DNA of 64,000 nt from the NCBI GenBank assembly GCA_012728855.1, contig JAAYEH010000433.1:1-64000 (forward strand), read 5' to 3'. The notes beneath the pieces were generated by a model that was not told the DNA's origin, ran no database searches, and saw only the letters and a list, made by a program, of their open reading frames with translations. Shown one piece after another: positions 1-64,000 of the stretch. Position 1 is the stretch's first letter; every line of letters starts with the position of its first letter. The stretch comes from Rhodopirellula sp. (GTDB lineage: Bacteria; Planctomycetota; Planctomycetia; Pirellulales; Thermoguttaceae). Made by a program: the position numbers and the translations under genes.

Positions 1-128
1 ATCGCTCTCGAACTGCCGCAGCGCCACGCTCGATCCGACCTGCCACGCCCGGCGCACGTATTCCGGAATACGTGCGCCGGGCGTGGCAGGTCGGATCGAG
101 CGTGGCGCTGCGGCAGTTCGAGAGCGAT
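1..128. repeat. Perfect 128-bp palindrome at the window edge
   Basis: Bases 65-128 are the exact reverse complement of bases 1-64, with no loop (centre ttcc/ggaa at 61-68). A perfect loopless palindrome at a sequence end is most simply a fold-back assembly or library artefact, although a real hairpin cannot be excluded. The RAYT relic begins just after it, so the palindrome replaces whatever preceded that relic. It has no coding content of its own. Confidence 0.85.
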
Positions 129-147
129 TTGCGAGGGATCTGACCTG

Positions 148-387
148 AGCGAGCGAGGCAAGGGCCGGGCGGACATTGTCCACAGCGACGAGGACCGCCG
201 CCTCCTCCTCGCGCAGTTGGCCCACCACCTGCATTATTGCGATGTGGACCTGTACGCTTTTGTACTCATGGACAACCATTTCCACGGCGTGATGCGCACG
301 CCGCGCGCGAACCTCTCGCGCTTCGTGCAGCGATTGCTGTCGTCCTACGCCCTCTATCCCCTGTCCTTTGGCAAACAGCCAAGCTAA
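148..387 (+). pseudogene. REP-associated tyrosine transposase (IS200-like, Y1) relic, central part
   Basis: One open frame from 148 to the TAA at 385-387 reads SERGKGRADIVHSDEDRR, then LYAFVLMDNHFHGVMRTPRA, then NLSRFVQRLLSSYALYP. This matches the centre of RAYT transposases, including the HUH metal-binding motif (His-Phe-His in DNHFHGV). Such enzymes nick single-stranded REP hairpins through one tyrosine. The N-terminal ARPLRI-type segment is lost in the 128-bp palindrome. The C-terminal part that should carry the nucleophilic tyrosine is missing after a premature stop, so the enzyme cannot work. It is one of five RAYT pieces in this window. Confidence 0.8.
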
Positions 388-467
388 CCCGGCGGGCCGA
401 GTGACGTTGATTTCATCCCAAGCCCCGATCAGCATTCCTGCCGGGTTCAGCGTCTGGCTAGCCAGCG

Positions 468-1292
468 CTATTTGGTGATGAATCCCAATGTTTGCTTTGC
501 TAGGTGTTCGTTTCCAAAAGCTGTCTCTGGATCGAGAGCGAGATTGCCATGGATTGCCTTTGCCGATCCGGTATCGCCTTGCTCGTTGAGCGTCAGCGCC
601 TTGTTGATGAGCAACATCCCCTTGGTTTCACGATCAGGCTTGGCAGCCAGCCCCTTTCCAATTGCTGCTAGTCTTTCCTTAGGATCATGGCACAGCGTTG
701 CGTATTCCTCCCACACCGGTGCGAACGTTGGAAACTTGTCGGTCATCTGAGATACGACGGTTGCTTTCTGTTCAGGGTCGGAAACCCATTCGAGCGCGAT
801 GTAGGCTGCATAGGTACCTTCTGGCAAGTCGCCGCATGCTTCACGATCGAGCGCATCAAGCGCTGTGATTGCGGTAAAGAACCCACGCGGCGACATTTCG
901 ACCGTCTTTCGATAGTACTCCCGTGCTTTGGCGAAGTCTTTCATCAGCAGATATGTGAACGCCATATCGTACGTCGGGTAGGGCCAATCTGGCGCAAATA
1001 ACTGGGCTTCAGCGAGCGCCCTGATCGCACCATCGTAGTCGCCAGAAGCCCCAAGCTGGCGACCTTTCTGGTGTAAGGAGTTGGCCTCGGGTGGAATCTG
1101 TCCTGCGCCCACGATTTTGTACTCGAAGGTCCCGGTTGCATCTGCGAGATCGGCAAACGTGAGTTCGCGGCCGTCGTCGGCACGAAAGACCACGCGTGGT
1201 GTGCCGGATTCCGCTGGAGCGGTGTTTGTGTTGCGGTCGCAACCCGCAAGCACGATGAAGGCACAAGCGATCGGGTAGGTTTGCAGTTTCAT
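468..1292 (-). CDS. TPR-containing lipoprotein
   Basis: A 274-residue protein with a lipoprotein signal peptide: a hydrophobic stretch ends in the lipobox LAGC with the acylated cysteine at residue 18, so it should be membrane-anchored and face the periplasm. Residues of about 75-150 look like tetratricopeptide repeats (QKGRQLGASGDYDGAIRALAEA, then a second helix pair with AREYYRKTVEMSPRG), and a weaker repeat-like stretch follows near the C-terminus. TPRs mediate protein contacts; no enzymatic motif is visible. No clear Shine-Dalgarno sequence precedes the ATG. It lies upstream of a small membrane protein on the same strand, but nothing more specific about function can be said. Confidence 0.75.
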   Translation of the reverse strand: MKLQTYPIACAFIVLAGCDRNTNTAPAESGTPRVVFRADDGRELTFADLADATGTFEYKIVGAGQIPPEANSLHQKGRQLGASGDYDGAIRALAEAQLFAPDWPYPTYDMAFTYLLMKDFAKAREYYRKTVEMSPRGFFTAITALDALDREACGDLPEGTYAAYIALEWVSDPEQKATVVSQMTDKFPTFAPVWEEYATLCHDPKERLAAIGKGLAAKPDRETKGMLLINKALTLNEQGDTGSAKAIHGNLALDPETAFGNEHLAKQTLGFITK

Positions 1293-1364
1293 TGCTATTG
1301 CTGGCTAAGAGTTGCGATAACACGGCAGGGAGTAAACATTGGCGAGCGAAGCGAGACAACCGGC

Positions 1365-1898
1365 CTAAACCGGCTCGCGTTCATCGCCTTGTTCTGTCCG
1401 TTGTTTGGATTTGCGCGAACGCAGATGATCATACATTACGAGCACGATCGAAGCAAAAAGAACTGTACACGCATTGGCAAAACCATGCTTCGCATACATC
1501 ACTTCCATTGCGGGCGTCATAGGGGAGTCGCCGTTGGACCACGTTGGACCTGCAAAGGAACTGAAGATGAAATCTGCAATCAGAAACGCCCAGAAATAGA
1601 TGAACATGCACCTGAGGAAGGAACTGCTGATTGAATCGAGACGCTTCTCAGGTCTTGGAGTTCTACGGCACAAGAGTTCCCAGCCGATTGCGGGCGCGCA
1701 CATGAAGGCCATCCCGAGAGGCATGGAACGCTGGACCACTCGGCGAAGACGCAGTTCTTCAATTGGAAAGAGAGCCCAGACAACTGCGGTGGCGATCATG
1801 ATCGCGAACCAAACGCCGTGCCGGATTGTGCCGTGCGTTGCCCCGTCGATTTCAGCGGCAACGTATTTGGGCGATTCATACGGATTCGTACTTTCCAT
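1365..1898 (-). CDS. Small membrane protein with NPYESP N-terminal motif
   Basis: A protein of about 177 residues starting MESTNPYESPK. The NPY(E/Q)SP motif near the start is common in uncharacterised planctomycete membrane proteins. At least four hydrophobic segments follow (FAIMIATAVVWALF; MPLGMAFMCAPAIGW; CMFIYFWAFLIADFIF; NACTVLFASIVLVMY), with a basic, acidic-ended cytoplasmic tail. In-frame ATGs also occur at 1907 and 1922; 1898 was chosen because the motif normally sits directly after the initiator. Function unknown. Confidence 0.65.
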   Translation of the reverse strand: MESTNPYESPKYVAAEIDGATHGTIRHGVWFAIMIATAVVWALFPIEELRLRRVVQRSMPLGMAFMCAPAIGWELLCRRTPRPEKRLDSISSSFLRCMFIYFWAFLIADFIFSSFAGPTWSNGDSPMTPAMEVMYAKHGFANACTVLFASIVLVMYDHLRSRKSKQRTEQGDEREPV

Positions 1899-1970
1899 CG
1901 TCAGCATCGAAGGAGAGAGCATAAAGCTGTCAGGAGCCTTTGATCGGTTACACGCAGTGCCACCCCGACA

Positions 1971-2822
1971 TCATTTTGCCGTTTTCGGCTGGAATGCCCT
2001 TCGCACGCAGTCGTCCACCCACGACGCCAGTTCCGAAGGCAATGGCAGGCGCGGCGGCTGCGTGTAATCGACGGCGCCGCGGCGGTACGGGCCGCCGTCG
2101 TAGGCGAGACTGAAAACGAACTGCAGGTCCAGTGGAATCTCGTCTTGCCCCTGGCGCAAGGGCACGGGAATGCACGGCAGGATCTCGGTGACCATTACCG
2201 GAAAGATCTGGTAGGCAGTGGCTCCCTCCTGCCTTCGCCAGGCACGGTTAACCAGCACGAGGTAATCCGGACGCGGCTCGATTTGCTCCAGGAGCTGCTC
2301 CAGCTCCCGATAGATGAGCAGGCGCTGGCCGGTGCGGTGCAGGTCCACTTCGATCAAGCTGGCATCGCTCTCCAGCACCTCGCGCTGTTTGCGGAGGTAC
2401 ATTTGCCGGTCCGGTCCGGCCCGTTTGTTCGAAGGGCTGACGATCTCGATAAGCGTGATCAGTTGATGGCCGCGGGAGGGATCACGGATCTCCACAAAGC
2501 CGTGACGGATCGGATCGACGGGAATCTCTAGCTCAAGCGAATTGGAGATCGTATCCCGCGGCAAGTCGAGAACCGCGGTGCCTCCGACCGCCGGCTGCTG
2601 CGGAGGGCGGCGCACGACGGCCACGTCGGGCACGATACGCCGAATCGCCAAACCTTCCTCGACGATGCCTACCTCTGGCCGCATCTCGAGCCTTGCATAG
2701 TACGGAGCGGGAAGCACGGAGTTCAAGACCGCGCTGATTTGGTTGGCAAGTCGGTCATGAAGATCCGGCCAGATGTCGGGAGCTTCAAGGTACGGGTCCA
2801 TGCCGGGAAACGGGGACGGCAT
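1971..2822 (-). CDS. DUF4058 family protein
   Basis: A 283-residue protein beginning MPSPFPGMDPYLE, followed by W and H (DIWPDLHDRL), which is the diagnostic start of DUF4058, a family frequent in planctomycetes and cyanobacteria. The centre carries the typical segments LITLIEIVSPSNKR and EVDLHRTGQRLLIYR. The N-terminal extension to 2843 would need a TTG start, whereas the ATG at 2822 has GGAG upstream and starts the conserved motif. The fold resembles restriction-endonuclease-like and Uma2-type proteins, but no function is established. Confidence 0.85.
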   Translation of the reverse strand: MPSPFPGMDPYLEAPDIWPDLHDRLANQISAVLNSVLPAPYYARLEMRPEVGIVEEGLAIRRIVPDVAVVRRPPQQPAVGGTAVLDLPRDTISNSLELEIPVDPIRHGFVEIRDPSRGHQLITLIEIVSPSNKRAGPDRQMYLRKQREVLESDASLIEVDLHRTGQRLLIYRELEQLLEQIEPRPDYLVLVNRAWRRQEGATAYQIFPVMVTEILPCIPVPLRQGQDEIPLDLQFVFSLAYDGGPYRRGAVDYTQPPRLPLPSELASWVDDCVRRAFQPKTAK

Positions 2823-2973
2823 TGTCTGGTTCTCCACAGCCAATCACGTGCTTTCGCCGATGTAGGATGCGACCTGGGAAACACAGCATCAACTATACCG
2901 AGGAAAAACGCTCCCGGCCAGCCAGCCGCTGTTTCCGGTTTACAGCGGTGGGCGGTTCTGCTAGCCTCCGCGC

Positions 2974-3123
2974 AGGGCACGACCGCTTCGTATTGCATTT
3001 CCGGACGCGATCTACCAGGTGATGCCACGGGGAAACGGACGCCAGCGGATCTTTTACGACGAAAGCGACTACCAACGACTGTGGCAGGAACTGGCCCGAA
3101 CCGTGGACCGGTTCGGTTTTTGA
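2974..3123 (+). pseudogene. RAYT transposase relic, N-terminal part
   Basis: The frame ending at TGA 3121-3123 reads ARPLRIAFPDAIYQVMPRGN, then GRQRIFYDESDYQRLWQELA and RTVDRFGF. This is the classic opening of REP-associated tyrosine transposases (M-ARPLRIxFPGAxYHVxxRGN). The expected initiator ATG position reads AGG, and the frame stops before the HUH motif, so only about 50 residues survive. It covers a different part of the protein from the relic at 148-387; together they do not make a complete enzyme. Confidence 0.75.
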
Positions 3124-3440
3124 GATCACGCGCGTCGCCTGGCCCCTTTGCGTTTCCAGACGGTGGTGGGCGCCGTGGCGGATTCGATCGAGCCATCCGC
3201 GAGTCGAAAACACTCCGGCAAGGCAGTGTGAGCCAGGCGAGAACCGCAGTGGTGTTCAATGCTACCCGCAAGTGCGGGGAGGGCGGAAATACTCACACTC
3301 TTTATGCTAACCCGAGGCCGGGATTTACTTTTTGAGCGTGTGGTTGACACGGTGCCGTTCTGTGCGAGAGAATGGGGCCCTACTGTGACGAACCACTGCG
3401 CCCTCTCTCCACAAGGCTTCGACGCACGAAAAGGAACGGC

Positions 3441-4856
3441 ATGCACACTCCCACGGGTGAATCCAGCGGACTGAATCAACCGGGCAGCGAACGCGTCACT
3501 TGGTATCACTGGGTGGTCGTTGTCATCGCCTCCTTCGGATGGTTGTTCGACTGCATGGACCAGCGCATCTTCGTCCTGGCCCGCGAGTCGGCGCTCAAGG
3601 CCCTGGTGCCGGTCGAAGAGGTCCAGGGGAGCGTGTCCGAACTAGACCCCGCCGAGCAAGAGCAGGCCGTCATCGCCGCACGCGACAAGCTGGTGAAGAA
3701 TTGGGCGGGATGGGCCACTGCCATCATGATGATCGGCTGGGCGACGGGCGGCATTTTCTTTGGCACCATGAGCGACCGCTGGGGACGGGTGAAGACGATG
3801 ATCGCCACCCTGGTGGTTTACTCGGGATTCACCGGGCTATCGGGCTTCTCGCGATCGCCCGAGGAGTTCATGATCTACCGATTCCTCGTCGGTTTAGGCG
3901 TGGGCGGCATGTTTGGCGCGGCCACCACGCTGGTGGCCGAAAGCGTGCCCAGCAGCATCCGCGCCGTGGCGTTGGGCATGCTTCAAGCACTCTCCGCCAT
4001 CGGCAACATCCTCGGTTCGATTTTCACGCGCTTCGTGCAGCCCGGCGCGGAAGACGTCGCTTTCGGGTTCGACGGCTGGCGACTCGTGTTCTTTATTGGC
4101 ATCATCCCCTCGCTGCTGGTGATACCGATCATCTTCATCCTCCGCGAGCCCGATCGCTGGAAAGAAGCGCGGCGTAGAGCCCGCGAACACGGCGACGATG
4201 CCTCGAAACAGATGGGCTCCATTCCCGATCTCTTCCGGCATCCCACTTGGCGCCGGCACACGCTCGTCGGCGTCACGCTGGGCCTTTCCGGTATGGCGGG
4301 TCTGTGGGGCATCGGCTTCTTCTCGCCCGAGTTGATCACAGCAGCGCTGAAAGGCGAGCCGCAAGCGGTCATCGACACGGTCCGCGCCTGGGGGCTGGCA
4401 CTGCAAGACGTCGGCGCGTTTTTTGGTATGGTCGCTTTCACATTCGTCGCTACCCGCTTCGGCCGCAAGCCGGCCTTCTTCATCGCCTACTTGCTCTGCC
4501 TGGCGACGACCATGTACGTATTCAACTTTCTCCGCTCCGGCTCCGATGCCTACTGGATGCTGCCGATGATGGGCTTTGCCCAATTATCGGTCTTCGGCGG
4601 CTACTCGATCTACTTCCCCGAACTCTTCCCCACACGCCTCCGCGGCACCGGCGTGAGCTTCTGCTACAACACGGTGCGTTACCTGGCCGCCGGCTTCCCG
4701 CCAATGCTTATGGCGCTCAACTCGATGCTGATCGATATGGAGGTGGAAGAGCCGTTCCGCAAGGCAGCCACCTACATGTGCGCCATCTTCGCGCTGGGCC
4801 TCTTCGCCCTGATCTGGGCCCCCGAGACCAAAGGCCGGCCCCTACCCGAAGATTGA
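3441..4856 (+). CDS. MFS transporter (sugar/organic acid permease type)
   Basis: A 471-residue major facilitator permease with about 12 transmembrane segments. The signature loop between helices 2 and 3 is GTMSDRWGRVKTM, and a second copy of the motif is seen between helices 8 and 9 (TRFGRKPAFF), as expected for the two-fold repeat. The loop between helices 2 and 3 is preceded by a 50-residue insertion between helix 1 and helix 2, a region rich in E and D (VEEVQGSVSELDPAEQEQA). The ATG at 3441 is preferred over the upstream frame opening at 3372, because the hydrophobic start WYHWVVVVIASFGWLFD follows at normal distance. The substrate cannot be told from sequence; the sugar-type call is an inference from neighbouring catabolic genes. 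Confidence 0.85.
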   Translation: MHTPTGESSGLNQPGSERVTWYHWVVVVIASFGWLFDCMDQRIFVLARESALKALVPVEEVQGSVSELDPAEQEQAVIAARDKLVKNWAGWATAIMMIGWATGGIFFGTMSDRWGRVKTMIATLVVYSGFTGLSGFSRSPEEFMIYRFLVGLGVGGMFGAATTLVAESVPSSIRAVALGMLQALSAIGNILGSIFTRFVQPGAEDVAFGFDGWRLVFFIGIIPSLLVIPIIFILREPDRWKEARRRAREHGDDASKQMGSIPDLFRHPTWRRHTLVGVTLGLSGMAGLWGIGFFSPELITAALKGEPQAVIDTVRAWGLALQDVGAFFGMVAFTFVATRFGRKPAFFIAYLLCLATTMYVFNFLRSGSDAYWMLPMMGFAQLSVFGGYSIYFPELFPTRLRGTGVSFCYNTVRYLAAGFPPMLMALNSMLIDMEVEEPFRKAATYMCAIFALGLFALIWAPETKGRPLPED

Positions 4857-5433
4857 GTTTTCGCGGCAATCCCTATCCTCTTCGCCCTCGCGGCAAGACG
4901 GGCTCACGCAAAGGCGATTGGATGGCGGCGATGGAATGGCCAGCCCGCAGGCGGCGTCGACTGGCCTGGGCTTCGTGAGATTCTTCTTCCCGTTGCTCCC
5001 GCCGATGCTGAGGATGGGCGGCGAAATTGAAACGCGCGGACCAGTGACGGCGTAGCTCTTCTCTGCGTGCCCAACGAAAGCGCGGTCGAGCAGGTTGCGC
5101 TTTCGGGGAGGAAAGCAGGAGGGGGGAAAGCTCCGCCTCCTTTCTGCGATGGCTAGCCACTCGGAGCAGCGGCTGAGCAACCGCCTTGCTGAAGTCGACT
5201 CCGAGATTGTGACCGTTCACGCGCCAGAATAATCAGACATCCCTATATCGATTGCAGCCGGAGACACTTACTGGTTAGCTCGTGCGGTTGTCGGGACAAT
5301 CCTGCCGAGAAACGTGTCCTCTTGGAGCCGGCTGGCGGCTGGAAAGCCTCTCCTGGCGGATGCGGTCCCGCTGCGAACCAGTAGCCCGCCGCGCCAATCG
5401 TCGCACGCGCCCCCGCCACTCCTCCTCCAACGC
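4857..5433. other. Gene-free stretch downstream of the MFS gene
   Basis: No open frame here matches a family I recognise. Arginine-rich frames on the minus strand (for example 4873-5220) have the composition of antisense noise. No tRNA, strong terminator or repeat is evident. The stretch runs into the IS5-type relic, so it may be debris from that insertion. Confidence 0.4.
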
Positions 5434-5688
5434 TTACCCCGCTACAGCGACCGGGTGGTGAGGGGCTGGTGATTTTGAGAAATCGGCACCCTTGACCGCC
5501 ACATTTTGGGCATGGTTGCGATACTTGTTGTCACCGAAGATCGTCTCCAAGCGTGGCAAACCAAGTCTGTCCACGAGGATATGTCGCTTTCTTCCCGTTA
5601 TCTTCTTGCCACCATCGTAGCCGCGTTCCTCGCCGCCGAGTTGATTGTCCTTGGCCGGGAAGCTAAGCTGATGGCACACATCTCGCAA
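5434..5688 (-). pseudogene. IS5-family transposase remnant
   Basis: The minus-strand frame contains RGYDGGKKITGRKRHILVD, the conserved core of IS5/IS4-type DDE transposases (GYDGGKKxxGRKRHxxVD), followed by a piece resembling LERIFGDNKYRNHA. The segment that normally lies between LGL and the downstream motif is missing, so the copy is internally deleted as well as truncated at both ends. It sits immediately upstream of the isomerase gene at 5712 and may have displaced that gene's original promoter. Confidence 0.7.
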
Positions 5689-5711
5689 ACCAGCATTCGG
5701 GAGTTCTGCCG

Positions 5712-6701
5712 ATGGTCAACCGCAAACGACACAGAGAACGGAAAGACAACGCCTTGCTGCTCGGACGTCGCGACCTGCTCAAGGGTGCCGCTGCCCTGGC
5801 ACTCGGCGGCTTAGCCGTACCGGCGCAGGCGACGCACCTGCGAACCAAGGCCCGCAAGAATTTCAGGCTCGGAATCACTTCCCATGTTTACGGCAGTTTG
5901 CCGCTGGACGAAGCCGCCCGCCGCATCAAGGAGGACGGCTTCCGATCTGTCCTGACCAACTACCGCTTTGCCGATGTCCAATTCGATCCGCTCAAGCCCG
6001 ACTGGTCGGCCGCCGATCGCATCGTCTCGACCTTTGAAAAAGAGGGGATCGGCATCGCCGCCATCTACGGGTACTACAACGTCGTCGATCCGGACCTTCC
6101 GCGGCGTCAACAAGGCGAGGCCCGCATGGAATTCTTCCTGCGGAATTGGAAGCGACTGGGCTGCCCGATCGTGTCGACCGAGACGGGCACGCTCAATCGG
6201 AAGTCGGAATGGCTCGACGCGCCGGAAAACGACACCGAGGAAGCCTACCTGAAGTGCCGCGACGCCTTTCAGCGTTGGGCGCGGATCGGAGAAGAGACCG
6301 GCGCTGTGGTGACGATCGAGGCCTATTGGCGGAACGTCGTGGGAACGATCGAGCGGGCCGAGCGATTGCTCGCCGAGGTCGATTCGCCCGCACTGAAGCT
6401 GGTGATGGACCCCTGCAACTACTTCCGCTCGGAGGACTTGCCGCGAATGAAGCCGATGCTCCAGGAGATGTTCCAGCGATTGGGCCCCAAGATCGCCATC
6501 GCCCACGCCAAGGACGTCAAGGATTCTCCCGGCGGCCCCGAGCACCCGGCGCCCGGCAAGGGTGTACTGGACTATCCGCTCTACTTCCGACTCCTGGCGG
6601 AGTTGGATCGCCCGCTCGATCTGGTCATCGAGCATCTGGCGTTGGACGACGTGTCGCGCAGCATGGCTTGCGTGCTGGGACATATTGAGAAACTGCCCTG
6701 A
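5712..6701 (+). CDS. Secreted sugar phosphate isomerase/epimerase (xylose isomerase-like TIM barrel)
   Basis: A 329-residue protein with a Tat-type leader (RRDLLKGAAALALGG, about residues 19-33) and an AP-endonuclease-2/xylose-isomerase-like TIM barrel. Barrel strands are visible as FRLGITSHVY, GFRSVLTN, GIAAIYGYYNV, CPIVSTETGT, AVVTIEAYWRN, LKLVMDPCNYF, IAIAHAKDVKD and LDLVIEHL. The conserved E (VTIEAYW), D (VMDPCN), H (IAHAKD) and E (VIEHL) are the usual divalent-metal ligands of this fold. Together with the downstream symporter and M19 protein it appears to form a co-directional unit, suggesting periplasmic processing of a sugar or sugar derivative. The start is uncertain because the gene abuts an IS remnant. 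Substrate unknown. Confidence 0.8.
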   Translation: MVNRKRHRERKDNALLLGRRDLLKGAAALALGGLAVPAQATHLRTKARKNFRLGITSHVYGSLPLDEAARRIKEDGFRSVLTNYRFADVQFDPLKPDWSAADRIVSTFEKEGIGIAAIYGYYNVVDPDLPRRQQGEARMEFFLRNWKRLGCPIVSTETGTLNRKSEWLDAPENDTEEAYLKCRDAFQRWARIGEETGAVVTIEAYWRNVVGTIERAERLLAEVDSPALKLVMDPCNYFRSEDLPRMKPMLQEMFQRLGPKIAIAHAKDVKDSPGGPEHPAPGKGVLDYPLYFRLLAELDRPLDLVIEHLALDDVSRSMACVLGHIEKLP

Positions 6702-6781
6702 CGCGGTCTGACGAGTCGACGTCGAAACCCCACGCACAGTCGAGTCTCCGTCGCCTATCCACGTACTCAACGGAACACCTC

Positions 6782-8416
6782 ATGATTCGCAAGTTCTCGA
6801 CGACGATCGCAGCCGCGGTTCTCATGCTCTTCTGCCAGGCCGGTGCAGTCGTCGCCGCGGACCCCGCGGGCTTCCCGCAGGAAGTCGCCACCCCCGGCGG
6901 TCGATTGACGACGCTGGACTGGGCGGTAATCGTGCTCTACGGATTGGTCATGCTCGGCATCGGCTGGTACTTCTGGCTTCAGAAGCAAAGTCGCGAGGAC
7001 TACCTGCTCGGCGGTCGTGCCATGCGGCCCGTCATGGTCGGCATGTCGCTGTTTGCCACTCTTTTCAGCACGATTTCCTATCTGGCCTGGCCGGGCGAAA
7101 TGATCAAGAACGGCCCGATGGTCCTGTCAATGATCGTCGCCTACCCGCTGGTGGCGCTCGTGGTCGGATGGTTCGTAATCCCGTACATCATGCGGTTGAA
7201 GATCACCAGCGCGTACGAGCTGCTTGAAGTACGGCTGGGGCTGAGTGTGCGGATGCTCGGATCGCTTCTCTTTCTGCTGCTGCGGGTGCTGTGGATGGCG
7301 GTGATCATTTTCGCCACGGTCGACACGGTGCTGGTGCCGCTGTTGGGAATGCATTCGTCGGCCAGCCCTTACATCGCCGCGGTTCTCGGCATCATTACGT
7401 TGATCTATACGGCGATGGGCGGACTGAAGGCGGTCGTGGCCACCGACGTGATGCAAGGTCTGATCCTTTTTGCGGGAGCGATCATTGCGATCGTCATGGT
7501 CACGTTTTACATGGGCGGGGTAAGCGCCTGGTGGCCGACCGGTTGGGCCTCGCACTGGACCAGGCCCGCCTTCTACGACCCGACGCTGCGGATCTCGTTC
7601 CTTTCCGCTTCATTGGCGACGTTCACCTGGTACATCTCGACGGCGGCCTCCGACCAGATGGCGATCCAACGCTATCTTGCCACCCGCGACGCGGCGGCCG
7701 CGCGGCGCGTGCTCAACACGTCGCTGATTGCCAACACGGTCGTCTTCCTGCTGTTGGCCTGCGTCGGACTGGCGCTGTTGGCCTTTTTCAGCCAGCGGCC
7801 CGAGTTGCTCGCCCCCGGGCAGTCGCTCGTCGAAGATGCCGACCAGTTGTTCACCCGTTTCATCGTGGTGGGACTCCCCTCGGGACTCAGTGGGCTGGTC
7901 GTGGCCGGGCTGCTGGCCGCCGCCATGTCGAGCCTCTCCTCGGGAATCAATTCCTGTTGTTCGGTGATCACGGCCGACTTCATCGAGCGGTTCGGCTTCC
8001 GCCGGCCGGGAAGCGGCGGCAAGGGGCACATCTTTCTCGAGCAGTTCATCTCCGTCGTGATTGGCGCGATCGTGCTCGTGCTGAGCACCTTCGTCGCGGC
8101 GGTCGAAGGCAATCTTCTCGACAAGGCCTACAAGATCGTCAACCTGCTGGCCACGCCGCTGTTCGGTCTGTTCTTCATGGCTATGTTCATCCCCTGGGCG
8201 ACCGGATTCGGCACCTGGATCGGCGCCCTGGCGGGACTTGCCGTGGTCATCACCATCAATTTCTGGCAGTTCTGGCACATCTATTACGGGTTGCCGGAAC
8301 TCAGCTTCTTCTGGGCGATGCCCCTGTGCCTCGTCGTCCAGGCGATTGTCGGCCCGCTGGTAAGCCTTCTGCCAATCGGAGAGAGCCGAAAGAGACTCGA
8401 TGAATTGGTCGAATAA
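6782..8416 (+). CDS. Sodium:solute symporter (SSS family)
   Basis: A 544-residue polytopic protein with an N-terminal hydrophobic leader and about 13-14 further membrane segments, typical of SSS carriers that couple uptake to sodium. The family signature around VVAGLLAAAMSSLSSGINS (about residues 380-400) holds the serines that bind sodium in characterised members. The pattern LLGGRAMRPVMVGMSLFATLFSTISYL near residue 80 is the usual helix-1 signature. It lies 80 bases after the isomerase gene and about 60 bases before the M19 gene on the same strand, so the imported solute is probably the product or substrate of those two enzymes. Sugars, sialic acid or amino-acid-like solutes are all possible. 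Confidence 0.9.
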   Translation: MIRKFSTTIAAAVLMLFCQAGAVVAADPAGFPQEVATPGGRLTTLDWAVIVLYGLVMLGIGWYFWLQKQSREDYLLGGRAMRPVMVGMSLFATLFSTISYLAWPGEMIKNGPMVLSMIVAYPLVALVVGWFVIPYIMRLKITSAYELLEVRLGLSVRMLGSLLFLLLRVLWMAVIIFATVDTVLVPLLGMHSSASPYIAAVLGIITLIYTAMGGLKAVVATDVMQGLILFAGAIIAIVMVTFYMGGVSAWWPTGWASHWTRPAFYDPTLRISFLSASLATFTWYISTAASDQMAIQRYLATRDAAAARRVLNTSLIANTVVFLLLACVGLALLAFFSQRPELLAPGQSLVEDADQLFTRFIVVGLPSGLSGLVVAGLLAAAMSSLSSGINSCCSVITADFIERFGFRRPGSGGKGHIFLEQFISVVIGAIVLVLSTFVAAVEGNLLDKAYKIVNLLATPLFGLFFMAMFIPWATGFGTWIGALAGLAVVITINFWQFWHIYYGLPELSFFWAMPLCLVVQAIVGPLVSLLPIGESRKRLDELVE

Positions 8417-8476
8417 CGCGATCACCTCGCTGTCCCCCATCCTCGAACCGCCGCTTCATTGCTGCCGGAGGCAACC

Positions 8477-9808
8477 ATGCCCAGAGATTCGATCGACCGC
8501 CGCCGTTTCCTGCAAGCATCCGCCGCACTTCCGCTGGCCGCGGTAGCGACCAGCTACGCCGCCCCGGCCGCCGAAAAAGCATCCGAGTCCGCCGATTGGC
8601 AATCGAACCCGGTGATCCAGCAGGCGCGGCAAGTCGCCCTGGAGATCCTCAAGCCCAGCCAGAAACAGATCGATCACGGGCTGGAACTTCACGCACAATC
8701 GCTGGTGTTCGAGAGCTACGGTTTTGCTCCCCGCGCCGCGGTCGATGGCGACGCAATGCGGGTGGCCGTCGAAGCGGGGGCTTCGGACGAGGAAATCCAG
8801 GATCTTCGTGAAGGCATGTCGATGACGCGGGCGGCCACCGACCCGGCCGAAGAAGCGGAATTCAAGCAGGCATGGGAAGCGGCCGGCGTGACCTGCATCT
8901 TCCAGAACGCCGGCGAGGAAGGCCAAAGTGTGATGCGGCTGCTCAAACGGCTGGCGCATTTTACCTACCTGACCGACATGATGCCCGATTTTCTCCCCAA
9001 GGCGGCGACGCCCGACGAGGTCGTGGCGGCGAAGAAGGCGAACCGCCATTGCCTCTATTTCAGCGGCAACGGCGTGCCGCTGGTCGAGCGGTGGGAATCC
9101 ATCGCCGACGAGCTTCGCTACCTCCGCATCTTCTTTGAACTGGGCATCCGCATGATGCACCTTACCTACAACCGCCGCAACATGATCGGCGACGGCTGCG
9201 CGGAACCGGCCAACGCCGGCCTGAGCGATTTCGGCCGCGCCGTGGTCGCCGAGATGAACCGGGTCGGCGTGATCGCCGATTGCGCCCACAGCGGCTGGCA
9301 GACGAGCCTCGAAGCGGCACAGGCGTCGAGCAAGCCGATGGTCGCCAGCCACACCACCTGCACCGCTTTAAACGAGCACATCCGCAGCAAGCCGGACGAA
9401 GTGATCCGGGCGATCTGCGACACGGGTGGATTTGTCGGCATCTGCTGCATCCCCGGTTTCCTCGGCGGCAAGGGAGACATCAGCGTGATGCTCGACCACA
9501 TCGACTACGTGGTCAAGAGGTTTGGACCAGACCATGTGACTATTGGCACCGATGTGGCTTACACCTCGCGCAACGCATCGGCGGAAAACAAGAAGATCCC
9601 CGGCCGCGACAAGTCGCGGACGCCTTGGCGGTCGTTCTGGCCCGAAGGAGCCCTGGCCTCGAAGTCAGCCGAAGCGGCGCTCAGCATGGCGTGGACCAAC
9701 TGGCCATTGTTTACCGTCGGTATGGTGCAGCGAGGCCACAGCGACGAGGTCATTCAAAAGATCCTCGGCGGCAACGTGCTCCGGGTAGCGCGTGCAGTGC
9801 TGGCCTGA
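8477..9808 (+). CDS. Membrane dipeptidase-like protein (peptidase M19)
   Basis: A 443-residue protein with a Tat-type leader (DRRRFLQASAALPLAAVA). The C-terminal half is clearly M19/renal dipeptidase: MHLTYNRRNMIGDGCAEPAN, GLSDFG, then VIADCAHSG and PMVASHTTC, which hold the two conserved histidines, and IGTDVAYT, which holds the conserved Asp. The N-terminal half is divergent: at the position of the HxD metal motif (usually DGHNDLP) it reads LVFESYGFAP, and the bridging glutamate motif IEGG reads YFSGNG. Metal binding and peptidase activity are therefore doubtful, and it may act on a different substrate. The ATG at 8477 is preferred over 8459 because the twin-arginine leader starts there. 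Confidence 0.8.
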   Translation: MPRDSIDRRRFLQASAALPLAAVATSYAAPAAEKASESADWQSNPVIQQARQVALEILKPSQKQIDHGLELHAQSLVFESYGFAPRAAVDGDAMRVAVEAGASDEEIQDLREGMSMTRAATDPAEEAEFKQAWEAAGVTCIFQNAGEEGQSVMRLLKRLAHFTYLTDMMPDFLPKAATPDEVVAAKKANRHCLYFSGNGVPLVERWESIADELRYLRIFFELGIRMMHLTYNRRNMIGDGCAEPANAGLSDFGRAVVAEMNRVGVIADCAHSGWQTSLEAAQASSKPMVASHTTCTALNEHIRSKPDEVIRAICDTGGFVGICCIPGFLGGKGDISVMLDHIDYVVKRFGPDHVTIGTDVAYTSRNASAENKKIPGRDKSRTPWRSFWPEGALASKSAEAALSMAWTNWPLFTVGMVQRGHSDEVIQKILGGNVLRVARAVLA

Positions 9809-9841
9809 GATCAGCCCCTCAAAATAACTGTCGCAAGAAAG

Positions 9842-9898
9842 GTGGCAGGCAGGTTCCGTCGTGCCGTCCGCTGTGGCACGACGGAGCCTGCCTGCTAC
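9842..9898. repeat. Intergenic inverted repeat (REP-like hairpin)
   Basis: Arms 9845-9865 and 9875-9895 are complementary over 21 bases with one G/A difference, around a 9-base loop. The core reads GCAGGCAGGTTCCGTCGTGC on the left arm, and the outer right flank ends in ...TGCTAC, so the opposite strand begins GTAG. It follows the M19 stop by 33 bases and could act as a transcription end signal. There is no U-run, so a REP-type element is as likely. Confidence 0.65.
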
Positions 9899-10094
9899 GC
9901 AAAGTCCGACACTTATTCATTCGCCGATCCCGATGCGCCTGGAGGAATATCTGCCGGTTTTGGGTTGGACAGGCTTGACGTCCAACAGGCCTGGACGGTC
10001 TCTCTTCACCAAGCTGCCATTCGCAACTGACCAAAACCCGAATCGTGATCGGCCATTTCGCCACGGCAAATAGCATGTCTACGGCCAGTTCGGA

Positions 10095-11159
10095 CTATCC
10101 GTGGCGTCCGCCCGCGGCCGCGGCAATACATCCCAGCACCCGCAGGCCCCGCTTTTTCAGAACGGCCGCAGCCTGACGGGCGGCCTGACGGGAAGTTCGC
10201 TTCAGTTCAACGACCAGGTAGGCGTTATTGCAGCGGTTGGCCAAAGCCGCCCAATCGACATCCGTGGCGGAATCTCCGCCAATCAATACCAGGCAGTACC
10301 GCTCGAGCAACTGACCGATGAGCCGCCCGAACTGCCGGCTGTCGAGCAATTGCCGATCCGCGGGTAGCAGCCGGCCCCCAGGCAGAAGGCTGATTCCGGG
10401 CATCGTCGTCGGCCGGATCACGTCGGTCCACGGTGTCGCGCCGATCAGCACGTCGATCAAGGTGCGCCCCGCGTCGATGCCGAAATGCTCCGTCAATCGC
10501 GGACGCTCGAAGCCCGCATCGACGATGACCACTTCTCCCGTCGTTCGCTTGGCCATCGCCTCGCTCAAATGATGGAGCATTTCTGCCACGGCACGGTCGC
10601 AATCGACTCCGACGAAAACCAGTGCAGGTGGTCTTGCGGGGGGCGCCCGGCGGAGAATCTCAGCGGCGATTTCCTCGTATTCTCGCGGATATTCGCAAGC
10701 AGGCTCCGCCAGGGGCGAATCAAGATCGGCCTTGGCAGCCGATTCGGCCGGCAACATCATGTCAGACAAGGTTGGGCTCGAATATCCAGGAAAAGCGTCG
10801 GCGGACGGCTCGTTTGCCAGCAAATCGAGCGCATCGAGAGTCGCTTCCGCCCTCGCTTCACACGACACGAGATCCTCGCCGGTCGATTCGCTCCCGAGGT
10901 CGTCAACATCGGCGAAAGAGTCGAGAGTCCAGAGTCGAGAGTCCAGAACCGAGCCACTGGATTGGTTCTCGACCCTAGAGTGTTGACTCTGCGGTTCGAC
11001 AGACGGAGTCGTGCTTTTTTGCGGCGAGTCCGCTTTCAATCCGTCTATCAACTGCCAGAGCCCGAACTGCTCCAACTCCGCGCGCGTCACCGGACCAGGT
11101 TCGTGCCCGGGTCCGGGCGAGACGCCCACCTGCCGGAGTGCCTTGAGCATTCGGCTCAT
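10095..11159 (-). CDS. CpsD/BY-kinase-like ATPase domain protein lacking the P-loop
   Basis: A 354-residue protein whose C-terminal 180 residues follow the layout of bacterial tyrosine kinases and MinD-like ATPases: strand and helix (ALVFVGVDCDRAVAEMLHHL), Walker A' (EVVIVDAGFERPRLTEHFG), then GRTLIDVLIGATPWTDVI, GISLLPGGR and a C-terminal segment LLERYCLVLIGGD. The Walker A GxxGxGK(S/T) expected in the first loop is absent, and Walker B reads LIGGD instead of an IDTPP-type motif. There is no tyrosine cluster at the C-terminus. The first 150 residues are low-complexity and contain a palindrome-encoded insertion. It starts 10 bases after the ExeA-like gene with GAGGA as ribosome-binding site. 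A scaffold role in exopolysaccharide export is inferred. Confidence 0.7.
   Translation of the reverse strand: MSRMLKALRQVGVSPGPGHEPGPVTRAELEQFGLWQLIDGLKADSPQKSTTPSVEPQSQHSRVENQSSGSVLDSRLWTLDSFADVDDLGSESTGEDLVSCEARAEATLDALDLLANEPSADAFPGYSSPTLSDMMLPAESAAKADLDSPLAEPACEYPREYEEIAAEILRRAPPARPPALVFVGVDCDRAVAEMLHHLSEAMAKRTTGEVVIVDAGFERPRLTEHFGIDAGRTLIDVLIGATPWTDVIRPTTMPGISLLPGGRLLPADRQLLDSRQFGRLIGQLLERYCLVLIGGDSATDVDWAALANRCNNAYLVVELKRTSRQAARQAAAVLKKRGLRVLGCIAAAAGGRHG
10915..10991. repeat. Palindromic repeat inserted in-frame within the BY-kinase-like gene
   Basis: The segment holds short direct repeats of the type GAGAGTCCAGA and a partly self-complementary arrangement (AGAGTC...AGAACC on the left; GGTTCT...GACTCT on the right). 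On the minus strand it encodes SRVENQSSGSVLDSRLWTLD, which is unlike the rest of the protein. It is best explained as a small repeat element that landed in a linker without breaking the frame. Confidence 0.5.
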
Positions 11160-11169
11160 AATCCGTTCC

Positions 11170-12771
11170 TCAACTACTCTTCCGCAGTCGGGCGAACAAC
11201 TGGCCGTACTCCCGTTGCCGCACCACCGCCACGCGGCGGCTATGCGGCGTCTGGACGGCCTCGTAGCCGTCTTCGACGACGATCATGTCGGCGTCGTCGG
11301 GGTTTTCCGCCCCATGATCCGCTATCCGGCCAACCGCCGAATTGGCGTGCTCGCCGTGAATCAAGACCGTTTCCGGCCCCTCATCCCCTTGGGGCTCATC
11401 GATGCAATACTCGCTCGTTCCGCTCGATTCATCGCGGACCGCCCCGGCATCGTTCGCCGCATCGCTCACGTTGGCCGACCCAAGCCCCTGGTACGGATCC
11501 TCACCCGCTTCGCCGCAGCCAACCTGCGGCTCGTAAGCTGGGGGTAAATCGCTGCGAGGCGCGGGTGGAAGGGTTTGCTCGGGAATCGGCTCCAACCGCA
11601 TCGGCATTTGCTTCGGCTCGCCTCTCACCGGCACACCGTAGCGGTTGACCAGAACCACCTCCTCCTCAAAGGCTTCACGGAACGGATTGATGCAATCGTC
11701 GAACACCAATTCCACTTCCGGCCCAATGGATCCGGCCGGCTCGAAGTCTTCGGCAATTTCGGCCAACGTCGCCTCGATCCGTTCCAATTGCCGCACCGGG
11801 TCGCCGTTGTCACCCAGACCGTCACCATCGGCAGCCGATGAAACTTCGGTCCGAGTCGGCTCGCCGTCGCCCGTCGCACCCGGTGGCGGCTCTTCCTCCA
11901 GATGCCCGAATTCCACCATTCCTGGATTGGCGCTGCCGCGGTTTTCCCCGCTCCAGGGCGTGGGCAATTGCTGCAAATCGGCCCATGCTTCTTCGATCAC
12001 CGCTGCGTCAATCCGCGTCAGCCCATTGGCATAGGCCAGCAACATCGCATGGTCGCACACCTGGTTGATCAGGCGGGGCACACCATCGGTGGCACGGTAA
12101 ACCGCCTGGCTTGCGTCGTCGCCGAACACCGTCTCCCCCCGCGCCCCTGCGGCCAACAACCCGGCGCGGATGTAATTGCTCACTTCAGCGCGACGCAAAG
12201 ATTCCAGGTAGTAACGGGCGACGATCCGCTGATTGAACGACTCAAGTTTGGGGCTGGCGAGACGTTCTTCCAGCGAGGGCGCCCCGGCAAGAATGAGCCG
12301 GATTTTCGAGCTGCCGTCAACGACGAGATTGGTAAGCATGCGGATCTCGTCGAGCAGACGCATCGGCAGGGTGTGCGCCTCGTCCACGATCAACACCAGC
12401 GCTTCGGGCCGCTCCTGTTCGGAAGTCAAGTAGTCGATCAGGGCCAATCGCAACTCGCCCTCATCCATCCCACGATAGGGCCGCTGCAAAGCGTACAGGA
12501 TCGCCTGCAGCAAGGCACGTCGATTGCCCAGTCGGCCGCTCGACAGCAGGGCAACGGCGAATCGCGAATTCAATTGCTCCGACAGAACCTGGCAAAGCAG
12601 CGTTTTTCCGGTTCCTGAAGGGCCGACGATTAACCCGATGCCTTCGGCCCGCTCCATGCAACGAAGCAACGCCCCGCGCGCCGCCTCGATCGTTTCGCCC
12701 GCGAAATAATTCTCAGTCTGCGGCACGGAAGCGAACGGGCGACTCCGGAAACCGAAATGAACTTCGTACAT
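11170..12771 (-). CDS. ExeA/GspA-type AAA ATPase of the exopolysaccharide cluster
   Basis: A 533-residue protein starting MYEVHFGFRSRPF, the typical opening of ExeA and PEP-CTERM/XrtA-associated ATPases. Walker A is GPSGTGKT (about residues 50-57), Walker B is LVLIVDEAH (about residues 126-134), and sensor-type motifs follow (IRLILAGAPSLEERL; NQRIVARYYLESL). The AAA part ends near residue 270. The remaining 260 residues are acidic and low in complexity, an extension not seen in the standard 270-350-residue relatives. It lies between a Wzz/GumC-like gene and a CpsD-like gene on one strand, the same order as polysaccharide export loci. It probably powers or regulates assembly at the inner membrane. 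Confidence 0.85.
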   Translation of the reverse strand: MYEVHFGFRSRPFASVPQTENYFAGETIEAARGALLRCMERAEGIGLIVGPSGTGKTLLCQVLSEQLNSRFAVALLSSGRLGNRRALLQAILYALQRPYRGMDEGELRLALIDYLTSEQERPEALVLIVDEAHTLPMRLLDEIRMLTNLVVDGSSKIRLILAGAPSLEERLASPKLESFNQRIVARYYLESLRRAEVSNYIRAGLLAAGARGETVFGDDASQAVYRATDGVPRLINQVCDHAMLLAYANGLTRIDAAVIEEAWADLQQLPTPWSGENRGSANPGMVEFGHLEEEPPPGATGDGEPTRTEVSSAADGDGLGDNGDPVRQLERIEATLAEIAEDFEPAGSIGPEVELVFDDCINPFREAFEEEVVLVNRYGVPVRGEPKQMPMRLEPIPEQTLPPAPRSDLPPAYEPQVGCGEAGEDPYQGLGSANVSDAANDAGAVRDESSGTSEYCIDEPQGDEGPETVLIHGEHANSAVGRIADHGAENPDDADMIVVEDGYEAVQTPHSRRVAVVRQREYGQLFARLRKSS

Positions 12772-12934
12772 TACCCTGTCTTCCTCCGCTTGGTAGACTC
12801 CGCAAAACCCTTTCTCGCGTACTCACAGCGCCGACACGCGCGCGGTATGACATGCACGGTGCTGCCTTGCATAAAGTCGGCAGTACGGGACCAATCGCTC
12901 CAATCCGACCGCGGAGGAATCCCGAGCGAGGGCC

Positions 12935-14287
12935 TCAGACGAGAAAAAGCCATAGCATTCCCGCGCAGACCACCATCATCGCCATGCCGAAAACGACGAA
13001 CACCGTGCCGCCGATGGACGGGCGGAGCGGCGCCGCTTCAAGTCCGATCGGACTGGAAATCGGTGCTGTTCCCAACACAGGCAGGCCGAGCGTTGCCTCA
13101 ATCTCCGCCACGGACATCAGCGGAAGATCGGCCGTGGCGCCCGAGAAGGCCATAGCGGCGCCGCCGGCCATGGACAAACCGGCAAGCAACGCGATCAGCA
13201 GCGTGCTGCTGCTGTTATTGTTGGACGGGGGGCGGCAGGCGGTCGCCTCTTCGGCGTAGACGATTTCGCAGGCGGGTACACGATCCTCGTTATCGCGAGC
13301 TCGCCGTTCCTCCGTGGCGAGTCGCTCGTGGCGTTGGCGCGCCGATTCCACGGCGGCGGACTGCGCGGCGAATCGCTCGGCGTTGGCGGCGACGATTTCC
13401 GCTGTGCGGCGAATCTCCTCGTCCGCTCGATCATCCCCTGGCGTTTCCACGGGCCCGGAGAATTGCGGCGACGAAATCGGAGTGCTGCTCCCACTTCCGG
13501 CGACCTGCCGCGGCGTATCCGCAAGCCGCTGTTCGATCTGGGCGATTTGGCCGGCAAGATCCTTCACCGCCGGATGGGACGACGTCCGGGTCATCAGCAT
13601 CTCGGAGTGCCGCTGCTTCAGTCGCGCCAACTGATCCTTGATTTCCACCCACTCCGCGTTCTCGCTCTGGGTCGCCTCGACTTTCGGCGGGGAGGCCGCC
13701 GTGGGCGGTTTCTCGCTGGCCTGTTGAGCCAACGACGCCGCTTGGCTGGTTCGGGCGGGCAATTCCCGAAAATGCTCAGCCAAGAATCGATCGAGATCGG
13801 TGCGCGCTGCCTGCCAATCCTCCCGTGCCGCAAGGGCAGAAGCGTGAGCCCGCACACGCGTTTGGCGCAACGGCTCAATCGCCAACGACCCTTGCCACCG
13901 GGCATAACCCTCGGCAACGCGATTGACTACACGGACCGCCTCCGCCGGGTCCGAGTCGGTATAGGTAAGCACGGTCCGCACGCGTATCGGGTCGGCTGCC
14001 TCCGCGCGAGCGGCCTTCAGACGTAGGCGGAGATTGTCCGCGGCGCCGTCCTTCATGTTCGCAACCGCCTCCGCCAGCACGACATCGGGAACCGTTGCTA
14101 CGTCAACCAACGCCGGGTGGTCGACGCTCGCCGTAGCCGAGTACTCCGGGACTCGAGAGGAGGCCGAGCGACTGTCGAGCCAATAGACCGCGATAACCGT
14201 AACCCCAAAGACGGCAGCGGCAATCCAGCGTAAACGATACCGACTGCCATTGCCGGAAGTTTGCCCGCCCAGACATTCAACAGACAT
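12935..14287 (-). CDS. Wzz/GumC-like polysaccharide co-polymerase
   Basis: A 450-residue inner-membrane protein with one N-terminal transmembrane segment (RWIAAAVFGVTVIAVYWL, about residues 20-37), a long periplasmic coiled-coil region (about residues 110-350) and hydrophobic segments near residues 360 and 435-450. The motif LPLMSVAEIEATLGLPVLGTAP before the last helix is the conserved element that precedes the kinase-contacting end of chain-length regulators. It sits upstream of the ExeA-like and CpsD-like genes on the same strand. The usual partner kinase in this locus appears catalytically dead, so chain-length control may work without tyrosine phosphorylation. GGGAAGGG precedes the ATG. 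Confidence 0.75.
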   Translation of the reverse strand: MSVECLGGQTSGNGSRYRLRWIAAAVFGVTVIAVYWLDSRSASSRVPEYSATASVDHPALVDVATVPDVVLAEAVANMKDGAADNLRLRLKAARAEAADPIRVRTVLTYTDSDPAEAVRVVNRVAEGYARWQGSLAIEPLRQTRVRAHASALAAREDWQAARTDLDRFLAEHFRELPARTSQAASLAQQASEKPPTAASPPKVEATQSENAEWVEIKDQLARLKQRHSEMLMTRTSSHPAVKDLAGQIAQIEQRLADTPRQVAGSGSSTPISSPQFSGPVETPGDDRADEEIRRTAEIVAANAERFAAQSAAVESARQRHERLATEERRARDNEDRVPACEIVYAEEATACRPPSNNNSSSTLLIALLAGLSMAGGAAMAFSGATADLPLMSVAEIEATLGLPVLGTAPISSPIGLEAAPLRPSIGGTVFVVFGMAMMVVCAGMLWLFLV

Positions 14288-14613
14288 CGTGCAAACCCTT
14301 CCCGATCATCCCAGCTTTCGCCGCCGGCTTGCTCCGCACGGAGCATCCCACGATCTGCTCATCGACCCCACACCGCAGGAGGCTTGAGCAATTGAAGCTG
14401 GGAGCAGGGAGGCGTCCCAGACCCGGCGTTCCTACTGTCTCTCCGCGATCTCCGCGCCCTCTGCAATTCTTCCTTCCCTTTGGTTCTTCGCTTCCCTCTT
14501 TCTCTTTTTCCCTTCTCTCTCCTACTGCTTGCCATCGCCGTTCTGATCGGCCACTATAGAAGGATCTGAAAGCCGCGCCCCGAACATCGAATCGATCTTC
14601 TCCGGAGAGCAAC
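14288..14613. other. Divergent intergenic region
   Basis: This region lies between the starts of the minus-strand polysaccharide operon and the plus-strand isomerase gene, so it must hold promoters for both. A pyrimidine-rich stretch (about 14455-14525, mainly C and T) is the only compositional feature. No recognisable -35/-10 pair, repeat or small gene could be supported. Confidence 0.4.
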
Positions 14614-15444
14614 ATGAAATTCGCCACATTCACCAAGAGCTTCCAGGACTGGCCCATTGCGGTGGTTTGCCACCGTTTTCGGGAGATCGGTTTGGATGGA
14701 CTGGATCTCACCGTTCGACGCGGTGGACACATCGAACCGGAAAATGCCGCCGAGCAGTTGCCGCTGGCCGTGAAGGCCGCGCAGGAGGCCGGCGTGGAAA
14801 TCCTCCTTCTCACGACCGACATTACTGAAGCAAGTCCCCAAGCGGAGAAGACGCTGTCCACCGCCAGCCAACTTGGCATCACCCACTTCAAGCTGGGCTA
14901 TTACCGCTACAAAGCCTTCGGCACCATCCGGCAACAACTCGATGAAGCCAAACGGCAGATCGGCTCAGTCGTCGCCATGGCCAAGAAGTACTCCATCCTT
15001 CCCTGCGTTCACATTCATTCGGGCACATTTATCCCGTCGCATGGAACCCAGCTCTATCAACTCATCGAAGACATCCCGCCAACCGAAGTAGGGGCCTACG
15101 CGGACATGCTGCATATGGCCCTGGAAGGCGGTGGGGACGGCTGGCGTCAGGGTCTCGACCTGTTGAGGCCCTGGCTGGCACTGGTTGCGGTGAAGAACTG
15201 CGCCTGGCAGCCCGCCGAGCGGGATGCGTCGGGGATGCTCCGCTGGCAGACTCGCGTGGTGCCAGTGGCGGACGGGATTTCGCCGATTCCCAGCTTCGTG
15301 GCGGCGCTGAAGCAAGCCGAATTCGACGGCGTTTTCTCGTTGCACAGTGAGTACAAAGGCGGCCATAGCTTTCAAGACTTGGACACGGAGCAGTGTCTGG
15401 CCCAAACCGTTTCGGACCTGAAGTTTCTCAAGCAACTCATGTAA
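14614..15444 (+). CDS. Cytoplasmic sugar phosphate isomerase/epimerase (TIM barrel)
   Basis: A 276-residue protein of the xylose-isomerase-like TIM-barrel family, without a signal peptide. Barrel landmarks are MKFATFTKSF, LDGLDLTVRRGGHIEPE, EILLLTTDIT, ITHFKLGYYRY, ILPCVHIHSG, VGAYADMLHMALEG, LALVAVKNCAW and FDGVFSLHSEYKGGHS. The polar residues in HIHS, DMLHM, VKNC and SLHSEY occupy the usual metal and substrate positions. GGAG lies seven bases before the ATG. It is followed 37 bases later by trpF, but a shared pathway is not implied. The substrate is unknown; these enzymes often act on ketoses or inositol derivatives. Confidence 0.8.
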   Translation: MKFATFTKSFQDWPIAVVCHRFREIGLDGLDLTVRRGGHIEPENAAEQLPLAVKAAQEAGVEILLLTTDITEASPQAEKTLSTASQLGITHFKLGYYRYKAFGTIRQQLDEAKRQIGSVVAMAKKYSILPCVHIHSGTFIPSHGTQLYQLIEDIPPTEVGAYADMLHMALEGGGDGWRQGLDLLRPWLALVAVKNCAWQPAERDASGMLRWQTRVVPVADGISPIPSFVAALKQAEFDGVFSLHSEYKGGHSFQDLDTEQCLAQTVSDLKFLKQLM

Positions 15445-15481
15445 GGCGCCGCCGGCCGCGCGGCCTACGGTGAACTGGTCT

Positions 15482-16168
15482 ATGTTTCGCGTCAAGATCT
15501 GCGGCATCACGACGGTCGAAGGCGCCCTTTCAGTGGCTCGGGCGGACGCCGATGCCATCGGTTTGAACTTCTTCGCGAAGAGCCCCCGCTATGTTTCGGA
15601 GGATCGTGCCCGTGCCATTGCGGAAGCCATACCCGCCGGCGTGATCAAGGTGGGCTTGTTCGTCAATGCGCCCGCAACGGATGTCTGCCGGACATTCGAT
15701 CGGCTTCGACTCGATCTGGTGCAGTTGCACGGCGACGAACCTCCAGAGTACTTGCTAGACTTGGGCCCGCACCCGGTAATACGAGCCTTTCGGCTAGCCG
15801 GTGATGGCCTCGGCCCCGTACTGGAGTATCTCGACGAATGCCGTCGCCTCGGCGCTTCGCCGCGGTATGTCCTCATCGATTCGTTTCGCAAAGGCCAGTA
15901 CGGGGGAACAGGCGAGAAGGCCGACTGGACCACGGCGGCCCGGTACTGTGAGGCAAGTGGCTTTCCCCCGCTTGTTTTGGCGGGCGGACTGACGTCGAAG
16001 AACGTCGCGGAGGCAATCCGGGCCGTTTGCCCGATGGCAGTGGATACGGCCAGTGGTGTCGAGTCGAGCCCGGGGCGCAAGGACACACACCTCGTCGCTC
16101 AATTCGTGCAAGCCGCGCGACGGGCATTCCAGGCGATCAGCGCGGCTGCTTCCGAGCCGCCGGGCTGA
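15482..16168 (+). CDS. trpF: Phosphoribosylanthranilate isomerase
   Basis: Catalyses the Amadori rearrangement of N-(5-phosphoribosyl)anthranilate in tryptophan biosynthesis. The 228-residue protein has the conserved start VKICGIT (catalytic Cys), the central QLHGDE, the aspartate region LIDSFRKGQYGGTGEKADW, and the phosphate-binding end AGGLTSKNVAEAI and DTASGVESSPGRKD. The ATG at 15482 is preferred over a GTG at 15470, because the family starts directly before VKICG. No other trp genes are in the window, so it stands apart from a trp operon. Confidence 0.93.
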   Translation: MFRVKICGITTVEGALSVARADADAIGLNFFAKSPRYVSEDRARAIAEAIPAGVIKVGLFVNAPATDVCRTFDRLRLDLVQLHGDEPPEYLLDLGPHPVIRAFRLAGDGLGPVLEYLDECRRLGASPRYVLIDSFRKGQYGGTGEKADWTTAARYCEASGFPPLVLAGGLTSKNVAEAIRAVCPMAVDTASGVESSPGRKDTHLVAQFVQAARRAFQAISAAASEPPG

Positions 16169-16303
16169 TCTTCGCATCTGCTTTTCGGTGCCCAAGCAGC
16201 CAGAACACCACGCCAGTGAGGGGGGACTTGTCAAGTCGGGGGCCATGCTCGTATCATGGCCAAGAATATGTTCCGGAAAAACCCGACGAATACGGAGGTT
16301 CCT

Positions 16304-17725
<1,422 letters not shown>

Positions 17726-17813
17726 GAGAGCTTAGATCTTAGAACTTAGATCGTAGTGCCGAGTGCTCAGATCTAAGATCTAGGATCTAAGATCGAAGGA
17801 CTAAGATCTCTCC
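17726..17813. repeat. Hairpin made of AGATCTAAG repeats
   Basis: Almost the whole spacer between ahcY and the DUF1015 gene consists of permutations of CTTAGATC and GATCTAAG. Bases 17731-17752 pair with the segment from 17770 to about 17794 over some 22 bases with two mismatches, and outer copies allow an alternative pairing with CTAAGATCT at 17801-17809. The hairpin can form in either transcript direction. It might limit read-through from ahcY or affect translation of the next gene, whose ATG follows at 17815. Confidence 0.6.
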
Positions 17814-17814
17814 C

Positions 17815-19116
17815 ATGCCCGAAATTCAAGCTTTCCGTGCCGTCCGCTACGACCTGGGCCATGTCGGTTCGCTCAGCGACGTCGTCGCGCCGCCTTACGA
17901 CGTGATCGGTCCCGAGTTGCAGGAGCAGCTCTACAGACGGCATCCCTGCAATGTCGTCCGGCTTATTCTCAACCGCATGGAACCGGGCGACGACGAGACC
18001 AACAATCGCTACAGCCGCGCCGCACGCTTTCTGAAGAACTGGCAGAAAGAGGGAGTGCTCTATCCCGAGGCCGACCCGGCCCTCTACGTCTACCACCAGG
18101 TCTTTTCGGTCGAGGGCGCCCAGTACACCCGCCGCGGCTTCATGGCCCGCATGAAGCTGCACCGATTTGGCGAAGGCGTGGTCTTCCCGCACGAAGAGAC
18201 GCTCCGCGGTCCCAAGATCGACCGGTTGATGCTCACCGCCGTCTGCAAGGTGAATCTCAGCCAGATCTTCGGCCTCTATCCCGATCCGGAGTACCGCACG
18301 CAGACGATCCTCGAGCAAGCGATTGCCGGGGCGACTCCGCTGGAAGCGACGGACCATTTGGGCGTGGTCCACCGCATGTGGCCCGTGACCGACGTCGCAA
18401 CGATCGCCGAAGTCGCGGGTGCGATCGGTTCCAAACCGGTCTTCATCGCCGACGGACATCACCGCTACGAAACGGCCTGCGACTACCGCGACCAGATCTT
18501 CGACGCCGGAATGCTCACGCCTGACCACCCGGCCCGATACGTTTTGACCATGTTCGTTGCCATGGAGGATCCCGGTCTCGCCGTTCTGCCCACCCATCGA
18601 CTCTTCCGGAAGCTGCCGGAGATGTCTGCCGAAGAGTTGGCTGGCAAGCTCGGCGACTGCTTCACGACCCGAAATGCGGGCTACGGTCCGGACCAGGCCC
18701 AGACCGTATGGGAAGACATCGAGACCGGTGGGAACCAGGGTGCCCTCGGTTTGTATACCCGCAAGGACCAGCAATGGACAATCGCGACGATTACCGACGC
18801 CGGACGGGCGAAAATGGCCGCCGTGGCGGCCGACCGTAGCGACGACTGGCGTGGCCTGGGCGTCGCCATCCTGCACCGCCTGCTCATCGACTCGCTTCTC
18901 TCGCCGCCCGAATCGCCCGAGCCCAAGTACGTCCACCTCGTCAATGAAGTGGTCGACGGGCTGCGTTCGGGCGACTATCCTCTGGCGGCTCTGGTCATGC
19001 CGGCCACGGTCGATCACATCCGAGCGATCAGTCTTCAGGGCGAACGCATGCCGGCGAAGAGCACCTACTTCTACCCCAAGCTACTCAGCGGCTTGGTCAT
19101 CAATCCGCTCGAATAG
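17815..19116 (+). CDS. DUF1015 family protein
   Basis: A 433-residue soluble protein opening with MPEIQAFRAVRYD and DVVAPPYDVI, the hallmark of DUF1015 (an uncharacterised family often near serine or one-carbon metabolism genes). Further conserved pieces are HPCNVVRLILNR, FPHEETLRGPKIDR and the central FIADGHHRYETACDYR. No catalytic role is established for the family, but the conserved DGHHRYE stretch suggests an active site. Its position after ahcY, separated only by a hairpin, may indicate co-transcription. Confidence 0.9.
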   Translation: MPEIQAFRAVRYDLGHVGSLSDVVAPPYDVIGPELQEQLYRRHPCNVVRLILNRMEPGDDETNNRYSRAARFLKNWQKEGVLYPEADPALYVYHQVFSVEGAQYTRRGFMARMKLHRFGEGVVFPHEETLRGPKIDRLMLTAVCKVNLSQIFGLYPDPEYRTQTILEQAIAGATPLEATDHLGVVHRMWPVTDVATIAEVAGAIGSKPVFIADGHHRYETACDYRDQIFDAGMLTPDHPARYVLTMFVAMEDPGLAVLPTHRLFRKLPEMSAEELAGKLGDCFTTRNAGYGPDQAQTVWEDIETGGNQGALGLYTRKDQQWTIATITDAGRAKMAAVAADRSDDWRGLGVAILHRLLIDSLLSPPESPEPKYVHLVNEVVDGLRSGDYPLAALVMPATVDHIRAISLQGERMPAKSTYFYPKLLSGLVINPLE

Positions 19117-19224
19117 CTCGCAGCGGGTCCGGAAGTCTTCCTGTCTACCATCGCAAGAGGCGCCCGCAGCTTCGCGCCGCCACCCTGCGTACGCTACCCG
19201 CTACCGATCCCGTCGATTCCGTCA

Positions 19225-19240
19225 TGTTTCACGTGAAACC
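19225..19240. promoter_or_regulatory. parS centromere site 1
   Basis: TGTTTCACGTGAAACC matches the near-universal chromosomal parS 16-mer (TGTTTCACGTGAAACA) at 15 of 16 positions. ParB should bind and spread from it. It lies about 260 bases before parA. Confidence 0.9.
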
Positions 19241-19355
19241 CGACCATGTCGCCTACGAGTTTCGCGCAGAATTGGCCGCCTCTGCCCATTCCCCACTCGC
19301 ACCGTCTGCGTAAACAGCGTATTCCACCCAAGGCAGGCAATTCACGTCGATTTGT

Positions 19356-19371
19356 CGTTTCACGTGAAACA
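19356..19371. promoter_or_regulatory. parS centromere site 2
   Basis: CGTTTCACGTGAAACA matches the parS consensus at 15 of 16 positions, with the mismatch at the opposite end from site 1. The two sites are 131 bases apart, both upstream of parA, so ParB binding here may also autoregulate the operon. Confidence 0.9.
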
Positions 19372-19485
19372 TGCCACGAATGACAAATGACGAATGACAA
19401 ATCACCCATTTCCGATTTCCGCCCCACCCGCTAAAATCGGCACCGCGCACTGACGCGCACCGACGACCTGGCAAGGAGGCCTCGT

Positions 19486-20229
19486 GTGGGTCGGACCCTC
19501 TGTGTAGTCAACCAGAAAGGTGGCGTGGGCAAGACGACCACGGCCGTCAACCTCGCCGTGGCGCTGGCCAAGGCCGGTTGCCACGTCCTGTTGGTCGACT
19601 TGGATCCGCAGTGCAACGCCACCACCGGGCTGGGCCAGGAGCCAACCCACCAGCATCCGCTGGTCGCCGGCAGACCGCTGAAGCAGTCGGTCGTCTCACT
19701 CGACACCGCCCGCTTGGAGGTATTGCCGGGCAGTCGCAGTTTCCGCGACGTTGACCTCATGGCCCGTGCCGACGGCAATCAGGCCGCGCGGCTACGGCAT
19801 CACCTCACCAGCAGTCTCACCTCGTACGACTTTGTGCTCATCGACTGCCCGCCCTCGCTCGGACAACTTACACGGATCGCGCTGGCCAGTTCCACCGAAG
19901 TGCTGATGCCAATCCAGTGCGAGTATTTCGCCATGGAGGGCTTGGCGCAAATGATCGAGGTGATTCGGGAGGTGATCGAGGAAAAACACTCCTTGCAGTT
20001 CGGCGGTATTGTGCTGACGATGTACGACCACAACCTGGAACTCACCCGGGAGGTGGAAGAAGAGGTTCGCGAGTTTTTCGGGGATATCGTCTACCGGACG
20101 GTCATCCCGCGCGACGTGGCGGTCGCCGAGTCGCCCAGCCACGGTTTATCGGTCATTGATTACGCACCCCGGGCACGCGGCGCCCGAGCGTATGTTGAAC
20201 TCTCGATGGAGGTACTTGAACGTGACTAA
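19486..20229 (+). CDS. parA: Chromosome partitioning ATPase ParA (Soj)
   Basis: A 247-residue deviant-Walker ATPase that drives chromosome segregation together with ParB and parS. It has the deviant Walker A NQKGGVGKTTTAVNLA near the N-terminus, Walker A' VDLDPQCNATTGLG, and Walker B FVLIDCPPSLG, plus the conserved EYFAMEGLAQ. The start is a GTG preceded by AAGGAGG at 19473-19479, six bases away, an unusually strong site for this window. An overlapping GTG at 19484 is out of frame. The 3' end overlaps parB by 8 bases, so the two are translationally coupled. Confidence 0.95.
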   Translation: MGRTLCVVNQKGGVGKTTTAVNLAVALAKAGCHVLLVDLDPQCNATTGLGQEPTHQHPLVAGRPLKQSVVSLDTARLEVLPGSRSFRDVDLMARADGNQAARLRHHLTSSLTSYDFVLIDCPPSLGQLTRIALASSTEVLMPIQCEYFAMEGLAQMIEVIREVIEEKHSLQFGGIVLTMYDHNLELTREVEEEVREFFGDIVYRTVIPRDVAVAESPSHGLSVIDYAPRARGARAYVELSMEVLERD

Positions 20230-21250
20230 AGAACGACGCTTGGGGCGTGGATTGGAGGCTCTCCTGAGCCGTGCCGGCACGGGAACCCCGCCAACCGGTA
20301 CACCTTCGCCTCAGCCGTGGAGCCACCCTCAACACGAATCCCCCGACTCCGCCGCACCGTCAGCGCCGCTGGCGGATTCCGCCCTGCCCGCCGAACGCGT
20401 TGCGGCGACTTCGGCACCGACGCATCCGTTGCGCCTGAAGACCGCTTTGATCGACAGCAATCCGTTCCAGCCCCGCCAGGACTTCGACGAGGCCGAACTC
20501 GATGAACTCGCCGGCAGTATGCGGAGCCACGGACTGCTGCAACCAGTCGTAGTCCGGCGCATCGCCGACCGCTATCAGCTTGTCGCCGGCGAACGGCGGC
20601 TCCGCGCCGCCGGCCGAGCCGGATGGGAAGACGTGCCGGTCCAGGTCATCGAGGCCGACGACCGCCAGATGGCCGAACTGGCCATTATCGAGAACGTACA
20701 ACGAAAGGATCTCAACGCCTTGGAAAAGGCCGGTTCGTTCCAACGCTACTTGCAGCAATACGGATGCACCCAGGAAGAACTGGCCCGCCGTCTCAACCTC
20801 GATCGATCGACGATCGCCAACCTCATCCGGTTGCTCGAGTTGCCCGACGCGGTTCAGGATTCCGTCCGCCAAGGCAAAGTCACTCAGGGCCACGCAAGAG
20901 CCTTGCTGCCGTTGGGCGATGAACGGGAGCAGGTCGACTTTTGTCGCCGGATCCTGGACGAGGGGCTGAGCGTTCGTCAGACGGAGGCTCTCGTCCAAGA
21001 TGCGATTGCCGAAGCCGATGCCGAGCCGCTGAGCCTCGTGGGAAGGGACGGCATCCGAACCCGCCGCCAGGGGAGTGAGCATACCGCCGCACTCGAGCAG
21101 GAGTTTCGCGCTGCTCTTGGGCTGAAGGTCAAGCTCACCCACAACGCAGGTGGGCGCGGCAAGTTGGTGATCCATTTTGCCAGCCACGATGACTTCGATC
21201 GTCTCCACGAGTATCTTTGCGGGGCGATGCCCATTGCTCGCGTCGGATGA
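20222..21250 (+). CDS. parB: Chromosome partitioning protein ParB
   Basis: A 342-residue parS-binding CTPase clamp. It starts TKERRLGRGLEALLS at a GTG inside the end of parA, the standard ParB opening. An unstructured linker (about residues 20-75) leads to the N-terminal CTP-binding domain with NPFQPRQ and the box AGERRLRAA, then AELAIIENVQRKDLNALE. The helix-turn-helix is QEELARRLNLDRSTIANLIRLLEL, and the C-terminal part holds a dimerisation segment. The two parS sites upstream of parA make this the chromosomal segregation operon. Confidence 0.95.
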   Translation: MTKERRLGRGLEALLSRAGTGTPPTGTPSPQPWSHPQHESPDSAAPSAPLADSALPAERVAATSAPTHPLRLKTALIDSNPFQPRQDFDEAELDELAGSMRSHGLLQPVVVRRIADRYQLVAGERRLRAAGRAGWEDVPVQVIEADDRQMAELAIIENVQRKDLNALEKAGSFQRYLQQYGCTQEELARRLNLDRSTIANLIRLLELPDAVQDSVRQGKVTQGHARALLPLGDEREQVDFCRRILDEGLSVRQTEALVQDAIAEADAEPLSLVGRDGIRTRRQGSEHTAALEQEFRAALGLKVKLTHNAGGRGKLVIHFASHDDFDRLHEYLCGAMPIARVG

Positions 21251-21388
21251 TCCGCGGGCGGCCGATGATTCTGGCGCCCGCGCGGGGCAATCCCACCGGG
21301 GGCCCCTCCGCACGCCGATTGCCAATTACCGTTGCGGACGTTACCATGATGTTTGCAGCCCCCCTGGCGAATTCCCGGGCGGCTAGTT

Positions 21389-21463
21389 CGGGGCGTGGCG
21401 CAGTCTGGTTAGCGCGCCTGCTTTGGGAGCAGGAAGTCGGAGGTTCGAATCCTCTCGCCCCGA
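21389..21463 (+). tRNA. tRNA-Pro (anticodon TGG)
   Basis: The acceptor stem CGGGGCG (21389-21395) pairs with CGCCCCG (21456-21462), with discriminator A at 21463. The D-arm GCGCAGTCTGGTTAGCGC and the T-arm GGAGG-TTCGAAT-CCTCT are standard. The anticodon stem CCTGC/GCAGG encloses the loop TTTGGGA with anticodon TGG, reading proline codons CCN. CCA is not encoded. Confidence 0.95.
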
Positions 21464-21470
21464 CATCGGA

Positions 21471-21510
21471 AAGTCCTGTCGCAACAACAAGTTGCGGCAG
21501 GACTTTTCTT
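21471..21510 (+). terminator. Intrinsic terminator of tRNA-Pro
   Basis: Fifteen-base arms (21471-21485 and 21491-21505) pair with one G-U, around the loop AACAA, and the right side runs into TTTTCTT. It starts eight bases after the tRNA, exactly where a terminator is expected. Confidence 0.85.
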
Positions 21511-21519
21511 GTAGGTATT

Positions 21520-21620
21520 GGCCTGGTTCAAGAAACGGGGACTGGCTCCGAGCCAAATAGCTTCTGCCGGCGAAAAACACGGCTCGGCGAGGTGCCTGTC
21601 CCCGTTTCTTGAACCAGGCC
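21520..21620. repeat. REP/MITE-like palindrome A (GGGGACAGG family)
   Basis: Outer arms GGCCTGGTTCAAGAAACGGG (from 21520) and its complement ending at 21620 pair perfectly. They continue into the cores GGGGACTGGCTCC (left) and GGGGACAGGCACC (right arm read in reverse complement). The arms differ at the same two bases as in palindrome C at 44390-44475. The loop is about 26 bases. It carries no gene. Confidence 0.75.
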
Positions 21621-21679
21621 TGAACCTTCGAGGGTTTGGGAGTGGAGAAGCCGGCGGCAGACCTTGGTTCTCCCGCCCG

Positions 21680-23038
21680 TTACACCTCGTTGGGCACCAG
21701 GTAAGGCTCGCGGTAATTGCGGGTGAGCCGTTGGTCGGCATCGGCGTCGTCGACAAAACGTTCCTTCGCCGGGTCGAACTGGAGCGTCCGACCGGTGGCG
21801 TAGGCGATATTCGCCAGGTGGCACAGCGCGGCCGACTTGTGTCCCTCTTCGATATCGGAATAAAGATCGGCGGCGTTTCGGTTGCGAACCGCCTTGATCC
21901 AGTTCTGGAACTGATCGACGTCCATCATCGGCGCGCCGGGAACCGAATCGCTCGGCCCGGGTTTGCGCTCGCAGCCAAGGAAGGTGTAGTAGCTCGAGTA
22001 GTCGGGGATGATCATGTAGCCCTCGGTGCCGAGGAAGATCACGCCTACCACGTTCCGCTGATCGACAAAAGGGTACTTGATGCCCATGCCCGCTTCATCG
22101 TTGGTCATCCAGTTGCGGGTTTCAAACTGCACGAGGATCCGCCGGTCAGCGAACTGCGCGGCGAAGAGTTGATTGCCGGGCGTGTCTTCGTCGTCATCGT
22201 GGACAAGACTGCCGCCCATCGACTGGACGCGGGTCGGGTGCGTTTCGAGATCGAGCCCCCAGCGGATGATGTCCAACTGGTGAACGCCTTGGTCGCCGAT
22301 CTCCCCGTTGCCGTAGTCCTTCAAGAAGCGCCAGCGATGGACGGCCAACTTGTTGTAGGGAGCCTGCTGGGCCGGACCGAGCCAGAGATCCCAGTTCATG
22401 CCCGGCGGCACCGGGCCGATGTCGTTGCGACCGCCGGCGCGGAGCTTGAAGGCAATGCCGCGGGCCATGTACACGCGGCCGATCACCCCCGCCTTGAGCT
22501 TCTCAATGCCCTCTCGGATCTTCGGGCTGGATCGGCATTGTGTACCGGTCTGCACCATGCGGCCGTATTTCCGCGCGGCCTCGACCATCTTGCGGCCCTC
22601 AAAGACATTGTGCGAGGCGGGCTTCTCCACGTAGACATCCTTGCCTGCCTGGCAGGCCCAAATGGTCTGCAGCGCGTGCCAGTGATTGGGCGAGGCCAAG
22701 GCGACCGCATCAATCGACTTGTCGTCCAGGAGCTTGCGGTAGTCGACATAGAGGAGCGGTTTCTTGCCGGATGCCTTCTCTCTTTCCTCCGCCGTGGCGG
22801 CCATGCGATTTTCGTCGCAATCGCATAGTGCGGCGATTTCGACATTCTCGGATGCCATTTGCTGCAGCGCATCACAGTGAGAGCGACGTCCCCGACCGCC
22901 CAGCCCTACCACCGCCACGCGGATCCGAGCATTGGGGCTCTGCTGCGCGTTGGCGACTGCCGGCGCCGCCAGGGCCACTGCCCCGGCAACGGCTGCGGAG
23001 GTCTTCAGAAAGTCGCGTCGGTGACTGGGGTGCATCAT
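21680..23038 (-). CDS. Gfo/Idh/MocA family oxidoreductase, secreted
   Basis: A 452-residue NAD(P)-dependent oxidoreductase with a Tat-type leader (HRRDFLKTSAAVAGAVALA), as usual for planctomycete members. The Rossmann motif is VAVVGLGGRGRRSH. The conserved EKP motif is YVEKPASHNVFEG, and DQGVHQLDIIRWGL carries the active-site Asp/His region. AGGAG lies four bases before the first of two adjacent ATGs (23038, 23035). It probably acts on a sugar or inositol derivative in the periplasm. It faces the GH20-like and frameshifted glycosidase genes upstream on the same strand, consistent with glycan use, but the exact substrate is unknown. Confidence 0.9.
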   Translation of the reverse strand: MMHPSHRRDFLKTSAAVAGAVALAAPAVANAQQSPNARIRVAVVGLGGRGRRSHCDALQQMASENVEIAALCDCDENRMAATAEEREKASGKKPLLYVDYRKLLDDKSIDAVALASPNHWHALQTIWACQAGKDVYVEKPASHNVFEGRKMVEAARKYGRMVQTGTQCRSSPKIREGIEKLKAGVIGRVYMARGIAFKLRAGGRNDIGPVPPGMNWDLWLGPAQQAPYNKLAVHRWRFLKDYGNGEIGDQGVHQLDIIRWGLDLETHPTRVQSMGGSLVHDDDEDTPGNQLFAAQFADRRILVQFETRNWMTNDEAGMGIKYPFVDQRNVVGVIFLGTEGYMIIPDYSSYYTFLGCERKPGPSDSVPGAPMMDVDQFQNWIKAVRNRNAADLYSDIEEGHKSAALCHLANIAYATGRTLQFDPAKERFVDDADADQRLTRNYREPYLVPNEV

Positions 23039-23186
23039 CGGTCTCCTGATCTGGAATTGGGTGACAGCCGTCCATGGTAACACGGCGAAACGTCCGACAA
23101 TAGTTCCTCCGCCGATGCTGACTGACTTTGCCGACAGGCGGCGTAAACGCATTCGATGGGCATCCCTCCTTTATTTGTGGGTTCAT

Positions 23187-24355
23187 TCATTTTCTGCCGG
23201 AACCCCCATCACTTTCAGGATAGAATTCGCGGATCAGCCGGATCGCATCGCGAGCCGTATGCATGAACGAGTAGCCACCCTCCTCCGGAAGATGCTCCGC
23301 GGGCAACTTATACCAGGATTGGATGGTGAAACAGTCGGGGAACACGCCATCCTGACGCAACCGCCGGATGTAGGCCAGCGTCTGGTCTTCGCCCCTGCGC
23401 GGGTATTCCAGCACCGCCGCGCCGCGGCCCGCGCCGGCCACGTCGGTCGGCACGGTGTCGAAGTAAATGCCGTCGTAGCCCTCGCACAGTCTCTCTGCCC
23501 AAACGGCCGACATGAACTCCTGATAGGCTGGGTGGCCAATATTGATGACGAAATCGTCCCGCGGCGGCCCCCAGAAGTAGATGGGGATGCGGGCTTGCCG
23601 CGGTTCGCGGGCGGTGGCCTTGGGGTTGGCGAGATCGGCAGCTTCGCCGTCGTCGATGCGGCCGTCGCCGTTGCGGTCATTGGCCGGATCCCAGCCGGGG
23701 CAGAGTCGTGTTTCGCGGGGGTTGGCCGCGCGCTCCGCGCCTACGTGGAGGGTGACTTTCGTGTCCGCCGCGAAGTGGCAGAACATCTCTTCGAGGATGC
23801 CTTCCTTCGTCAGTCCTGTTGATACGCAGTAGTCGGCCAAGGCCGCGGCCTTGCCATCGAGTGGCCGGCCGGTAGTCGGATGCGGCACCACGAGGGTGCA
23901 GATGAGCCCATACTGTGTCGCGAGCACGCCGTCTCTCAGTTCCTTGGCCTCCTTACGGAAGGAGAGGTCGAGCCAGTCGCGAGCGAACTGGGCGTTGCCC
24001 GCGAAGTTGATGAAAGTGCGGATCGTGGGGAGGTGGTGCGGCATGGGCTGCACGTTCAGGCGAAACGTTTGCGTCGCCGCCGGCGGCAGGGGCTGCCGCT
24101 GTGCGTCCCACACGCGCACCGTCCAGTGGTACGTCACGCCGTTGTCGAGCGGCGGGCCGGCGTTTCCCAGGAGAACTCCGGGCAGGGGTCGGGCACGTCA
24201 TGCGGGTTGATTCGCCACTCGCAGCGAAGGCCGGCCAGTTGGTAAGACGCGGCAAGAGCGTGAGAGGAAGGTGACCCCAGGGGCACGTCTCCGAAGCCGG
24301 CCGCAGCCATAGCCGTAAACAGCAGGAGCATCCGCAGACAAAGCATCACGATCAT
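23187..24355 (-). pseudogene. Putative secreted glycosidase, frameshifted and internally shortened
   Basis: Two frames together make one protein. The first (24355 to about 24140) carries a signal peptide and the segment LRCEWRINPHDVPDPCPEFSWE, typical of the N-terminal domain of rhamnosidase-like planctomycete enzymes. The second (24137-23187, 316 residues) begins TYHWTVRVWDA, the end of the same domain type, and continues into a TIM-barrel-like region (GYDGIYFDTVP). It includes an EF-hand/dockerin-like calcium loop DRNGDGRIDDGE. About 60 residues expected between SWE and TYHW are missing and the frame changes there. This is either a true deletion or a sequencing error at a repetitive GC-rich site. 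Confidence 0.6.
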
Positions 24356-24402
24356 GTCAACGGCTCCTATGAGCACGAAAGGCATAGACTCCAACACAAA
24401 CG

Positions 24403-24525
24403 GTAACCGTTCACGGGGCGGGGAGGAAGGGGACAGGTCCACGTTTTCGGGCAACGTCTTTGTCGCCAAAGCGCATCAATCGGCCGAAAAATGGACCAGT
24501 CCCCGGCCGCCCCGTGAACGATTAC
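24403..24525. repeat. REP/MITE-like palindrome B (GGGGACAGG family)
   Basis: Left arm 24403-24450 and right arm 24484-24525 are complementary, with matching outer sequences (GTAACCGTTCACGGGGCGG against its complement). The cores are GGGGACAGGTCC (left) and GGGGACTGGTCC (right arm, reverse complement), again differing A against T at the fourth base after GGGG. It lies between the starts and ends of two minus-strand genes. Confidence 0.75.
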
Positions 24526-24554
24526 CGCAAACGTAGCCTCGCAATCCAAGACGT

Positions 24555-27179
24555 CTACCGCGACACCGCCGCGGTGACGGCCACCACGCGCAAGCCCGTT
24601 TGCAGCACCAGGACCGACGGCTCGAATACCAATTCACGCACGCTTTTCTCGGGGTGCGGATTGGTCCAAGGCAGCACCATCGCACGCACCGGATTCTGAA
24701 TCAGCCAGGCCGGGCCGCCCTGGCGCGTGGGCAGTGCGTCGGCGGCAGGAATGGCTTCGCAGCCGTAACGCACGGGCAGGTGCTCGACGGCACCGTCGTC
24801 GTAGCGGACCTCCCACTTGCCCAGCGGTGCATCGGCGGTGGCGGTGCGCTCGGTGTTGGCGGCCAAGTAGAGCGCTGTCACCCGTGTGCCGATGGGATAG
24901 GTAACGCGGCGCTCGCGGAGGGCCTGAGCCAGGTCGAACCGCTCGCCCCCCTGGTCGACGACCAGACTCACCGGATCTCCCGCCTTGAGGCCGCCGAGCG
25001 CGTCAAAGCCGAGCCGGCTTTCGCCGGCGTGGGCGGAGAGGACGAACCCATCGGGCGGAATGGCCATATTGCCTCGCCCCGCTTGCACGTCCGTCACCTT
25101 GCCATCGCTCACCGCCACTTCGACCCCGTGCTCGTTGGCGCCAGTGCGGCCATCGCGGTAGCCGGCATGGTAGAGCACCAGGCAGTCGGCTTCGCGCGGC
25201 CCGTTCTCGACGTTGGGCCGCATCAACCGACCGTTGGGCAAACGGATCAGCAACTGAATCGGCGCGAGCCCTCCGATCCACCTGCCCCCGGCGTCGAGCA
25301 CCGCAACGCGGTCCCCGCGGCGCAGCGATTCGATCCGCCGGAACTTCGCCGGCCGATTGCCCTGGTGGGCTGAGAGCACGAACCCGCCTGGCGGGATAGC
25401 GTTGTCCTGCCGGCGATACCCGCGGACATCGAGCACCTCTCCCTCGGCCGATACGATCGCCTCGACGCCGTAGATATTGGTCTCCGTGGACGTGTGCGGC
25501 GCCGCGTAAAGAATGAGCTGGCTTTCGCCACGACTGGTGTTGACGCCGTCGAGTGTCAGCGGACCGCCGGGCAGGACGACCGTTGCCGCGCCGGTCGTGT
25601 CGGTGAGCGGACGGAAACGGTCGGCGAGCGGCGGTATCATTACTGGCTGGTCGGTGCAGAGCGGCACTCCCTCGTGCTGCTCGATCTCGGCGGCCTCGGC
25701 CGGCGGCCAGGCCAGCGGTTGGGGTGCTTGCGGCGTCAGACGCAGCGCCGCAGCGCCGGGGAAGATCACATCGCGGCGGCCCCACAGCACCGCGTTGGTG
25801 GCTCGTTGCGCCGCCGCGATGAGTTGCGGCTCGGGCATCACCGTATCGGGCGCCGGCGCCGGGTTCCACGCCGCCTGAGCGTAGAGGGCGGTAACGGGGC
25901 TGTACATCGGGGAGGCGAATACTCGCGGCGGACCGCTCCACAATGTGCCCATGGTCGGCACCTTGCGGGCCTGAGCATAGCGGACCAGCGAAAACGGCGT
26001 TTTCCACGGGCTGGCCCAGACGCAGAATCCCTGCTGCCGCAGCCAGTCGAGTGCCGGATAGGCCGCGTGGGAGTCGTAGAACCAGTAATCGAGGATCACG
26101 TCCTTGGGGATTAGCTCCAGCGCCGCTGCCGTATTCTGCGGCGGCCCGCCGTTGGCCGGACCGATTGGCCCGCCGAGCCGGTCGGCCAAAGTGGGGGCCA
26201 TGAGCATGTCGTGCCAGATGACCAACTTGACGCCGCGGGCCTTGAGATGATCGTTGACTCGCTGAATGTGCCGCGCGATCAGCGCCGTCACGTCTTCGTT
26301 CTGTTTCGAGAGCCAGGTGAACAGTTCCCAAGCCTCATCCATCCCCGCGTGGAAGTACTCGATCGGTCCGTAGACTTCGAGCATTTCGTCGAGGATCGGG
26401 TAGACGAACTTCTCGTAGGCCTCGTCGCTGCGCACGTCGATGCCGCCGTGCTGGGTGTATGGCGGCTTCCGGTAGGCGCGGTCGAGATGGCCGAGCAGGT
26501 TCAAATAGCCGATCGGCTTCAGCCCGAGGCTGCGGCCGTAGTCGATGATCCCGCGCGCCTCCGTCTTGCTGAACCTGCCGCCGGTGGCAATCGACGGATC
26601 GAAGTCGAGCACCACCTGGGGGCCGAATTCGAGCGCGACGGAGGTCACCCTGTGGCGAGCGAGCAGCTTGAGGTTGCGTTTGAAGTCGTCAACGGTCCCG
26701 CCGTAAGCCCCCTGGATCATGAAGGCCCGCTCGGATGTCTCGGGCCAGTCGCGGAGGTGCGGCACGTCCACCTTCCAGCCGTCGCCGGCGCGGCGGGCGT
26801 GCTCAAGCAGCGTCGACAAGGTATGCACGGCCCAGAAGGCGCCCTGTTCGTCGTGCGCTCGCAAGACCAGGCCGCGCTGGCCCGGTTCAAGGGCAAACTC
26901 CTCACCGTGGGGCAAGGCATCGGGCGCCGGCTCGAGGCGGATCGCCGTGCCGCCCTCACCGAGCGCATCGGCGCCGAACAGCGTGCGCAACTCGCGCCGC
27001 AGCAGCGCGGCCGGCGCGCCGAACTCCGCCGGCGCGACGACGGCCAGCGGCGGATGCAGCCGAGTGGTCGCCGCGGTTTCGGCGAAACGAGGTTGAGGCC
27101 AGATCAGCGACAGGGCGAAGGCAAGGGTGACAGGGGGCACGGTTGTGTCTCCGGGTGATGTGCCGGCTGATGTTGCCAT
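24555..27179 (-). CDS. GH20-like beta-hexosaminidase family protein, secreted
   Basis: An 874-residue exported protein (signal peptide around VTLAFALSLIWPQPRFA). The N-terminal 130 residues resemble the GH20 supporting domain (LRRELRTLFGAD, VLRAHDEQGAFWAVHTLSTLL). The barrel domain has RAFMIQGAYGG, the strand LKPIGYLNLLGH, and the Asp-Glu pair in EYFHAGMDEAWEL near residue 280, the catalytic position in GH20. The C-terminal half (about residues 480-860) holds two further beta-rich segments, each with a copy of PP-GFVLSAHxG, a duplicated domain. It probably releases N-acetylhexosamines or related sugars outside the cytoplasm. The start at ATG 27179 gives a normal signal peptide. Confidence 0.75.
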   Translation of the reverse strand: MATSAGTSPGDTTVPPVTLAFALSLIWPQPRFAETAATTRLHPPLAVVAPAEFGAPAALLRRELRTLFGADALGEGGTAIRLEPAPDALPHGEEFALEPGQRGLVLRAHDEQGAFWAVHTLSTLLEHARRAGDGWKVDVPHLRDWPETSERAFMIQGAYGGTVDDFKRNLKLLARHRVTSVALEFGPQVVLDFDPSIATGGRFSKTEARGIIDYGRSLGLKPIGYLNLLGHLDRAYRKPPYTQHGGIDVRSDEAYEKFVYPILDEMLEVYGPIEYFHAGMDEAWELFTWLSKQNEDVTALIARHIQRVNDHLKARGVKLVIWHDMLMAPTLADRLGGPIGPANGGPPQNTAAALELIPKDVILDYWFYDSHAAYPALDWLRQQGFCVWASPWKTPFSLVRYAQARKVPTMGTLWSGPPRVFASPMYSPVTALYAQAAWNPAPAPDTVMPEPQLIAAAQRATNAVLWGRRDVIFPGAAALRLTPQAPQPLAWPPAEAAEIEQHEGVPLCTDQPVMIPPLADRFRPLTDTTGAATVVLPGGPLTLDGVNTSRGESQLILYAAPHTSTETNIYGVEAIVSAEGEVLDVRGYRRQDNAIPPGGFVLSAHQGNRPAKFRRIESLRRGDRVAVLDAGGRWIGGLAPIQLLIRLPNGRLMRPNVENGPREADCLVLYHAGYRDGRTGANEHGVEVAVSDGKVTDVQAGRGNMAIPPDGFVLSAHAGESRLGFDALGGLKAGDPVSLVVDQGGERFDLAQALRERRVTYPIGTRVTALYLAANTERTATADAPLGKWEVRYDDGAVEHLPVRYGCEAIPAADALPTRQGGPAWLIQNPVRAMVLPWTNPHPEKSVRELVFEPSVLVLQTGLRVVAVTAAVSR

Positions 27180-27432
27180 GCAACGCACCCCAGCAGTGTT
27201 GCATAGGAGCGGGTGTTGATGCAAGGAGTTGGCGTGGCCGGAGTTGCATCGCGTATGCGGCGAGCGAACCCAATGGATCTCATGGGGGGTGCGTTGCGTA
27301 AAGAGTAACTTGGTTACTCACTTCGACTTGGCCCAGCCATCGGCCGCAACCAACGGAGGTTCTTTGGGCAGCCTGTTTGCGCTCTAGAGTCTTTGTTCGT
27401 AACATCTGCGCGCCATGCGCGCATGTTTGGCT

Positions 27433-27527
27433 CGTTTAACCGCAACGGCCAACGGCCTGCGCGGGCAGCGGTAACAAAGCCCGCCACGGCACATCCCGCG
27501 CAGGCCGTTGGCCGTTGCGGTTAAACG
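27433..27527. repeat. Perfect 33-bp inverted repeat
   Basis: Arms 27433-27465 and 27495-27527 are exactly complementary over 33 bases with a 29-base loop. Each arm starts CGTTTAACCGCAACGGCC and contains the direct repeat CAACGGCC. It is unrelated in sequence to the GGGGACAGG family. It lies in the 550-base gap upstream of the GH20-like gene (minus strand) and downstream of the MuiA-like gene's stop on the same strand. Nothing else recognisable lies in the gap. A miniature inverted-repeat element fits best. Confidence 0.75.
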
Positions 27528-27726
27528 ATTTTGGTTGCGGCTCGGCCGCGTTAAGAAAGGGTTTGATGATCTTGGAACCAAACTCGCATCCGTGTGCAAA
27601 GTCCCTGGAATGCGCACGGATAACCGAGGGCGCGATCGGAAATCATAGACCGCAGCGGCGCGTGAACCAGAGCGATCCGCATGGCTCAAGTCTCACCTTT
27701 TCACGAGGACTGGATATCACCTTGGT

Positions 27727-29310
27727 CTACATTCCCGAAATCGCCTGGTCGCGCGGGTGCTCGACGGTGAAGCCGTAGCGGATCTCCCGCTGTTCATTCG
27801 GCTCGAGCGTCACTCGCCATCTCAAGATGTTGAGGTCGGAGTGTTCCGACGGCTTCGGGAAGGCGTCCTGAAAAGAGACTTTGATCTGCTCGTGTTGCGA
27901 AACCGGGATCTGATCCACCAGAACAATCTTGGCAGGTTTGTCCAGATAGTTGGCCAGCCGCACGGTATAGGACGATGCGAGGCGGCGCGTGGTTCCCATC
28001 AATCGCTTGGAGACGTCGTTCTTGGTAAGCTCCCGTTCGACGCGAACGCGATCTTCGATCCCCAACGGCAGCGAAAACAGCTCGTTGGGAGCCGTGCGTT
28101 TCAATTGCGTCTTGCCGACGAACTCGTCGCCGTGGAAGATCGCCGCTTCGCCCGGCAAGAGCGTGTGGGGGCTGCTGTTGGTGACCTTTGCCCGGCTGTA
28201 AACTTCGTCGGAGAGCTTGGGGACCGCCACGTACTGGAGTTCGGCGTCGAGATGAAAGGCCGCCACGAGCGTCTTGTGGGGTGAGTCGTCCGACGGCACG
28301 TCAACCGCCGTTCCCACGCGGTACGTAACGGCCGCGCCGGTCCGTTCGAGCTGGGCTTGCGCGACTTCTGCCTCAGGTATCGCTGCTTCGAGTGCTTCGG
28401 CCGGCGGGGGAACCTCATCCATGTCGGCTTGCGCCAAGGTATGGACTGTGGCACCGAGGCCTCGCCACGCTCTGGCGCGCGCTGCCGGCGCCGGGAAAAC
28501 GCGGTACCCGAGGTACCACGGGCTCAGGAACGGGATCGTCGCCTTGACGGCCGGACGAGCGGTCGAGAGGGAAAGCTGGACCCCCTGCCAATCTTCGCCG
28601 GTGCGTTGCCGGATGAGCGCGAAGTAGTTGACGTTGACCCGACTGTCTGTGAGTCGGATGTCGTAAAGCGGGGTCCACGATGCACCTTCGATGACGTAGC
28701 TTACTTCGAGTGTGAAATCCGTTTCCGCGTCAATTTCGACGGAAACACGGATTTGCCGGCGTTGTGCCGGCTCCGACTTGCCGTGCCTGTCGAGTTGAGC
28801 CTTTACGTTTTCGCGTTTCTTGTTGAGAACCTTGCTCTCTCGATTGAGAAGTCGCAGGCGCTCCTTGGCCGCATGGGTTTCCTGTGCCAGATGCGCTTCG
28901 AGAGTTTGAAGCCCGGCAAGGTCGAGTCTGCCGAGAGCCAGGCCGCGGGGCAGCGTTTCGCCTCCTGAGGTCCGCATGTGATGGAGCATCTCGAGGCGTG
29001 CTTTTTCGACCTCCTGGCGATCGGCCAGCGCCGCCAGGGATTCGTCAAGTTCTTCGAGCTGGCCCAAGAGTTCGTCGAGAGTGGCCTCGGGCGGTCTGTC
29101 GATGTACGTCGTGCCGACCTCGACGCCAAGAATGCGGACCCCCTCGCCCTGGCCTGCTGCCCGTACTGAGTCGGGTTCCAGCCCGTTGGGCAAGGGACCA
29201 ATGGCCAGCACATGCTCCCCCGCCGTCAGGTGAACCGTCCCCCGGCGCGCGATTCGCGCCACATCTAAGTAAACTGTCGCCGCGACAATCGGCGCTTCAA
29301 TCGCTTGCAT
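27727..29310 (-). CDS. MuiA-like protein (DUF4140 + DUF4139)
   Basis: A 527-residue protein. Residues 1-95 form the DUF4140 region (VAATVYLDVARIARRGTVHL, IGPLPNGLEPDSVRAAGQG). Residues of about 95-190 are a coiled coil (LDELLGQLEELDESLAALAD). Residues of about 205-525 are DUF4139 (LEVSYVIEGASWTPLYDIRL, ending LEPNEQREIRYGFTVEHPRD). This is the layout of the mucoidy inhibitor MuiA family, whose name comes from reduced capsule production in E. coli; the mechanism is unknown. No signal peptide is visible, so the location is uncertain. Confidence 0.85.
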   Translation of the reverse strand: MQAIEAPIVAATVYLDVARIARRGTVHLTAGEHVLAIGPLPNGLEPDSVRAAGQGEGVRILGVEVGTTYIDRPPEATLDELLGQLEELDESLAALADRQEVEKARLEMLHHMRTSGGETLPRGLALGRLDLAGLQTLEAHLAQETHAAKERLRLLNRESKVLNKKRENVKAQLDRHGKSEPAQRRQIRVSVEIDAETDFTLEVSYVIEGASWTPLYDIRLTDSRVNVNYFALIRQRTGEDWQGVQLSLSTARPAVKATIPFLSPWYLGYRVFPAPAARARAWRGLGATVHTLAQADMDEVPPPAEALEAAIPEAEVAQAQLERTGAAVTYRVGTAVDVPSDDSPHKTLVAAFHLDAELQYVAVPKLSDEVYSRAKVTNSSPHTLLPGEAAIFHGDEFVGKTQLKRTAPNELFSLPLGIEDRVRVERELTKNDVSKRLMGTTRRLASSYTVRLANYLDKPAKIVLVDQIPVSQHEQIKVSFQDAFPKPSEHSDLNILRWRVTLEPNEQREIRYGFTVEHPRDQAISGM

Positions 29311-29379
29311 TGCTCTTCCCCCAATCCATAACTTGCCGATCTTCCCAACAGCCCCTTGACACGATAATCGTATTGCATG

Positions 29380-30183
29380 TCATTGCCTTGCGTGTTTCTT
29401 CTCGGGCAATCCTGAGCAGTAGCCCGGCAAAGCGCGGATCTGCCGGCGGATTTCTGACTGGAGTTCAGTGAACCGTTCATCCCCGATTGAGCCAAACCTC
29501 TCCAAGAAAGCCTCCGATGGAATGCCCTCCGGCAGGTTTCTGGGTTTCGGCACGAAACTGGCCACGGTGAACGACTCCGCCAGGGATTCGAGAGAGACCT
29601 TCTTCTCGCGCACATGGTTCGCGAAGGCGATGCCGGCCATGTCCGCTGCCAAGTCGGCGAAGCTGAAGCCCGAGCCACCTTGAGAATCGCGCAATTCCTT
29701 GATCGTTCCCATCGTTTCTGCGGTCTCGGGTCCAATCAGGATTGCCAGTGCGCCCGAGACGACGAAGTGTTGAGCCAGATCTCGCCGCCCATGCATCGTA
29801 GGAGCGCCGAGCATTGCCAAGCGTTGACGACGCTCATCTTCGGTCTCCGCGGCCAGGAATACCTGGTTGATTAGCGGAGCAGCGCGCAGGACGGTCGAGT
29901 GGTCGATGGCGGCGCCCAAGCCGATGAGAAACGCTTTGGCGGCGTCCTCTTCCCGCAGATTGTTTGCTGCCGCGGCTGCCCGGCGAACGAGGTATTCCGT
30001 CAGGCGATCGCCACGAAGGCGGTCCGCGGCAACGTGGTTTTCGGCAGCCGCCTCGCGTACCGCGCTCACAACGACGCGAACTCCGGCCTTCAGCGGCTGG
30101 GAAGGACGCTCCACGCGACCTGCGGCCGCTGCAGAGGCAATCAGCCATGCAGAGATCGAACAGACGAAGAAGATATGCACCAT
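29380..30183 (-). CDS. Hypothetical secreted protein
   Basis: A 267-residue protein with a signal peptide (MVHIFFVCSISAWLIASAAAA). It contains the conserved-looking stretch HFVVSGALAILIGPETAETMGTIKEL and GSGFSFADLAADMAGIAFANH, which includes a possible catalytic or metal-binding His, but I cannot assign a family. A GTG 66 bases further upstream would extend the frame, but the signal peptide favours ATG 30183. Confidence 0.6.
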   Translation of the reverse strand: MVHIFFVCSISAWLIASAAAAGRVERPSQPLKAGVRVVVSAVREAAAENHVAADRLRGDRLTEYLVRRAAAAANNLREEDAAKAFLIGLGAAIDHSTVLRAAPLINQVFLAAETEDERRQRLAMLGAPTMHGRRDLAQHFVVSGALAILIGPETAETMGTIKELRDSQGGSGFSFADLAADMAGIAFANHVREKKVSLESLAESFTVASFVPKPRNLPEGIPSEAFLERFGSIGDERFTELQSEIRRQIRALPGYCSGLPEKKHARQ

Positions 30184-30620
30184 CGGGTCAAGACTGCAAT
30201 CGCTGAGCAACCTGAGTTGGTTGCGAGGGTCTAGGGCTTTCTCGATCACGTGAAAGTTGACGGCCTTTTCATTTTTCCGGTCTTTCGGTCGGCCGGCCTA
30301 CGTGGCAGCGCCGCTTGATTGGAGTTGCGGTCTCACTCTTCATCGGGACGAATATCACGACGCGACGGCACGGCGACACCCTTTCTGTTGAAGCGAACCA
30401 CCACGACGCTCAGGCGCTCGGCGCCAGCGTTCGACAGGCAATTGTATGTCCACGGCTCGGTGCAGAGAATATCACCCCGCCTGGATGGGGATTCCTTCTC
30501 CACGCTCGACAGCGGTGTTATTATTGCAGTGATTGTGTAATGCAGACTCGGCTCGCTGTATCTTGGCTGGTGAGTCTTCCCTCCGTCTCTTGACCTTTAC
30601 TTCTCAAAGGGAGTCGCACC
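30184..30620. other. Gene-free spacer before the toxin-antitoxin pair
   Basis: This spacer lies between divergent genes and must hold the antitoxin promoter. The bases before 30621 (CTTTACTTCTCAAAGGGAG) supply a ribosome-binding site GGGAG 12 bases upstream. A short AT-rich segment, TTATTATTGCAGTGATTG around 30522-30540, could be part of the promoter. No small gene is supported. Confidence 0.4.
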
Positions 30621-30872
30621 ATGAGTGAGGTGACGCTGACCATTCCCGATGAAGCGCTCTCCGCGCTGGCAGACTCTCCCGGTGAGGCCGCTGACGAGTT
30701 GCGAATGCTGGCCGCTGTGAAACTATTCGAGTTGAAGAAGGTATCCTCGGGCGCTGCCGCATATCTAGCGGGCATCCCGCGGGTGGAATTCCTCCGGCGA
30801 CTGGTTGACTATGGCGTGCCGGTCTTCGACATGAGCCCGGAGGAGTTCGCCGAGGAGACACGTCTTGGGTGA
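30621..30872 (+). CDS. UPF0175 family antitoxin
   Basis: An 83-residue protein with the UPF0175 layout: beta-strand start VTLTIPDEALSAL, helix AADELRMLAAVKLFELKKVSSG, then a helix-turn-helix-like AAAYLAGIPRVEFLRRLVDYGVPVFDMSPEEF. It is the expected antitoxin and DNA-binding partner of DUF3368 PIN-like toxins. Its stop codon overlaps the start of the toxin gene by 8 bases, the classic arrangement for translational coupling. Confidence 0.85.
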   Translation: MSEVTLTIPDEALSALADSPGEAADELRMLAAVKLFELKKVSSGAAAYLAGIPRVEFLRRLVDYGVPVFDMSPEEFAEETRLG

Positions 30873-31353
30873 ACTGATTTGCGACACGTCGACGCTTCTG
30901 GCTTTGCACCAGATCGGCCGGTTGGACCTTCTGCAGTCGCTCTGTGGCAGCGTCATCGTGCCGGCCGCGGTTCACCAGGAACTGGAGAACGGCTGATCCC
31001 TGGGACATGATGTGCCTGACGTTACGACGGTCTCATGGATGATCGTTCGGTCCCCGACGGCGACTCCGACACTACCGCACGCTTCCCAGCTTGGCCCCGG
31101 CGAGCGAGAGGTGCTGTGGCTTGCTCAAGAAACACCTGGCAGTGTGGCAGTGCTCGACGATGAACCCGCGCGCCGGGCTGCCGCCGCGCTCGGCATCGCG
31201 CGTTCCGGAACACTGGGATTGCTGGTCGATGCGAAACGACATGGCCTTGTGACGGCTGTCGCCCCGTTACTCGACGAACTCCAGCGCAACGGCTTCCACG
31301 TTTCGCTTCAACTCCGGGATGCCATTCTTGAGGCCGCCGCCGAACTCCCTTGA
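30865..31353 (+). pseudogene. DUF3368 PIN-like toxin with an in-frame TGA
   Basis: A TTG at 30865, inside the end of the antitoxin gene, opens a frame reading GELICDTSTLLALHQIGRLD with the PIN-domain Asp (CDTS), then VPAAVHQELENG. It is cut by TGA at 30994-30996. After the stop the same frame continues to 31353 (SLGHDVPDVTTVSW, then LGPGEREVLWLA, VLDDEPARRAAAALG with the second acidic cluster, and GTLGLLVDAK). Homologues usually have Arg after ELENG, and CGA to TGA is a single transition. The toxin, a predicted RNase, is therefore disabled by one nonsense change, while the antitoxin remains intact. Confidence 0.8.
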
Positions 31354-31531
31354 CTTCGCCCCCTAGTCCGCATGCCCTGCCACAGCTCGTCTGTTGTCTG
31401 CCAAGACAATTCTGGGTGTCTTAGTCTCGTTAAGGGGCTGCGGATCAGCGCAGAACTGCAGGAGAGATCCTCGTCCGTGCGGCTCTGCCGTCCATCGGCC
31501 GCCGAGCGTGTGCCACCTCACAACGTAACGG

Positions 31532-33646
31532 TCACCGGCTCTCATCCGCGAGCACAGGGAACTCCGTGATCCGCAGGCGGGTGCAGCCGTAGGGAATGAG
31601 GTCAAGGTCCACCAGGGGGTCTTGGGACTCGACCGGGCTGGCCGGCGTCTGGCCGGCGGAATTTGCCTCCAATTTCCATTCCGGAATCGTTCGCCCCTTG
31701 ACTCGCAGCACGACCGGGGCCGTCTCCTGGGCGAACGGCTGCTGCCCCGGCTTGCCGGTATGGGCCACCGTGATCGATCGTTCCGGGTTGTGCCGATCCA
31801 GGAGCAGGCCATAGTTCCACGGCGTCGTGGGATGGACTGACCAGTCGATCACCGGCAAGGTGGGGTGGTGCCGCTTGAGTTGGTCGAAGTGCTCGCCCAT
31901 TCGGAGTGAGTAGACCAAGGGGCCGCGGACAATGGCCACGGCATCGTGGTAGCGCGTCTCGGTCCGCATCTTCATCGGCAGCTTAATGACGACTTCGTCG
32001 CCCGGCGACCAGCGGCGCCGGATCACCAGAAACTGCCCGGGTGCTGCGGGCTCGGTCTTCCCTTGGCAGTTTACCGTTGCTCCCTCGGCCCAGGAGGGCA
32101 CTCGCAGGTGCAGCGGAAACTCGACTGGCTCCGGCGACATGAGTTTGAATCGGATCGTCTCGTCGAACGGGTAGTCGGTGATCTCCTCGACGGAGACCTC
32201 CGTGCCGCCAGCCACCTTGGCACGTACGACGCTCGGCCCGTAGGCTACGGCAGCCAGTCCCTGGTCGTGCGTGGCCATCCAGAGGTGGGCGACGAACTTC
32301 GGCCAGCCCTGATGCATGTTCGCCGTGCAGCAGCCGTAGTGGGGCTCGAGGCCATAGAGGTTCGAGGTGTCGCTATTGGTGCTCCATTGCCGCTTGGCGA
32401 CCGTGCAGAGAACCTGGTTGGCTTGCTGGTCGTACTGGTGCGCCCAGTAGTCGGGCGTGCAGGCCCCGGGATTGGCGTTGTAGGCCAAGAACTCCAGGCG
32501 GTCGGCGAAGGCTGTGTCGCCGAAGATCTCGAGCAGTTTCTCCAGCGAAAACATCGACTCGACCACCGCGCAAAGTTCCGTCCCCTGCGTCGGCCGCCTG
32601 CCGGAGAGGTGCTCGTCGCCGGAGAAGCGGCCGCCGACCTGGCCGTGATGCTCGTCGAGGCTGGCCCAGCCGCGGTAGACCGCTTCTTTGTGCCGCCCGT
32701 CGCCCGACTGCTGCCACCAGAGGCCGGGGTACTTCGTCGCCATCGCCACGTTGACCACATGGGCGGTCATGCCCACGTCCTTCCAGTCGTAGGGAATGCT
32801 GCCAGTCCGAAGCGCTTCGGTGGTCCAGGGAAAGTTCGTAAAGTAATCGGTCCAGTTGCGGCTGTTCTTGTGGATCGACTCGGCGACCTTTAGAACGTTC
32901 GGGTCGCCCGTCCGACGGTAGAGCCAATAGGCTGTGACAGCGTTCTCCATCGCTCGCACACCGCGCCAATCCTTGTTCGGCCAGTCGGGTGGCGCCTTGT
33001 GGAGATAGGCGAAGTAGTCTGCGATGAGCTTCAGGGCCCGAGGATCGCCCGTCGCCTCGTGGTACTGTGTCAGCACCTTCATCGCCACAGCCAGTGGCCA
33101 GCGATCCTTGTTCTGCGCGGGACCGAACCAGCCGTCCGGCTGCCCGCTGGCGAGAATTCCTTCAATCCACGGCCTGGTCTTGGCGATCAGCCGGGAGTCG
33201 TCAAGCAGGTAGGCCAACGGCACCAGGCCATCGAGATAGTAGGGACCGCGTTCCCACTTTTCGCCGTCGCCGCCCTTCCAGGCGGTTTTCACCAAGGGCG
33301 GCCAGAACTCGTCGAGATGGCCGGTCAGGCCGTTGGCTTGGATTGTCAACTGGTCCTTGAGCCAGCCTTGCGGTTTGACTGATCCGAGCGGGAGGGCGAC
33401 GAATTTCGTCGGTCGCAGGGGCAGCCGGTTGGTGGGATAATGCCGGTTGAACTCCGCTGCGGGCGCAGCGGGTTTTCCTGGCGAATTCCACCGACAGAGC
33501 CATTCCCGCGGCGCCGGTTCTTGTGCGTTGTCGTCCAGCTTTACCGACGCGGGCTCGTCGTTTTCCCCGAGGGCTGTCGTTTCGCCGGCCCAGCACACCG
33601 TGTTTGTCCAACAGGCGGCGAGGAGGATCACGAAGAAAGTTCTCAC
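31532..33646 (-). CDS. Beta-L-arabinofuranosidase-like GH127 enzyme (DUF1680), secreted
   Basis: A 704-residue exported protein (signal peptide RTFFVILLAACWTNTVCWAG) starting at GTG with GGAG nine bases upstream. The alpha/alpha-barrel carries the GH127 landmarks: SGRRPTQGTELCAVVESM, with the Glu and Cys of the E-x-C motif, and LEPHYGCCTANMHQGWPKF, with the adjacent cysteines, one of which is the proposed zinc-bound nucleophile. The C-terminal third (about residues 480-700) is beta-rich, as in the family. It should remove arabinofuranose or related sugars from plant or algal glycans. Flanking genes are unrelated or unknown. Confidence 0.9.
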   Translation of the reverse strand: MRTFFVILLAACWTNTVCWAGETTALGENDEPASVKLDDNAQEPAPREWLCRWNSPGKPAAPAAEFNRHYPTNRLPLRPTKFVALPLGSVKPQGWLKDQLTIQANGLTGHLDEFWPPLVKTAWKGGDGEKWERGPYYLDGLVPLAYLLDDSRLIAKTRPWIEGILASGQPDGWFGPAQNKDRWPLAVAMKVLTQYHEATGDPRALKLIADYFAYLHKAPPDWPNKDWRGVRAMENAVTAYWLYRRTGDPNVLKVAESIHKNSRNWTDYFTNFPWTTEALRTGSIPYDWKDVGMTAHVVNVAMATKYPGLWWQQSGDGRHKEAVYRGWASLDEHHGQVGGRFSGDEHLSGRRPTQGTELCAVVESMFSLEKLLEIFGDTAFADRLEFLAYNANPGACTPDYWAHQYDQQANQVLCTVAKRQWSTNSDTSNLYGLEPHYGCCTANMHQGWPKFVAHLWMATHDQGLAAVAYGPSVVRAKVAGGTEVSVEEITDYPFDETIRFKLMSPEPVEFPLHLRVPSWAEGATVNCQGKTEPAAPGQFLVIRRRWSPGDEVVIKLPMKMRTETRYHDAVAIVRGPLVYSLRMGEHFDQLKRHHPTLPVIDWSVHPTTPWNYGLLLDRHNPERSITVAHTGKPGQQPFAQETAPVVLRVKGRTIPEWKLEANSAGQTPASPVESQDPLVDLDLIPYGCTRLRITEFPVLADESR

Positions 33647-33780
33647 GGGGCGGTCTCCAGGGCTTGAGGGCAGTTGTAGTCACCCCCAATTTCGCTTTTC
33701 CGGGGCGGAGAGTCAAACGTGTGTAGGAGGCGGAAATGATACAAGATGCCGGGTGACTATCCCCGTTTCCGGATAGCCTC

Positions 33781-34410
33781 TTACAGGCAAATTTCCACAT
33801 CAAGGAACCGGTACGGGGTCTTCGCGTATTGGTCGGCCATCTTGTGTAGCGTTGTCCAGCGTGTCGAGTGCGAGGGGCTTTCATACCGAGGTTCCTCACT
33901 GGGAAGAGCAGTCAGCAAGGATTTTCGGACGAGCATGCCCCGGACCTTCTGTGTGCGAACTGGGCCAGCGCGCTCGCATGTCAGGCACAAAACGTACTCA
34001 CCGCGTTCTACGGACAACCCAAGGTCGCGCTTGATGTGGCCGACTGCGAACCGTTCACTGACCTCGTTGAGTACCGCGTTGAGATACTGCCAACAGTCTT
34101 CCTTCGGAATGGGCAGAAGAGGATCGTCCTCGCTGGTTCGTCTTGCCAGGTCAACGATCGCCTTTGCCGCAGACGCATTGAGAAAGATCTCCTCGCAGTC
34201 CATCTCGAGGATCGTGCGAATTCGCATCGTGCCATCGTCGATGCTCGTCAGCGTTACGTTGAGCCGATCAAGAAAATCTCGCTTGCGCCAGCGCGACCGG
34301 GCACGGCGTCCGGCGATGTAGGAAGCGGCGCCTGCCGCAGTCACGATCCACAGCAATTCCGGCCAGTTTCCCTGGACATAGTCAACAAGCGATACGAAAG
34401 CTTCGTTCAT
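33781..34410 (-). CDS. Hypothetical protein with one N-terminal transmembrane segment
   Basis: A 209-residue protein starting MNEAFVSLVDYVQGNWPELL, with one transmembrane helix (LLWIVTAAGAASYIAGR, about residues 18-35) and a basic stop-transfer sequence. The cytoplasmic part has no recognised motif, although it has two Cys-containing strands (YVLCLTCERAG). A seven-codon extension (to 34431) is possible. No family recognised. The upstream spacer to the next gene is 325 bases. Confidence 0.55.
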   Translation of the reverse strand: MNEAFVSLVDYVQGNWPELLWIVTAAGAASYIAGRRARSRWRKRDFLDRLNVTLTSIDDGTMRIRTILEMDCEEIFLNASAAKAIVDLARRTSEDDPLLPIPKEDCWQYLNAVLNEVSERFAVGHIKRDLGLSVERGEYVLCLTCERAGPVRTQKVRGMLVRKSLLTALPSEEPRYESPSHSTRWTTLHKMADQYAKTPYRFLDVEICL

Positions 34411-34735
34411 GGTATTCCCATCCCAACGCAATCAGATTTCGGTTCGACCAGAGTGCTTCGGAGCGTTACGCCGAGGAGGAGTCGCCCTCCGCACACACCC
34501 CCTTCTCACGAATAACGCACCGTTGCGATGAATCACTCTTCAAGCTACCTTGGTTCGAAACTTCCAGCAAGGATCTGCGCGGATAGGTTGGGGGAGAAGC
34601 GGGCGATGCGGCGTCGATCGCAGGTCTTGGCAGTCCGGACATTGGTTCAGTGCGCCGGGAAGCCGATTCGAGCCGGTGCTTCCGAAAAGTATCTGGCGTG
34701 GCGGATATCCGCTTCATCGTACATGGCTCCACCGG
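34411..34735. other. Spacer without recognisable genes
   Basis: A 325-base spacer between two minus-strand hypothetical genes. Short frames on both strands are unsupported. No hairpin or repeat was found. A promoter for the downstream membrane protein gene is expected here, but no clear elements are seen. Confidence 0.4.
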
Positions 34736-36046
34736 TCACGGGGTATACTCCACACGAAAACTCTCGACAGCAGTCCGGATCTGTTGCCGCACGTCGTCGG
34801 AAAGTTCCTCGTCAGCACCTTGAAAGCGATAGACAGCGAGGGACGTTTCTACGAGGTGCCAGACGATATGGCGACGGTGCTCCGTGGACGCAAACCTCAG
34901 CCGAACGGTGCGAGCAGGAAAACTACCGATGAAATGGATCTCGTCTTCGAGCACTTCGGTTCCCGGCCAGATTCTCAATTGCTCCCGGAGCCGTGATGGA
35001 CGCAGAGCGTCACACATGATGTGACTGGTTCCGATTCGAAGTTGGAAGACGTGGGGCAGGCCAATGTCCGGTGGCACTTCGGCGGATTGAGGAAGCTCGA
35101 TACTGCACCCATGTCGCCGGTTTACGAGTCGCGTACCTTGACGTTCCACTTCGGGGCGTCCCCCAAGATCCAGCAACTCCTGGAGAAGTCTTCCGCTTCG
35201 CATCTGTTGCCAGCCCTTCCACCGCCACCACAAGAAGAATAGCGGACCGAAAAGCCAACCCACCACGCGCGCTCCCCACATAAAAGCGCGCAGCGCGACG
35301 GTCAATGGGAGCATCTGCCTTTGGACCTCGGCTTGCCAGGCGGCGATCTCCGGATCGATCTGCCGAGAGGGCGGTGCGCGAAGGAGTATCTCGTGAAGTC
35401 GTAGTGCTGGCTGCCGATCGGAGGAAGTGCGGCGCACAAAGAACATCCGATCGATCTTGATACCACCGGCAGTGATGTACTGGCCGGGCGCGAGCCGCAA
35501 TTCCTCAAAATCCTGGTAATCGTATGCTGCCGTATCCGCACCGATCTCAATGCAAAACCGCTCAGCGACGTTTTCCGCAAACACGGCCCACTTGCGCTGA
35601 AGTTTGGCAATTTGCCGGGCTTCGATGCCGAGTTGGCAAATCTCGCACAAGCGCTCCGGGTCACCATTTCTAGCGAGTTCCAGATCTGCCGGCCCGCCGA
35701 AGTACCGCGGCTTCGAATTGAAGGATGCAACCAGCTCGGAAGAATCGTGAAGCCGATAACCCCAGATGTCGCTGTCGTAGACCCATACTTCCAGAAGTGG
35801 TTTGTGGAGCTTGTTGAGTTTGAAAACCAGCCGATCCCCTTCCTCGTAGGCATGGCTGAATGCGACGATGATCCAACCCGATGTTTCCGACAGTACGACC
35901 CCACGTTCCGTCTCCGGATCGAAGGGGAACAATGGATCTTCAACGCACGGGTCAAATCCTTTCGCTGCAAGCCAGGATACCACCGCAAGGCGAACTTCGT
36001 CTCGACTCGCGTGCCGCGCAGCAAACGTCCGCAGATTTGCACCCAT
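34736..36046 (-). CDS. Hypothetical membrane-associated protein
   Basis: A 436-residue protein without a recognised family. It has a hydrophobic segment around residues 265-290 (AFMWGARVVGWLFGPLFFLWW) in an otherwise soluble, charged sequence, suggesting one or two membrane helices, with more than 130 residues following. Start ATG 36046 has AAGGA ten bases upstream; a GTG at 36067 adds seven residues. Neighbours give no hint about function. Confidence 0.55.
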   Translation of the reverse strand: MGANLRTFAARHASRDEVRLAVVSWLAAKGFDPCVEDPLFPFDPETERGVVLSETSGWIIVAFSHAYEEGDRLVFKLNKLHKPLLEVWVYDSDIWGYRLHDSSELVASFNSKPRYFGGPADLELARNGDPERLCEICQLGIEARQIAKLQRKWAVFAENVAERFCIEIGADTAAYDYQDFEELRLAPGQYITAGGIKIDRMFFVRRTSSDRQPALRLHEILLRAPPSRQIDPEIAAWQAEVQRQMLPLTVALRAFMWGARVVGWLFGPLFFLWWRWKGWQQMRSGRLLQELLDLGGRPEVERQGTRLVNRRHGCSIELPQSAEVPPDIGLPHVFQLRIGTSHIMCDALRPSRLREQLRIWPGTEVLEDEIHFIGSFPARTVRLRFASTEHRRHIVWHLVETSLAVYRFQGADEELSDDVRQQIRTAVESFRVEYTP

Positions 36047-36100
36047 AAGCTTCAGTTCCTTGCACACCGGCGGGAGGTATTCGCCAGAAGTAGCCGGGCC

Positions 36101-37339
36101 TCATGGCCTGGCGGTGCCCCGGTAGTATTCGGCGATGCTTTTCATCAGCACCGTACCGGCTTTCAGGCTTCTTGCTTTGGAGGTCCATTGGCCGGCGCCT
36201 TCGCAGAGCACGTTGGTCACTCCGAATTGCAGGTGTGGACCGGAATTCCAATGCGTCGGATGGCCTGGCTTGCCGGTTTTCAGCGGCTCGATGAGATCCT
36301 CGGGACCGTTTTGCAAGAGCGTTTGCTTGAATTCCTCCCAAGGGCCGAGGACGGTTCCAATTTCCGGCCCGGGCAGCAGGATGGGCTCGACCGGGCCGCC
36401 CCAGGTGTGCATGCTCCAGACGGTCGTCGGCGGTGTGTCGGACGCCATCAAGCTCTCCAAATCCTTCTGGATGACGCAGGCTTCATGGGCTTGCTTGGTG
36501 CTGTCGGCGCCCTCGGCGAAATACGACCGATTCATATCGACGCCCTGCTGATTGACACGATACCAGCCGTGCGACGGCCCGTCCGGACTCGACATCAGCA
36601 CAAAGTGGCAGACGCTCCGTTTGCGGCAATCGGCCCCCTGGTCGCTCAAGAGCCAGTCCACCATGCCGGCGATCCGCCATTGCGCGTTGTGCTCACCAGG
36701 GTGCTGGTTGCCGATCCAGTGCCCCCAGCGAGACTTCTTCGGGTGGGGGCTGTTTGGGTCGGTGACTTCCAGCCGGTAGAGATTCCGGCCACCGAGGGAT
36801 TTACCCAGTATATGCACCGTGGCGTGCGGGTGCCCGGACCACCGGCCCATGAGTTCCACGACCTTTTCGTAAGACATCGGCACCTGCGCCCCGAAATGGA
36901 CCGCGTCTTGGGTGAATTCGGGGAAGAGCAGGCTGTCGCCGCGCTGGGTCGGATCGTCGGGTTTGCACCAGGAGATAGGCTGCCAATTCTCGGCGTCGTA
37001 GGACCAAGTCACCGAATTGTGGTTGAAACGATACTGGGCACCCCCGTTGAACTCGACGTCCACGCGAAGCTTGTTGCCTTTGGCATTGCGGACGATCTGG
37101 AAATAGAGCATGTTGCACCAGTCGGTGTGTCCCGGCGCGTGTCCTAAGCTGATCTTGAAGTGGTTCGTGGCGAGCTTCTCGACGGTCGCCCCGGCGGAAC
37201 CCAACGGCCCGTCGAACTTGAAGTCGCCGACCGAAATCTCGCCGGCGACGCCGGTCGGTTGGCCGCAGAGCAGGCCCATTGCCATCGCGGTGAGTAGGAG
37301 AGGAGCGTTTGCGGCGCTATGTGTCATGCTACGGTTCAT
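36101..37339 (-). CDS. Zinc carboxypeptidase (peptidase M14 family), secreted
   Basis: A 412-residue exported protein with a signal peptide (LLLTAMAMGLLCGQPTGVAG). The N-terminal 150 residues are a beta-sandwich like the one in cytosolic carboxypeptidase relatives. The M14 domain carries the zinc motif HPGEHNAQW (HxxE, near residue 210), an Arg/Asn substrate region (GVDMNRSYF), and the third zinc-ligand candidate in VWSMHTWGG. The catalytic Glu near the C-terminus may be the one in VLCEGAG. It should trim C-terminal residues from peptides or cell-wall material outside the cytoplasm. Confidence 0.8.
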   Translation of the reverse strand: MNRSMTHSAANAPLLLTAMAMGLLCGQPTGVAGEISVGDFKFDGPLGSAGATVEKLATNHFKISLGHAPGHTDWCNMLYFQIVRNAKGNKLRVDVEFNGGAQYRFNHNSVTWSYDAENWQPISWCKPDDPTQRGDSLLFPEFTQDAVHFGAQVPMSYEKVVELMGRWSGHPHATVHILGKSLGGRNLYRLEVTDPNSPHPKKSRWGHWIGNQHPGEHNAQWRIAGMVDWLLSDQGADCRKRSVCHFVLMSSPDGPSHGWYRVNQQGVDMNRSYFAEGADSTKQAHEACVIQKDLESLMASDTPPTTVWSMHTWGGPVEPILLPGPEIGTVLGPWEEFKQTLLQNGPEDLIEPLKTGKPGHPTHWNSGPHLQFGVTNVLCEGAGQWTSKARSLKAGTVLMKSIAEYYRGTARP

Positions 37340-37515
37340 GGTGTTTCCCTCGCTGCTGAATGTAGATCCCGATGTCAATGCTTCGGATCGCGGGAATCGC
37401 GATATTCCAGTCGGACCAGTCTACCATAACCGAACCACGGGGCCCAGCAACGTCTCAACCATTCTTGAAGCACGGATGAAAACTCTCTGGCTTCCTCCAC
37501 GTGAAGCGATGGGGC

Positions 37516-37680
37516 GTGTGGCACTGCTTGCGCCAGCGCGTTGGGCTTGCGATCGGTGTGGCACTGCTTGGGATTGTAGGACGGTCTTTCCGTATAGGAG
37601 AACGCGTTCAATCCCAAGCAGTGGCACACGAATCGCACCCGAACACGCCGACGGAAGCGTAACGCAATCAGGGCCACCCA
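37516..37680. repeat. Dispersed repeat with TGGCACTGCTTGGGATT hairpin, copy 1
   Basis: Contains a hairpin with arms 37556-37576 and 37609-37629 (GTGTGGCACTGCTTGGGATTG and near-complement, one mismatch) and the downstream tail CACACGAATCGCACCCGAAC to GCGTAACGC. A second copy starts at 40150, in the same orientation, so the two copies flank the histidine kinase gene at 37777-39774. The repeated reading frame on the minus strand (ALRFRRRVRVRFVCH) is not a gene but part of the element. Confidence 0.7.
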
Positions 37681-37776
37681 GCCATCTTCGACTACGTCAA
37701 GTGTCCTGGTTTCCGTTCAACGGAAAAGAGACATTCTGATGCGGGAGTTGTGGCGAGGGACGGCGCCGGCGCGGGC

Positions 37777-39774
37777 TCAATCGGCGGGCGGCGGCGAGAG
37801 TGGGGCGGATTGGGGGAGCCGAATCTGGAATGTCGCTCCACCGTCGGCGGCGAGTAGTTCGATCGTGCCGCCGTGGCGCTGGACGATCTGGCGGCAGATG
37901 GCCAAACCTAAGCCCGTGCCTTTCGCCCGCGTCGAGACGAGCGGCTCAAAGAGCGTCTGGCGAATCTCGGGCGGGATGCCGGGGCCGTTGTCTCGGACCG
38001 TCAGCAGGTCGAATCCGTCCTCCTGCCGGGCCTCGATGCGGATTTCGCCTTTGCCGCCCATCGCTTCTGCGCCGTTGGTCAAGAGGTTCCCCAAGACCTG
38101 CCGTAACTGGACCGGGTCGGCATCGACCGTGAAAGGCTCCGGCCGACAATCGATCCGGCACTCGATCTCGCCGCGGTTCTGAATCCGCTCGAATACCTGG
38201 CGGACCGCCGAGCCGAAGTCGATGGACTGTTTGACCGCATCCTTGGCGCGGACGACTTCCATGAGGTTGCTGATGATCCGGTTGGCCGTCTCAATCTCGG
38301 CGTCGATCGCTTCCAGATAGGATTGAGGCTTGGGGTCGTCGGCCGCGAGGCAGCGTCTGAGCAGGTAGACCGCGGTGTGGACGACTGCCAACGGATTGCG
38401 GAGGTCGTGGGCGATGCTGGCCGCCACCTGACCGACCAAGGCCAGCCGCTCTTGCCGGGCGAGTTGATCCTTGACCTGAGCCAACTCGGCTTCGACAGCA
38501 TCACGACGCGACGGCTGGGCTTCCAACGGAACCAGCCCCGCTTCGATCAGTTCCTGCTCGACGAGTTGGACGAACCCCGGCCAAGGCTCGTCGTCGCCAT
38601 TGGCCATGACCTGGTCGTGAGCTGACTGAATGGCAATGCGTCGCCGAGCACTGGCTTCGCGGACGGAAGCCAGCAGGGAAGAGAACTCCGCCGTCTGTCC
38701 GGCGGAACCGGCCGAACTGGAGGCGGCCGCTGCCGCTTGGGGAGCGACGAACACGAGAATGCCGGCTGCCGCAGCAGCAGGAGAGGCAGAGACAATTCCC
38801 TGCCCGGCATCGGCCAGGAACTGTGCCATGACCGATGACAGTCGTTCGAACTGGCGCCAATCGGTGACGGCGCTAAGCAGGTCGATATCGTCCGACCAGT
38901 TGGCTGGCGCGCTAGTCTGAAATGACCCGGCAGGCAGATGGGCACTGGCGTGTGCTTTCTCTTGCGGCCCGCTGATGTCGCGCCTGGCAAGGGCAAGGTT
39001 GGCGAAGATGCGGTCCTGTGCTGCGTCATCACTTTCGGATGGTTGAACCGGTGGGATCGCCGCCCCATTGGTCCGGCCGACGTCATCAGACGAAGGCAAT
39101 ACCATGCTCGGCGGGCTGTCGGCCGCGGTCTTATTGACCGCAGCATCCTGGAAACTGGCGGCATTGGAGAAGGTGGCGACATTGGAGTTGCCTCCACGGC
39201 GGTGGCTGCCGGCCGTCTTCTGCAGGACATCTCGCAGGTCGAGACCTGCCGGCGATGCAGGGTCTTGCATCGCTTCGTCTACCGGTACATCGTCGGTAAG
39301 CGCGGTAGCGTCGGATTGTTCGGCGGGTGTCCTGCTCAAGAGCGGCTCGATCGGGTCGGCGCCGGAGTCGCCTTCGGAAGAGGCGTCCGAGGAATCCTCC
39401 GTGGTCGAAGAACCTTCGGCATCGGTGGCCGGCGCCGACTCGGTGGCGGGGATGACTGGCGACAAAGCAGATTCGCCTGGTTCGCCGCCGGCGGCCGTGT
39501 CGAACAGGCTGGTCGGCGCTGGTGGCTCAACGACGATGTCTGCGGCGAGAGAATCGCCACTCAACACTTCCATCGGCGCGAACTGGTCCGCGATTGGGGG
39601 AGCGACAAGGGAGTTGCTTGCCGTGTCCAACAGTTCGGCTACCGGCAGAGAAGGTTCCGACAGCAGTTCCGGCGTTGAAGAGAGCAGGCAGCGCGTCTCC
39701 AGCAGTTCGCCTCGCAGCGGACGAAACAGGCGACTGACCCGATCAGAAGTCTCTCTCCATAAAGACCGACGCAT
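37777..39774 (-). CDS. Sensor histidine kinase with planctomycete LExRxLLS-type N-terminus
   Basis: A 665-residue protein. Residues 1-33 (MRRSLW, then FRPLRGELLETRCLLSS) match the LExRxLLS motif found at the start of large planctomycete surface proteins. Residues of about 40-400 are low complexity, rich in A, S, E and D, with one hydrophobic stretch (AAAAAGILVFVAPQAAAA). The C-terminus is a complete kinase core: H-box SIAHDLRNPL (phospho-His near residue 450), N-box QVLGNLLTNGAEAM, G1 DNGPGIP, F-box TLFEPLVST and G2 GTGLGLAICRQIV. No PAS or GAF domain is apparent and no response regulator is adjacent. ATG 39774 with GAGGTGG upstream was chosen over an extension to 39900. Confidence 0.85.
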   Translation of the reverse strand: MRRSLWRETSDRVSRLFRPLRGELLETRCLLSSTPELLSEPSLPVAELLDTASNSLVAPPIADQFAPMEVLSGDSLAADIVVEPPAPTSLFDTAAGGEPGESALSPVIPATESAPATDAEGSSTTEDSSDASSEGDSGADPIEPLLSRTPAEQSDATALTDDVPVDEAMQDPASPAGLDLRDVLQKTAGSHRRGGNSNVATFSNAASFQDAAVNKTAADSPPSMVLPSSDDVGRTNGAAIPPVQPSESDDAAQDRIFANLALARRDISGPQEKAHASAHLPAGSFQTSAPANWSDDIDLLSAVTDWRQFERLSSVMAQFLADAGQGIVSASPAAAAAGILVFVAPQAAAAASSSAGSAGQTAEFSSLLASVREASARRRIAIQSAHDQVMANGDDEPWPGFVQLVEQELIEAGLVPLEAQPSRRDAVEAELAQVKDQLARQERLALVGQVAASIAHDLRNPLAVVHTAVYLLRRCLAADDPKPQSYLEAIDAEIETANRIISNLMEVVRAKDAVKQSIDFGSAVRQVFERIQNRGEIECRIDCRPEPFTVDADPVQLRQVLGNLLTNGAEAMGGKGEIRIEARQEDGFDLLTVRDNGPGIPPEIRQTLFEPLVSTRAKGTGLGLAICRQIVQRHGGTIELLAADGGATFQIRLPQSAPLSPPPAD

Positions 39775-39927
39775 GACGCCACCTCGAAACATCCATACGA
39801 GGGCTATTGCGGTCGGACTGCCTTGCGGCTGGTTCGCCCCATACGGATGCTCAACGAGACGCCGTATGGCCGACGCGATGCGAACCGGGGCATTATCCAT
39901 GATGGTGCGTAAGAAGTCAACGATCGA

Positions 39928-39968
39928 GTGCTGGCAGCAGACGTTTGGAAATAAATCGCTGCCAGCAC
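39928..39968. repeat. Hairpin upstream of the histidine kinase gene
   Basis: Perfect 11-base arms (39928-39938 and 39958-39968, GTGCTGGCAGC and complement) with a 19-base loop, about 155 bases upstream of the kinase start. It could be an operator or an unrelated palindrome. Confidence 0.5.
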
Positions 39969-40149
39969 TTGGATGAGTGAGTTTTTGGAGAAGAGTGGCA
40001 AGATGGTGGATAATGGCGCAATAGGAGAGATTGCGTCATGAAATTCACTTATCGCCAGTGCCAGGAAGGGGTAATTAGGGCTTAAAGGAGGGACAGCGGC
40101 CGGGGCTGGCAACTACGACGTACTTCCGGGCCGCTGGACGAGTTGGCGG

Positions 40150-40458
40150 GTGGCTCTGCTTGTGCCGGCGCGTTCGGCTGCGACCGGTGTGGCACTGTTT
40201 GGAGTTATACGGACGTGCCATTGGGACCGGGCTTACCACGACTCCAAACAGTGTTCGCACAGGGATCAGGCGATTTTCCCGTGCGGGCGAGTCGTTCGGG
40301 TAGCTGGGGAATAGGCGGGTCGGTCCGCCCTTGGGCACTGCTTGGGATTGCAGGACGATCCTTCCGTACAGGAGAACCCATTCAATCCCAAGCAGTGGCA
40401 CACGAATCGCACCCGAACACGCCGACGGAAGCGTAACGCAAGCAGGGCCACAGGGCCA
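40150..40458. repeat. Dispersed repeat with two hairpins, copy 2
   Basis: The left part (40150-40205) matches 37516-37570. It contains an extra hairpin (arms 40187-40205 and 40241-40259, TGGCACTGTTTGGAGT type). Then follows a hairpin identical in type to copy 1 (arms 40333-40350 and 40383-40402) and the common tail ending GCGTAACGCA. The copy thus carries two related hairpins in tandem and lies 2.8 kb from copy 1 in direct orientation. Confidence 0.7.
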
Positions 40459-40472
40459 GCCAGCCAGGCTTC

Positions 40473-40946
40473 TCACCTAGATTCCGTTTCGGTGCAGCCC
40501 TCAATGATTTGCCGAAGCTGACGCCACTTGGCCTCTGGTTGACCAAACTGCCAACAACGCTCCAGCAATCCGAGCAGGGGAACGCTTCTTACGGGAATCG
40601 CAGTCTTGATTCTCTCGACCGTGCGATCAAAATCGTGTTCTAAGAGATGCTCCAAGAGAACTGTGGCGAGGGCGTCCTGCATGTCATCATCAATCCCACA
40701 GAACTCCACGATCAAGTTCCAGATTTCCTCGTTCCTGCGGCCGAACGGAATGTAGCTGCCAATTACTATGAGTGCCTGCCAGCGAACATCCGTATTCTTG
40801 TCGGCGACTTGCCTTCTAGCTAGGTCGAAGAAATCAACCGGCTCTCCATCAGCAATCTGACCTTGCATACTCTTCAAGGCAGCGATTTTTTCTTCGTCGC
40901 TCCCACTCGCCAGCACCCTGTCGAATTGGTCAAGCTCAACGACCAT
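40473..40946 (-). CDS. Hypothetical HEAT-like small protein
   Basis: A 157-residue acidic protein of helical repeats: DKNTDVRWQALIVIGSYIPF and DDMQDALATVLLEHLLEHDF resemble HEAT-type helix pairs. Similar small proteins often act as immunity or adaptor proteins, but no direct evidence exists here. No signal peptide. It follows the repeat at 40150-40458. Confidence 0.55.
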   Translation of the reverse strand: MVVELDQFDRVLASGSDEEKIAALKSMQGQIADGEPVDFFDLARRQVADKNTDVRWQALIVIGSYIPFGRRNEEIWNLIVEFCGIDDDMQDALATVLLEHLLEHDFDRTVERIKTAIPVRSVPLLGLLERCWQFGQPEAKWRQLRQIIEGCTETESR

Positions 40947-41068
40947 TACTTGTTACCTCCACGACGCCAACAAGGACACAGATCAACGAAGACCTACTAT
41001 GGCGGGGGGGGGGAATCTGGACAGGTCCAATATCGGTATAATACGGGATTCTACAGTGTTCTGCAGCC

Positions 41069-41310
41069 TCATGCATCGGAGATCTCTTCGCGATTGCCAG
41101 CCTTCCTCGGCCAGCCGGTGGGACGATAGGCCGATTCCAAGCGCAAACGTTTGGCAATCCGTTTCTGCCAGCCCTCCGCCCGCAATCCAAGATTCGCGCG
41201 AAGAGCATTTTGCTGCACATACCGCGCCACCGCCAAGAAATGCTGGTCCTCCTCGACAAGGAACGATTGGTACCGTCCCTGCCGGGTGGTATTGTGTCGG
41301 CGGCCATCGG
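41069..41310 (-). pseudogene. RAYT transposase relic, C-terminal part
   Basis: The minus-strand frame ending at 41069 reads GRYQSFLVEEDQHFLAVARY, then VQQNALRANLGLRAEGWQKR and IAKRLRLESAYRPTGWPRK. This is the C-terminal region of REP-associated transposases (EEDxHFLxVxRYVxxNALRANLVxRAExW and the final LGLES-RPRGRPRK). There is no HUH motif upstream. The nucleotide string around GTTTGGCAATCCGTTTCTGC recurs at 62286 in another relic of the same gene family. Confidence 0.75.
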
Positions 41311-41344
41311 AATTCTCGCAGGAACAGCGGTGGGAATCCTTGCC

Positions 41345-41653
41345 GTACTTGGGATTTTCAATTACCGCCGGGCTCCTATCAAGAAACGGCTGCAACGCCA
41401 CTTCGGCGCGACCGCGCTTGACGATCTCGTGATTACCGGCCGAGAGTTCCACGCCCGCGTTCGTGCCGATCTCCAGCGGGCTATCGATCAGTTTTTCGTC
41501 TCTGGCACCACGATGCACCTCACCTGCGGCATTCGGCAGGAGCATCCGTTTTTTGGCGTCAGTTTTTCGGAACTGTTGGCCAACTACGGTTCGACCTTGC
41601 CTGTGGCCATGGAATATGAGGATGTGGACATCGGCGGAAAGCAGCGGCGGTAG
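41345..41653 (+). pseudogene. Probable fragment: N-terminal domain of a planctomycete AAA ATPase
   Basis: The frame reads APIKKRLQRHFGATALDDLV, then ITGREFHARVRADLQRAID and CGIRQEHPFFGVSFSELLA, ending YEDVDIGGKQRR at 41653. It resembles, from memory, the roughly 90-residue domain that precedes the AAA module in some planctomycete ATPases, but no Walker motifs follow. An in-frame upstream stretch with a hydrophobic segment (GGIVSAAIGILAGTAVGILA) overlaps the RAYT relic on the other strand. Whether this is a small gene or a fragment is unclear. Confidence 0.4.
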
Positions 41654-41854
41654 GACCAAGTCAACGAGCAAGAGCGGGCCAAGCCGAGGCGTTCGCGCTT
41701 GAGTACGGACAAACGAAGGAAGACAAAGTGCGGCGGGAAGGACGGCAGGAAGTCGTAGCCGGAGGAACCGAATGCGGGAAATCCGCAGGGACGGATCTGT
41801 GGGAGCCCCGGGGAGGCCACGCCCCGGGGCCACCCGGCCCGCTGGTTCGCTCGG

Positions 41855-44086
41855 TCACTCGGGCAACCGCCACAGTCGGACGAGCCGATCGACTCCGCCG
41901 GTGACTGCGTGGCGACCGTCGGGCGAAAAGGCGGCCGAGGTGATCCAGCCGGCCTGCGTGTCGTAAGACGCCATGATCCGGCCCTGCTGCAAGTCGTAAA
42001 GGTCGATCCGCCCGGTGCTGCGGCCGACGAGAGCGCGGCGCCCGTCGGCGGAGATGGCCGAGCCGCAGGCGGCGGAAGGGTTCGGCAGCCGCCCGATCTC
42101 CTTGCCGGCATCGATGTCCCACAGCGACAGCCCATCCTCCCCGATGGTACGTTCCAGAAGGAGTTGTCGGGCATCGGGCGAGAATATCGCAAAGTACGTC
42201 CCTTCCCGACCGGGCAGGGTTTTCTTCAAAAGGACTTCTCCGGTTTCCACGTCCTGGATTTGCCAGAAGGCGTCGGCGGGTGCGGTCGTGGGGTCGACAG
42301 GAGTGTAGGCACAGAAGATGCGCCGGCCGTTTTCGGCCAAACATGCGCCGGCCGGCGAGAGCCCGGGTGCGAAGAGGCGAAGCGGCGGGAGTTGGTTGCC
42401 GGATGCGATGTCCCACGTGCGAACCATCCGGCCGATGCCGCCGCCTTCGCGAGTCGAACCGTACGACAACAACCGCCCCCGGCTGGAGTCGAAGACGATT
42501 TGGTCAATCCAACCGCCGTGGTCGAACTGCTGGAGCGTGGTCCCTGAATTGGCGACAAACAGGTGGGCTTTTCCGAACACACCCCCGCAGGCAATGCGGC
42601 GGCCATCGGCCGAGAGTGCGGCGGCTTGAATGGAGCCCTGAGTGGTGAAGCGTCGCACTTCGGCCCCGGTGGTCTGGTCCCACACCCAGACCGTGGCATC
42701 ATGGCCCGCGGACAGGATGCGGCGGCCGTCGGGGAAGAAGATCACGGCGGCCAGCTTATCGGTGTGTCCCGCGAATCGGGCGATTTCGCCGGGCGGGCCC
42801 TCGCGGCGCATGGTGTCGGCTGCACCTCCTTCCAGGATGCGCAGTGCCTGCTGGGCCTCGAACCGCACATGCGGGCTCTTATCGTCGAGGGCCTCGCGGA
42901 TCGGGGCGACGGCCTCTTTGGCGCGGACTTGCGCCAGGGCGAAAAGGGCCGCCTGGCGCAGCCCGTCGTCCGGGGTCTTGAGGGCTTCGATCAGCGCTTC
43001 GGTCGTCGCCGCGTCGGCCCGGCCGAAGTGGGCCACCGCACGGGCCGCATTGCAACGCAATTCGATCTCCTCGGACCGCAGCAGCCGGGTCAGCTCGGGC
43101 ATGGCCGCGGGCCCCATGCGATCCAATCCCCAAACCGCTCCGTTGCGGACACCGGGGGCCGGGTCGCACATCGCCGCCACGAGGGCTGGGACGGCGACCG
43201 GTCCCATGGCGCGGAAAGCCCAGCCGGCGGCGTATCTGGCCGGGGATCGCTCATCGCGCATGGTCTCCAAGAGGCGGGGGATCATTTCCGGGCCAAACCG
43301 GCCCAGCGACTCGGCAGCCGTCGTGCTGACGAAGTTGCCGCCGTGCCGCTGTAATGCCTCGAACAGTGTGGGAGCGATCTTCTCGCGCTCTGCGGGAAAA
43401 CTGCCGAGGGCCTTTGCTGCCGCCTCGCGTACCCGAACGTTCGAGTCCTCGAGTAATGCGATCAGCTTGGGCACGGCCGTCACCGCCGACGGGCCGATCA
43501 TGCCCAGCGCAAAGACCGCCAACTTTCGCACGTTCGCGTTATCGGAATCCAGGCGCGGCAGAAGGTGAGGAATTGCTCGCTCGCCCAGCCGGCCAAGGCC
43601 AAGAGCGGCCCACTCGGCAGTATCGGAATTGGAATCGGCCAGCGCATCCGCCAACGCCGCGATGCTCTCAGGCTCCCGCGGTTGAAAGCCCGCTACACCG
43701 GTGGGATCCGAATGCAGCGGTGGATACCCACTCAAGGCTGCGATCGCGACTCCGCGCTGCTCGGAGTCTGTGGATCGAATCGCGCCGCACAGCACCGCTT
43801 CCAGCCCTTGAGTCTCCGGCTGGATTCGGGTCAAGGCCCAAGCCGCGCGGACCTTGAGCTGCGGGTTGGGGGATTCCAGCAGCTTGATCAAGCTGGCGGC
43901 GGCGGGCTGGGCCTCTTTGTCGAGCTGCCCCAGTTTCACGATCGCATCCTTCTGCCGTTCGACGTCCGTCGATTCAACGGCCTCGATCAGCTCGTCAATG
44001 TTCGCCTTCCCAGCCGCTTCCGCCTGAAGCGCCGCGGCCAGGAATCCCAGAACGAATTGGATAAGGCACGCAGTTGTGCATTTCAT
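41855..44086 (-). CDS. Secreted HEAT-repeat plus WD40-repeat protein
   Basis: A 743-residue exported protein (signal peptide CTTACLIQFVLGFLAAALQAEA). Residues of about 30-430 consist of HEAT/PBS-lyase-like repeats (for example DNANVRKLAVFALGMIGPSA, DSNVRVREAAAKALGSF). Residues of about 440-743 hold WD40-like beta-propeller blades (AGHTDKLAAVIFFPDGRRILSAGHDATVWVWD and TAAFSPDGRHAVTGGVDRLVRLW-type ends). Planctomycetes often join repeat domains like this, but the pairing suggests a scaffold or sensor. No catalytic motif is present. ATG 44086 starts the signal peptide and has GGAG upstream. Confidence 0.8.
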   Translation of the reverse strand: MKCTTACLIQFVLGFLAAALQAEAAGKANIDELIEAVESTDVERQKDAIVKLGQLDKEAQPAAASLIKLLESPNPQLKVRAAWALTRIQPETQGLEAVLCGAIRSTDSEQRGVAIAALSGYPPLHSDPTGVAGFQPREPESIAALADALADSNSDTAEWAALGLGRLGERAIPHLLPRLDSDNANVRKLAVFALGMIGPSAVTAVPKLIALLEDSNVRVREAAAKALGSFPAEREKIAPTLFEALQRHGGNFVSTTAAESLGRFGPEMIPRLLETMRDERSPARYAAGWAFRAMGPVAVPALVAAMCDPAPGVRNGAVWGLDRMGPAAMPELTRLLRSEEIELRCNAARAVAHFGRADAATTEALIEALKTPDDGLRQAALFALAQVRAKEAVAPIREALDDKSPHVRFEAQQALRILEGGAADTMRREGPPGEIARFAGHTDKLAAVIFFPDGRRILSAGHDATVWVWDQTTGAEVRRFTTQGSIQAAALSADGRRIACGGVFGKAHLFVANSGTTLQQFDHGGWIDQIVFDSSRGRLLSYGSTREGGGIGRMVRTWDIASGNQLPPLRLFAPGLSPAGACLAENGRRIFCAYTPVDPTTAPADAFWQIQDVETGEVLLKKTLPGREGTYFAIFSPDARQLLLERTIGEDGLSLWDIDAGKEIGRLPNPSAACGSAISADGRRALVGRSTGRIDLYDLQQGRIMASYDTQAGWITSAAFSPDGRHAVTGGVDRLVRLWRLPE

Positions 44087-44285
44087 GGTTTTTCTCCCCA
44101 AGGGAAAGCGACGGGGAACGGTTGCCCTCGTCAGACGCTTGCGCATTCTCGAAGAGCCCCTCTTTTCGTGCAACCCCACCGCGATTCTGCATGTCCGTTT
44201 TCGTCCAAGGCGTGGTTTCCGGCCGAATATCACGCGAAGGTTTTAGATCCCTTGGGGGGCGCGGAAGCCGCCGGCCAGCCGCGGA

Positions 44286-44385
44286 AGGGGCGGCCTCGTT
44301 GTACGCTCTTTCGCAGCGACTGCAACTGGTTTTGGTTGTCGCCCTGATTGACGCGCGCATCCTGCCAAAGGGGCCAACTCGATGG
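44286..44385 (-). pseudogene. RAYT transposase relic, C-terminal scrap
   Basis: The minus-strand frame reads WPLWQDARVNQGDNQ, then QLQSLRKSVQRGRPF, the typical RAYT C-terminus (xxWLARVNxPQTExELxxLRRSVQRGRPFG). It is interrupted on its 5' side by palindrome C (44390-44475), which lies within the same reading frame. A near-identical nucleotide stretch occurs at 62318-62392. Confidence 0.7.
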
Positions 44386-44389
44386 CCCG

Positions 44390-44475
44390 TTGAAAAGGGG
44401 ACAGGCACCGAGCGGCAGGCGTTTACTCGGCAATTCCGGGCCAAAACCACGCTCGGAGCCAGTCCCCTTTTCAAC
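44390..44475. repeat. REP/MITE-like palindrome C (GGGGACAGG family)
   Basis: Arms 44390-44413 (GTTGAAAAGGGGACAGGCAC + CGAGC) and 44451-44475 pair over about 25 bases, except for two positions where the arms have A against A-type mismatches (ACAGGCACC on the left; ACTGGCTCC on the right, reverse complement). A conserved tail AACTCCGTTTACAGTTTGAG continues to 44491 and is shared with palindrome D. The tail runs directly into AGGAG and the GTG start of the next gene. Confidence 0.75.
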
Positions 44476-44503
44476 TCCGTTTACAGTTTGAGGAGTAATC
44501 ATC

Positions 44504-45037
44504 GTGAAACAGCCCGGTTCGATTCTGGTTTGGCTCCGTAGCGCTCTCGGTGAGACCTGGGTGCTGATCTTCTTCGGACTGGTCTACCTGGTTTCGCAAC
44601 TGGCAGTCGGCGCGATCCTGAGCTTCGTGGGACTGCGGGACTTCCTTTGGTTGCAGTGCTGTGGCTGGTCGTCGGCCCGGTACTTCGACTTGATTCAAAG
44701 CTGGCAGGCTCGAGGCGTGATGCCATTTTACCAGGCTCATCTCGCGATCGACCGGTTGCACTGGATCTGGTACACCGTCCTGCTCATGGCGGCGATCGCC
44801 CGGGCGCTCAACGCCAGCAACAGCGGCGAACGATCCAACTGGCTCCTGCTGTTGCCGGTGGGTGCCGGGCTGGCCGACTGGCTGGAGAACCAGTTCCAGG
44901 CGGTCTTTCTCAACTCGCCCGGTTTCGCAACGGTCGTCGACCCACTCCCGCTGGTATCGACGTGTGCCTCGAACTTGAAATGGCTCCTGGTGGCAGTCTC
45001 GATCGCAGTCGTGACGCTGGGGGGGTGGCGTGCCTGA
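44504..45037 (+). CDS. Hypothetical membrane protein (four transmembrane segments)
   Basis: A 177-residue protein starting at GTG 44504, with AGGAG at 44491-44495 (8-base spacing). Hydrophobic segments: WVLIFFGLVYLVSQLAVGAI, IWYTVLLMAAIARAL, NWLLLLPVGAGLADWL and LKWLLVAVSIAVVTLGG. The loop DWLENQFQAVFLN between helices 3 and 4 is conserved in appearance. No family recognised. Its 5' leader begins with palindrome C's tail. Confidence 0.65.
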   Translation: MKQPGSILVWLRSALGETWVLIFFGLVYLVSQLAVGAILSFVGLRDFLWLQCCGWSSARYFDLIQSWQARGVMPFYQAHLAIDRLHWIWYTVLLMAAIARALNASNSGERSNWLLLLPVGAGLADWLENQFQAVFLNSPGFATVVDPLPLVSTCASNLKWLLVAVSIAVVTLGGWRA

Positions 45038-45302
45038 CAAGAGCAGACAAGGCGACCCCATTAGGCGAATGCCGGTAAGTTCTGCCTCGCGGTTGAAGCC
45101 CGGGCCACCTCCCATGGCAGGAAGACGCCGCCGCGGGCAGTACAAACCTGCATAGCAGCGATCCTGCGGAGGGGCGGGGCACTTGACACGGCCTGCTTCG
45201 GCAACAAAACTCAGCGTCGTCAGGCTATTACGACGAGGCCGGTCTTGCCACGGCAGGTCGCACGGTCCCGTGGATCAGAACACACCTCACCAGGAGCCGA
45301 TC
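45038..45302. other. Spacer before the sialidase-like gene
   Basis: No gene recognised. The last 20 bases supply the ribosome-binding site (CACCAGGAGCCGATC) of the following gene. Short frames in GC-rich sequence are not supported. Confidence 0.4.
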
Positions 45303-46442
45303 ATGAAAACAAACCGTCATGGTATCAGCAGACGAAATCTTGCTTTCTGGATGGCAGGCCAGATCCTGCTGACGGCCGCCATAACCGTGAATCCTGGTCT
45401 TTCGATTTCGTGTCTCGCAGCGGAGAACGAAGCCCGCTGGGTGCATCCGCTTTGTCAGCCGCTGCCGCTCGATGGCAACGGCCCGCTGGTGGAGTTGGCC
45501 GACGGGAGTCTGATGACGATCGGCCGAGAGGGAACACGCATCAGCAAGGACGACGGCAAGACATGGTCGGAAGCTCGTCCGGCTGCTGAAGGAATCGGCG
45601 GCCTGCGCGATGGTCAGGAGCCCGCGACGGTCTACCTGGTACAGACGAAAAGTGGCGCACTGGTCGCGGTCTATCTCGATTCCAACACCTACCACTTCAG
45701 TTGGGACAACAGCACCAACCAACCCAAAGATGACTGCCGGCTCGAGGTGTGGGCGGTTCGCAGCCTCGACGGCGGGGCCACGTGGGTCGATCGGCAGCGG
45801 CTGCTGGATGGCTACAATCCGAACTTCTTCGGCTTTCTCCGGACCAGCAGCGGAAGACTGGTTGCCACGGTGCCCCACATCGTTCGCGACCCCGGCCGCT
45901 ACGCCGCCTGTTCTCTCACTTCCGACGACGACGGCAAGACCTGGCGACGCAGCAACCTGATCGATCTGGGCGGACATGGGCACCACTCCGGCGCCATGGA
46001 ACCCACGGTGGCAGAGTTGAGCAACGGACGACTGTTGATGTTGATTCGCACCCACTGGGGGCGATTCTGGGAAGCCCTTTCCGACGACGGCGGGCTGGCC
46101 TGGCGGACCATCCGCCCGAGCCCAATCGAATCGACCAGTGCGCCGGGATACCTGCTGAAGCTCCGCAGTCAACGTTTGGCCTTCGTTGCCAACGGCAAGG
46201 AGGGGCGCCAGGAGTTGCTCCTGGCTTTCTCAGAAGACGATGGCAAGACTTGGACGCGGCAGGTTGCGATCGCGCGCCAGAAGGGCGGCCAGTTGAGTTA
46301 CCCCTACTTCATGGAGCGTCGGCCCGGCGAGCTGTGGGTGATTGCCGGATTCGCATTCCAGGAGGGCTGGAAGAACCCCGTGCCCCTGAGGTTAAAACTC
46401 AGCGAAGAGGATTTCCTGCGCGAGGCGAAGAAAACGCCGTAA
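45303..46442 (+). CDS. Secreted sialidase-like (BNR/Asp-box) protein
   Basis: A 379-residue exported protein with a Tat-like leader (ISRRNLAFWMAGQILLTAAI). It carries at least five Asp-boxes (SxDxGxTW): ISKDDGKTWSE, SLDGGATWVD, TSDDDGKTWRR, SDDGGLAWRT and SEDDGKTWTR, as in six-bladed sialidase propellers. Catalytic arginines cannot be assigned with certainty, but RLVATVPH and NGRLLMLIRTHWGR are the usual strand positions. It could hydrolyse sialic acids or other terminal sugars, or only bind them. AGGAG precedes the ATG. Confidence 0.85.
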   Translation: MKTNRHGISRRNLAFWMAGQILLTAAITVNPGLSISCLAAENEARWVHPLCQPLPLDGNGPLVELADGSLMTIGREGTRISKDDGKTWSEARPAAEGIGGLRDGQEPATVYLVQTKSGALVAVYLDSNTYHFSWDNSTNQPKDDCRLEVWAVRSLDGGATWVDRQRLLDGYNPNFFGFLRTSSGRLVATVPHIVRDPGRYAACSLTSDDDGKTWRRSNLIDLGGHGHHSGAMEPTVAELSNGRLLMLIRTHWGRFWEALSDDGGLAWRTIRPSPIESTSAPGYLLKLRSQRLAFVANGKEGRQELLLAFSEDDGKTWTRQVAIARQKGGQLSYPYFMERRPGELWVIAGFAFQEGWKNPVPLRLKLSEEDFLREAKKTP

Positions 46443-46444
46443 AG

Positions 46445-46795
46445 TCAGAGGCTCCAGGCCAGGAGAAGCCCAGGCCCTCTCCGCGTGTCACTCTGCGTGT
46501 TCTCATCGTTCTCGAAGCATGACCATGTGCCACGAAATCGTGGTCGCGTGTCGTTGCCGTAGCGAGACGGCTTTCCGGTTTTGGTGAAGCTCGCCGTCGC
46601 GTCGGCAACGCCTTCAACGCCTCCCAGGGCGGCGGGAACGCCCAACGCGGCAAAGACACCGGGCAGGATCGCGTTGGTGGTTTCGTAGCAGAAGTCGCCC
46701 AGCGCGCTGGTGACGCCCGCTCCCAGCACGCTGCGATTGGGCCAGCGCAAGGTGGGCTGCGGCCGGAGGGGCGGTTGTGCGTGAGAATCTACCAT
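46445..46795 (-). pseudogene. MFS transporter fragment (N-terminal helices only)
   Basis: The minus-strand frame from ATG 46795 reads GAGVTSALGDFCYETTNAIL, then PGVFAALGVPAALGGVEGVA and DATASFTKTGKPS, which matches the first two helices and the loop of an MFS family (LTDxxxEMxYPLLP..LGxxEGxAEStASLxK). After about 75 residues it continues as unrelated sequence and ends at 46445. The missing ten helices show this is a 3'-truncated copy. Confidence 0.65.
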
Positions 46796-46826
46796 GCCTC
46801 CTACCCGCGAGCCGTTGCGGAAGCCG

Positions 46827-47567
46827 CTACCGTCCCGTGATTTGCAGCACTCTCGTTCGCTTTCTGAGCGTTCGCAGCACCACGTAGACGAGACTTCCGA
46901 GGGCGCCCAACACGATCCAATGCGTCTCGATGGCGATACTCCGCTCCACAATCCAATGCTCCGCAAACTCCAGCAAGACGAACGCCACGCAGATTCCGAA
47001 GAACCCGGTGTACTCCCGTCGCAGCACCGTTCGCCAGCAGAAGGGCAATGCGGGGCGGCGCCATCGTGAGAAACGGGGCACGAACGGCGGTGTCTTCGCG
47101 GCCCACTCGACGAACTGGTCGCCGAATCGGCGTCGCAAAAACGCTTCTTCGGCAAACATGATCCGCTCGTAGTAGAGCCAGAAGGCCAGGACGTAGATGG
47201 CCAGCAGCCACCACGTGAGAGCGAACATCGCGATGCCGGCCCAAATGAGAAAGTTTCCGACATACAGCGGGTGGCGAACCAGCGAATACAACCCGCCGGT
47301 GTTCAATGCTTCGGCAATCTGGCAATGCGTGTTTCTTCCCGACGTGCCGCGCGGGGTGAATCCCACAACCAATACCCGCACCCCCAGACCACCGAAGGAC
47401 ACCGCCAGGCAAAATGCCTCCCACCATTCGTGCAGTCGATAGCTGTGCAAAGGCCACTCGTATGCCTTCATGGCAACGCACAGCGGCACGAGAAGCACGA
47501 ACGGAAGATAGCTTCTCCAGCGAAAAAGCCAGTTGCCTTCCGCCTCGAATTCTCTCTGTAACGACAT
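46827..47567 (-). CDS. ICMT/PEMT-type membrane methyltransferase
   Basis: A 246-residue polytopic protein of the isoprenylcysteine carboxyl methyltransferase-like family. Key motifs for SAM binding are LYSLVRHPLYVGNFLIW and, after the last helices, YERIMFAEEAFLRRRFGDQFVEWAAKTPPFVP (E-x-x-F and W-x-P). Bacterial members methylate lipids or small hydrophobic molecules; the actual substrate is not predictable. The C-terminal extension has two further hydrophobic segments beyond the family core (about residues 195-235), perhaps a lineage-specific addition. Confidence 0.75.
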   Translation of the reverse strand: MSLQREFEAEGNWLFRWRSYLPFVLLVPLCVAMKAYEWPLHSYRLHEWWEAFCLAVSFGGLGVRVLVVGFTPRGTSGRNTHCQIAEALNTGGLYSLVRHPLYVGNFLIWAGIAMFALTWWLLAIYVLAFWLYYERIMFAEEAFLRRRFGDQFVEWAAKTPPFVPRFSRWRRPALPFCWRTVLRREYTGFFGICVAFVLLEFAEHWIVERSIAIETHWIVLGALGSLVYVVLRTLRKRTRVLQITGR

Positions 47568-47665
47568 AAACGGATCGCCTGCTTGCGTGGTGGGTGAGCC
47601 AGTTGAAGAAGCAATAAGTCAAGGAAACCCGACAAAAATAGGAGAGGGCTCGCAGCCTGTCAAGG

Positions 47666-47935
47666 TCAGAAGTTTGACGGAGCCGAGCAGCCGAGCCGCG
47701 AGCAGATCTCCCGGCGCCGGCGGCAACGCCGTACGATCCGTTGGCGGAGGCAGTCGATCCGGTCACCGCGGATCTCGTCCAGGAACGACGACGCCACGGC
47801 GGGCGCCTCCTCTGCCGAAGCGTCCGAACCGCGAAGCCACCACACCGCCAGCCATGCGGCGACCGCCAAGGCGGCAACCGCGAGAACACCGACGACGAGC
47901 GCCCGTTTGCGCGGATACGTTTGTCTCGAGGACAT
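47666..47935 (-). CDS. Small protein with one transmembrane helix
   Basis: An 89-residue protein: basic start, one transmembrane helix (ALVVGVLAVAALAVAAWLAVWWL), then a short charged tail with arginine clusters. Small genes of this type frequently sit after DUF1559 genes in planctomycetes. Here it follows the DUF1559 fragment by 12 bases on the same strand, supporting that it is the remnant of such a pair. Function unknown. Confidence 0.55.
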   Translation of the reverse strand: MSSRQTYPRKRALVVGVLAVAALAVAAWLAVWWLRGSDASAEEAPAVASSFLDEIRGDRIDCLRQRIVRRCRRRREICSRLGCSAPSNF

Positions 47936-47947
47936 TCGTCGCCTCCG

Positions 47948-48259
47948 TTAGTATTCGCCGACCGGTTCGCCGCCGTCGCGAGTTCCCAGCGCGCGCCACA
48001 CGTTGAGGACAATTGTGCTGCCGACGTTGCGCACCGAGCCGTCCATCAAGAGCGTATTGACAACTCCCGGATGGTAGCTGCGGGCTGTGATCGCGGCATA
48101 GGTGGGCAGCGTGATCGATTCGCCGTCACGCATGGACGTGAAGTCGACGTCGTGGATGGTGCCTCCCGCGTTGAAAGGAACCAGGGCGTTGGGGGTAAAC
48201 GTGGTGGTGACACCTGTCTCGCGGACATCGCCTTCCACCCACTCGGTGTGGCCGTTCAT
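47948..48259 (-). pseudogene. DUF1559 protein, C-terminal fragment
   Basis: From ATG 48259 the frame reads NGHTEWVEGDVRETGVTTTF, then SMRDGESITLPTYAAITARS, then YHPGVVNTLLMDGSVRNVGS and WRALGTRDGGEPVGEY. This is the conserved C-terminus of DUF1559 (H-x-G-x-VN-x-x-x-x-DGSVR...WRALGTRxGGE), a family of pilin-like planctomycete proteins with an N-terminal methylation motif. The N-terminal two thirds are missing. The first codon overlaps the stop of the enolase fragment (ATGA), so the two broken genes are joined base to base. Confidence 0.75.
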
Positions 48260-49080
48260 CGTCCGAACACGGCGGCCTTGCCCAGTTCGGCCTCGATCTC
48301 CAGCAACCGATTGTACTTGGCGATGCGTTCGCTGCGGCATGCCGAACCAGTCTTGATCTGGCCGCCGCCCATCGCCACGGCGAAGTCGGCGAGGAAGGCG
48401 TCTTCCGTCTCGCCGGAGCGGTGCGACACCACGTAGCCCCAGCCGGCCTTCTGGCACATCTGGATCGCTTCGATCGTCTCGGTGACGGAACCGATCTGGT
48501 TGAGCTTGATGAGGACGGCGTTGGTGCTTTTCTCTTGGATTCCCCGGGCGATGAACTTCGTGTTGGTCACGTAGATGTCGTCGCCGACGATCTGGACCCT
48601 GTCGCCGAGGGCAGCCGTGTGAGCCCGGAACCCCTCCCAGTCGTTTTCCGCCAGGCCGTCCTCGATGGAAACAACATGGTACTTGTCCACCCAGGACTTG
48701 TAGAGGTCCGTCATCTGCGCGCCGGTCTTCTTGCCCTGACCCGATTTGGCGAGATGGTAGGCGCCGTCCTCGTAGAAGGAACTCGCCGCCGGATCCAGGG
48801 CGATGGCAATATCCTTGCCAGGCGCGTAGCCGGCGGCCTCGATCGCCTCGATAATCACCTCGCAGGCTTCATCATTGCTTTTCAGATTGGGAGCGAATCC
48901 CCCTTCGTCGCCAACGCTGGTAGCATACTTCCGTTTGTGGAGGATGCCCTTGAGGGCGTGGAAGGTCTCGGCCACATACCGCAGTGCTTCGGCGAAGTTC
49001 GGCGCGCCGATCGGCATGGCCATGAACTCTTGGAGATCCACGCTGTTGTCGGCGTGCTTGCCGCCATTGAGGATATTCAT
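48256..49080 (-). pseudogene. eno: Enolase, C-terminal two thirds only
   Basis: The frame from 49080 reads [19 protein letters not shown], then [12 protein letters not shown], then [15 protein letters not shown] and [20 protein letters not shown], ending [17 protein letters not shown]. These are enolase's C-terminal barrel with metal-binding Asp/Glu and catalytic Lys regions ([13 protein letters not shown]). Full enolases have about 430 residues; the first 150 or so (with the RGNPTVE motif) are missing. Upstream codons read [10 protein letters not shown] and then unrelated sequence. A complete eno elsewhere is expected because the enzyme is essential; this copy is broken or an assembly chimera. 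Confidence 0.8.
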
Positions 49081-49288
49081 CTGCGGCGTGGAAACGGAAC
49101 TCCCGGCAGCAAGGCACGATTTATCGTGAAGATACTACTTCGGGTGGGCTGCCCGAATCCGTGGCCCCGTCTAGAATTCCTTGCCGTCGGGAACCTGCCT
49201 CCGAACAGGTTACGAGATTCTTCTGGTTACGGGCCCCCGTTTCCAAGTCGTTGCTCGGGAAAACCTCAACGCGATAGGAGCTGTTACC

Positions 49289-49630
49289 ATGCAGCCCGCC
49301 AAACATTACGTCGCCGACAAGGCCATCATTCAGAAAGTGAGCCAACGGTTGTCACGGGCGGGGATGTCGACCACCTGCCAACTGACGGTCCTCTGCCAGC
49401 ATGGCGACGTGACCCTATCCGGGACGCTCCAATTCGAACACCAGCGCCGCGCGGCCCTCGCGGCGACCCGCGCGGTCGAGGGCGTACACCGCGTGGTCGA
49501 TCAAATGCGAGTGCTGCCGCCACCTAATGTTCGGTTTCCCAACAAATTGGCAGGGAAGGGAGAGGAGAATGGATCTCCCAAGCCCTCAGACCGCAATGGG
49601 GCGCCAGCGTCCGGAATCCCGCAATCATGA
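49289..49630 (+). CDS. BON domain protein
   Basis: A 113-residue protein starting MQPAKHYVADKAIIQKVSQ. It contains a BON domain (SQRLSRAGMSTTCQLTVLCQHGDVTLSGTLQFEHQRRAALAATRAVEGVHRVVDQM), the phospholipid-binding fold of OsmY-type proteins. No signal peptide is visible, unlike OsmY. The C-terminal 30 residues are unstructured. AGGAG lies eight bases upstream of the ATG. It is divergently placed relative to the enolase remnant. Confidence 0.75.
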   Translation: MQPAKHYVADKAIIQKVSQRLSRAGMSTTCQLTVLCQHGDVTLSGTLQFEHQRRAALAATRAVEGVHRVVDQMRVLPPPNVRFPNKLAGKGEENGSPKPSDRNGAPASGIPQS

Positions 49631-49684
49631 CGCACGCGTGATTCGTTCGGCCGCGAGTCGTCCGCTAGTGATCGCCCAGGCGAT

Positions 49685-49912
49685 ATGCAGGCCATGGCCC
49701 CAGAGGACCATGCCGCCGACCTTACCGATCCGCACATGCCCACCGCCGCCGAGATGGGAGTCCTCGTCGGGGACGTGACCAGCGATGGCGCTGCCGATGT
49801 GCTGTTGACCACGCGCCAGTCATCCGCAATGCACATCTACGAGAATAAGGGCGGCTCCAAACCGACACCCCCCAAGCCAGCAGGAACCGAGCTGAATTTC
49901 ACGCTGTATTGA
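49685..49912 (+). pseudogene. FG-GAP/VCBS-repeat protein, C-terminal fragment
   Basis: The frame ends VLVGDVTSDGAADVLLTTRQ, then SSAMHIYENKGG and PAGTELNFTLY. This is the characteristic end of planctomycete FG-GAP/VCBS-type beta-propeller proteins, with the calcium-binding DVTSDGAADV loop. Only the last blade survives, and no signal peptide or upstream blades are present. It is the third truncated gene within 2 kb. Confidence 0.6.
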
Positions 49913-49980
49913 ATAGGGCTGGATCGCCTATCCTTATCTCTTCGAGTCGCGTCTGGTTTTCGGAAGCGGTTGCTCGGCCC

Positions 49981-50439
49981 TCACGGCATGACGAACTGGT
50001 GCCCAACGGGCCGCACGGTGAGGACCGGGCATGGAGACTTACGGACGACCTTTTCCGCCACACTGCCCATCAGCATATGGGCCACTCCCGACCGGCCGTG
50101 CGTTCCCATGACGATGAGGTCGATCGCGTGTTCCCTGGCATATCGAATAATCTCAACAAATGGCGTTCCCTCAACAACCGCCGTGACAACCGCTCGCCCT
50201 TCCGACCACTCTGGTCCAAGAATACTCCGGATTTTTGCGTCAGCAGACTTCTTCGCTTCCTGCATGAGTTCCGTCCAGTCGATTGCCAATCCATATTCGG
50301 GAACAATGAGGCTTTCCTGGACGTGAAGCACGTGCAGTTCGGCGGCGAACTGCTCCGCCAGGCCACAGGCATACTTGGTTGCCTCGGACGACAACTCGCT
50401 GAAATCGCTTGGTAGCAGAATACGTGCCAGTCGAATCAT
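49981..50439 (-). CDS. Universal stress protein (UspA family)
   Basis: A 152-residue protein with the complete UspA fold: LARILLPSDFSELSSEATKYA at the start and the ATP-binding signature GTHGRSGVAHMLMGSVAEKVVR (G-2x-G-9x-G-S) near the C-terminus. Such proteins bind ATP or act as dimers in stress survival. AGGAGG lies eight bases before ATG 50439; a longer frame to 50523 is unlikely. Confidence 0.92.
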   Translation of the reverse strand: MIRLARILLPSDFSELSSEATKYACGLAEQFAAELHVLHVQESLIVPEYGLAIDWTELMQEAKKSADAKIRSILGPEWSEGRAVVTAVVEGTPFVEIIRYAREHAIDLIVMGTHGRSGVAHMLMGSVAEKVVRKSPCPVLTVRPVGHQFVMP

Positions 50440-50485
50440 GATTCGGTCCTCCTTCAATACTACCGGCTCTCGGATCTTGCAGGTT

Positions 50486-51004
50486 CTACCGCGTTGCTTC
50501 CTCCAAGCACAGCCTGGCGACAACGACCCTTGTCCCCTGGAGCGGTTGCTTCAAGATGTGGCCCACGCACTTCACCAAACCATCGCTGCACTGGTGTTGC
50601 CACACCGTAACCGGGTATCGCATGAAATCATGGCGGTAGTTTGCCACGGCTTCAGGATCGCTGAAAATGGAATGCCAAGTCGTGTAGGAGCAACTTACGA
50701 ATACCCGCCACACATGGCAGGTTTCTTCACCTGGAGGCATCGAAGTGCGACCTTGGCTTGACAATTCGGCGGCGAGGTATCTGAGCGCTTCGAGGAAGTC
50801 TGCCTTGCTACGGAGACACGAGGAGTCTACACTCGGAACAGGCTCCTCACACAAAGCCACGAAGGTTGTGGCAGGATCGCCACACTTGGAAGCCAGATGC
50901 CCCATTCCGAAGCCTCCGATCTCTCGAGGCGACTGAATTGCTATCTCTGTACCGCACGCTGGAGCATGGATTGCCCCTGTTATTATATTGTACCGGGTCT
51001 GCAA
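50486..51004 (-). CDS. Possible hypothetical protein
   Basis: An open frame of 172 codons (or about 139 from an internal ATG, MGHLASKCGDP) with helical sections such as SKADFLEALRYLAAELSSQG and an aromatic-rich section (WRVFVSCSYTTWHSIFSDPEAVANYRHDFMRY). No recognised family, high Cys content. Its composition looks coding, but support is weak; it could be a non-coding stretch. Confidence 0.35.
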   Translation of the reverse strand: MQTRYNIITGAIHAPACGTEIAIQSPREIGGFGMGHLASKCGDPATTFVALCEEPVPSVDSSCLRSKADFLEALRYLAAELSSQGRTSMPPGEETCHVWRVFVSCSYTTWHSIFSDPEAVANYRHDFMRYPVTVWQHQCSDGLVKCVGHILKQPLQGTRVVVARLCLEEATR

Positions 51005-51362
51005 TACCTCTAGTGGACCATCCGTCGTGTTGCGGTCAGCTATTCAGGAGACCGGCATCGATGGGCGAATCGCGGAGAAGGCTCCCCAACAGGCTTAGGT
51101 GCTTTGCTGAAAACCTTGACCTTTCAATCCGCGAGACAGTCATTCCGAGATTTCAGGAGGACAGCCGACCGGTTGACGCGCGATCCGCTATAAAACACGG
51201 CCAGTTGCTTCTTCGACCGGAAGTTAATCGCACCTGGCGCCGCCGGCGAAACGCCGGCGGCCTAAAGCGATTGACTCGTCCGTGGTCTTTCATTTCGGGC
51301 GCTGCTATGATGAGCTGCGTTTGCTGATCGGGGTATTTCAGGCAGCTGCCAAAGGAATGAGA
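51005..51362. other. Spacer with a GC-rich hairpin
   Basis: No gene recognised. A short hairpin at 51239-51261 has 10-base arms (GCCGCCGGCG and complement) with loop AAA, a common intergenic palindrome in planctomycetes. It lies about 100 bases before the start of the PQQ-propeller gene. Confidence 0.5.
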
Positions 51363-52952
51363 ATGCCACATCGAGGGTTCATAACGGGTCTCGTATTGGC
51401 GGGGTGCGCGATCGCGTTCACCGCTGCCGCCGCCGACTGGCCGCAATGGGGAGGCGGTGATTCGAGGAATATGGCGTCGAGCGAGACCGGCCTGCCCGAT
51501 GGCTTTGTGCCGGGGAGCAAGTCGTCGGACGGCAGCGGCATCGATCTTGCCACCACCAAGAACGTGCGTTGGACGGCGCGGCTGGGCTCCGCGGCTTACG
51601 GCAACCCCACGGTCGCCGGCGGACGCGTCTTTGTCGGCACCGACGACTTGACTGTGGCCGAAGATCCGCGGTTCAAGCGAACGCGCGGCGGCATCGTCAA
51701 GTGTCTGGACGAAGCTTCCGGCCGCCTGCTCTGGCAACTCGTTGTTCCGGTCCGCACGCACGTTCCGGAAGGGCTCCTCTTCGGTCACCAGCATCTGGGA
51801 ATCTGCTCTTCGCCTGCCGTGGAGGGAGACCGGGTATACGTGGTCACCAGCGCGGCGGAGGTCGTCTGTCTCGACGTGAAAGGACAGTCCAACGGCAACG
51901 ATGGGCCGTTTGTCGACGAGGGGCAGTACATGGTCGGCCCCGACCAGACGGCGGTGGGCGTGAAGGCGGCCGACGGAGACATCGTGTGGCGATTCGATCT
52001 GATCGACGAGTTGGGAATCCGTCCCCACGACGCCACCAGTTGCTCGATCCTCGTGTACGGCGACCTGCTTTATCTCAGCACGTCGAACGGCGTCGACAAG
52101 CCTCATGAAAAAGTCCTTGCTCCTCACGCGCCGGCGATCGTCGCGTTGGACAAACGGACCGGCAAACTTGCGGCCGTGGAAGACGAGAAGCTCAGCAGCC
52201 GGCTCTATCACTGCCAATGGTCGTCGCCTTCGCTCGGCGAGGTCGCCAACAAACCACTGGTCTTTTTCGGCGGCGGCGACGGCTGTTGTTATGCGTTTGA
52301 AGCGCGGTCGCAGACCGCGGATCCGCCGGCGCCTCTGGTAAAAGTCTGGTCCTATGACTGCAATCCGCCCGAGTATCTCTACCGCGATGGCAAACGCATT
52401 CCTTACTATCAAGGCGACAGGCGCAAAGCCAACAGCCCCAATAAGAACGACGGCAAGTATGTCGGTCCCAGCCAGATCATCGCCACTCCCGTCTTCGATC
52501 GGGGTCGCGTCTATGTTGCCATCGGGCAGGATCCGGCACACGGCCGCGGCAAAGGGCTGCTCCACTGCATCGACGCCACCAAGACAGGCGACATTACCCG
52601 CACCGGCCGCATCTGGACTTATGACGGGCTGGACCGCACGATCGGTACGGCAACCGTCTCCGAAGGGTTGGTCTATGTGGTCGACGTTGCCGGGCGTTTG
52701 CATTGCATCGACGCCGATACGGGAGAGCCTTGCTGGGTCTACGAAACCAACTCCGAGGCGTGGGGCAGTCCGCTGGTCGCCGACGGCAAGGTCTTCTTCG
52801 GAACCAAGAACGGGTTCTACATCGTGGCCGCGGGCAGAGAACTGCGACGATTGAACAAGATCCAGCTTGGTTCGCCGATGTACAGCAGCCCGATCATCGC
52901 CAACGGCACGCTCTACGTCGCCTCCCAACGATATCTCTGGGCGGTGCGATAA
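51363..52952 (+). CDS. PQQ-like beta-propeller protein, secreted
   Basis: A 529-residue exported protein with a signal peptide (GFITGLVLAGCAIAFTAAAA) followed by DWPQWGGGDSRNM, the typical opening of planctomycete PQQ-binding-like repeat proteins. Blades are visible as YGNPTVAGGRVFVGTDD, SSPAVEGDRVYVVTSAAEVVCLDV, ATPVFDRGRVYVAIGQDP, GTATVSEGLVYVVDVAGRLHCIDADTG and SSPIIANGTLYVASQRYLWAV. The repeats are BamB-like, with no quinoprotein catalytic residues evident. It may be a scaffold or a dehydrogenase-like protein. ATG 51363 has AAGGA six bases upstream; 51357 is an alternative. Confidence 0.85.
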   Translation: MPHRGFITGLVLAGCAIAFTAAAADWPQWGGGDSRNMASSETGLPDGFVPGSKSSDGSGIDLATTKNVRWTARLGSAAYGNPTVAGGRVFVGTDDLTVAEDPRFKRTRGGIVKCLDEASGRLLWQLVVPVRTHVPEGLLFGHQHLGICSSPAVEGDRVYVVTSAAEVVCLDVKGQSNGNDGPFVDEGQYMVGPDQTAVGVKAADGDIVWRFDLIDELGIRPHDATSCSILVYGDLLYLSTSNGVDKPHEKVLAPHAPAIVALDKRTGKLAAVEDEKLSSRLYHCQWSSPSLGEVANKPLVFFGGGDGCCYAFEARSQTADPPAPLVKVWSYDCNPPEYLYRDGKRIPYYQGDRRKANSPNKNDGKYVGPSQIIATPVFDRGRVYVAIGQDPAHGRGKGLLHCIDATKTGDITRTGRIWTYDGLDRTIGTATVSEGLVYVVDVAGRLHCIDADTGEPCWVYETNSEAWGSPLVADGKVFFGTKNGFYIVAAGRELRRLNKIQLGSPMYSSPIIANGTLYVASQRYLWAVR

Positions 52953-52993
52953 CCGGCGGCGACGTCATTCCCGTTTCCGCCGGCACGATTTCG

Positions 52994-53554
52994 TCAGCCG
53001 CCCAAGTGCATCAAGAGGATTCTCGCGCCGATCCACAGCAGCAGACATCCGCCCAGCACTTCGGCCCATCGCCCCGCGCGGCGACCGAGCTTGCTGCCGA
53101 ACGAGATCCCCACGGACGTCAGCGTGGCGGCCACCAGTCCGATAACCACTGCCGGAAACCAAACGGAGACTTGCAGAAAAGCCGTGCTCAGGCCGACGGC
53201 CAAGGCGTCGATGCTGGTGGCCACCGAGAGCGTCACCAGCATGATTCCTCGCGTCGGATCGCTGCGTTCCGCACCTTCGTGATGGTTCTGCGATTCCCAG
53301 AGCATCTTTGCGCCCACGAAACCCAGCAGTCCGAACGCCACCCAATGATCGTAAGCCTCAACGTAGGTGGCCAGTTGGGTGCCGGCCAGCCAGCCCAGGA
53401 TCGGCATGAGGAACTGGAACAGCCCGAAGTGAAACGCCAGCCGAAAAACGTGACGCGGAGTCACCGGCGCCACGGCAAGGCCCACCGTGATGGAAACGGC
53501 GAACGCATCCATGGCCAGGCCAAGAGCGATTGCCAGCCAGTTCAAGCTGTTCAA
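52994..53554 (-). CDS. mntP: Manganese efflux pump MntP
   Basis: A 186-residue protein with six transmembrane segments and the two family motifs with acidic residues: GLAMDAFAVSITVGLA in helix 1 and ATSIDALAVGLSTAFL in helix 4. MntP exports Mn2+ and protects against its excess. No yybP-ykoY manganese riboswitch was recognised upstream. It converges with the preceding PQQ-propeller gene, whose stop is 42 bases away. Confidence 0.9.
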   Translation of the reverse strand: MNSLNWLAIALGLAMDAFAVSITVGLAVAPVTPRHVFRLAFHFGLFQFLMPILGWLAGTQLATYVEAYDHWVAFGLLGFVGAKMLWESQNHHEGAERSDPTRGIMLVTLSVATSIDALAVGLSTAFLQVSVWFPAVVIGLVAATLTSVGISFGSKLGRRAGRWAEVLGGCLLLWIGARILLMHLGG

Positions 53555-53670
53555 CGTTTCCTCCCCGGGGCGGTTCAGTCGGCGGTGCGGAAAACACTCA
53601 TTTTACCTTGCCGGGCACGAACCGCGAAAGCCGTTCCGGCTTCCGTCCGGAGCTAACGGACTCAGGAGGA

Positions 53671-53762
53671 TTCAAAGGGGACAGGTCCATGTTATAGTGG
53701 TTCGATGTAAACCATTGTTCACCAAACGGTATCGCGAAATTGGACCTGTCGCCCTTTTTCAA
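53671..53762. repeat. REP/MITE-like palindrome D (GGGGACAGG family)
   Basis: Arms 53671-53690 (TTCAAAGGGGACAGGTCCAT) and 53739-53762 pair over about 20 bases. The right arm holds a one-base difference in the GGGG run. The tail AACTCCGCTTACAGTTTGAG (53761-53780) is the same as in palindrome C (one base differs). No other gene lies in the 455-base gap between mntP and the SDR gene. Confidence 0.7.
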
Positions 53763-54009
53763 CTCCGCTTACAGTTTGAGTAAGAACCAGCAGAGGGAGC
53801 GACGAAGCATCGGAGAAACCCAACGGACTTGCGGGAATCACGGTTTGACTCACCGCCCTGCCGCCTCCAAAAGAGCGACTAGTCGTCAACAGCGCAAGCC
53901 GCTCGCTCGACGGCTTGCTTGATCAAGTCGCACAACACCCGCTACAATCACCCCACGGTCCGAATTGGAACGTCGTTTCAGCACAAGAGGGGTTTGAGGA
54001 GGAACACAG

Positions 54010-54810
54010 ATGCGCGCCTATTACGAAAACAAGGTCGCCGCAATCACAGGAGCGGCATCGGGCATCGGTCTGGCGGTTACGGAACTGCTGCTCGAGAACG
54101 GGGCGACCGCCTTCATGGCTGATATCAATGGGGACACGCTGCGCGATCAGGTCGCGAGGTTGGACAAGGCATTTCCCAACAAGGCCATAGGAGTTCAGAC
54201 CGACGTTACAAAGCGGTCCCAGGTCAAGGCGCTCATCGATCAGGCGGCAAAGTTCGATGGGCATCTGGATTTCCTGTTCAACAACGCCGGCATCGGCGCG
54301 ACGCTTCCTTTCGAGCAAGTGACCATGGAGTTCTGGAAACGCGCGATCGATATCAACCTTTGGGGTGTGATCTATGGCATTGACGCAGCCTTGCCGATCA
54401 TGCGCAGGCAGCAATCCGGCCATATCATCAATACCTCATCGCTGGCCGGCTATATCCCGCCGCCATTTCAGGCGGTGTACAGTGCGACCAAATATGCCGT
54501 CACAGGCATGACCCAGTGCCTCCGCTACGAGGTGTGGGACGAGCATGTGCGTTTTTCCACCGTCTGCCCGGGCAATGTCGCCACCGCGATCTTCGCCGCG
54601 GCCGGAGCCCTCCCCGATGACGCCGTCCCGGTCGAGGAGGCAGCTCGCATCATTCTCGAGGGGGTGGCGAACAACGAGAACCTGATCATATTCCCCGAAG
54701 CCACCAAACAGTATCTGCAGGGCCTTTCCCCGGAGGAAATGGAGCAATTCCTGATCAGAATGTCGCGCGAACGTCACGAGAATTACCGCACCAAGGGAAA
54801 CTACTTTTGA
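54010..54810 (+). CDS. Short-chain dehydrogenase/reductase (SDR)
   Basis: A 266-residue classical SDR: cofactor motif TGAASGIG (about residues 14-21), FNNAG (about residue 90), catalytic Ser in INTSSLAGY and YSATK (Y-x-x-x-K). The acidic residue after strand 2 (MADINGD) suggests NAD preference. It is followed eight bases later by a small membrane protein gene, which suggests a two-gene operon. The pair reads like proteobacterial sequence rather than like the neighbours. The substrate is unknown. Confidence 0.88.
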   Translation: MRAYYENKVAAITGAASGIGLAVTELLLENGATAFMADINGDTLRDQVARLDKAFPNKAIGVQTDVTKRSQVKALIDQAAKFDGHLDFLFNNAGIGATLPFEQVTMEFWKRAIDINLWGVIYGIDAALPIMRRQQSGHIINTSSLAGYIPPPFQAVYSATKYAVTGMTQCLRYEVWDEHVRFSTVCPGNVATAIFAAAGALPDDAVPVEEAARIILEGVANNENLIIFPEATKQYLQGLSPEEMEQFLIRMSRERHENYRTKGNYF

Positions 54811-54818
54811 GGTGTGCC

Positions 54819-55316
54819 ATGCAACGTGCGGTCCGCGGCTTTCTCTGGCAGCAGGCGCGCTATGCCGCCATCGCGAACGCTGTGCTCAACGGCCTCTTCT
54901 TCTATCTCTCCAACATGCGGATGGAGAAGATTCCCCTTGCCGGCGCGCTGGTGGATACGCTGATCACCTGCGGATTTGTCACCTGCCTCGTCACATGGCC
55001 AACCTCTCACTTCACGCGGAAGGCGGTAAAGGCGGGGTTCCCCGCCATGGAAGCAAACCCGCTCATCGGCGTGCTGCCCGTCAAGTGGCCGCTCTTGTTT
55101 CTTCTTCTTTGGCCGGCGATGGCCGTTGCGATGGGCTCGCTCGTCTGCGCCTCCTACTGGATCCTGGGATTGGATTCCATCGGCTTCCTCCCCATGCTCA
55201 TCCTCAAGATCGTTTCCATGGGTGTTCTCGGCGGCGGAGTAGCCGCGCTGGTGGCGGCGCGCTACCTCCAACCCCACGCGGTCGGGATGACTGATGCACC
55301 AGCGCCATCGACCTGA
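54819..55316 (+). CDS. Small polytopic membrane protein
   Basis: A 165-residue protein with four transmembrane segments (YAAIANAVLNGLFFYLSN; GALVDTLITCGFVTCLVTW; PLLFLLLWPAMAVAMGSLV; LILKIVSMGVLGGGVAALVAA). It starts eight bases after the SDR stop. A conserved-looking loop holds THFTRKAVKAG. No family assigned; it may anchor or supply the SDR's lipid-like substrate. Confidence 0.65.
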   Translation: MQRAVRGFLWQQARYAAIANAVLNGLFFYLSNMRMEKIPLAGALVDTLITCGFVTCLVTWPTSHFTRKAVKAGFPAMEANPLIGVLPVKWPLLFLLLWPAMAVAMGSLVCASYWILGLDSIGFLPMLILKIVSMGVLGGGVAALVAARYLQPHAVGMTDAPAPST

Positions 55317-55466
55317 CTTGGACAACGCAATAGCGAGCTGGATGTCGCCGCGCAAAGCCAAAGCGACGAGGCGGCAGTATTCGCTTCAAGTGGCCGCAGT
55401 CGTCTGCGGAAACTGAATTGGATATCGGACGCGCCGGACGACTCCGACGGCTGTTTCTCGATGGAA

Positions 55467-55754
55467 CTATAGGGACTCGCCGCCGATATACGGTTCCAGA
55501 TCTGCTTGCTCCACTTTCCGACGCGTCAATCGCGACCAGCGGGCCTGTGGATGGCCACAGGCCGGGCAGGCGGGATACGAACCGCTGGAAGGACAGTGCG
55601 GGTTGCGGTGGACGGCAGCGATGTCGCGCCACACGAGTTCGCATTGATCGCAAACGGCGACAACGGCATCGCACTCCCGGCACCGCATGAACCGCAGCAG
55701 TCCCTGGTTGCAGAATGAGCACGGAGCGACGTAGGGCAGTTCTTGTTCTTTCAT
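55467..55754 (-). CDS. Small zinc-ribbon protein
   Basis: A 95-residue protein with three CxxC motifs (CSFC, CREC, CDQC) and later CPSS and CPACG, spaced as in double zinc ribbons. It starts six bases after the stop of the OB-fold protein gene on the same strand, so the two are almost certainly co-transcribed. No family assigned beyond zinc binding. Confidence 0.7.
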   Translation of the reverse strand: MKEQELPYVAPCSFCNQGLLRFMRCRECDAVVAVCDQCELVWRDIAAVHRNPHCPSSGSYPACPACGHPQARWSRLTRRKVEQADLEPYIGGESL

Positions 55755-55760
55755 CGTTCG

Positions 55761-56567
55761 CTACTTGGGAAATGCCGTAATGATGTCCTGAGTGCCGGAA
55801 GTGAACACGATGAACACCTGCCTTAGCGGAGGATTCTGTCTGGCCGCGCCGGTGCGCCCCCCGAGAAAGCCGATACGGCGACCCATATTCACGGTGAACG
55901 AACTTCGGTCCCCTTCCCGTTGCGGGCGGAGTCCACGTTTCTCGGCCAGTTGCCAAGCCTCGTCAATCACCGCCAGGGCCGTCTCGAGATCGCCATCGAA
56001 CACTCCGTGCGGGCCATCGCGCTCGGGAATGTCGCTGGTATGGCGGCCAATATGCGCAACGCGGGTCAGCCCCTCGGGATCCCGCCCTCGGTACCGCAAA
56101 CCGGCCGGGCTGAGCCAGGCGTCTTTGCCCACTTCCTTCAGCGCGAAGGCTTTGGTGCGATGCGGCCGGGCCGCCGGCACGATGCGAATCTGAGAGGGAG
56201 TCCGAAGCCGAATCTGGAGCTTTCCCTCGTAGATCTCGATCTCGCCCGTCAGTTCGACGTCCTTGTTTCGGTAGACATCCGCCGGTTTGCCCTCGCGGAA
56301 ACCGGCCACGTGCTGCGGATGGCAGACGGCCGTGAATTCACTGTCGCCGAAGTTCAAGAACTGGTAGCCGCTGCGAGATTGGCCGGTCCGTTCGATGTGC
56401 CCGCTTACGGTTACTTCCCTGCCGACATGCTCGCGCAAGGCGGCTGAGTCGGTTGCACGGACCTTTGGCACAACGGCGTCTGCCGAGAGACCATGGTGGC
56501 AGACCTCCAGGATGAGCATAACTGCCAGGGATCCGGCACAGACTTGCAGCGGTCGTTTGGTGATCAT
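55761..56567 (-). CDS. Exported OB-fold protein with C-terminal BECR-like domain
   Basis: A 268-residue protein with a signal peptide (SLAVMLILEVCHHGLSA). Residues of about 40-135 form an OB-fold (LREHVGREVTVSGHIERTG, YRNKDVELTGEIEIYEGKLQIRL), as in tRNA- or DNA-binding exported proteins. Residues of about 150-268 (LSPAGLRYRGRDPEGLTRV, AHIGRH, HGVFDGD, IDEAWQLA, FTVNMGRRIGFLGG, IITAFPK) resemble the barnase/EndoU/colicin/RelE fold, with the His in RVAHIGRH and HGVF as possible catalytic residues. That domain call is made from memory of related planctomycete proteins. It pairs with the zinc-ribbon gene downstream. Confidence 0.6.
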   Translation of the reverse strand: MITKRPLQVCAGSLAVMLILEVCHHGLSADAVVPKVRATDSAALREHVGREVTVSGHIERTGQSRSGYQFLNFGDSEFTAVCHPQHVAGFREGKPADVYRNKDVELTGEIEIYEGKLQIRLRTPSQIRIVPAARPHRTKAFALKEVGKDAWLSPAGLRYRGRDPEGLTRVAHIGRHTSDIPERDGPHGVFDGDLETALAVIDEAWQLAEKRGLRPQREGDRSSFTVNMGRRIGFLGGRTGAARQNPPLRQVFIVFTSGTQDIITAFPK

Positions 56568-57129
56568 CTTCGTTACGGGTCTTAAGTCCTAACCTTCAGG
56601 GCGTGACGGCGGGACGCGAAATGAAATGTCAAAACTCGACTCCATTCTGCTTCGATCCACGATCAGCCGCCATGCCCTGCTGCGACAAACATCACCCGGC
56701 GGGCAGCGATGAGCGAGATATGGGCCAGCCTGACCGTATTCTAGCCGATACGGTGAGTCGTGGACAAGGAGGCGGGTCAGCCAGTCGCGCATCAATGAAC
56801 CGCACGATCCGTACCATTCCACGATGCTCCGAGTGCTTCGCATAGGCGGGATAACGACCAACCTCACCTGCCGCGGCGGCCCGGGCGAACTCTGAACCCC
56901 GGAATCGCCTGCCCGCTACGGCATGGACAGAGAAGACGAGGCCGGCCGTTGAGGGACGCGCGGTAAGAGACGCCTGTCGCCGCATGCGCTCGACGCTTGC
57001 GCACGCCGTCACGCTTTGCCACTCTCGGGTGACTTTAACGTTTAGCGACAGCATGCATTCCAAAGCAGCTTGCGCGGATCAGGCCGACTTGCACTATTGT
57101 TCGCGTTCCAAGGGCCAAACAACAGGATA
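56568..57129. other. Gene-free stretch upstream of the OB-fold gene
   Basis: Open frames on both strands (for example 56692-57063 minus) have arginine-rich composition without any recognisable domain. Besides the promoter for the minus-strand OB-fold gene, nothing identifiable is present before the hairpin at 57130. Confidence 0.4.
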
Positions 57130-57177
57130 TTGGGCCGGGTGGACCTGGGCGGCAACGCCCAGGTCCACCCGGCCCAA
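57130..57177. repeat. 22-bp perfect hairpin with GCAA loop (probable terminator of the beta-helix gene)
   Basis: Arms 57130-57151 (TTGGGCCGGGTGGACCTGGG + CG) and 57156-57177 are exactly complementary around GCAA (TTGC on the minus strand). It lies 13 bases after the stop of the minus-strand gene at 57191. It could serve as a terminator in either direction, but no U-run follows on the minus strand. It is not related to the GGGGACAGG family. Confidence 0.6.
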
Positions 57178-57190
57178 TTCTCTAATTCTA

Positions 57191-60100
57191 CTACCAGTCG
57201 ATCGTCTCGTAGTTTCCGCTGGGATGGCGTACCGGCCAGGAGGCTCGCAACTCGTCCTGGTAGAGGCCCATCTTCTCAAACGGGAGGGGCTCAAACAGAC
57301 AGGTGGCGAAGACGGGCGAATCCGGGGTCAGTTGAAAATCGCCCGCATCGGCATCTCGGAATCCTGGATTGCCCTTCTCCCAGTTCCGCTCGATCCGAGC
57401 GTAGCGCATTGTGGTGGCGTTGCCATAGATGAACTGGCCGCAGTTCACTCCAATATTTCCGGCCACGACGTTTCCCCGGACGATGAGGGTGAGATCCTCG
57501 CTGTGCGGCTTGATCGTCGCCAGGCGCGGATAGCGGACGCTCCACGGCGGCTCGGTCACCTTCATGCGGGCCAGATGCGCATCGAGCGACTGATAGGCTT
57601 TGGCATAGACCCACGAGCGGTCTTGCAGGTTGATGCCGGTGTGGCAACGGTGGAATACGTTGTTCTCGACGATATTGTCGCTGCCGCCGAAAAACACGGC
57701 CCCGCTCGCCCCGTCGAAACGTGAAAAGACGTTGCCGTAGACGGTGACGCCGCCGTTGACGTTGTCGATGTAAACTCCCATATGGCAGACGCAGTGGTAG
57801 TCCTTGAACGTCTCGTTGTACGGCAGGTGATGCCAGTAGTTGTAGCGGACGACATTGCCCCGCTCCGCGAGCGCGGCGCCCGAGCTGCCGTACATGTACC
57901 ACGCCCCGGCGTCGCCCGCCTCGTGGGTTACGTCGTGGACCTCGCAGTATTCCGTAACGTGGTCGTTTCCGCTCATCAGAAACGCCTGATGGGGCACGTC
58001 GTGGATCAGGCAGTGCGATATCCGAACACCCACGCCTTCCACTTCGATGCCCGGCTGATAGGCGCCCCGATTCCAGCGGGCGACGTGGTGGATGTGGCAG
58101 TTCTCCACGACGTGCTCGCTGGACCGCAGCGTCGGCAGATCGCCGCCGGTAAGCTTCACCCCGGCGTCGCCTGGGTGGGCCAGGTCGCAGCCGATCAGCG
58201 CGTGGCTGCGTCCCCCTTCGATAATCACGCCCTTGCATCCCATATTGCGAACGACGCAGCCTGCCAGTGTCACGCTTTCGCCGTCTTTGACGACCACGCC
58301 GTGCTGGCGGCCGGCCTCGAGGGTCAGGCCGCGGAAGACGACCTGCGACACGCCTTCCGCCGTGATGATCGGCGTTTCGAGCATCGAGACAATTGCTTCG
58401 CCCTTGTCAACCGCCGCCGGCGGCCAGAAGTAGAGAAGGCCCGTGTCGCGGTCGAGATACCATTCGCCGGGGCTGTCGAGTTCACACAGCAGATTGATTC
58501 CCAGATACCCTGAGCCCTGAACCATTTCGACTCGCTGGGCGGTGCCGGGCGGCAGGTTCCAGTCGACCTGGATGCAGTTCTTCTCCGGATCGAGGCGAAG
58601 GAGCTTGCGGTAGGAGGAGAAGTACGCCCGTTGCCAATAGCCGAAAAGCCAGGGATCGGGCTCGAGTGCCCACGCGTCTTGCCGCGGATCGATGTAGTAG
58701 AAGATATTGGAGTTTTCGACGATGGTTCGTCCACCTTCGCGTGCCGTCACCTGATCGCCGAGTTCGACGTGAGCGAACCGCCGGCTCATCTTCGGCGTGT
58801 CGTTCGGCCAGCGAGCCAGCGACATGGGCGCGTCGTCCCAGAACAATTCCAGGTGGGCCGGATCATCCCTATCTGCCAGTTGCCCGGGACCGCGGCCGCG
58901 CGGCCGCAATTGGCCGAAGTCGGCGATGCCTGCCGCTCGGAGGTCGGCCTGCACGACATGGGCCCGCGCGGCTTCGGGAATCCGCCGCGCTGCGGGGCAG
59001 TCCATCAGCGGCACGAAATCAGCGACGACCTTTCCTCCCCGAAGGATCGGCCGCTGCCCGGCCGCCGCCTGGTAGACGATCGGCGCTTCGGCCGTCCCCG
59101 AATCTTCGGAAGTTAGACAGAAACTCTCTTTCAACCGTGGATACACGCCTCCCTGGAGAACAATGGCGACGCCGCCCGGCGGCAGCGACTCGCTCTTGCG
59201 ACGCTGCCGAAGCGCGTCGCGGGCACGTTCGAGGGTCCGGAACGGATGCTCGGCAGAGCCGTCCCCGCCGTCGTCGCCGTCGGGCGATACATGAAACCAG
59301 GGCGTCGCTCCGTTGATCCGATCGATCCGCCGCTGTCGTTCGTCCCGCAGCGGCTCGCCGTCCGCCAACGTCTCGATATCCCGAAGCCTGGTGATTGCCT
59401 CGACACGGAAGCCTTCGTGCCGGGCGACAAAAAAGTCGCGCGTCTTTGCGTACTCGCGGCAGGCCGCGCTATACTCTCGCTTGTCCCTGAAAATATCTCC
59501 CAGGGCAAGCATGGCGCGGGCGCGGTGGACGAGCACGGCCGAGCCGTCGTCGGCCAGTTGTCGGAAGGCCGCCTTGGCCTCGTCCTGCAAGGAACTCCGC
59601 AACAAGCTCCTGGCGACGAGGAGCCTGGCGTAGGATCGAGCCTGTTGAAAAGCGAGGGAATCGTCGAACCCGGAAAGAGTCAGCAGCGGCTGGAAATATT
59701 CTCGGTACCGACGTTCCCGTTCGGCGTCGGCAGCCGCCGAACCTTCCGCCGAGGGCAGGGGCGCCTTCTGCAGGAACTCCCCAAGCTTCCGAGCTAGCAG
59801 GGCATCGGGATTCCCCAGACCTTCGAACAACTCACCGGGCAGGGCAGTGTCGAAGAAAGCAAGGTCCGCAATTTCGAAGTCGAGAACCCCGGTGCCTTCG
59901 CTGCATTCGCCGACACGGAAATACTTCAGCGTCGCCGAAGGCGTATAGGTCATCACGGTCGCGCTCTCTCCCCGCAAGATGCCGTCGATCCACAGCGCCA
60001 ACTTTTCTTGATGCCACGTCACCGCGATGTGGTGCCACTGCCCCGTGGTGAAGAAGCCCGAACTGCTGACGCTTTTGCTTCCCTCCGGATGCCCCAGGGC

Positions 60101-60592
60101 GATGCTCAGCGTGGCATTGTGAGGAGAAACGAGCAGGCGCCAGCCGTTGTAGTAGCCGCTGCCCGAGGCCATCACGCCGCCTACCGACCGCTCGTAGCCG
60201 CCGCGATCCACCTCCTCCAGCTTGTTGACCTTCAACCAGCAGCAAAGTGTGAAGCCGGTTTCGGGAAAGTCGACGGCCGTGCCGCGCATCTTTCCGTGAA
60301 AGATACGGGTCGCCCGTTGTCCATCGAGGATCCCCGCGGTCTCCGTGATGGGATCGCCCTCCGGAGCCGGATCAAAGGTCATGCCTTTGGGCGCCTCGCC
60401 GAAGTCGTACCACGCAAGACAGTCTTTGCGAGCCCGCATTTGCTTCTGCAGCTCGGTCTGCGGCGTTCGCAGATCGGACCACGGGCCCGCGTACACCAAG
60501 GAGGTCAGCCCTACCCATCCGGCCATGACCAACCAAACCCTGCGTCTCAAGCAAACCATGACTATCTTTCCCATGCGATCGTGTGCCCGCAT
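57191..60592 (-). CDS. LamG plus right-handed beta-helix protein, secreted (GH141-like)
   Basis: A 1133-residue exported protein (signal peptide LVMAGWVGLTSLVYAG). Residues of about 65-270 are a LamG/concanavalin-like sandwich (GTAVDFPETGFTLCCWLKVN, GQWHHIAVTWHQEKLALWIDG). Residues of about 300-420 are helical, TPR-like. From about residue 430 the sequence begins FHVSPDGDDGGDGSAEHPF, then TLERARDALR, followed by a long beta-helix with stacked VVENCHIHHV, ISHCLIHDV and VVRYNYWHHL rungs. This is the form of GH141 and related glycan-degrading helices. It is among the largest genes in the window. ATGs at 60574 and 60559 are alternative starts. Confidence 0.8.
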   Translation of the reverse strand: MRAHDRMGKIVMVCLRRRVWLVMAGWVGLTSLVYAGPWSDLRTPQTELQKQMRARKDCLAWYDFGEAPKGMTFDPAPEGDPITETAGILDGQRATRIFHGKMRGTAVDFPETGFTLCCWLKVNKLEEVDRGGYERSVGGVMASGSGYYNGWRLLVSPHNATLSIALGHPEGSKSVSSSGFFTTGQWHHIAVTWHQEKLALWIDGILRGESATVMTYTPSATLKYFRVGECSEGTGVLDFEIADLAFFDTALPGELFEGLGNPDALLARKLGEFLQKAPLPSAEGSAAADAERERRYREYFQPLLTLSGFDDSLAFQQARSYARLLVARSLLRSSLQDEAKAAFRQLADDGSAVLVHRARAMLALGDIFRDKREYSAACREYAKTRDFFVARHEGFRVEAITRLRDIETLADGEPLRDERQRRIDRINGATPWFHVSPDGDDGGDGSAEHPFRTLERARDALRQRRKSESLPPGGVAIVLQGGVYPRLKESFCLTSEDSGTAEAPIVYQAAAGQRPILRGGKVVADFVPLMDCPAARRIPEAARAHVVQADLRAAGIADFGQLRPRGRGPGQLADRDDPAHLELFWDDAPMSLARWPNDTPKMSRRFAHVELGDQVTAREGGRTIVENSNIFYYIDPRQDAWALEPDPWLFGYWQRAYFSSYRKLLRLDPEKNCIQVDWNLPPGTAQRVEMVQGSGYLGINLLCELDSPGEWYLDRDTGLLYFWPPAAVDKGEAIVSMLETPIITAEGVSQVVFRGLTLEAGRQHGVVVKDGESVTLAGCVVRNMGCKGVIIEGGRSHALIGCDLAHPGDAGVKLTGGDLPTLRSSEHVVENCHIHHVARWNRGAYQPGIEVEGVGVRISHCLIHDVPHQAFLMSGNDHVTEYCEVHDVTHEAGDAGAWYMYGSSGAALAERGNVVRYNYWHHLPYNETFKDYHCVCHMGVYIDNVNGGVTVYGNVFSRFDGASGAVFFGGSDNIVENNVFHRCHTGINLQDRSWVYAKAYQSLDAHLARMKVTEPPWSVRYPRLATIKPHSEDLTLIVRGNVVAGNIGVNCGQFIYGNATTMRYARIERNWEKGNPGFRDADAGDFQLTPDSPVFATCLFEPLPFEKMGLYQDELRASWPVRHPSGNYETIDW

Positions 60593-60618
60593 CGAATTCC
60601 CTGTTTTGAAGTGGTGTG

Positions 60619-60903
60619 CTACTGCAACTCGATGACCGCGATCGTATACACCGCGACTTCCGGCACGGAAAACTACACATGACCGCCGGCGACCTTGGGG
60701 GCGATCGCGGGAAGATCGTTGCGACCCGGGCTGACCAACCGCACCGATCGGACCTTACGCCCCTGTGGGATCTGGACCTCGACGGCGACGTCTCTTAGCG
60801 GTCCCTCTGGACGGTAGTTCACTAGATGCATCAGGCGCCGCTTCTCTTGAGCGGTGTACTCAGCGCAGAGCCGCGGCTGCGCATCCACCGTCGCAGAAAA
60901 CGC
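60619..60903 (-). pseudogene. Glycosidase C-terminal remnant with an in-frame TAG
   Basis: The frame reads KRRLMHLVNYRPEGPLRDVA, then VEVQIPQGRKVRSVRLVSPG and APKVAGGHV, then TAG at 60673-60675, then FSVPEVAVYTIAVIEL and a stop at 60619. The pattern (HLVNYR..P..DV.V.V.LP.G..V.SV..LSP...... F.VP.L.VY..VV.E) is the beta-sandwich end of planctomycete glycosidases and related proteins. The stop removes the last strand. It lies directly upstream of the LamG/beta-helix gene and is joined on the 5' side to an unrelated ModE-like fragment. Confidence 0.6.
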
Positions 60904-61146
60904 TCCGCACGCCTGCCTGATTCGGCAACAGGCAATTCGAACAAAGTCGCATGGGAGCATCCGCGCGCGTCTCGTGCAGCACGCGCTCAAAGGCATCGTA
61001 GTCCCCGGCCTACTCGAAGATCTGCATTCTCGCAACGCCGCAACTGAAAACATGAAAAACCGTTCCACCGGGGGCGATTCTTGCATAACGTGGCATGCCA
61101 TCAGATTAGCCCAAAACTGCCCCTCTTGCCAATATCGGATCTGTCC

Positions 61147-61356
61147 CGCTTTCTTCCCGGCCTTCCTCAGGTCAGCCCAGGCATTGCGGTAACTCATGCC
61201 CAGTTCCGCCGCGGCCAGGTTGAGGCTGCCGGTGCAGGCGATGGCGGCCAGGATGCGCGCCTTGCCGGCGCCGAAGACGCCGGGCACGCCATCGCGGTAC
61301 AGCCACAGGCGGTGGTTGATCTGCGCGGAGGCTGAGCGTTGTGTCGCTGTGGGCAT
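61147..61356 (-). pseudogene. ModE-like helix-turn-helix fragment
   Basis: The frame from ATG 61356 reads HRLWLYRDGVPGVFGAGKAR, then ILAAIACTGSLNLAAAELGM and SYRNAWADLRKAGK. This is the N-terminal winged helix of ModE-type molybdate regulators (GxxRxxLLxxIxxxGSIxxAAxxLGMSYRxAW). After about 70 residues it continues without the dimerisation and molybdate-binding parts, into unrelated sequence and the glycosidase tail at 60619-60903. One continuous frame therefore spans two unrelated gene pieces. Confidence 0.6.
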
Positions 61357-61407
61357 AACGGTGGTCGGAAAATAGCCCCCGGAGGCGGGGGCTCGCGTCG
61401 ATGAAGC

Positions 61408-62269
61408 TCAGGTCTTACGGACAAAGGGCTGGTTGGACAACAGGAAGGACGCCAGGAGGCCGGCTCCCAGGATGCAGGCGCCGGCGATAAAGGTGTACAT
61501 CGAGGCTTGGGCCGGGTGGTTGTCGCGGAAATACGCGGCGATCTTGGGCCCGACCAGACCGGCCATGGACCAGGCGGTCAGGAGCACGCCGTAGACCACA
61601 GCCATGACCTTGGTCCCGAACACGGTCAGGACGAAGGACGGCGCCGTGCCGAAGCCGCCGCCATAGCACAACAGGACATAGCAGACCAGGGCGCTGAAGA
61701 TCCAGGGATTGCCGACGAAAACCAAGGCCGCGAAGACCGCGATCTGGGTGCCGAGGATGAGGCGGAAGGCCTGGATGCGGCCAATCTTGTCGGAGAGACC
61801 ACCCCAGAAGAACCGGCCGATGCCGTTGAAGATCGAACTGATGGCGATCCGGGAACCACTTGGCGGCCGTGGCCACCGGCGTGACATAGCCCAGCCCCAG
61901 GCCCACGCCGCCGATCACGCCCAATCCGGCGTAGAGCAGCATCAGGTTCTTGCCGGCCAGGGCGGCCCCGCCGATCGCCCAGCCCAGGGCGTAGAGCAGG
62001 GCGCCGGCCACAGCCAGCTTGCGCGGTCCGAACTGGGGCAGCAGCACCCCGCCGCCGGCCGCAGCCAGGCCCAGGAAGCAGATGGCCAGCATCAGGATCA
62101 TGGCCACCTGCTGGTTGTTCCAGCCACCGTAGGCCATCAGATCCTTCTGGAAGAAGCTCCAGGCATAGATAGTGCCCAGGGTGATCTGGAGCACCGTGCC
62201 CATGATGGCGATCAGCCAGCGGTTGGGCAGTCTCGGGGCGAGGGCCGGTGCAGATGAGGCATCGGTCAT
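61408..62269 (-). pseudogene. OFA-family MFS transporter with internal deletion and frameshift
   Basis: The start (from ATG 62269) reads RWLIAIMGTVLQITLGTIYA, then GLGVIGGVGLGLGYVTPVAT, AAKWFPD, as in oxalate/formate antiporter-type (OFA) MFS proteins. Near 61855 the frame changes to AISSIFNGIGRFFWGGLSDK, continuing to SFLLSNQPFVRKT at 61408. Between WFPD and SSIFNGIGR about 100 or more residues, including several helices of the centre, are absent, and the frame is shifted. Both ends are otherwise well preserved, so the deletion seems recent or is an assembly error. Confidence 0.75.
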
Positions 62270-62286
62270 GTGGGGTTCCTATGGTG

Positions 62287-62422
62287 TTTGGCAATCCGTT
62301 TCTGCCAGTCCGGAGTGCCGAAGGGGCGGCCTCGTTGTACGCTCTTTCGCAGCGACTGCAACCCTTTCGTGGTCAACGTGATTGACGCGCGCAACCCAAT
62401 CTGCGGGCGCATCGAGTGGACA
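62287..62422 (-). pseudogene. RAYT transposase relic, C-terminal scrap
   Basis: The minus strand contains two frame-shifted pieces: CPLDAPADWVARVN, then LQSLRKSVQRGRPFGTPDWQ and KRIAK. Together they make the typical RAYT C-terminus (PxDWxARVN...LxxLRRSVQRGRPFG). At 62318-62392 the nucleotides are almost identical to 44286-44355, including GAAGGGGCGGCCTCGTTGTA. The string at 62287-62306 equals one at 41150. The relic sits 18 bases upstream of the OFA transporter start. Confidence 0.7.
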
Positions 62423-62580
62423 CGTTATCAACAACGTGTACTCAAAGCAACGGGTGCCGATGATGTCGGCGACCCACACCTTTGAGTGGCCCGCGGTTTC
62501 TGGTACAATCAGGGGCGTTTCCAGCCATAAGGGTCGACAGCAGGGCCAAACCCCGCTGCTACAGGGCGAAGGTCGAGTCA
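62423..62580. other. Promoter region of the kinase gene
   Basis: A 158-base spacer between the RAYT relic and the kinase start. GAAGG lies about 10 bases upstream of ATG 62581. No clear -35/-10 boxes could be identified. Confidence 0.4.
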
Positions 62581-64000
62581 ATGGCAATCACACTTGACGA
62601 CTTCATCCGGTCCTTGACCGACTGCGGCCTCATGGATGTCAAAGAGGTCCAGTCACTTCTGGACGGGCTGCCATCGGAGCATCGGCCCCAAACCGCAGAG
62701 GATCTCGCAAGAGAGTTGTACAGCCTGGGCAAGCTCACCAAGTTTCAGGCCCAGGCGATCTACCAGAAGAAGACCCGAGGCCTGGTTGTCGGCAACTACG
62801 TGGTCCTGGACAAGCTCGGCAAGGGCGGGATGGGGGCGGTCTACAAGGCCCAGCACAAGCGGATGAAGCGGGTGGTTGCCTTGAAGATGCTCCCCTCATC
62901 GGCAACGAGGTCGCCCGAAGCAGTCCGGCGATTCCAGCGGGAAGTGGAGGCGGCGGCCAAGCTTTCCCACCCCAACATCGTCACGGCGCATGATGCCGAC
63001 GAAGCCAAGGGCGTTCATTTTCTGGTAATGGAGTACGTCGAAGGCCAGGATCTCCACGCCCTGGTCACAGCAACGGGGACGCTTCCGGTGGCCCGCGCCG
63101 TAGACTACGTCATACAGGCTGCCAAGGGCCTGGAATACGCGCATAGCCAGGGGGTCATCCACCGGGACATCAAGCCCCGCAACCTGCTTTTGGACAAGAA
63201 GGGGACGGTGAAGGTTCTCGACATGGGTTTGGCCCGGATCCAGGAGACCGCGGGCGAAGCCGACGCCACCGCCGACGACGGTCTGACCCAAAGCGGGCAG
63301 GTGATGGGGACGTTCGATTATATGCCCCCGGAACAAGCCCTCGATACGAAGACGGCCGATGTACGGGCCGACATCTACAGTTTGGGCTGCACACTCCACT
63401 ACCTGCTCATTGGACGGTCGCCGTTTGGCGGCGACACCGTAGGAAAGAAAATGCTCGCCCACCGGGAGCACCCCATTCCTTCCCTTCGAGAGCTTCGCAG
63501 CGACGTGCCGAAATCGTTGGATGACGTCTTTCAGAAGATGCTGGCCAAGCGGCCGGAAGATCGGCAACCGTCGATGAGCGCGGTTATCTCGGAACTGCAG
63601 GGCTGCAAGTTGCATGAAGGTTTGGGCCTTGCCTCCGCGGTGTCGCCGAGTTCCAGTCCTTACGCCGAAACCGTGTCCTACCGGCCGGAAAGCACCGAAC
63701 CGCCCGCCGAATCGCTGTCGCCCCTGGATGAGTTGTTTGCGAGCGAGCCCATCCAGATTACCGAACGGCTCGTTGCTCCTTCCCGCCGTTTTGGAAAACC
63801 ATGGAAGAACCGGCAGAGGATTGTGTTCGCAGCGATAGCGGGAGGCGCAGCATTCGTCGTATTGCTGTTGGGGATCATCCTCCAGATGCGGACCTCCAAG
63901 GAGACGCCTGCCGTGGCAATCGACAAGCCCGGCGCCACGGTCCAGGTATGGAACGATCCGGGCAAGGTGACGTTCGAAGCCAGGCCGGCGCCGGTAGGGA
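62581..64000 (+). CDS. Serine/threonine protein kinase (PknB-type), 3' end cut by window
   Basis: At least 473 residues of a planctomycete protein kinase. An N-terminal helical domain (about residues 1-80) precedes the kinase domain: G-loop LGKGGMGAVYKA, VAIK-equivalent VVALKML, catalytic loop VIHRDIKPRN, DMG in place of DFG (KVLDMGLAR), activation segment ending GTFDYMPPEQ, and DIYSLGCTLHYLL. A transmembrane helix follows at about residue 415 (FAAIAGGAAFVVLLLGIIL), so the remaining C-terminal part would be extracytoplasmic. The 3' end is beyond base 64000. DMG instead of DFG is frequent in planctomycete kinases and is compatible with activity. Confidence 0.9.
   Translation, partial: MAITLDDFIRSLTDCGLMDVKEVQSLLDGLPSEHRPQTAEDLARELYSLGKLTKFQAQAIYQKKTRGLVVGNYVVLDKLGKGGMGAVYKAQHKRMKRVVALKMLPSSATRSPEAVRRFQREVEAAAKLSHPNIVTAHDADEAKGVHFLVMEYVEGQDLHALVTATGTLPVARAVDYVIQAAKGLEYAHSQGVIHRDIKPRNLLLDKKGTVKVLDMGLARIQETAGEADATADDGLTQSGQVMGTFDYMPPEQALDTKTADVRADIYSLGCTLHYLLIGRSPFGGDTVGKKMLAHREHPIPSLRELRSDVPKSLDDVFQKMLAKRPEDRQPSMSAVISELQGCKLHEGLGLASAVSPSSSPYAETVSYRPESTEPPAESLSPLDELFASEPIQITERLVAPSRRFGKPWKNRQRIVFAAIAGGAAFVVLLLGIILQMRTSKETPAVAIDKPGATVQVWNDPGKVTFEARPAPVG

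Follow-up and report, generated by a model that had tools for sequence, protein, structure and literature searches.

A putative histidine kinase gene that opens with a planctomycete surface-protein leader motif

The window analysed here, a stretch of 64,000 nucleotides, belongs to contig C386 (79.8 kb) of an 11.3 Mb draft genome in 721 contigs (G000). On the minus strand it carries a gene for a putative histidine kinase. The neighbouring genes encode an M14 peptidase-like protein, a GH127-like enzyme and a HEAT-WD40 protein, and they give no hint of a partner or a signal. The 792-aa protein encoded at window positions 41855-44233 is a fusion of a HEAT-repeat domain with a WD40 propeller. The kinase gene lies between two 125-nt direct repeats, which contain inverted parts. 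Roughly five more copies of close similarity and some 60 related matches occur in the genome, which looks like a dispersed REP- or MITE-like family. The features of the locus are the following.

37560-37684, plus strand: copy of the dispersed repeat, 125 nt, downstream of the kinase gene
37777-39774, minus strand: histidine kinase open reading frame, 665 aa from the preferred start, the ATG at 39774; residue numbers follow this form
37810-38118, minus strand: HATPase_c catalytic domain, residues 553-655, E=2.4e-27, with N, G1, F and G2 boxes
38245-38433, minus strand: HisKA dimerisation/phosphoacceptor domain, residues 448-510, E=2.9e-11
38407-38409, minus strand: codon of the predicted phosphoacceptor His456, in the H box HDLRNPL
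38437-38703, minus strand: predicted helical linker, residues 358-446, Arg-rich near its start (ARRR), from a low-confidence AlphaFold model
38722-38778, minus strand: weakly hydrophobic Ala-rich segment AAAAAGILVFVAPQAAAAA, residues 333-351, the only transmembrane (TM) candidate
38785-39678, minus strand: acidic region rich in Ala, Ser, Asp and Pro, residues 33-330, predicted unfolded
39679-39723, minus strand: motif of the LEPR-XLL / Planc_extracel type, RPLRGELLETRCLLS, residues 18-32, recognised by a DNA pattern, a position matrix and the published consensus
39780-39785, minus strand: Shine-Dalgarno-like GAGGTG, 5 nt before the ATG at 39774
40334-40458, plus strand: second direct copy of the repeat, 125 nt, 92% identical, upstream of the kinase gene

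The longest form of this reading frame extends from 37777 to 39900 on the minus strand and encodes 707 aa. We preferred the 665-aa form, the one proposed in the first-pass annotation, because GAGGTG precedes its ATG and because the sole minus-strand sigma70-like match near the start (TTGACT-17-GATAAT, 39920-39892; a consensus promoter match alone is weak evidence) overlaps the start of the longer form. The part of the frame that lies before the kinase domain (38440-39774) runs for 445 codons without a stop, which was matched by 2 of 3000 Markov shuffles. Among the six frames it also scores highest for codon usage (52 vs 27 for the next), and the score is positive in every 50-codon block from residue 9 onward, under a codon model trained on the genes of the window, the kinase gene included. 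From these results, we consider that the front-half frame is most likely coding. The first-pass annotation had named a start downstream of the motif as the observation that would remove the anomaly, and translation from such a start would yield an ordinary soluble kinase; short soluble relatives are known (L025, L038, L048). This possibility is improbable, given the stop-free stretch, the positive codon bias and the good Shine-Dalgarno sequence, which fits the ATG located before the motif.

The kinase boxes read HDLRNPL, NLLTNGAEAM, DNGPGIP, LFEPL and GTGLGL (H, N, G1, F and G2, respectively). Together with the two domain matches, these five boxes bear out the intact HisKA/HATPase core noted previously and assign the protein to the HisKA histidine kinases, with putative kinase activity. 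The top profiles for the core were AtoS and ZraS (NF008468 and NF007688), with scores that fall far short of the curated NCBIfam equivalog cut-offs (180 of 646 and 147 of 479 bits); the best solved match was ZraS (9jfj, E=2.4e-35). The protein shares its core and box order with the AtoS/ZraS/NtrB-like sensor kinases (H box of the HDLRNPL/HEIRNPL type); unlike them, it lacks a PAS domain and a convincing periplasmic sensor between TM helices, and no regulator adjoins its gene. The closest core, in G032:C597 (L023), is 52% identical and carries a front end with seven predicted TM helices. Another relative, in G084:C289 (L024), is 46% identical, has no TM helix and is followed by an ORF that is receiver-like by eye, and a third, in G034:C121 (L025), is 41% identical, short and likewise without TM helices. 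Related cores thus carry exchangeable front ends, which in the present kinase consist of the leader plus the tail. The absence of a response regulator beside the gene, reported at first reading, extends to the whole of contig C386, on which no receiver was found. In this genome, all but 6 of the 49 HisKA matches have a receiver within 3 kb; the unpaired receivers number 38.

The leader that normally marks planctomycete surface proteins has the consensus RRLxxExLExRxLLA, given with PF07595 (PMC8567305). RPLRGELLETRCLLS agrees with it at 8 of the 10 fixed positions, the departures being R-P for R-R and S for the terminal A. The core Ex[LF]Ex[RS]x[LF][LF], back-translated into a degenerate DNA pattern, gave 39 matches in G000, compared with 9 for the reversed control, and most of the matches correspond to Arg-rich N-termini of long secreted-type proteins. 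With a position matrix built from 34 other leader N-termini of G000, the kinase being left out, the motif scored 26.8 bits; this value falls inside the range of the leave-one-out scores of the 34 leaders (15.9-42 bits), and none of 3 million random positions reached it (maximum 13.6 bits). The matrix comparison is slightly favourable, since a core pattern of similar form had served to pick all its entries; even so, the margin is wide. By its sequence, then, the N-terminus qualifies as a Planc_extracel / LEPR-XLL leader, as the first-pass annotation had proposed. The kinase shares with the known leader (Studholme motif, PF07595 Planc_extracel, NCBIfam NF012209) the pattern RxLxxExLExRxLLS within the first 40 residues, as well as an Arg-rich context and acidic low-complexity sequence after it. 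It differs from the usual leader proteins, which carry adhesin, protease or repeat domains, in that the leader is joined to a cytoplasmic signalling enzyme.

Unlike the leaders caught by PF07595 and NF012209, that of the kinase lies below detection by both models, neither of which matched it; other clear leaders of G000 likewise escape these models or fall short of their cut-offs. The kinase locus was absent from the genome-wide searches with NF012209 and with our own 9-row profile, owing to the shortness of the motif and the search prefilter. It was recovered with the DNA pattern and with the matrix. In all, G000 encodes more than 30 clear LEPR-type leaders, whereas NF012209 reports nine places over its cut-off, which indicates that the published model undercounts this signal.

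The presence of the leader makes export or a surface location of the kinase protein possible. If the whole protein were exported, the kinase domain would be a passive passenger, a reading that draws on the usual association of this leader with surface proteins (PMC8567305). All the kinase boxes are conserved, however, which is not expected of a domain without access to ATP, and we regard this explanation as the least probable of those considered.

Residues 33-330 have a net charge of -34, three Lys and no Cys. The low-complexity region described at first sight is thus present, with a length of about 300 residues (33 to about 330) instead of 350. In a single-sequence AlphaFold model, pLDDT was below 50 almost throughout residues 57 to 368, and the whole model was poor (mean pLDDT 44); it is informative only in that most of residues 57-295 are predicted without a fold. 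Residues 1-430 have no relative elsewhere in their own genome, and none that is credible among 396 genomes of the order. A search of genome contigs returned distant ordinary kinases only. Weak order-wide matches to the N-terminal half (E 0.0015-0.009) proved on inspection to be antisense, in another frame or unrelated low-complexity sequence. L122, another leader protein of G000, was likewise rejected as a relative of the front half (E=0.34, composition only).

The best hydropathy window of the protein covers residues 326-344 (KD 1.94 over 19 residues). For residues 333-351 we obtained a dG of +2.07 kcal/mol, using a re-implementation of the dG predictor. Control proteins from the window of DNA fell where they should: segments of TM proteins (MFS, symporter, MntP-like) gave about -0.5 to -3, and the best values of soluble enzymes were 2.0 to 4.4 (SDR, 2.00); other leader proteins gave 1.29 to 3.8, mostly from 2.10 up. 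A 12-residue KD scan of the first 70 residues revealed no Sec-type hydrophobic core, the best value being 0.81 compared with 1.7-2.7 in four proteins of the window that are membrane-bound or carry a signal. Because its dG equals that of the soluble controls, the kinase is without a convincing TM helix. The first-pass annotation had pointed to an anomaly, a surface-protein motif on a cytoplasmic kinase, and had suggested either another role for the motif or an unusual membrane-spanning sensor; the motif and the mismatch are real, and the membrane-spanning sensor found no support in these energies. Among 15 leader proteins examined, the most hydrophobic segment belongs to another orphan leader protein, encoded at L152:8110-9843 (G000 contig 78; 577 aa, motif ERIENRIVM), which has a disordered acidic body and a short tail and gave no Pfam match.

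A single-pass sensor deserves consideration nonetheless. In such a protein, the leader would send the N-terminus out, the acidic region of 300 residues would lie outside, residues ~328-351 would stop transfer and the kinase would be cytoplasmic. The acidic, Lys-poor and Cys-free composition of the front half is consistent with this arrangement, and it also fits that the most hydrophobic segment of the kinase protein falls at the junction, with an Arg-rich linker after it. L122 is built along similar lines: its segment is slightly more hydrophobic (dG 1.29) and precedes a short tail. On the other side, the energy of the candidate segment is that of the soluble controls, the segment includes Pro and Gln, and the low-confidence AlphaFold model gives no structural support. 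The position of residues 333-351, between the acidic tail and the ARRR linker, speaks a little for a TM helix and the energy against it, and we hold the single-pass sensor to be possible but doubtful.

To look for other proteins with the same N-terminus plus HisKA, as the first-pass annotation had proposed, leader and HisKA matches were compared by contig, strand and distance. This kinase is the only one of the 49 HisKA genes of G000 that has both in one frame, the other 48 matches having no leader in frame, and by the same comparison no leader-kinase was found among the matches listed for G007, G010 and G012; for G017, the leader sites covered reach contig 46, and the HisKA matches covered are the stronger ones. 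In the literature we found no report pairing LEPR-XLL or PF07595 with a kinase. As read from the sequence, the joining of a known leader to a known kinase core is real and rare. Being a singleton in a draft genome whose contamination is estimated at 8.9%, it could also reflect an assembly chimera, or a recent accidental fusion without function, and the 92% identical repeats that bracket the gene favour misassembly or recombination. Nevertheless, these repeats lie outside the reading frame, and the junction between leader and kinase is continuous, in frame and codon-biased, so that an artefact or accident of this kind seems very improbable.

Our preferred reading, which we put forward tentatively, is a lineage-specific fusion in which the sensor gave way to a leader and a disordered tail. 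The product would be an orphan kinase with its catalytic half in the cytoplasm. An AtoS/ZraS-like core would have lost its usual sensor domain, whose place was presumably taken by two features typical of planctomycete surface proteins, the leader motif and a disordered acidic front end. The dimeric kinase would autophosphorylate His456 in the cytoplasm and transfer the phosphate to a response regulator whose gene lies elsewhere in the genome. The front end would have no part in catalysis and form a flexible tail, and the leader motif either would not be read as an export signal or would only bring the protein near the membrane. The motif statistics, the intact HisKA and HATPase_c domains, the relatives with other front ends, the front half without a credible relative, and the uniqueness of the combination among the HisKA genes and in the other three genomes compared argue for the fusion. 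A cytoplasmic location is suggested by the lack of both a segment of TM quality and a Sec-like hydrophobic core, and we favour, with the same reserve, an orphan kinase that is located in the cytoplasm and bears a disordered tail over a bitopic sensor. Against the cytoplasmic location, the leader is well formed, lies in an Arg-rich context and is spaced as usual from a good start, which suggests that it may be functional, in which case the N-terminus would be outside; moreover, the hydrophobic stretch sits where the TM helix of a bitopic sensor would be. As for the fusion, it has no orthologue from which selection on the front end could be read.

It is also conceivable, though unlikely, that the leader provides the N-out signal for a single-pass sensor kinase whose disordered, surface-protein-like segment is itself the sensor outside the membrane. 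If this were true, the leader pathway would become testable through a kinase read-out. A good leader and a domain bound to the cytoplasm in one protein constitute a natural test of the leader: if it is ignored in the kinase, this bounds the role of the leader; otherwise, the leader can start a bitopic membrane protein. The leader-kinase is also a caution against taking every LEPR protein to be extracellular.
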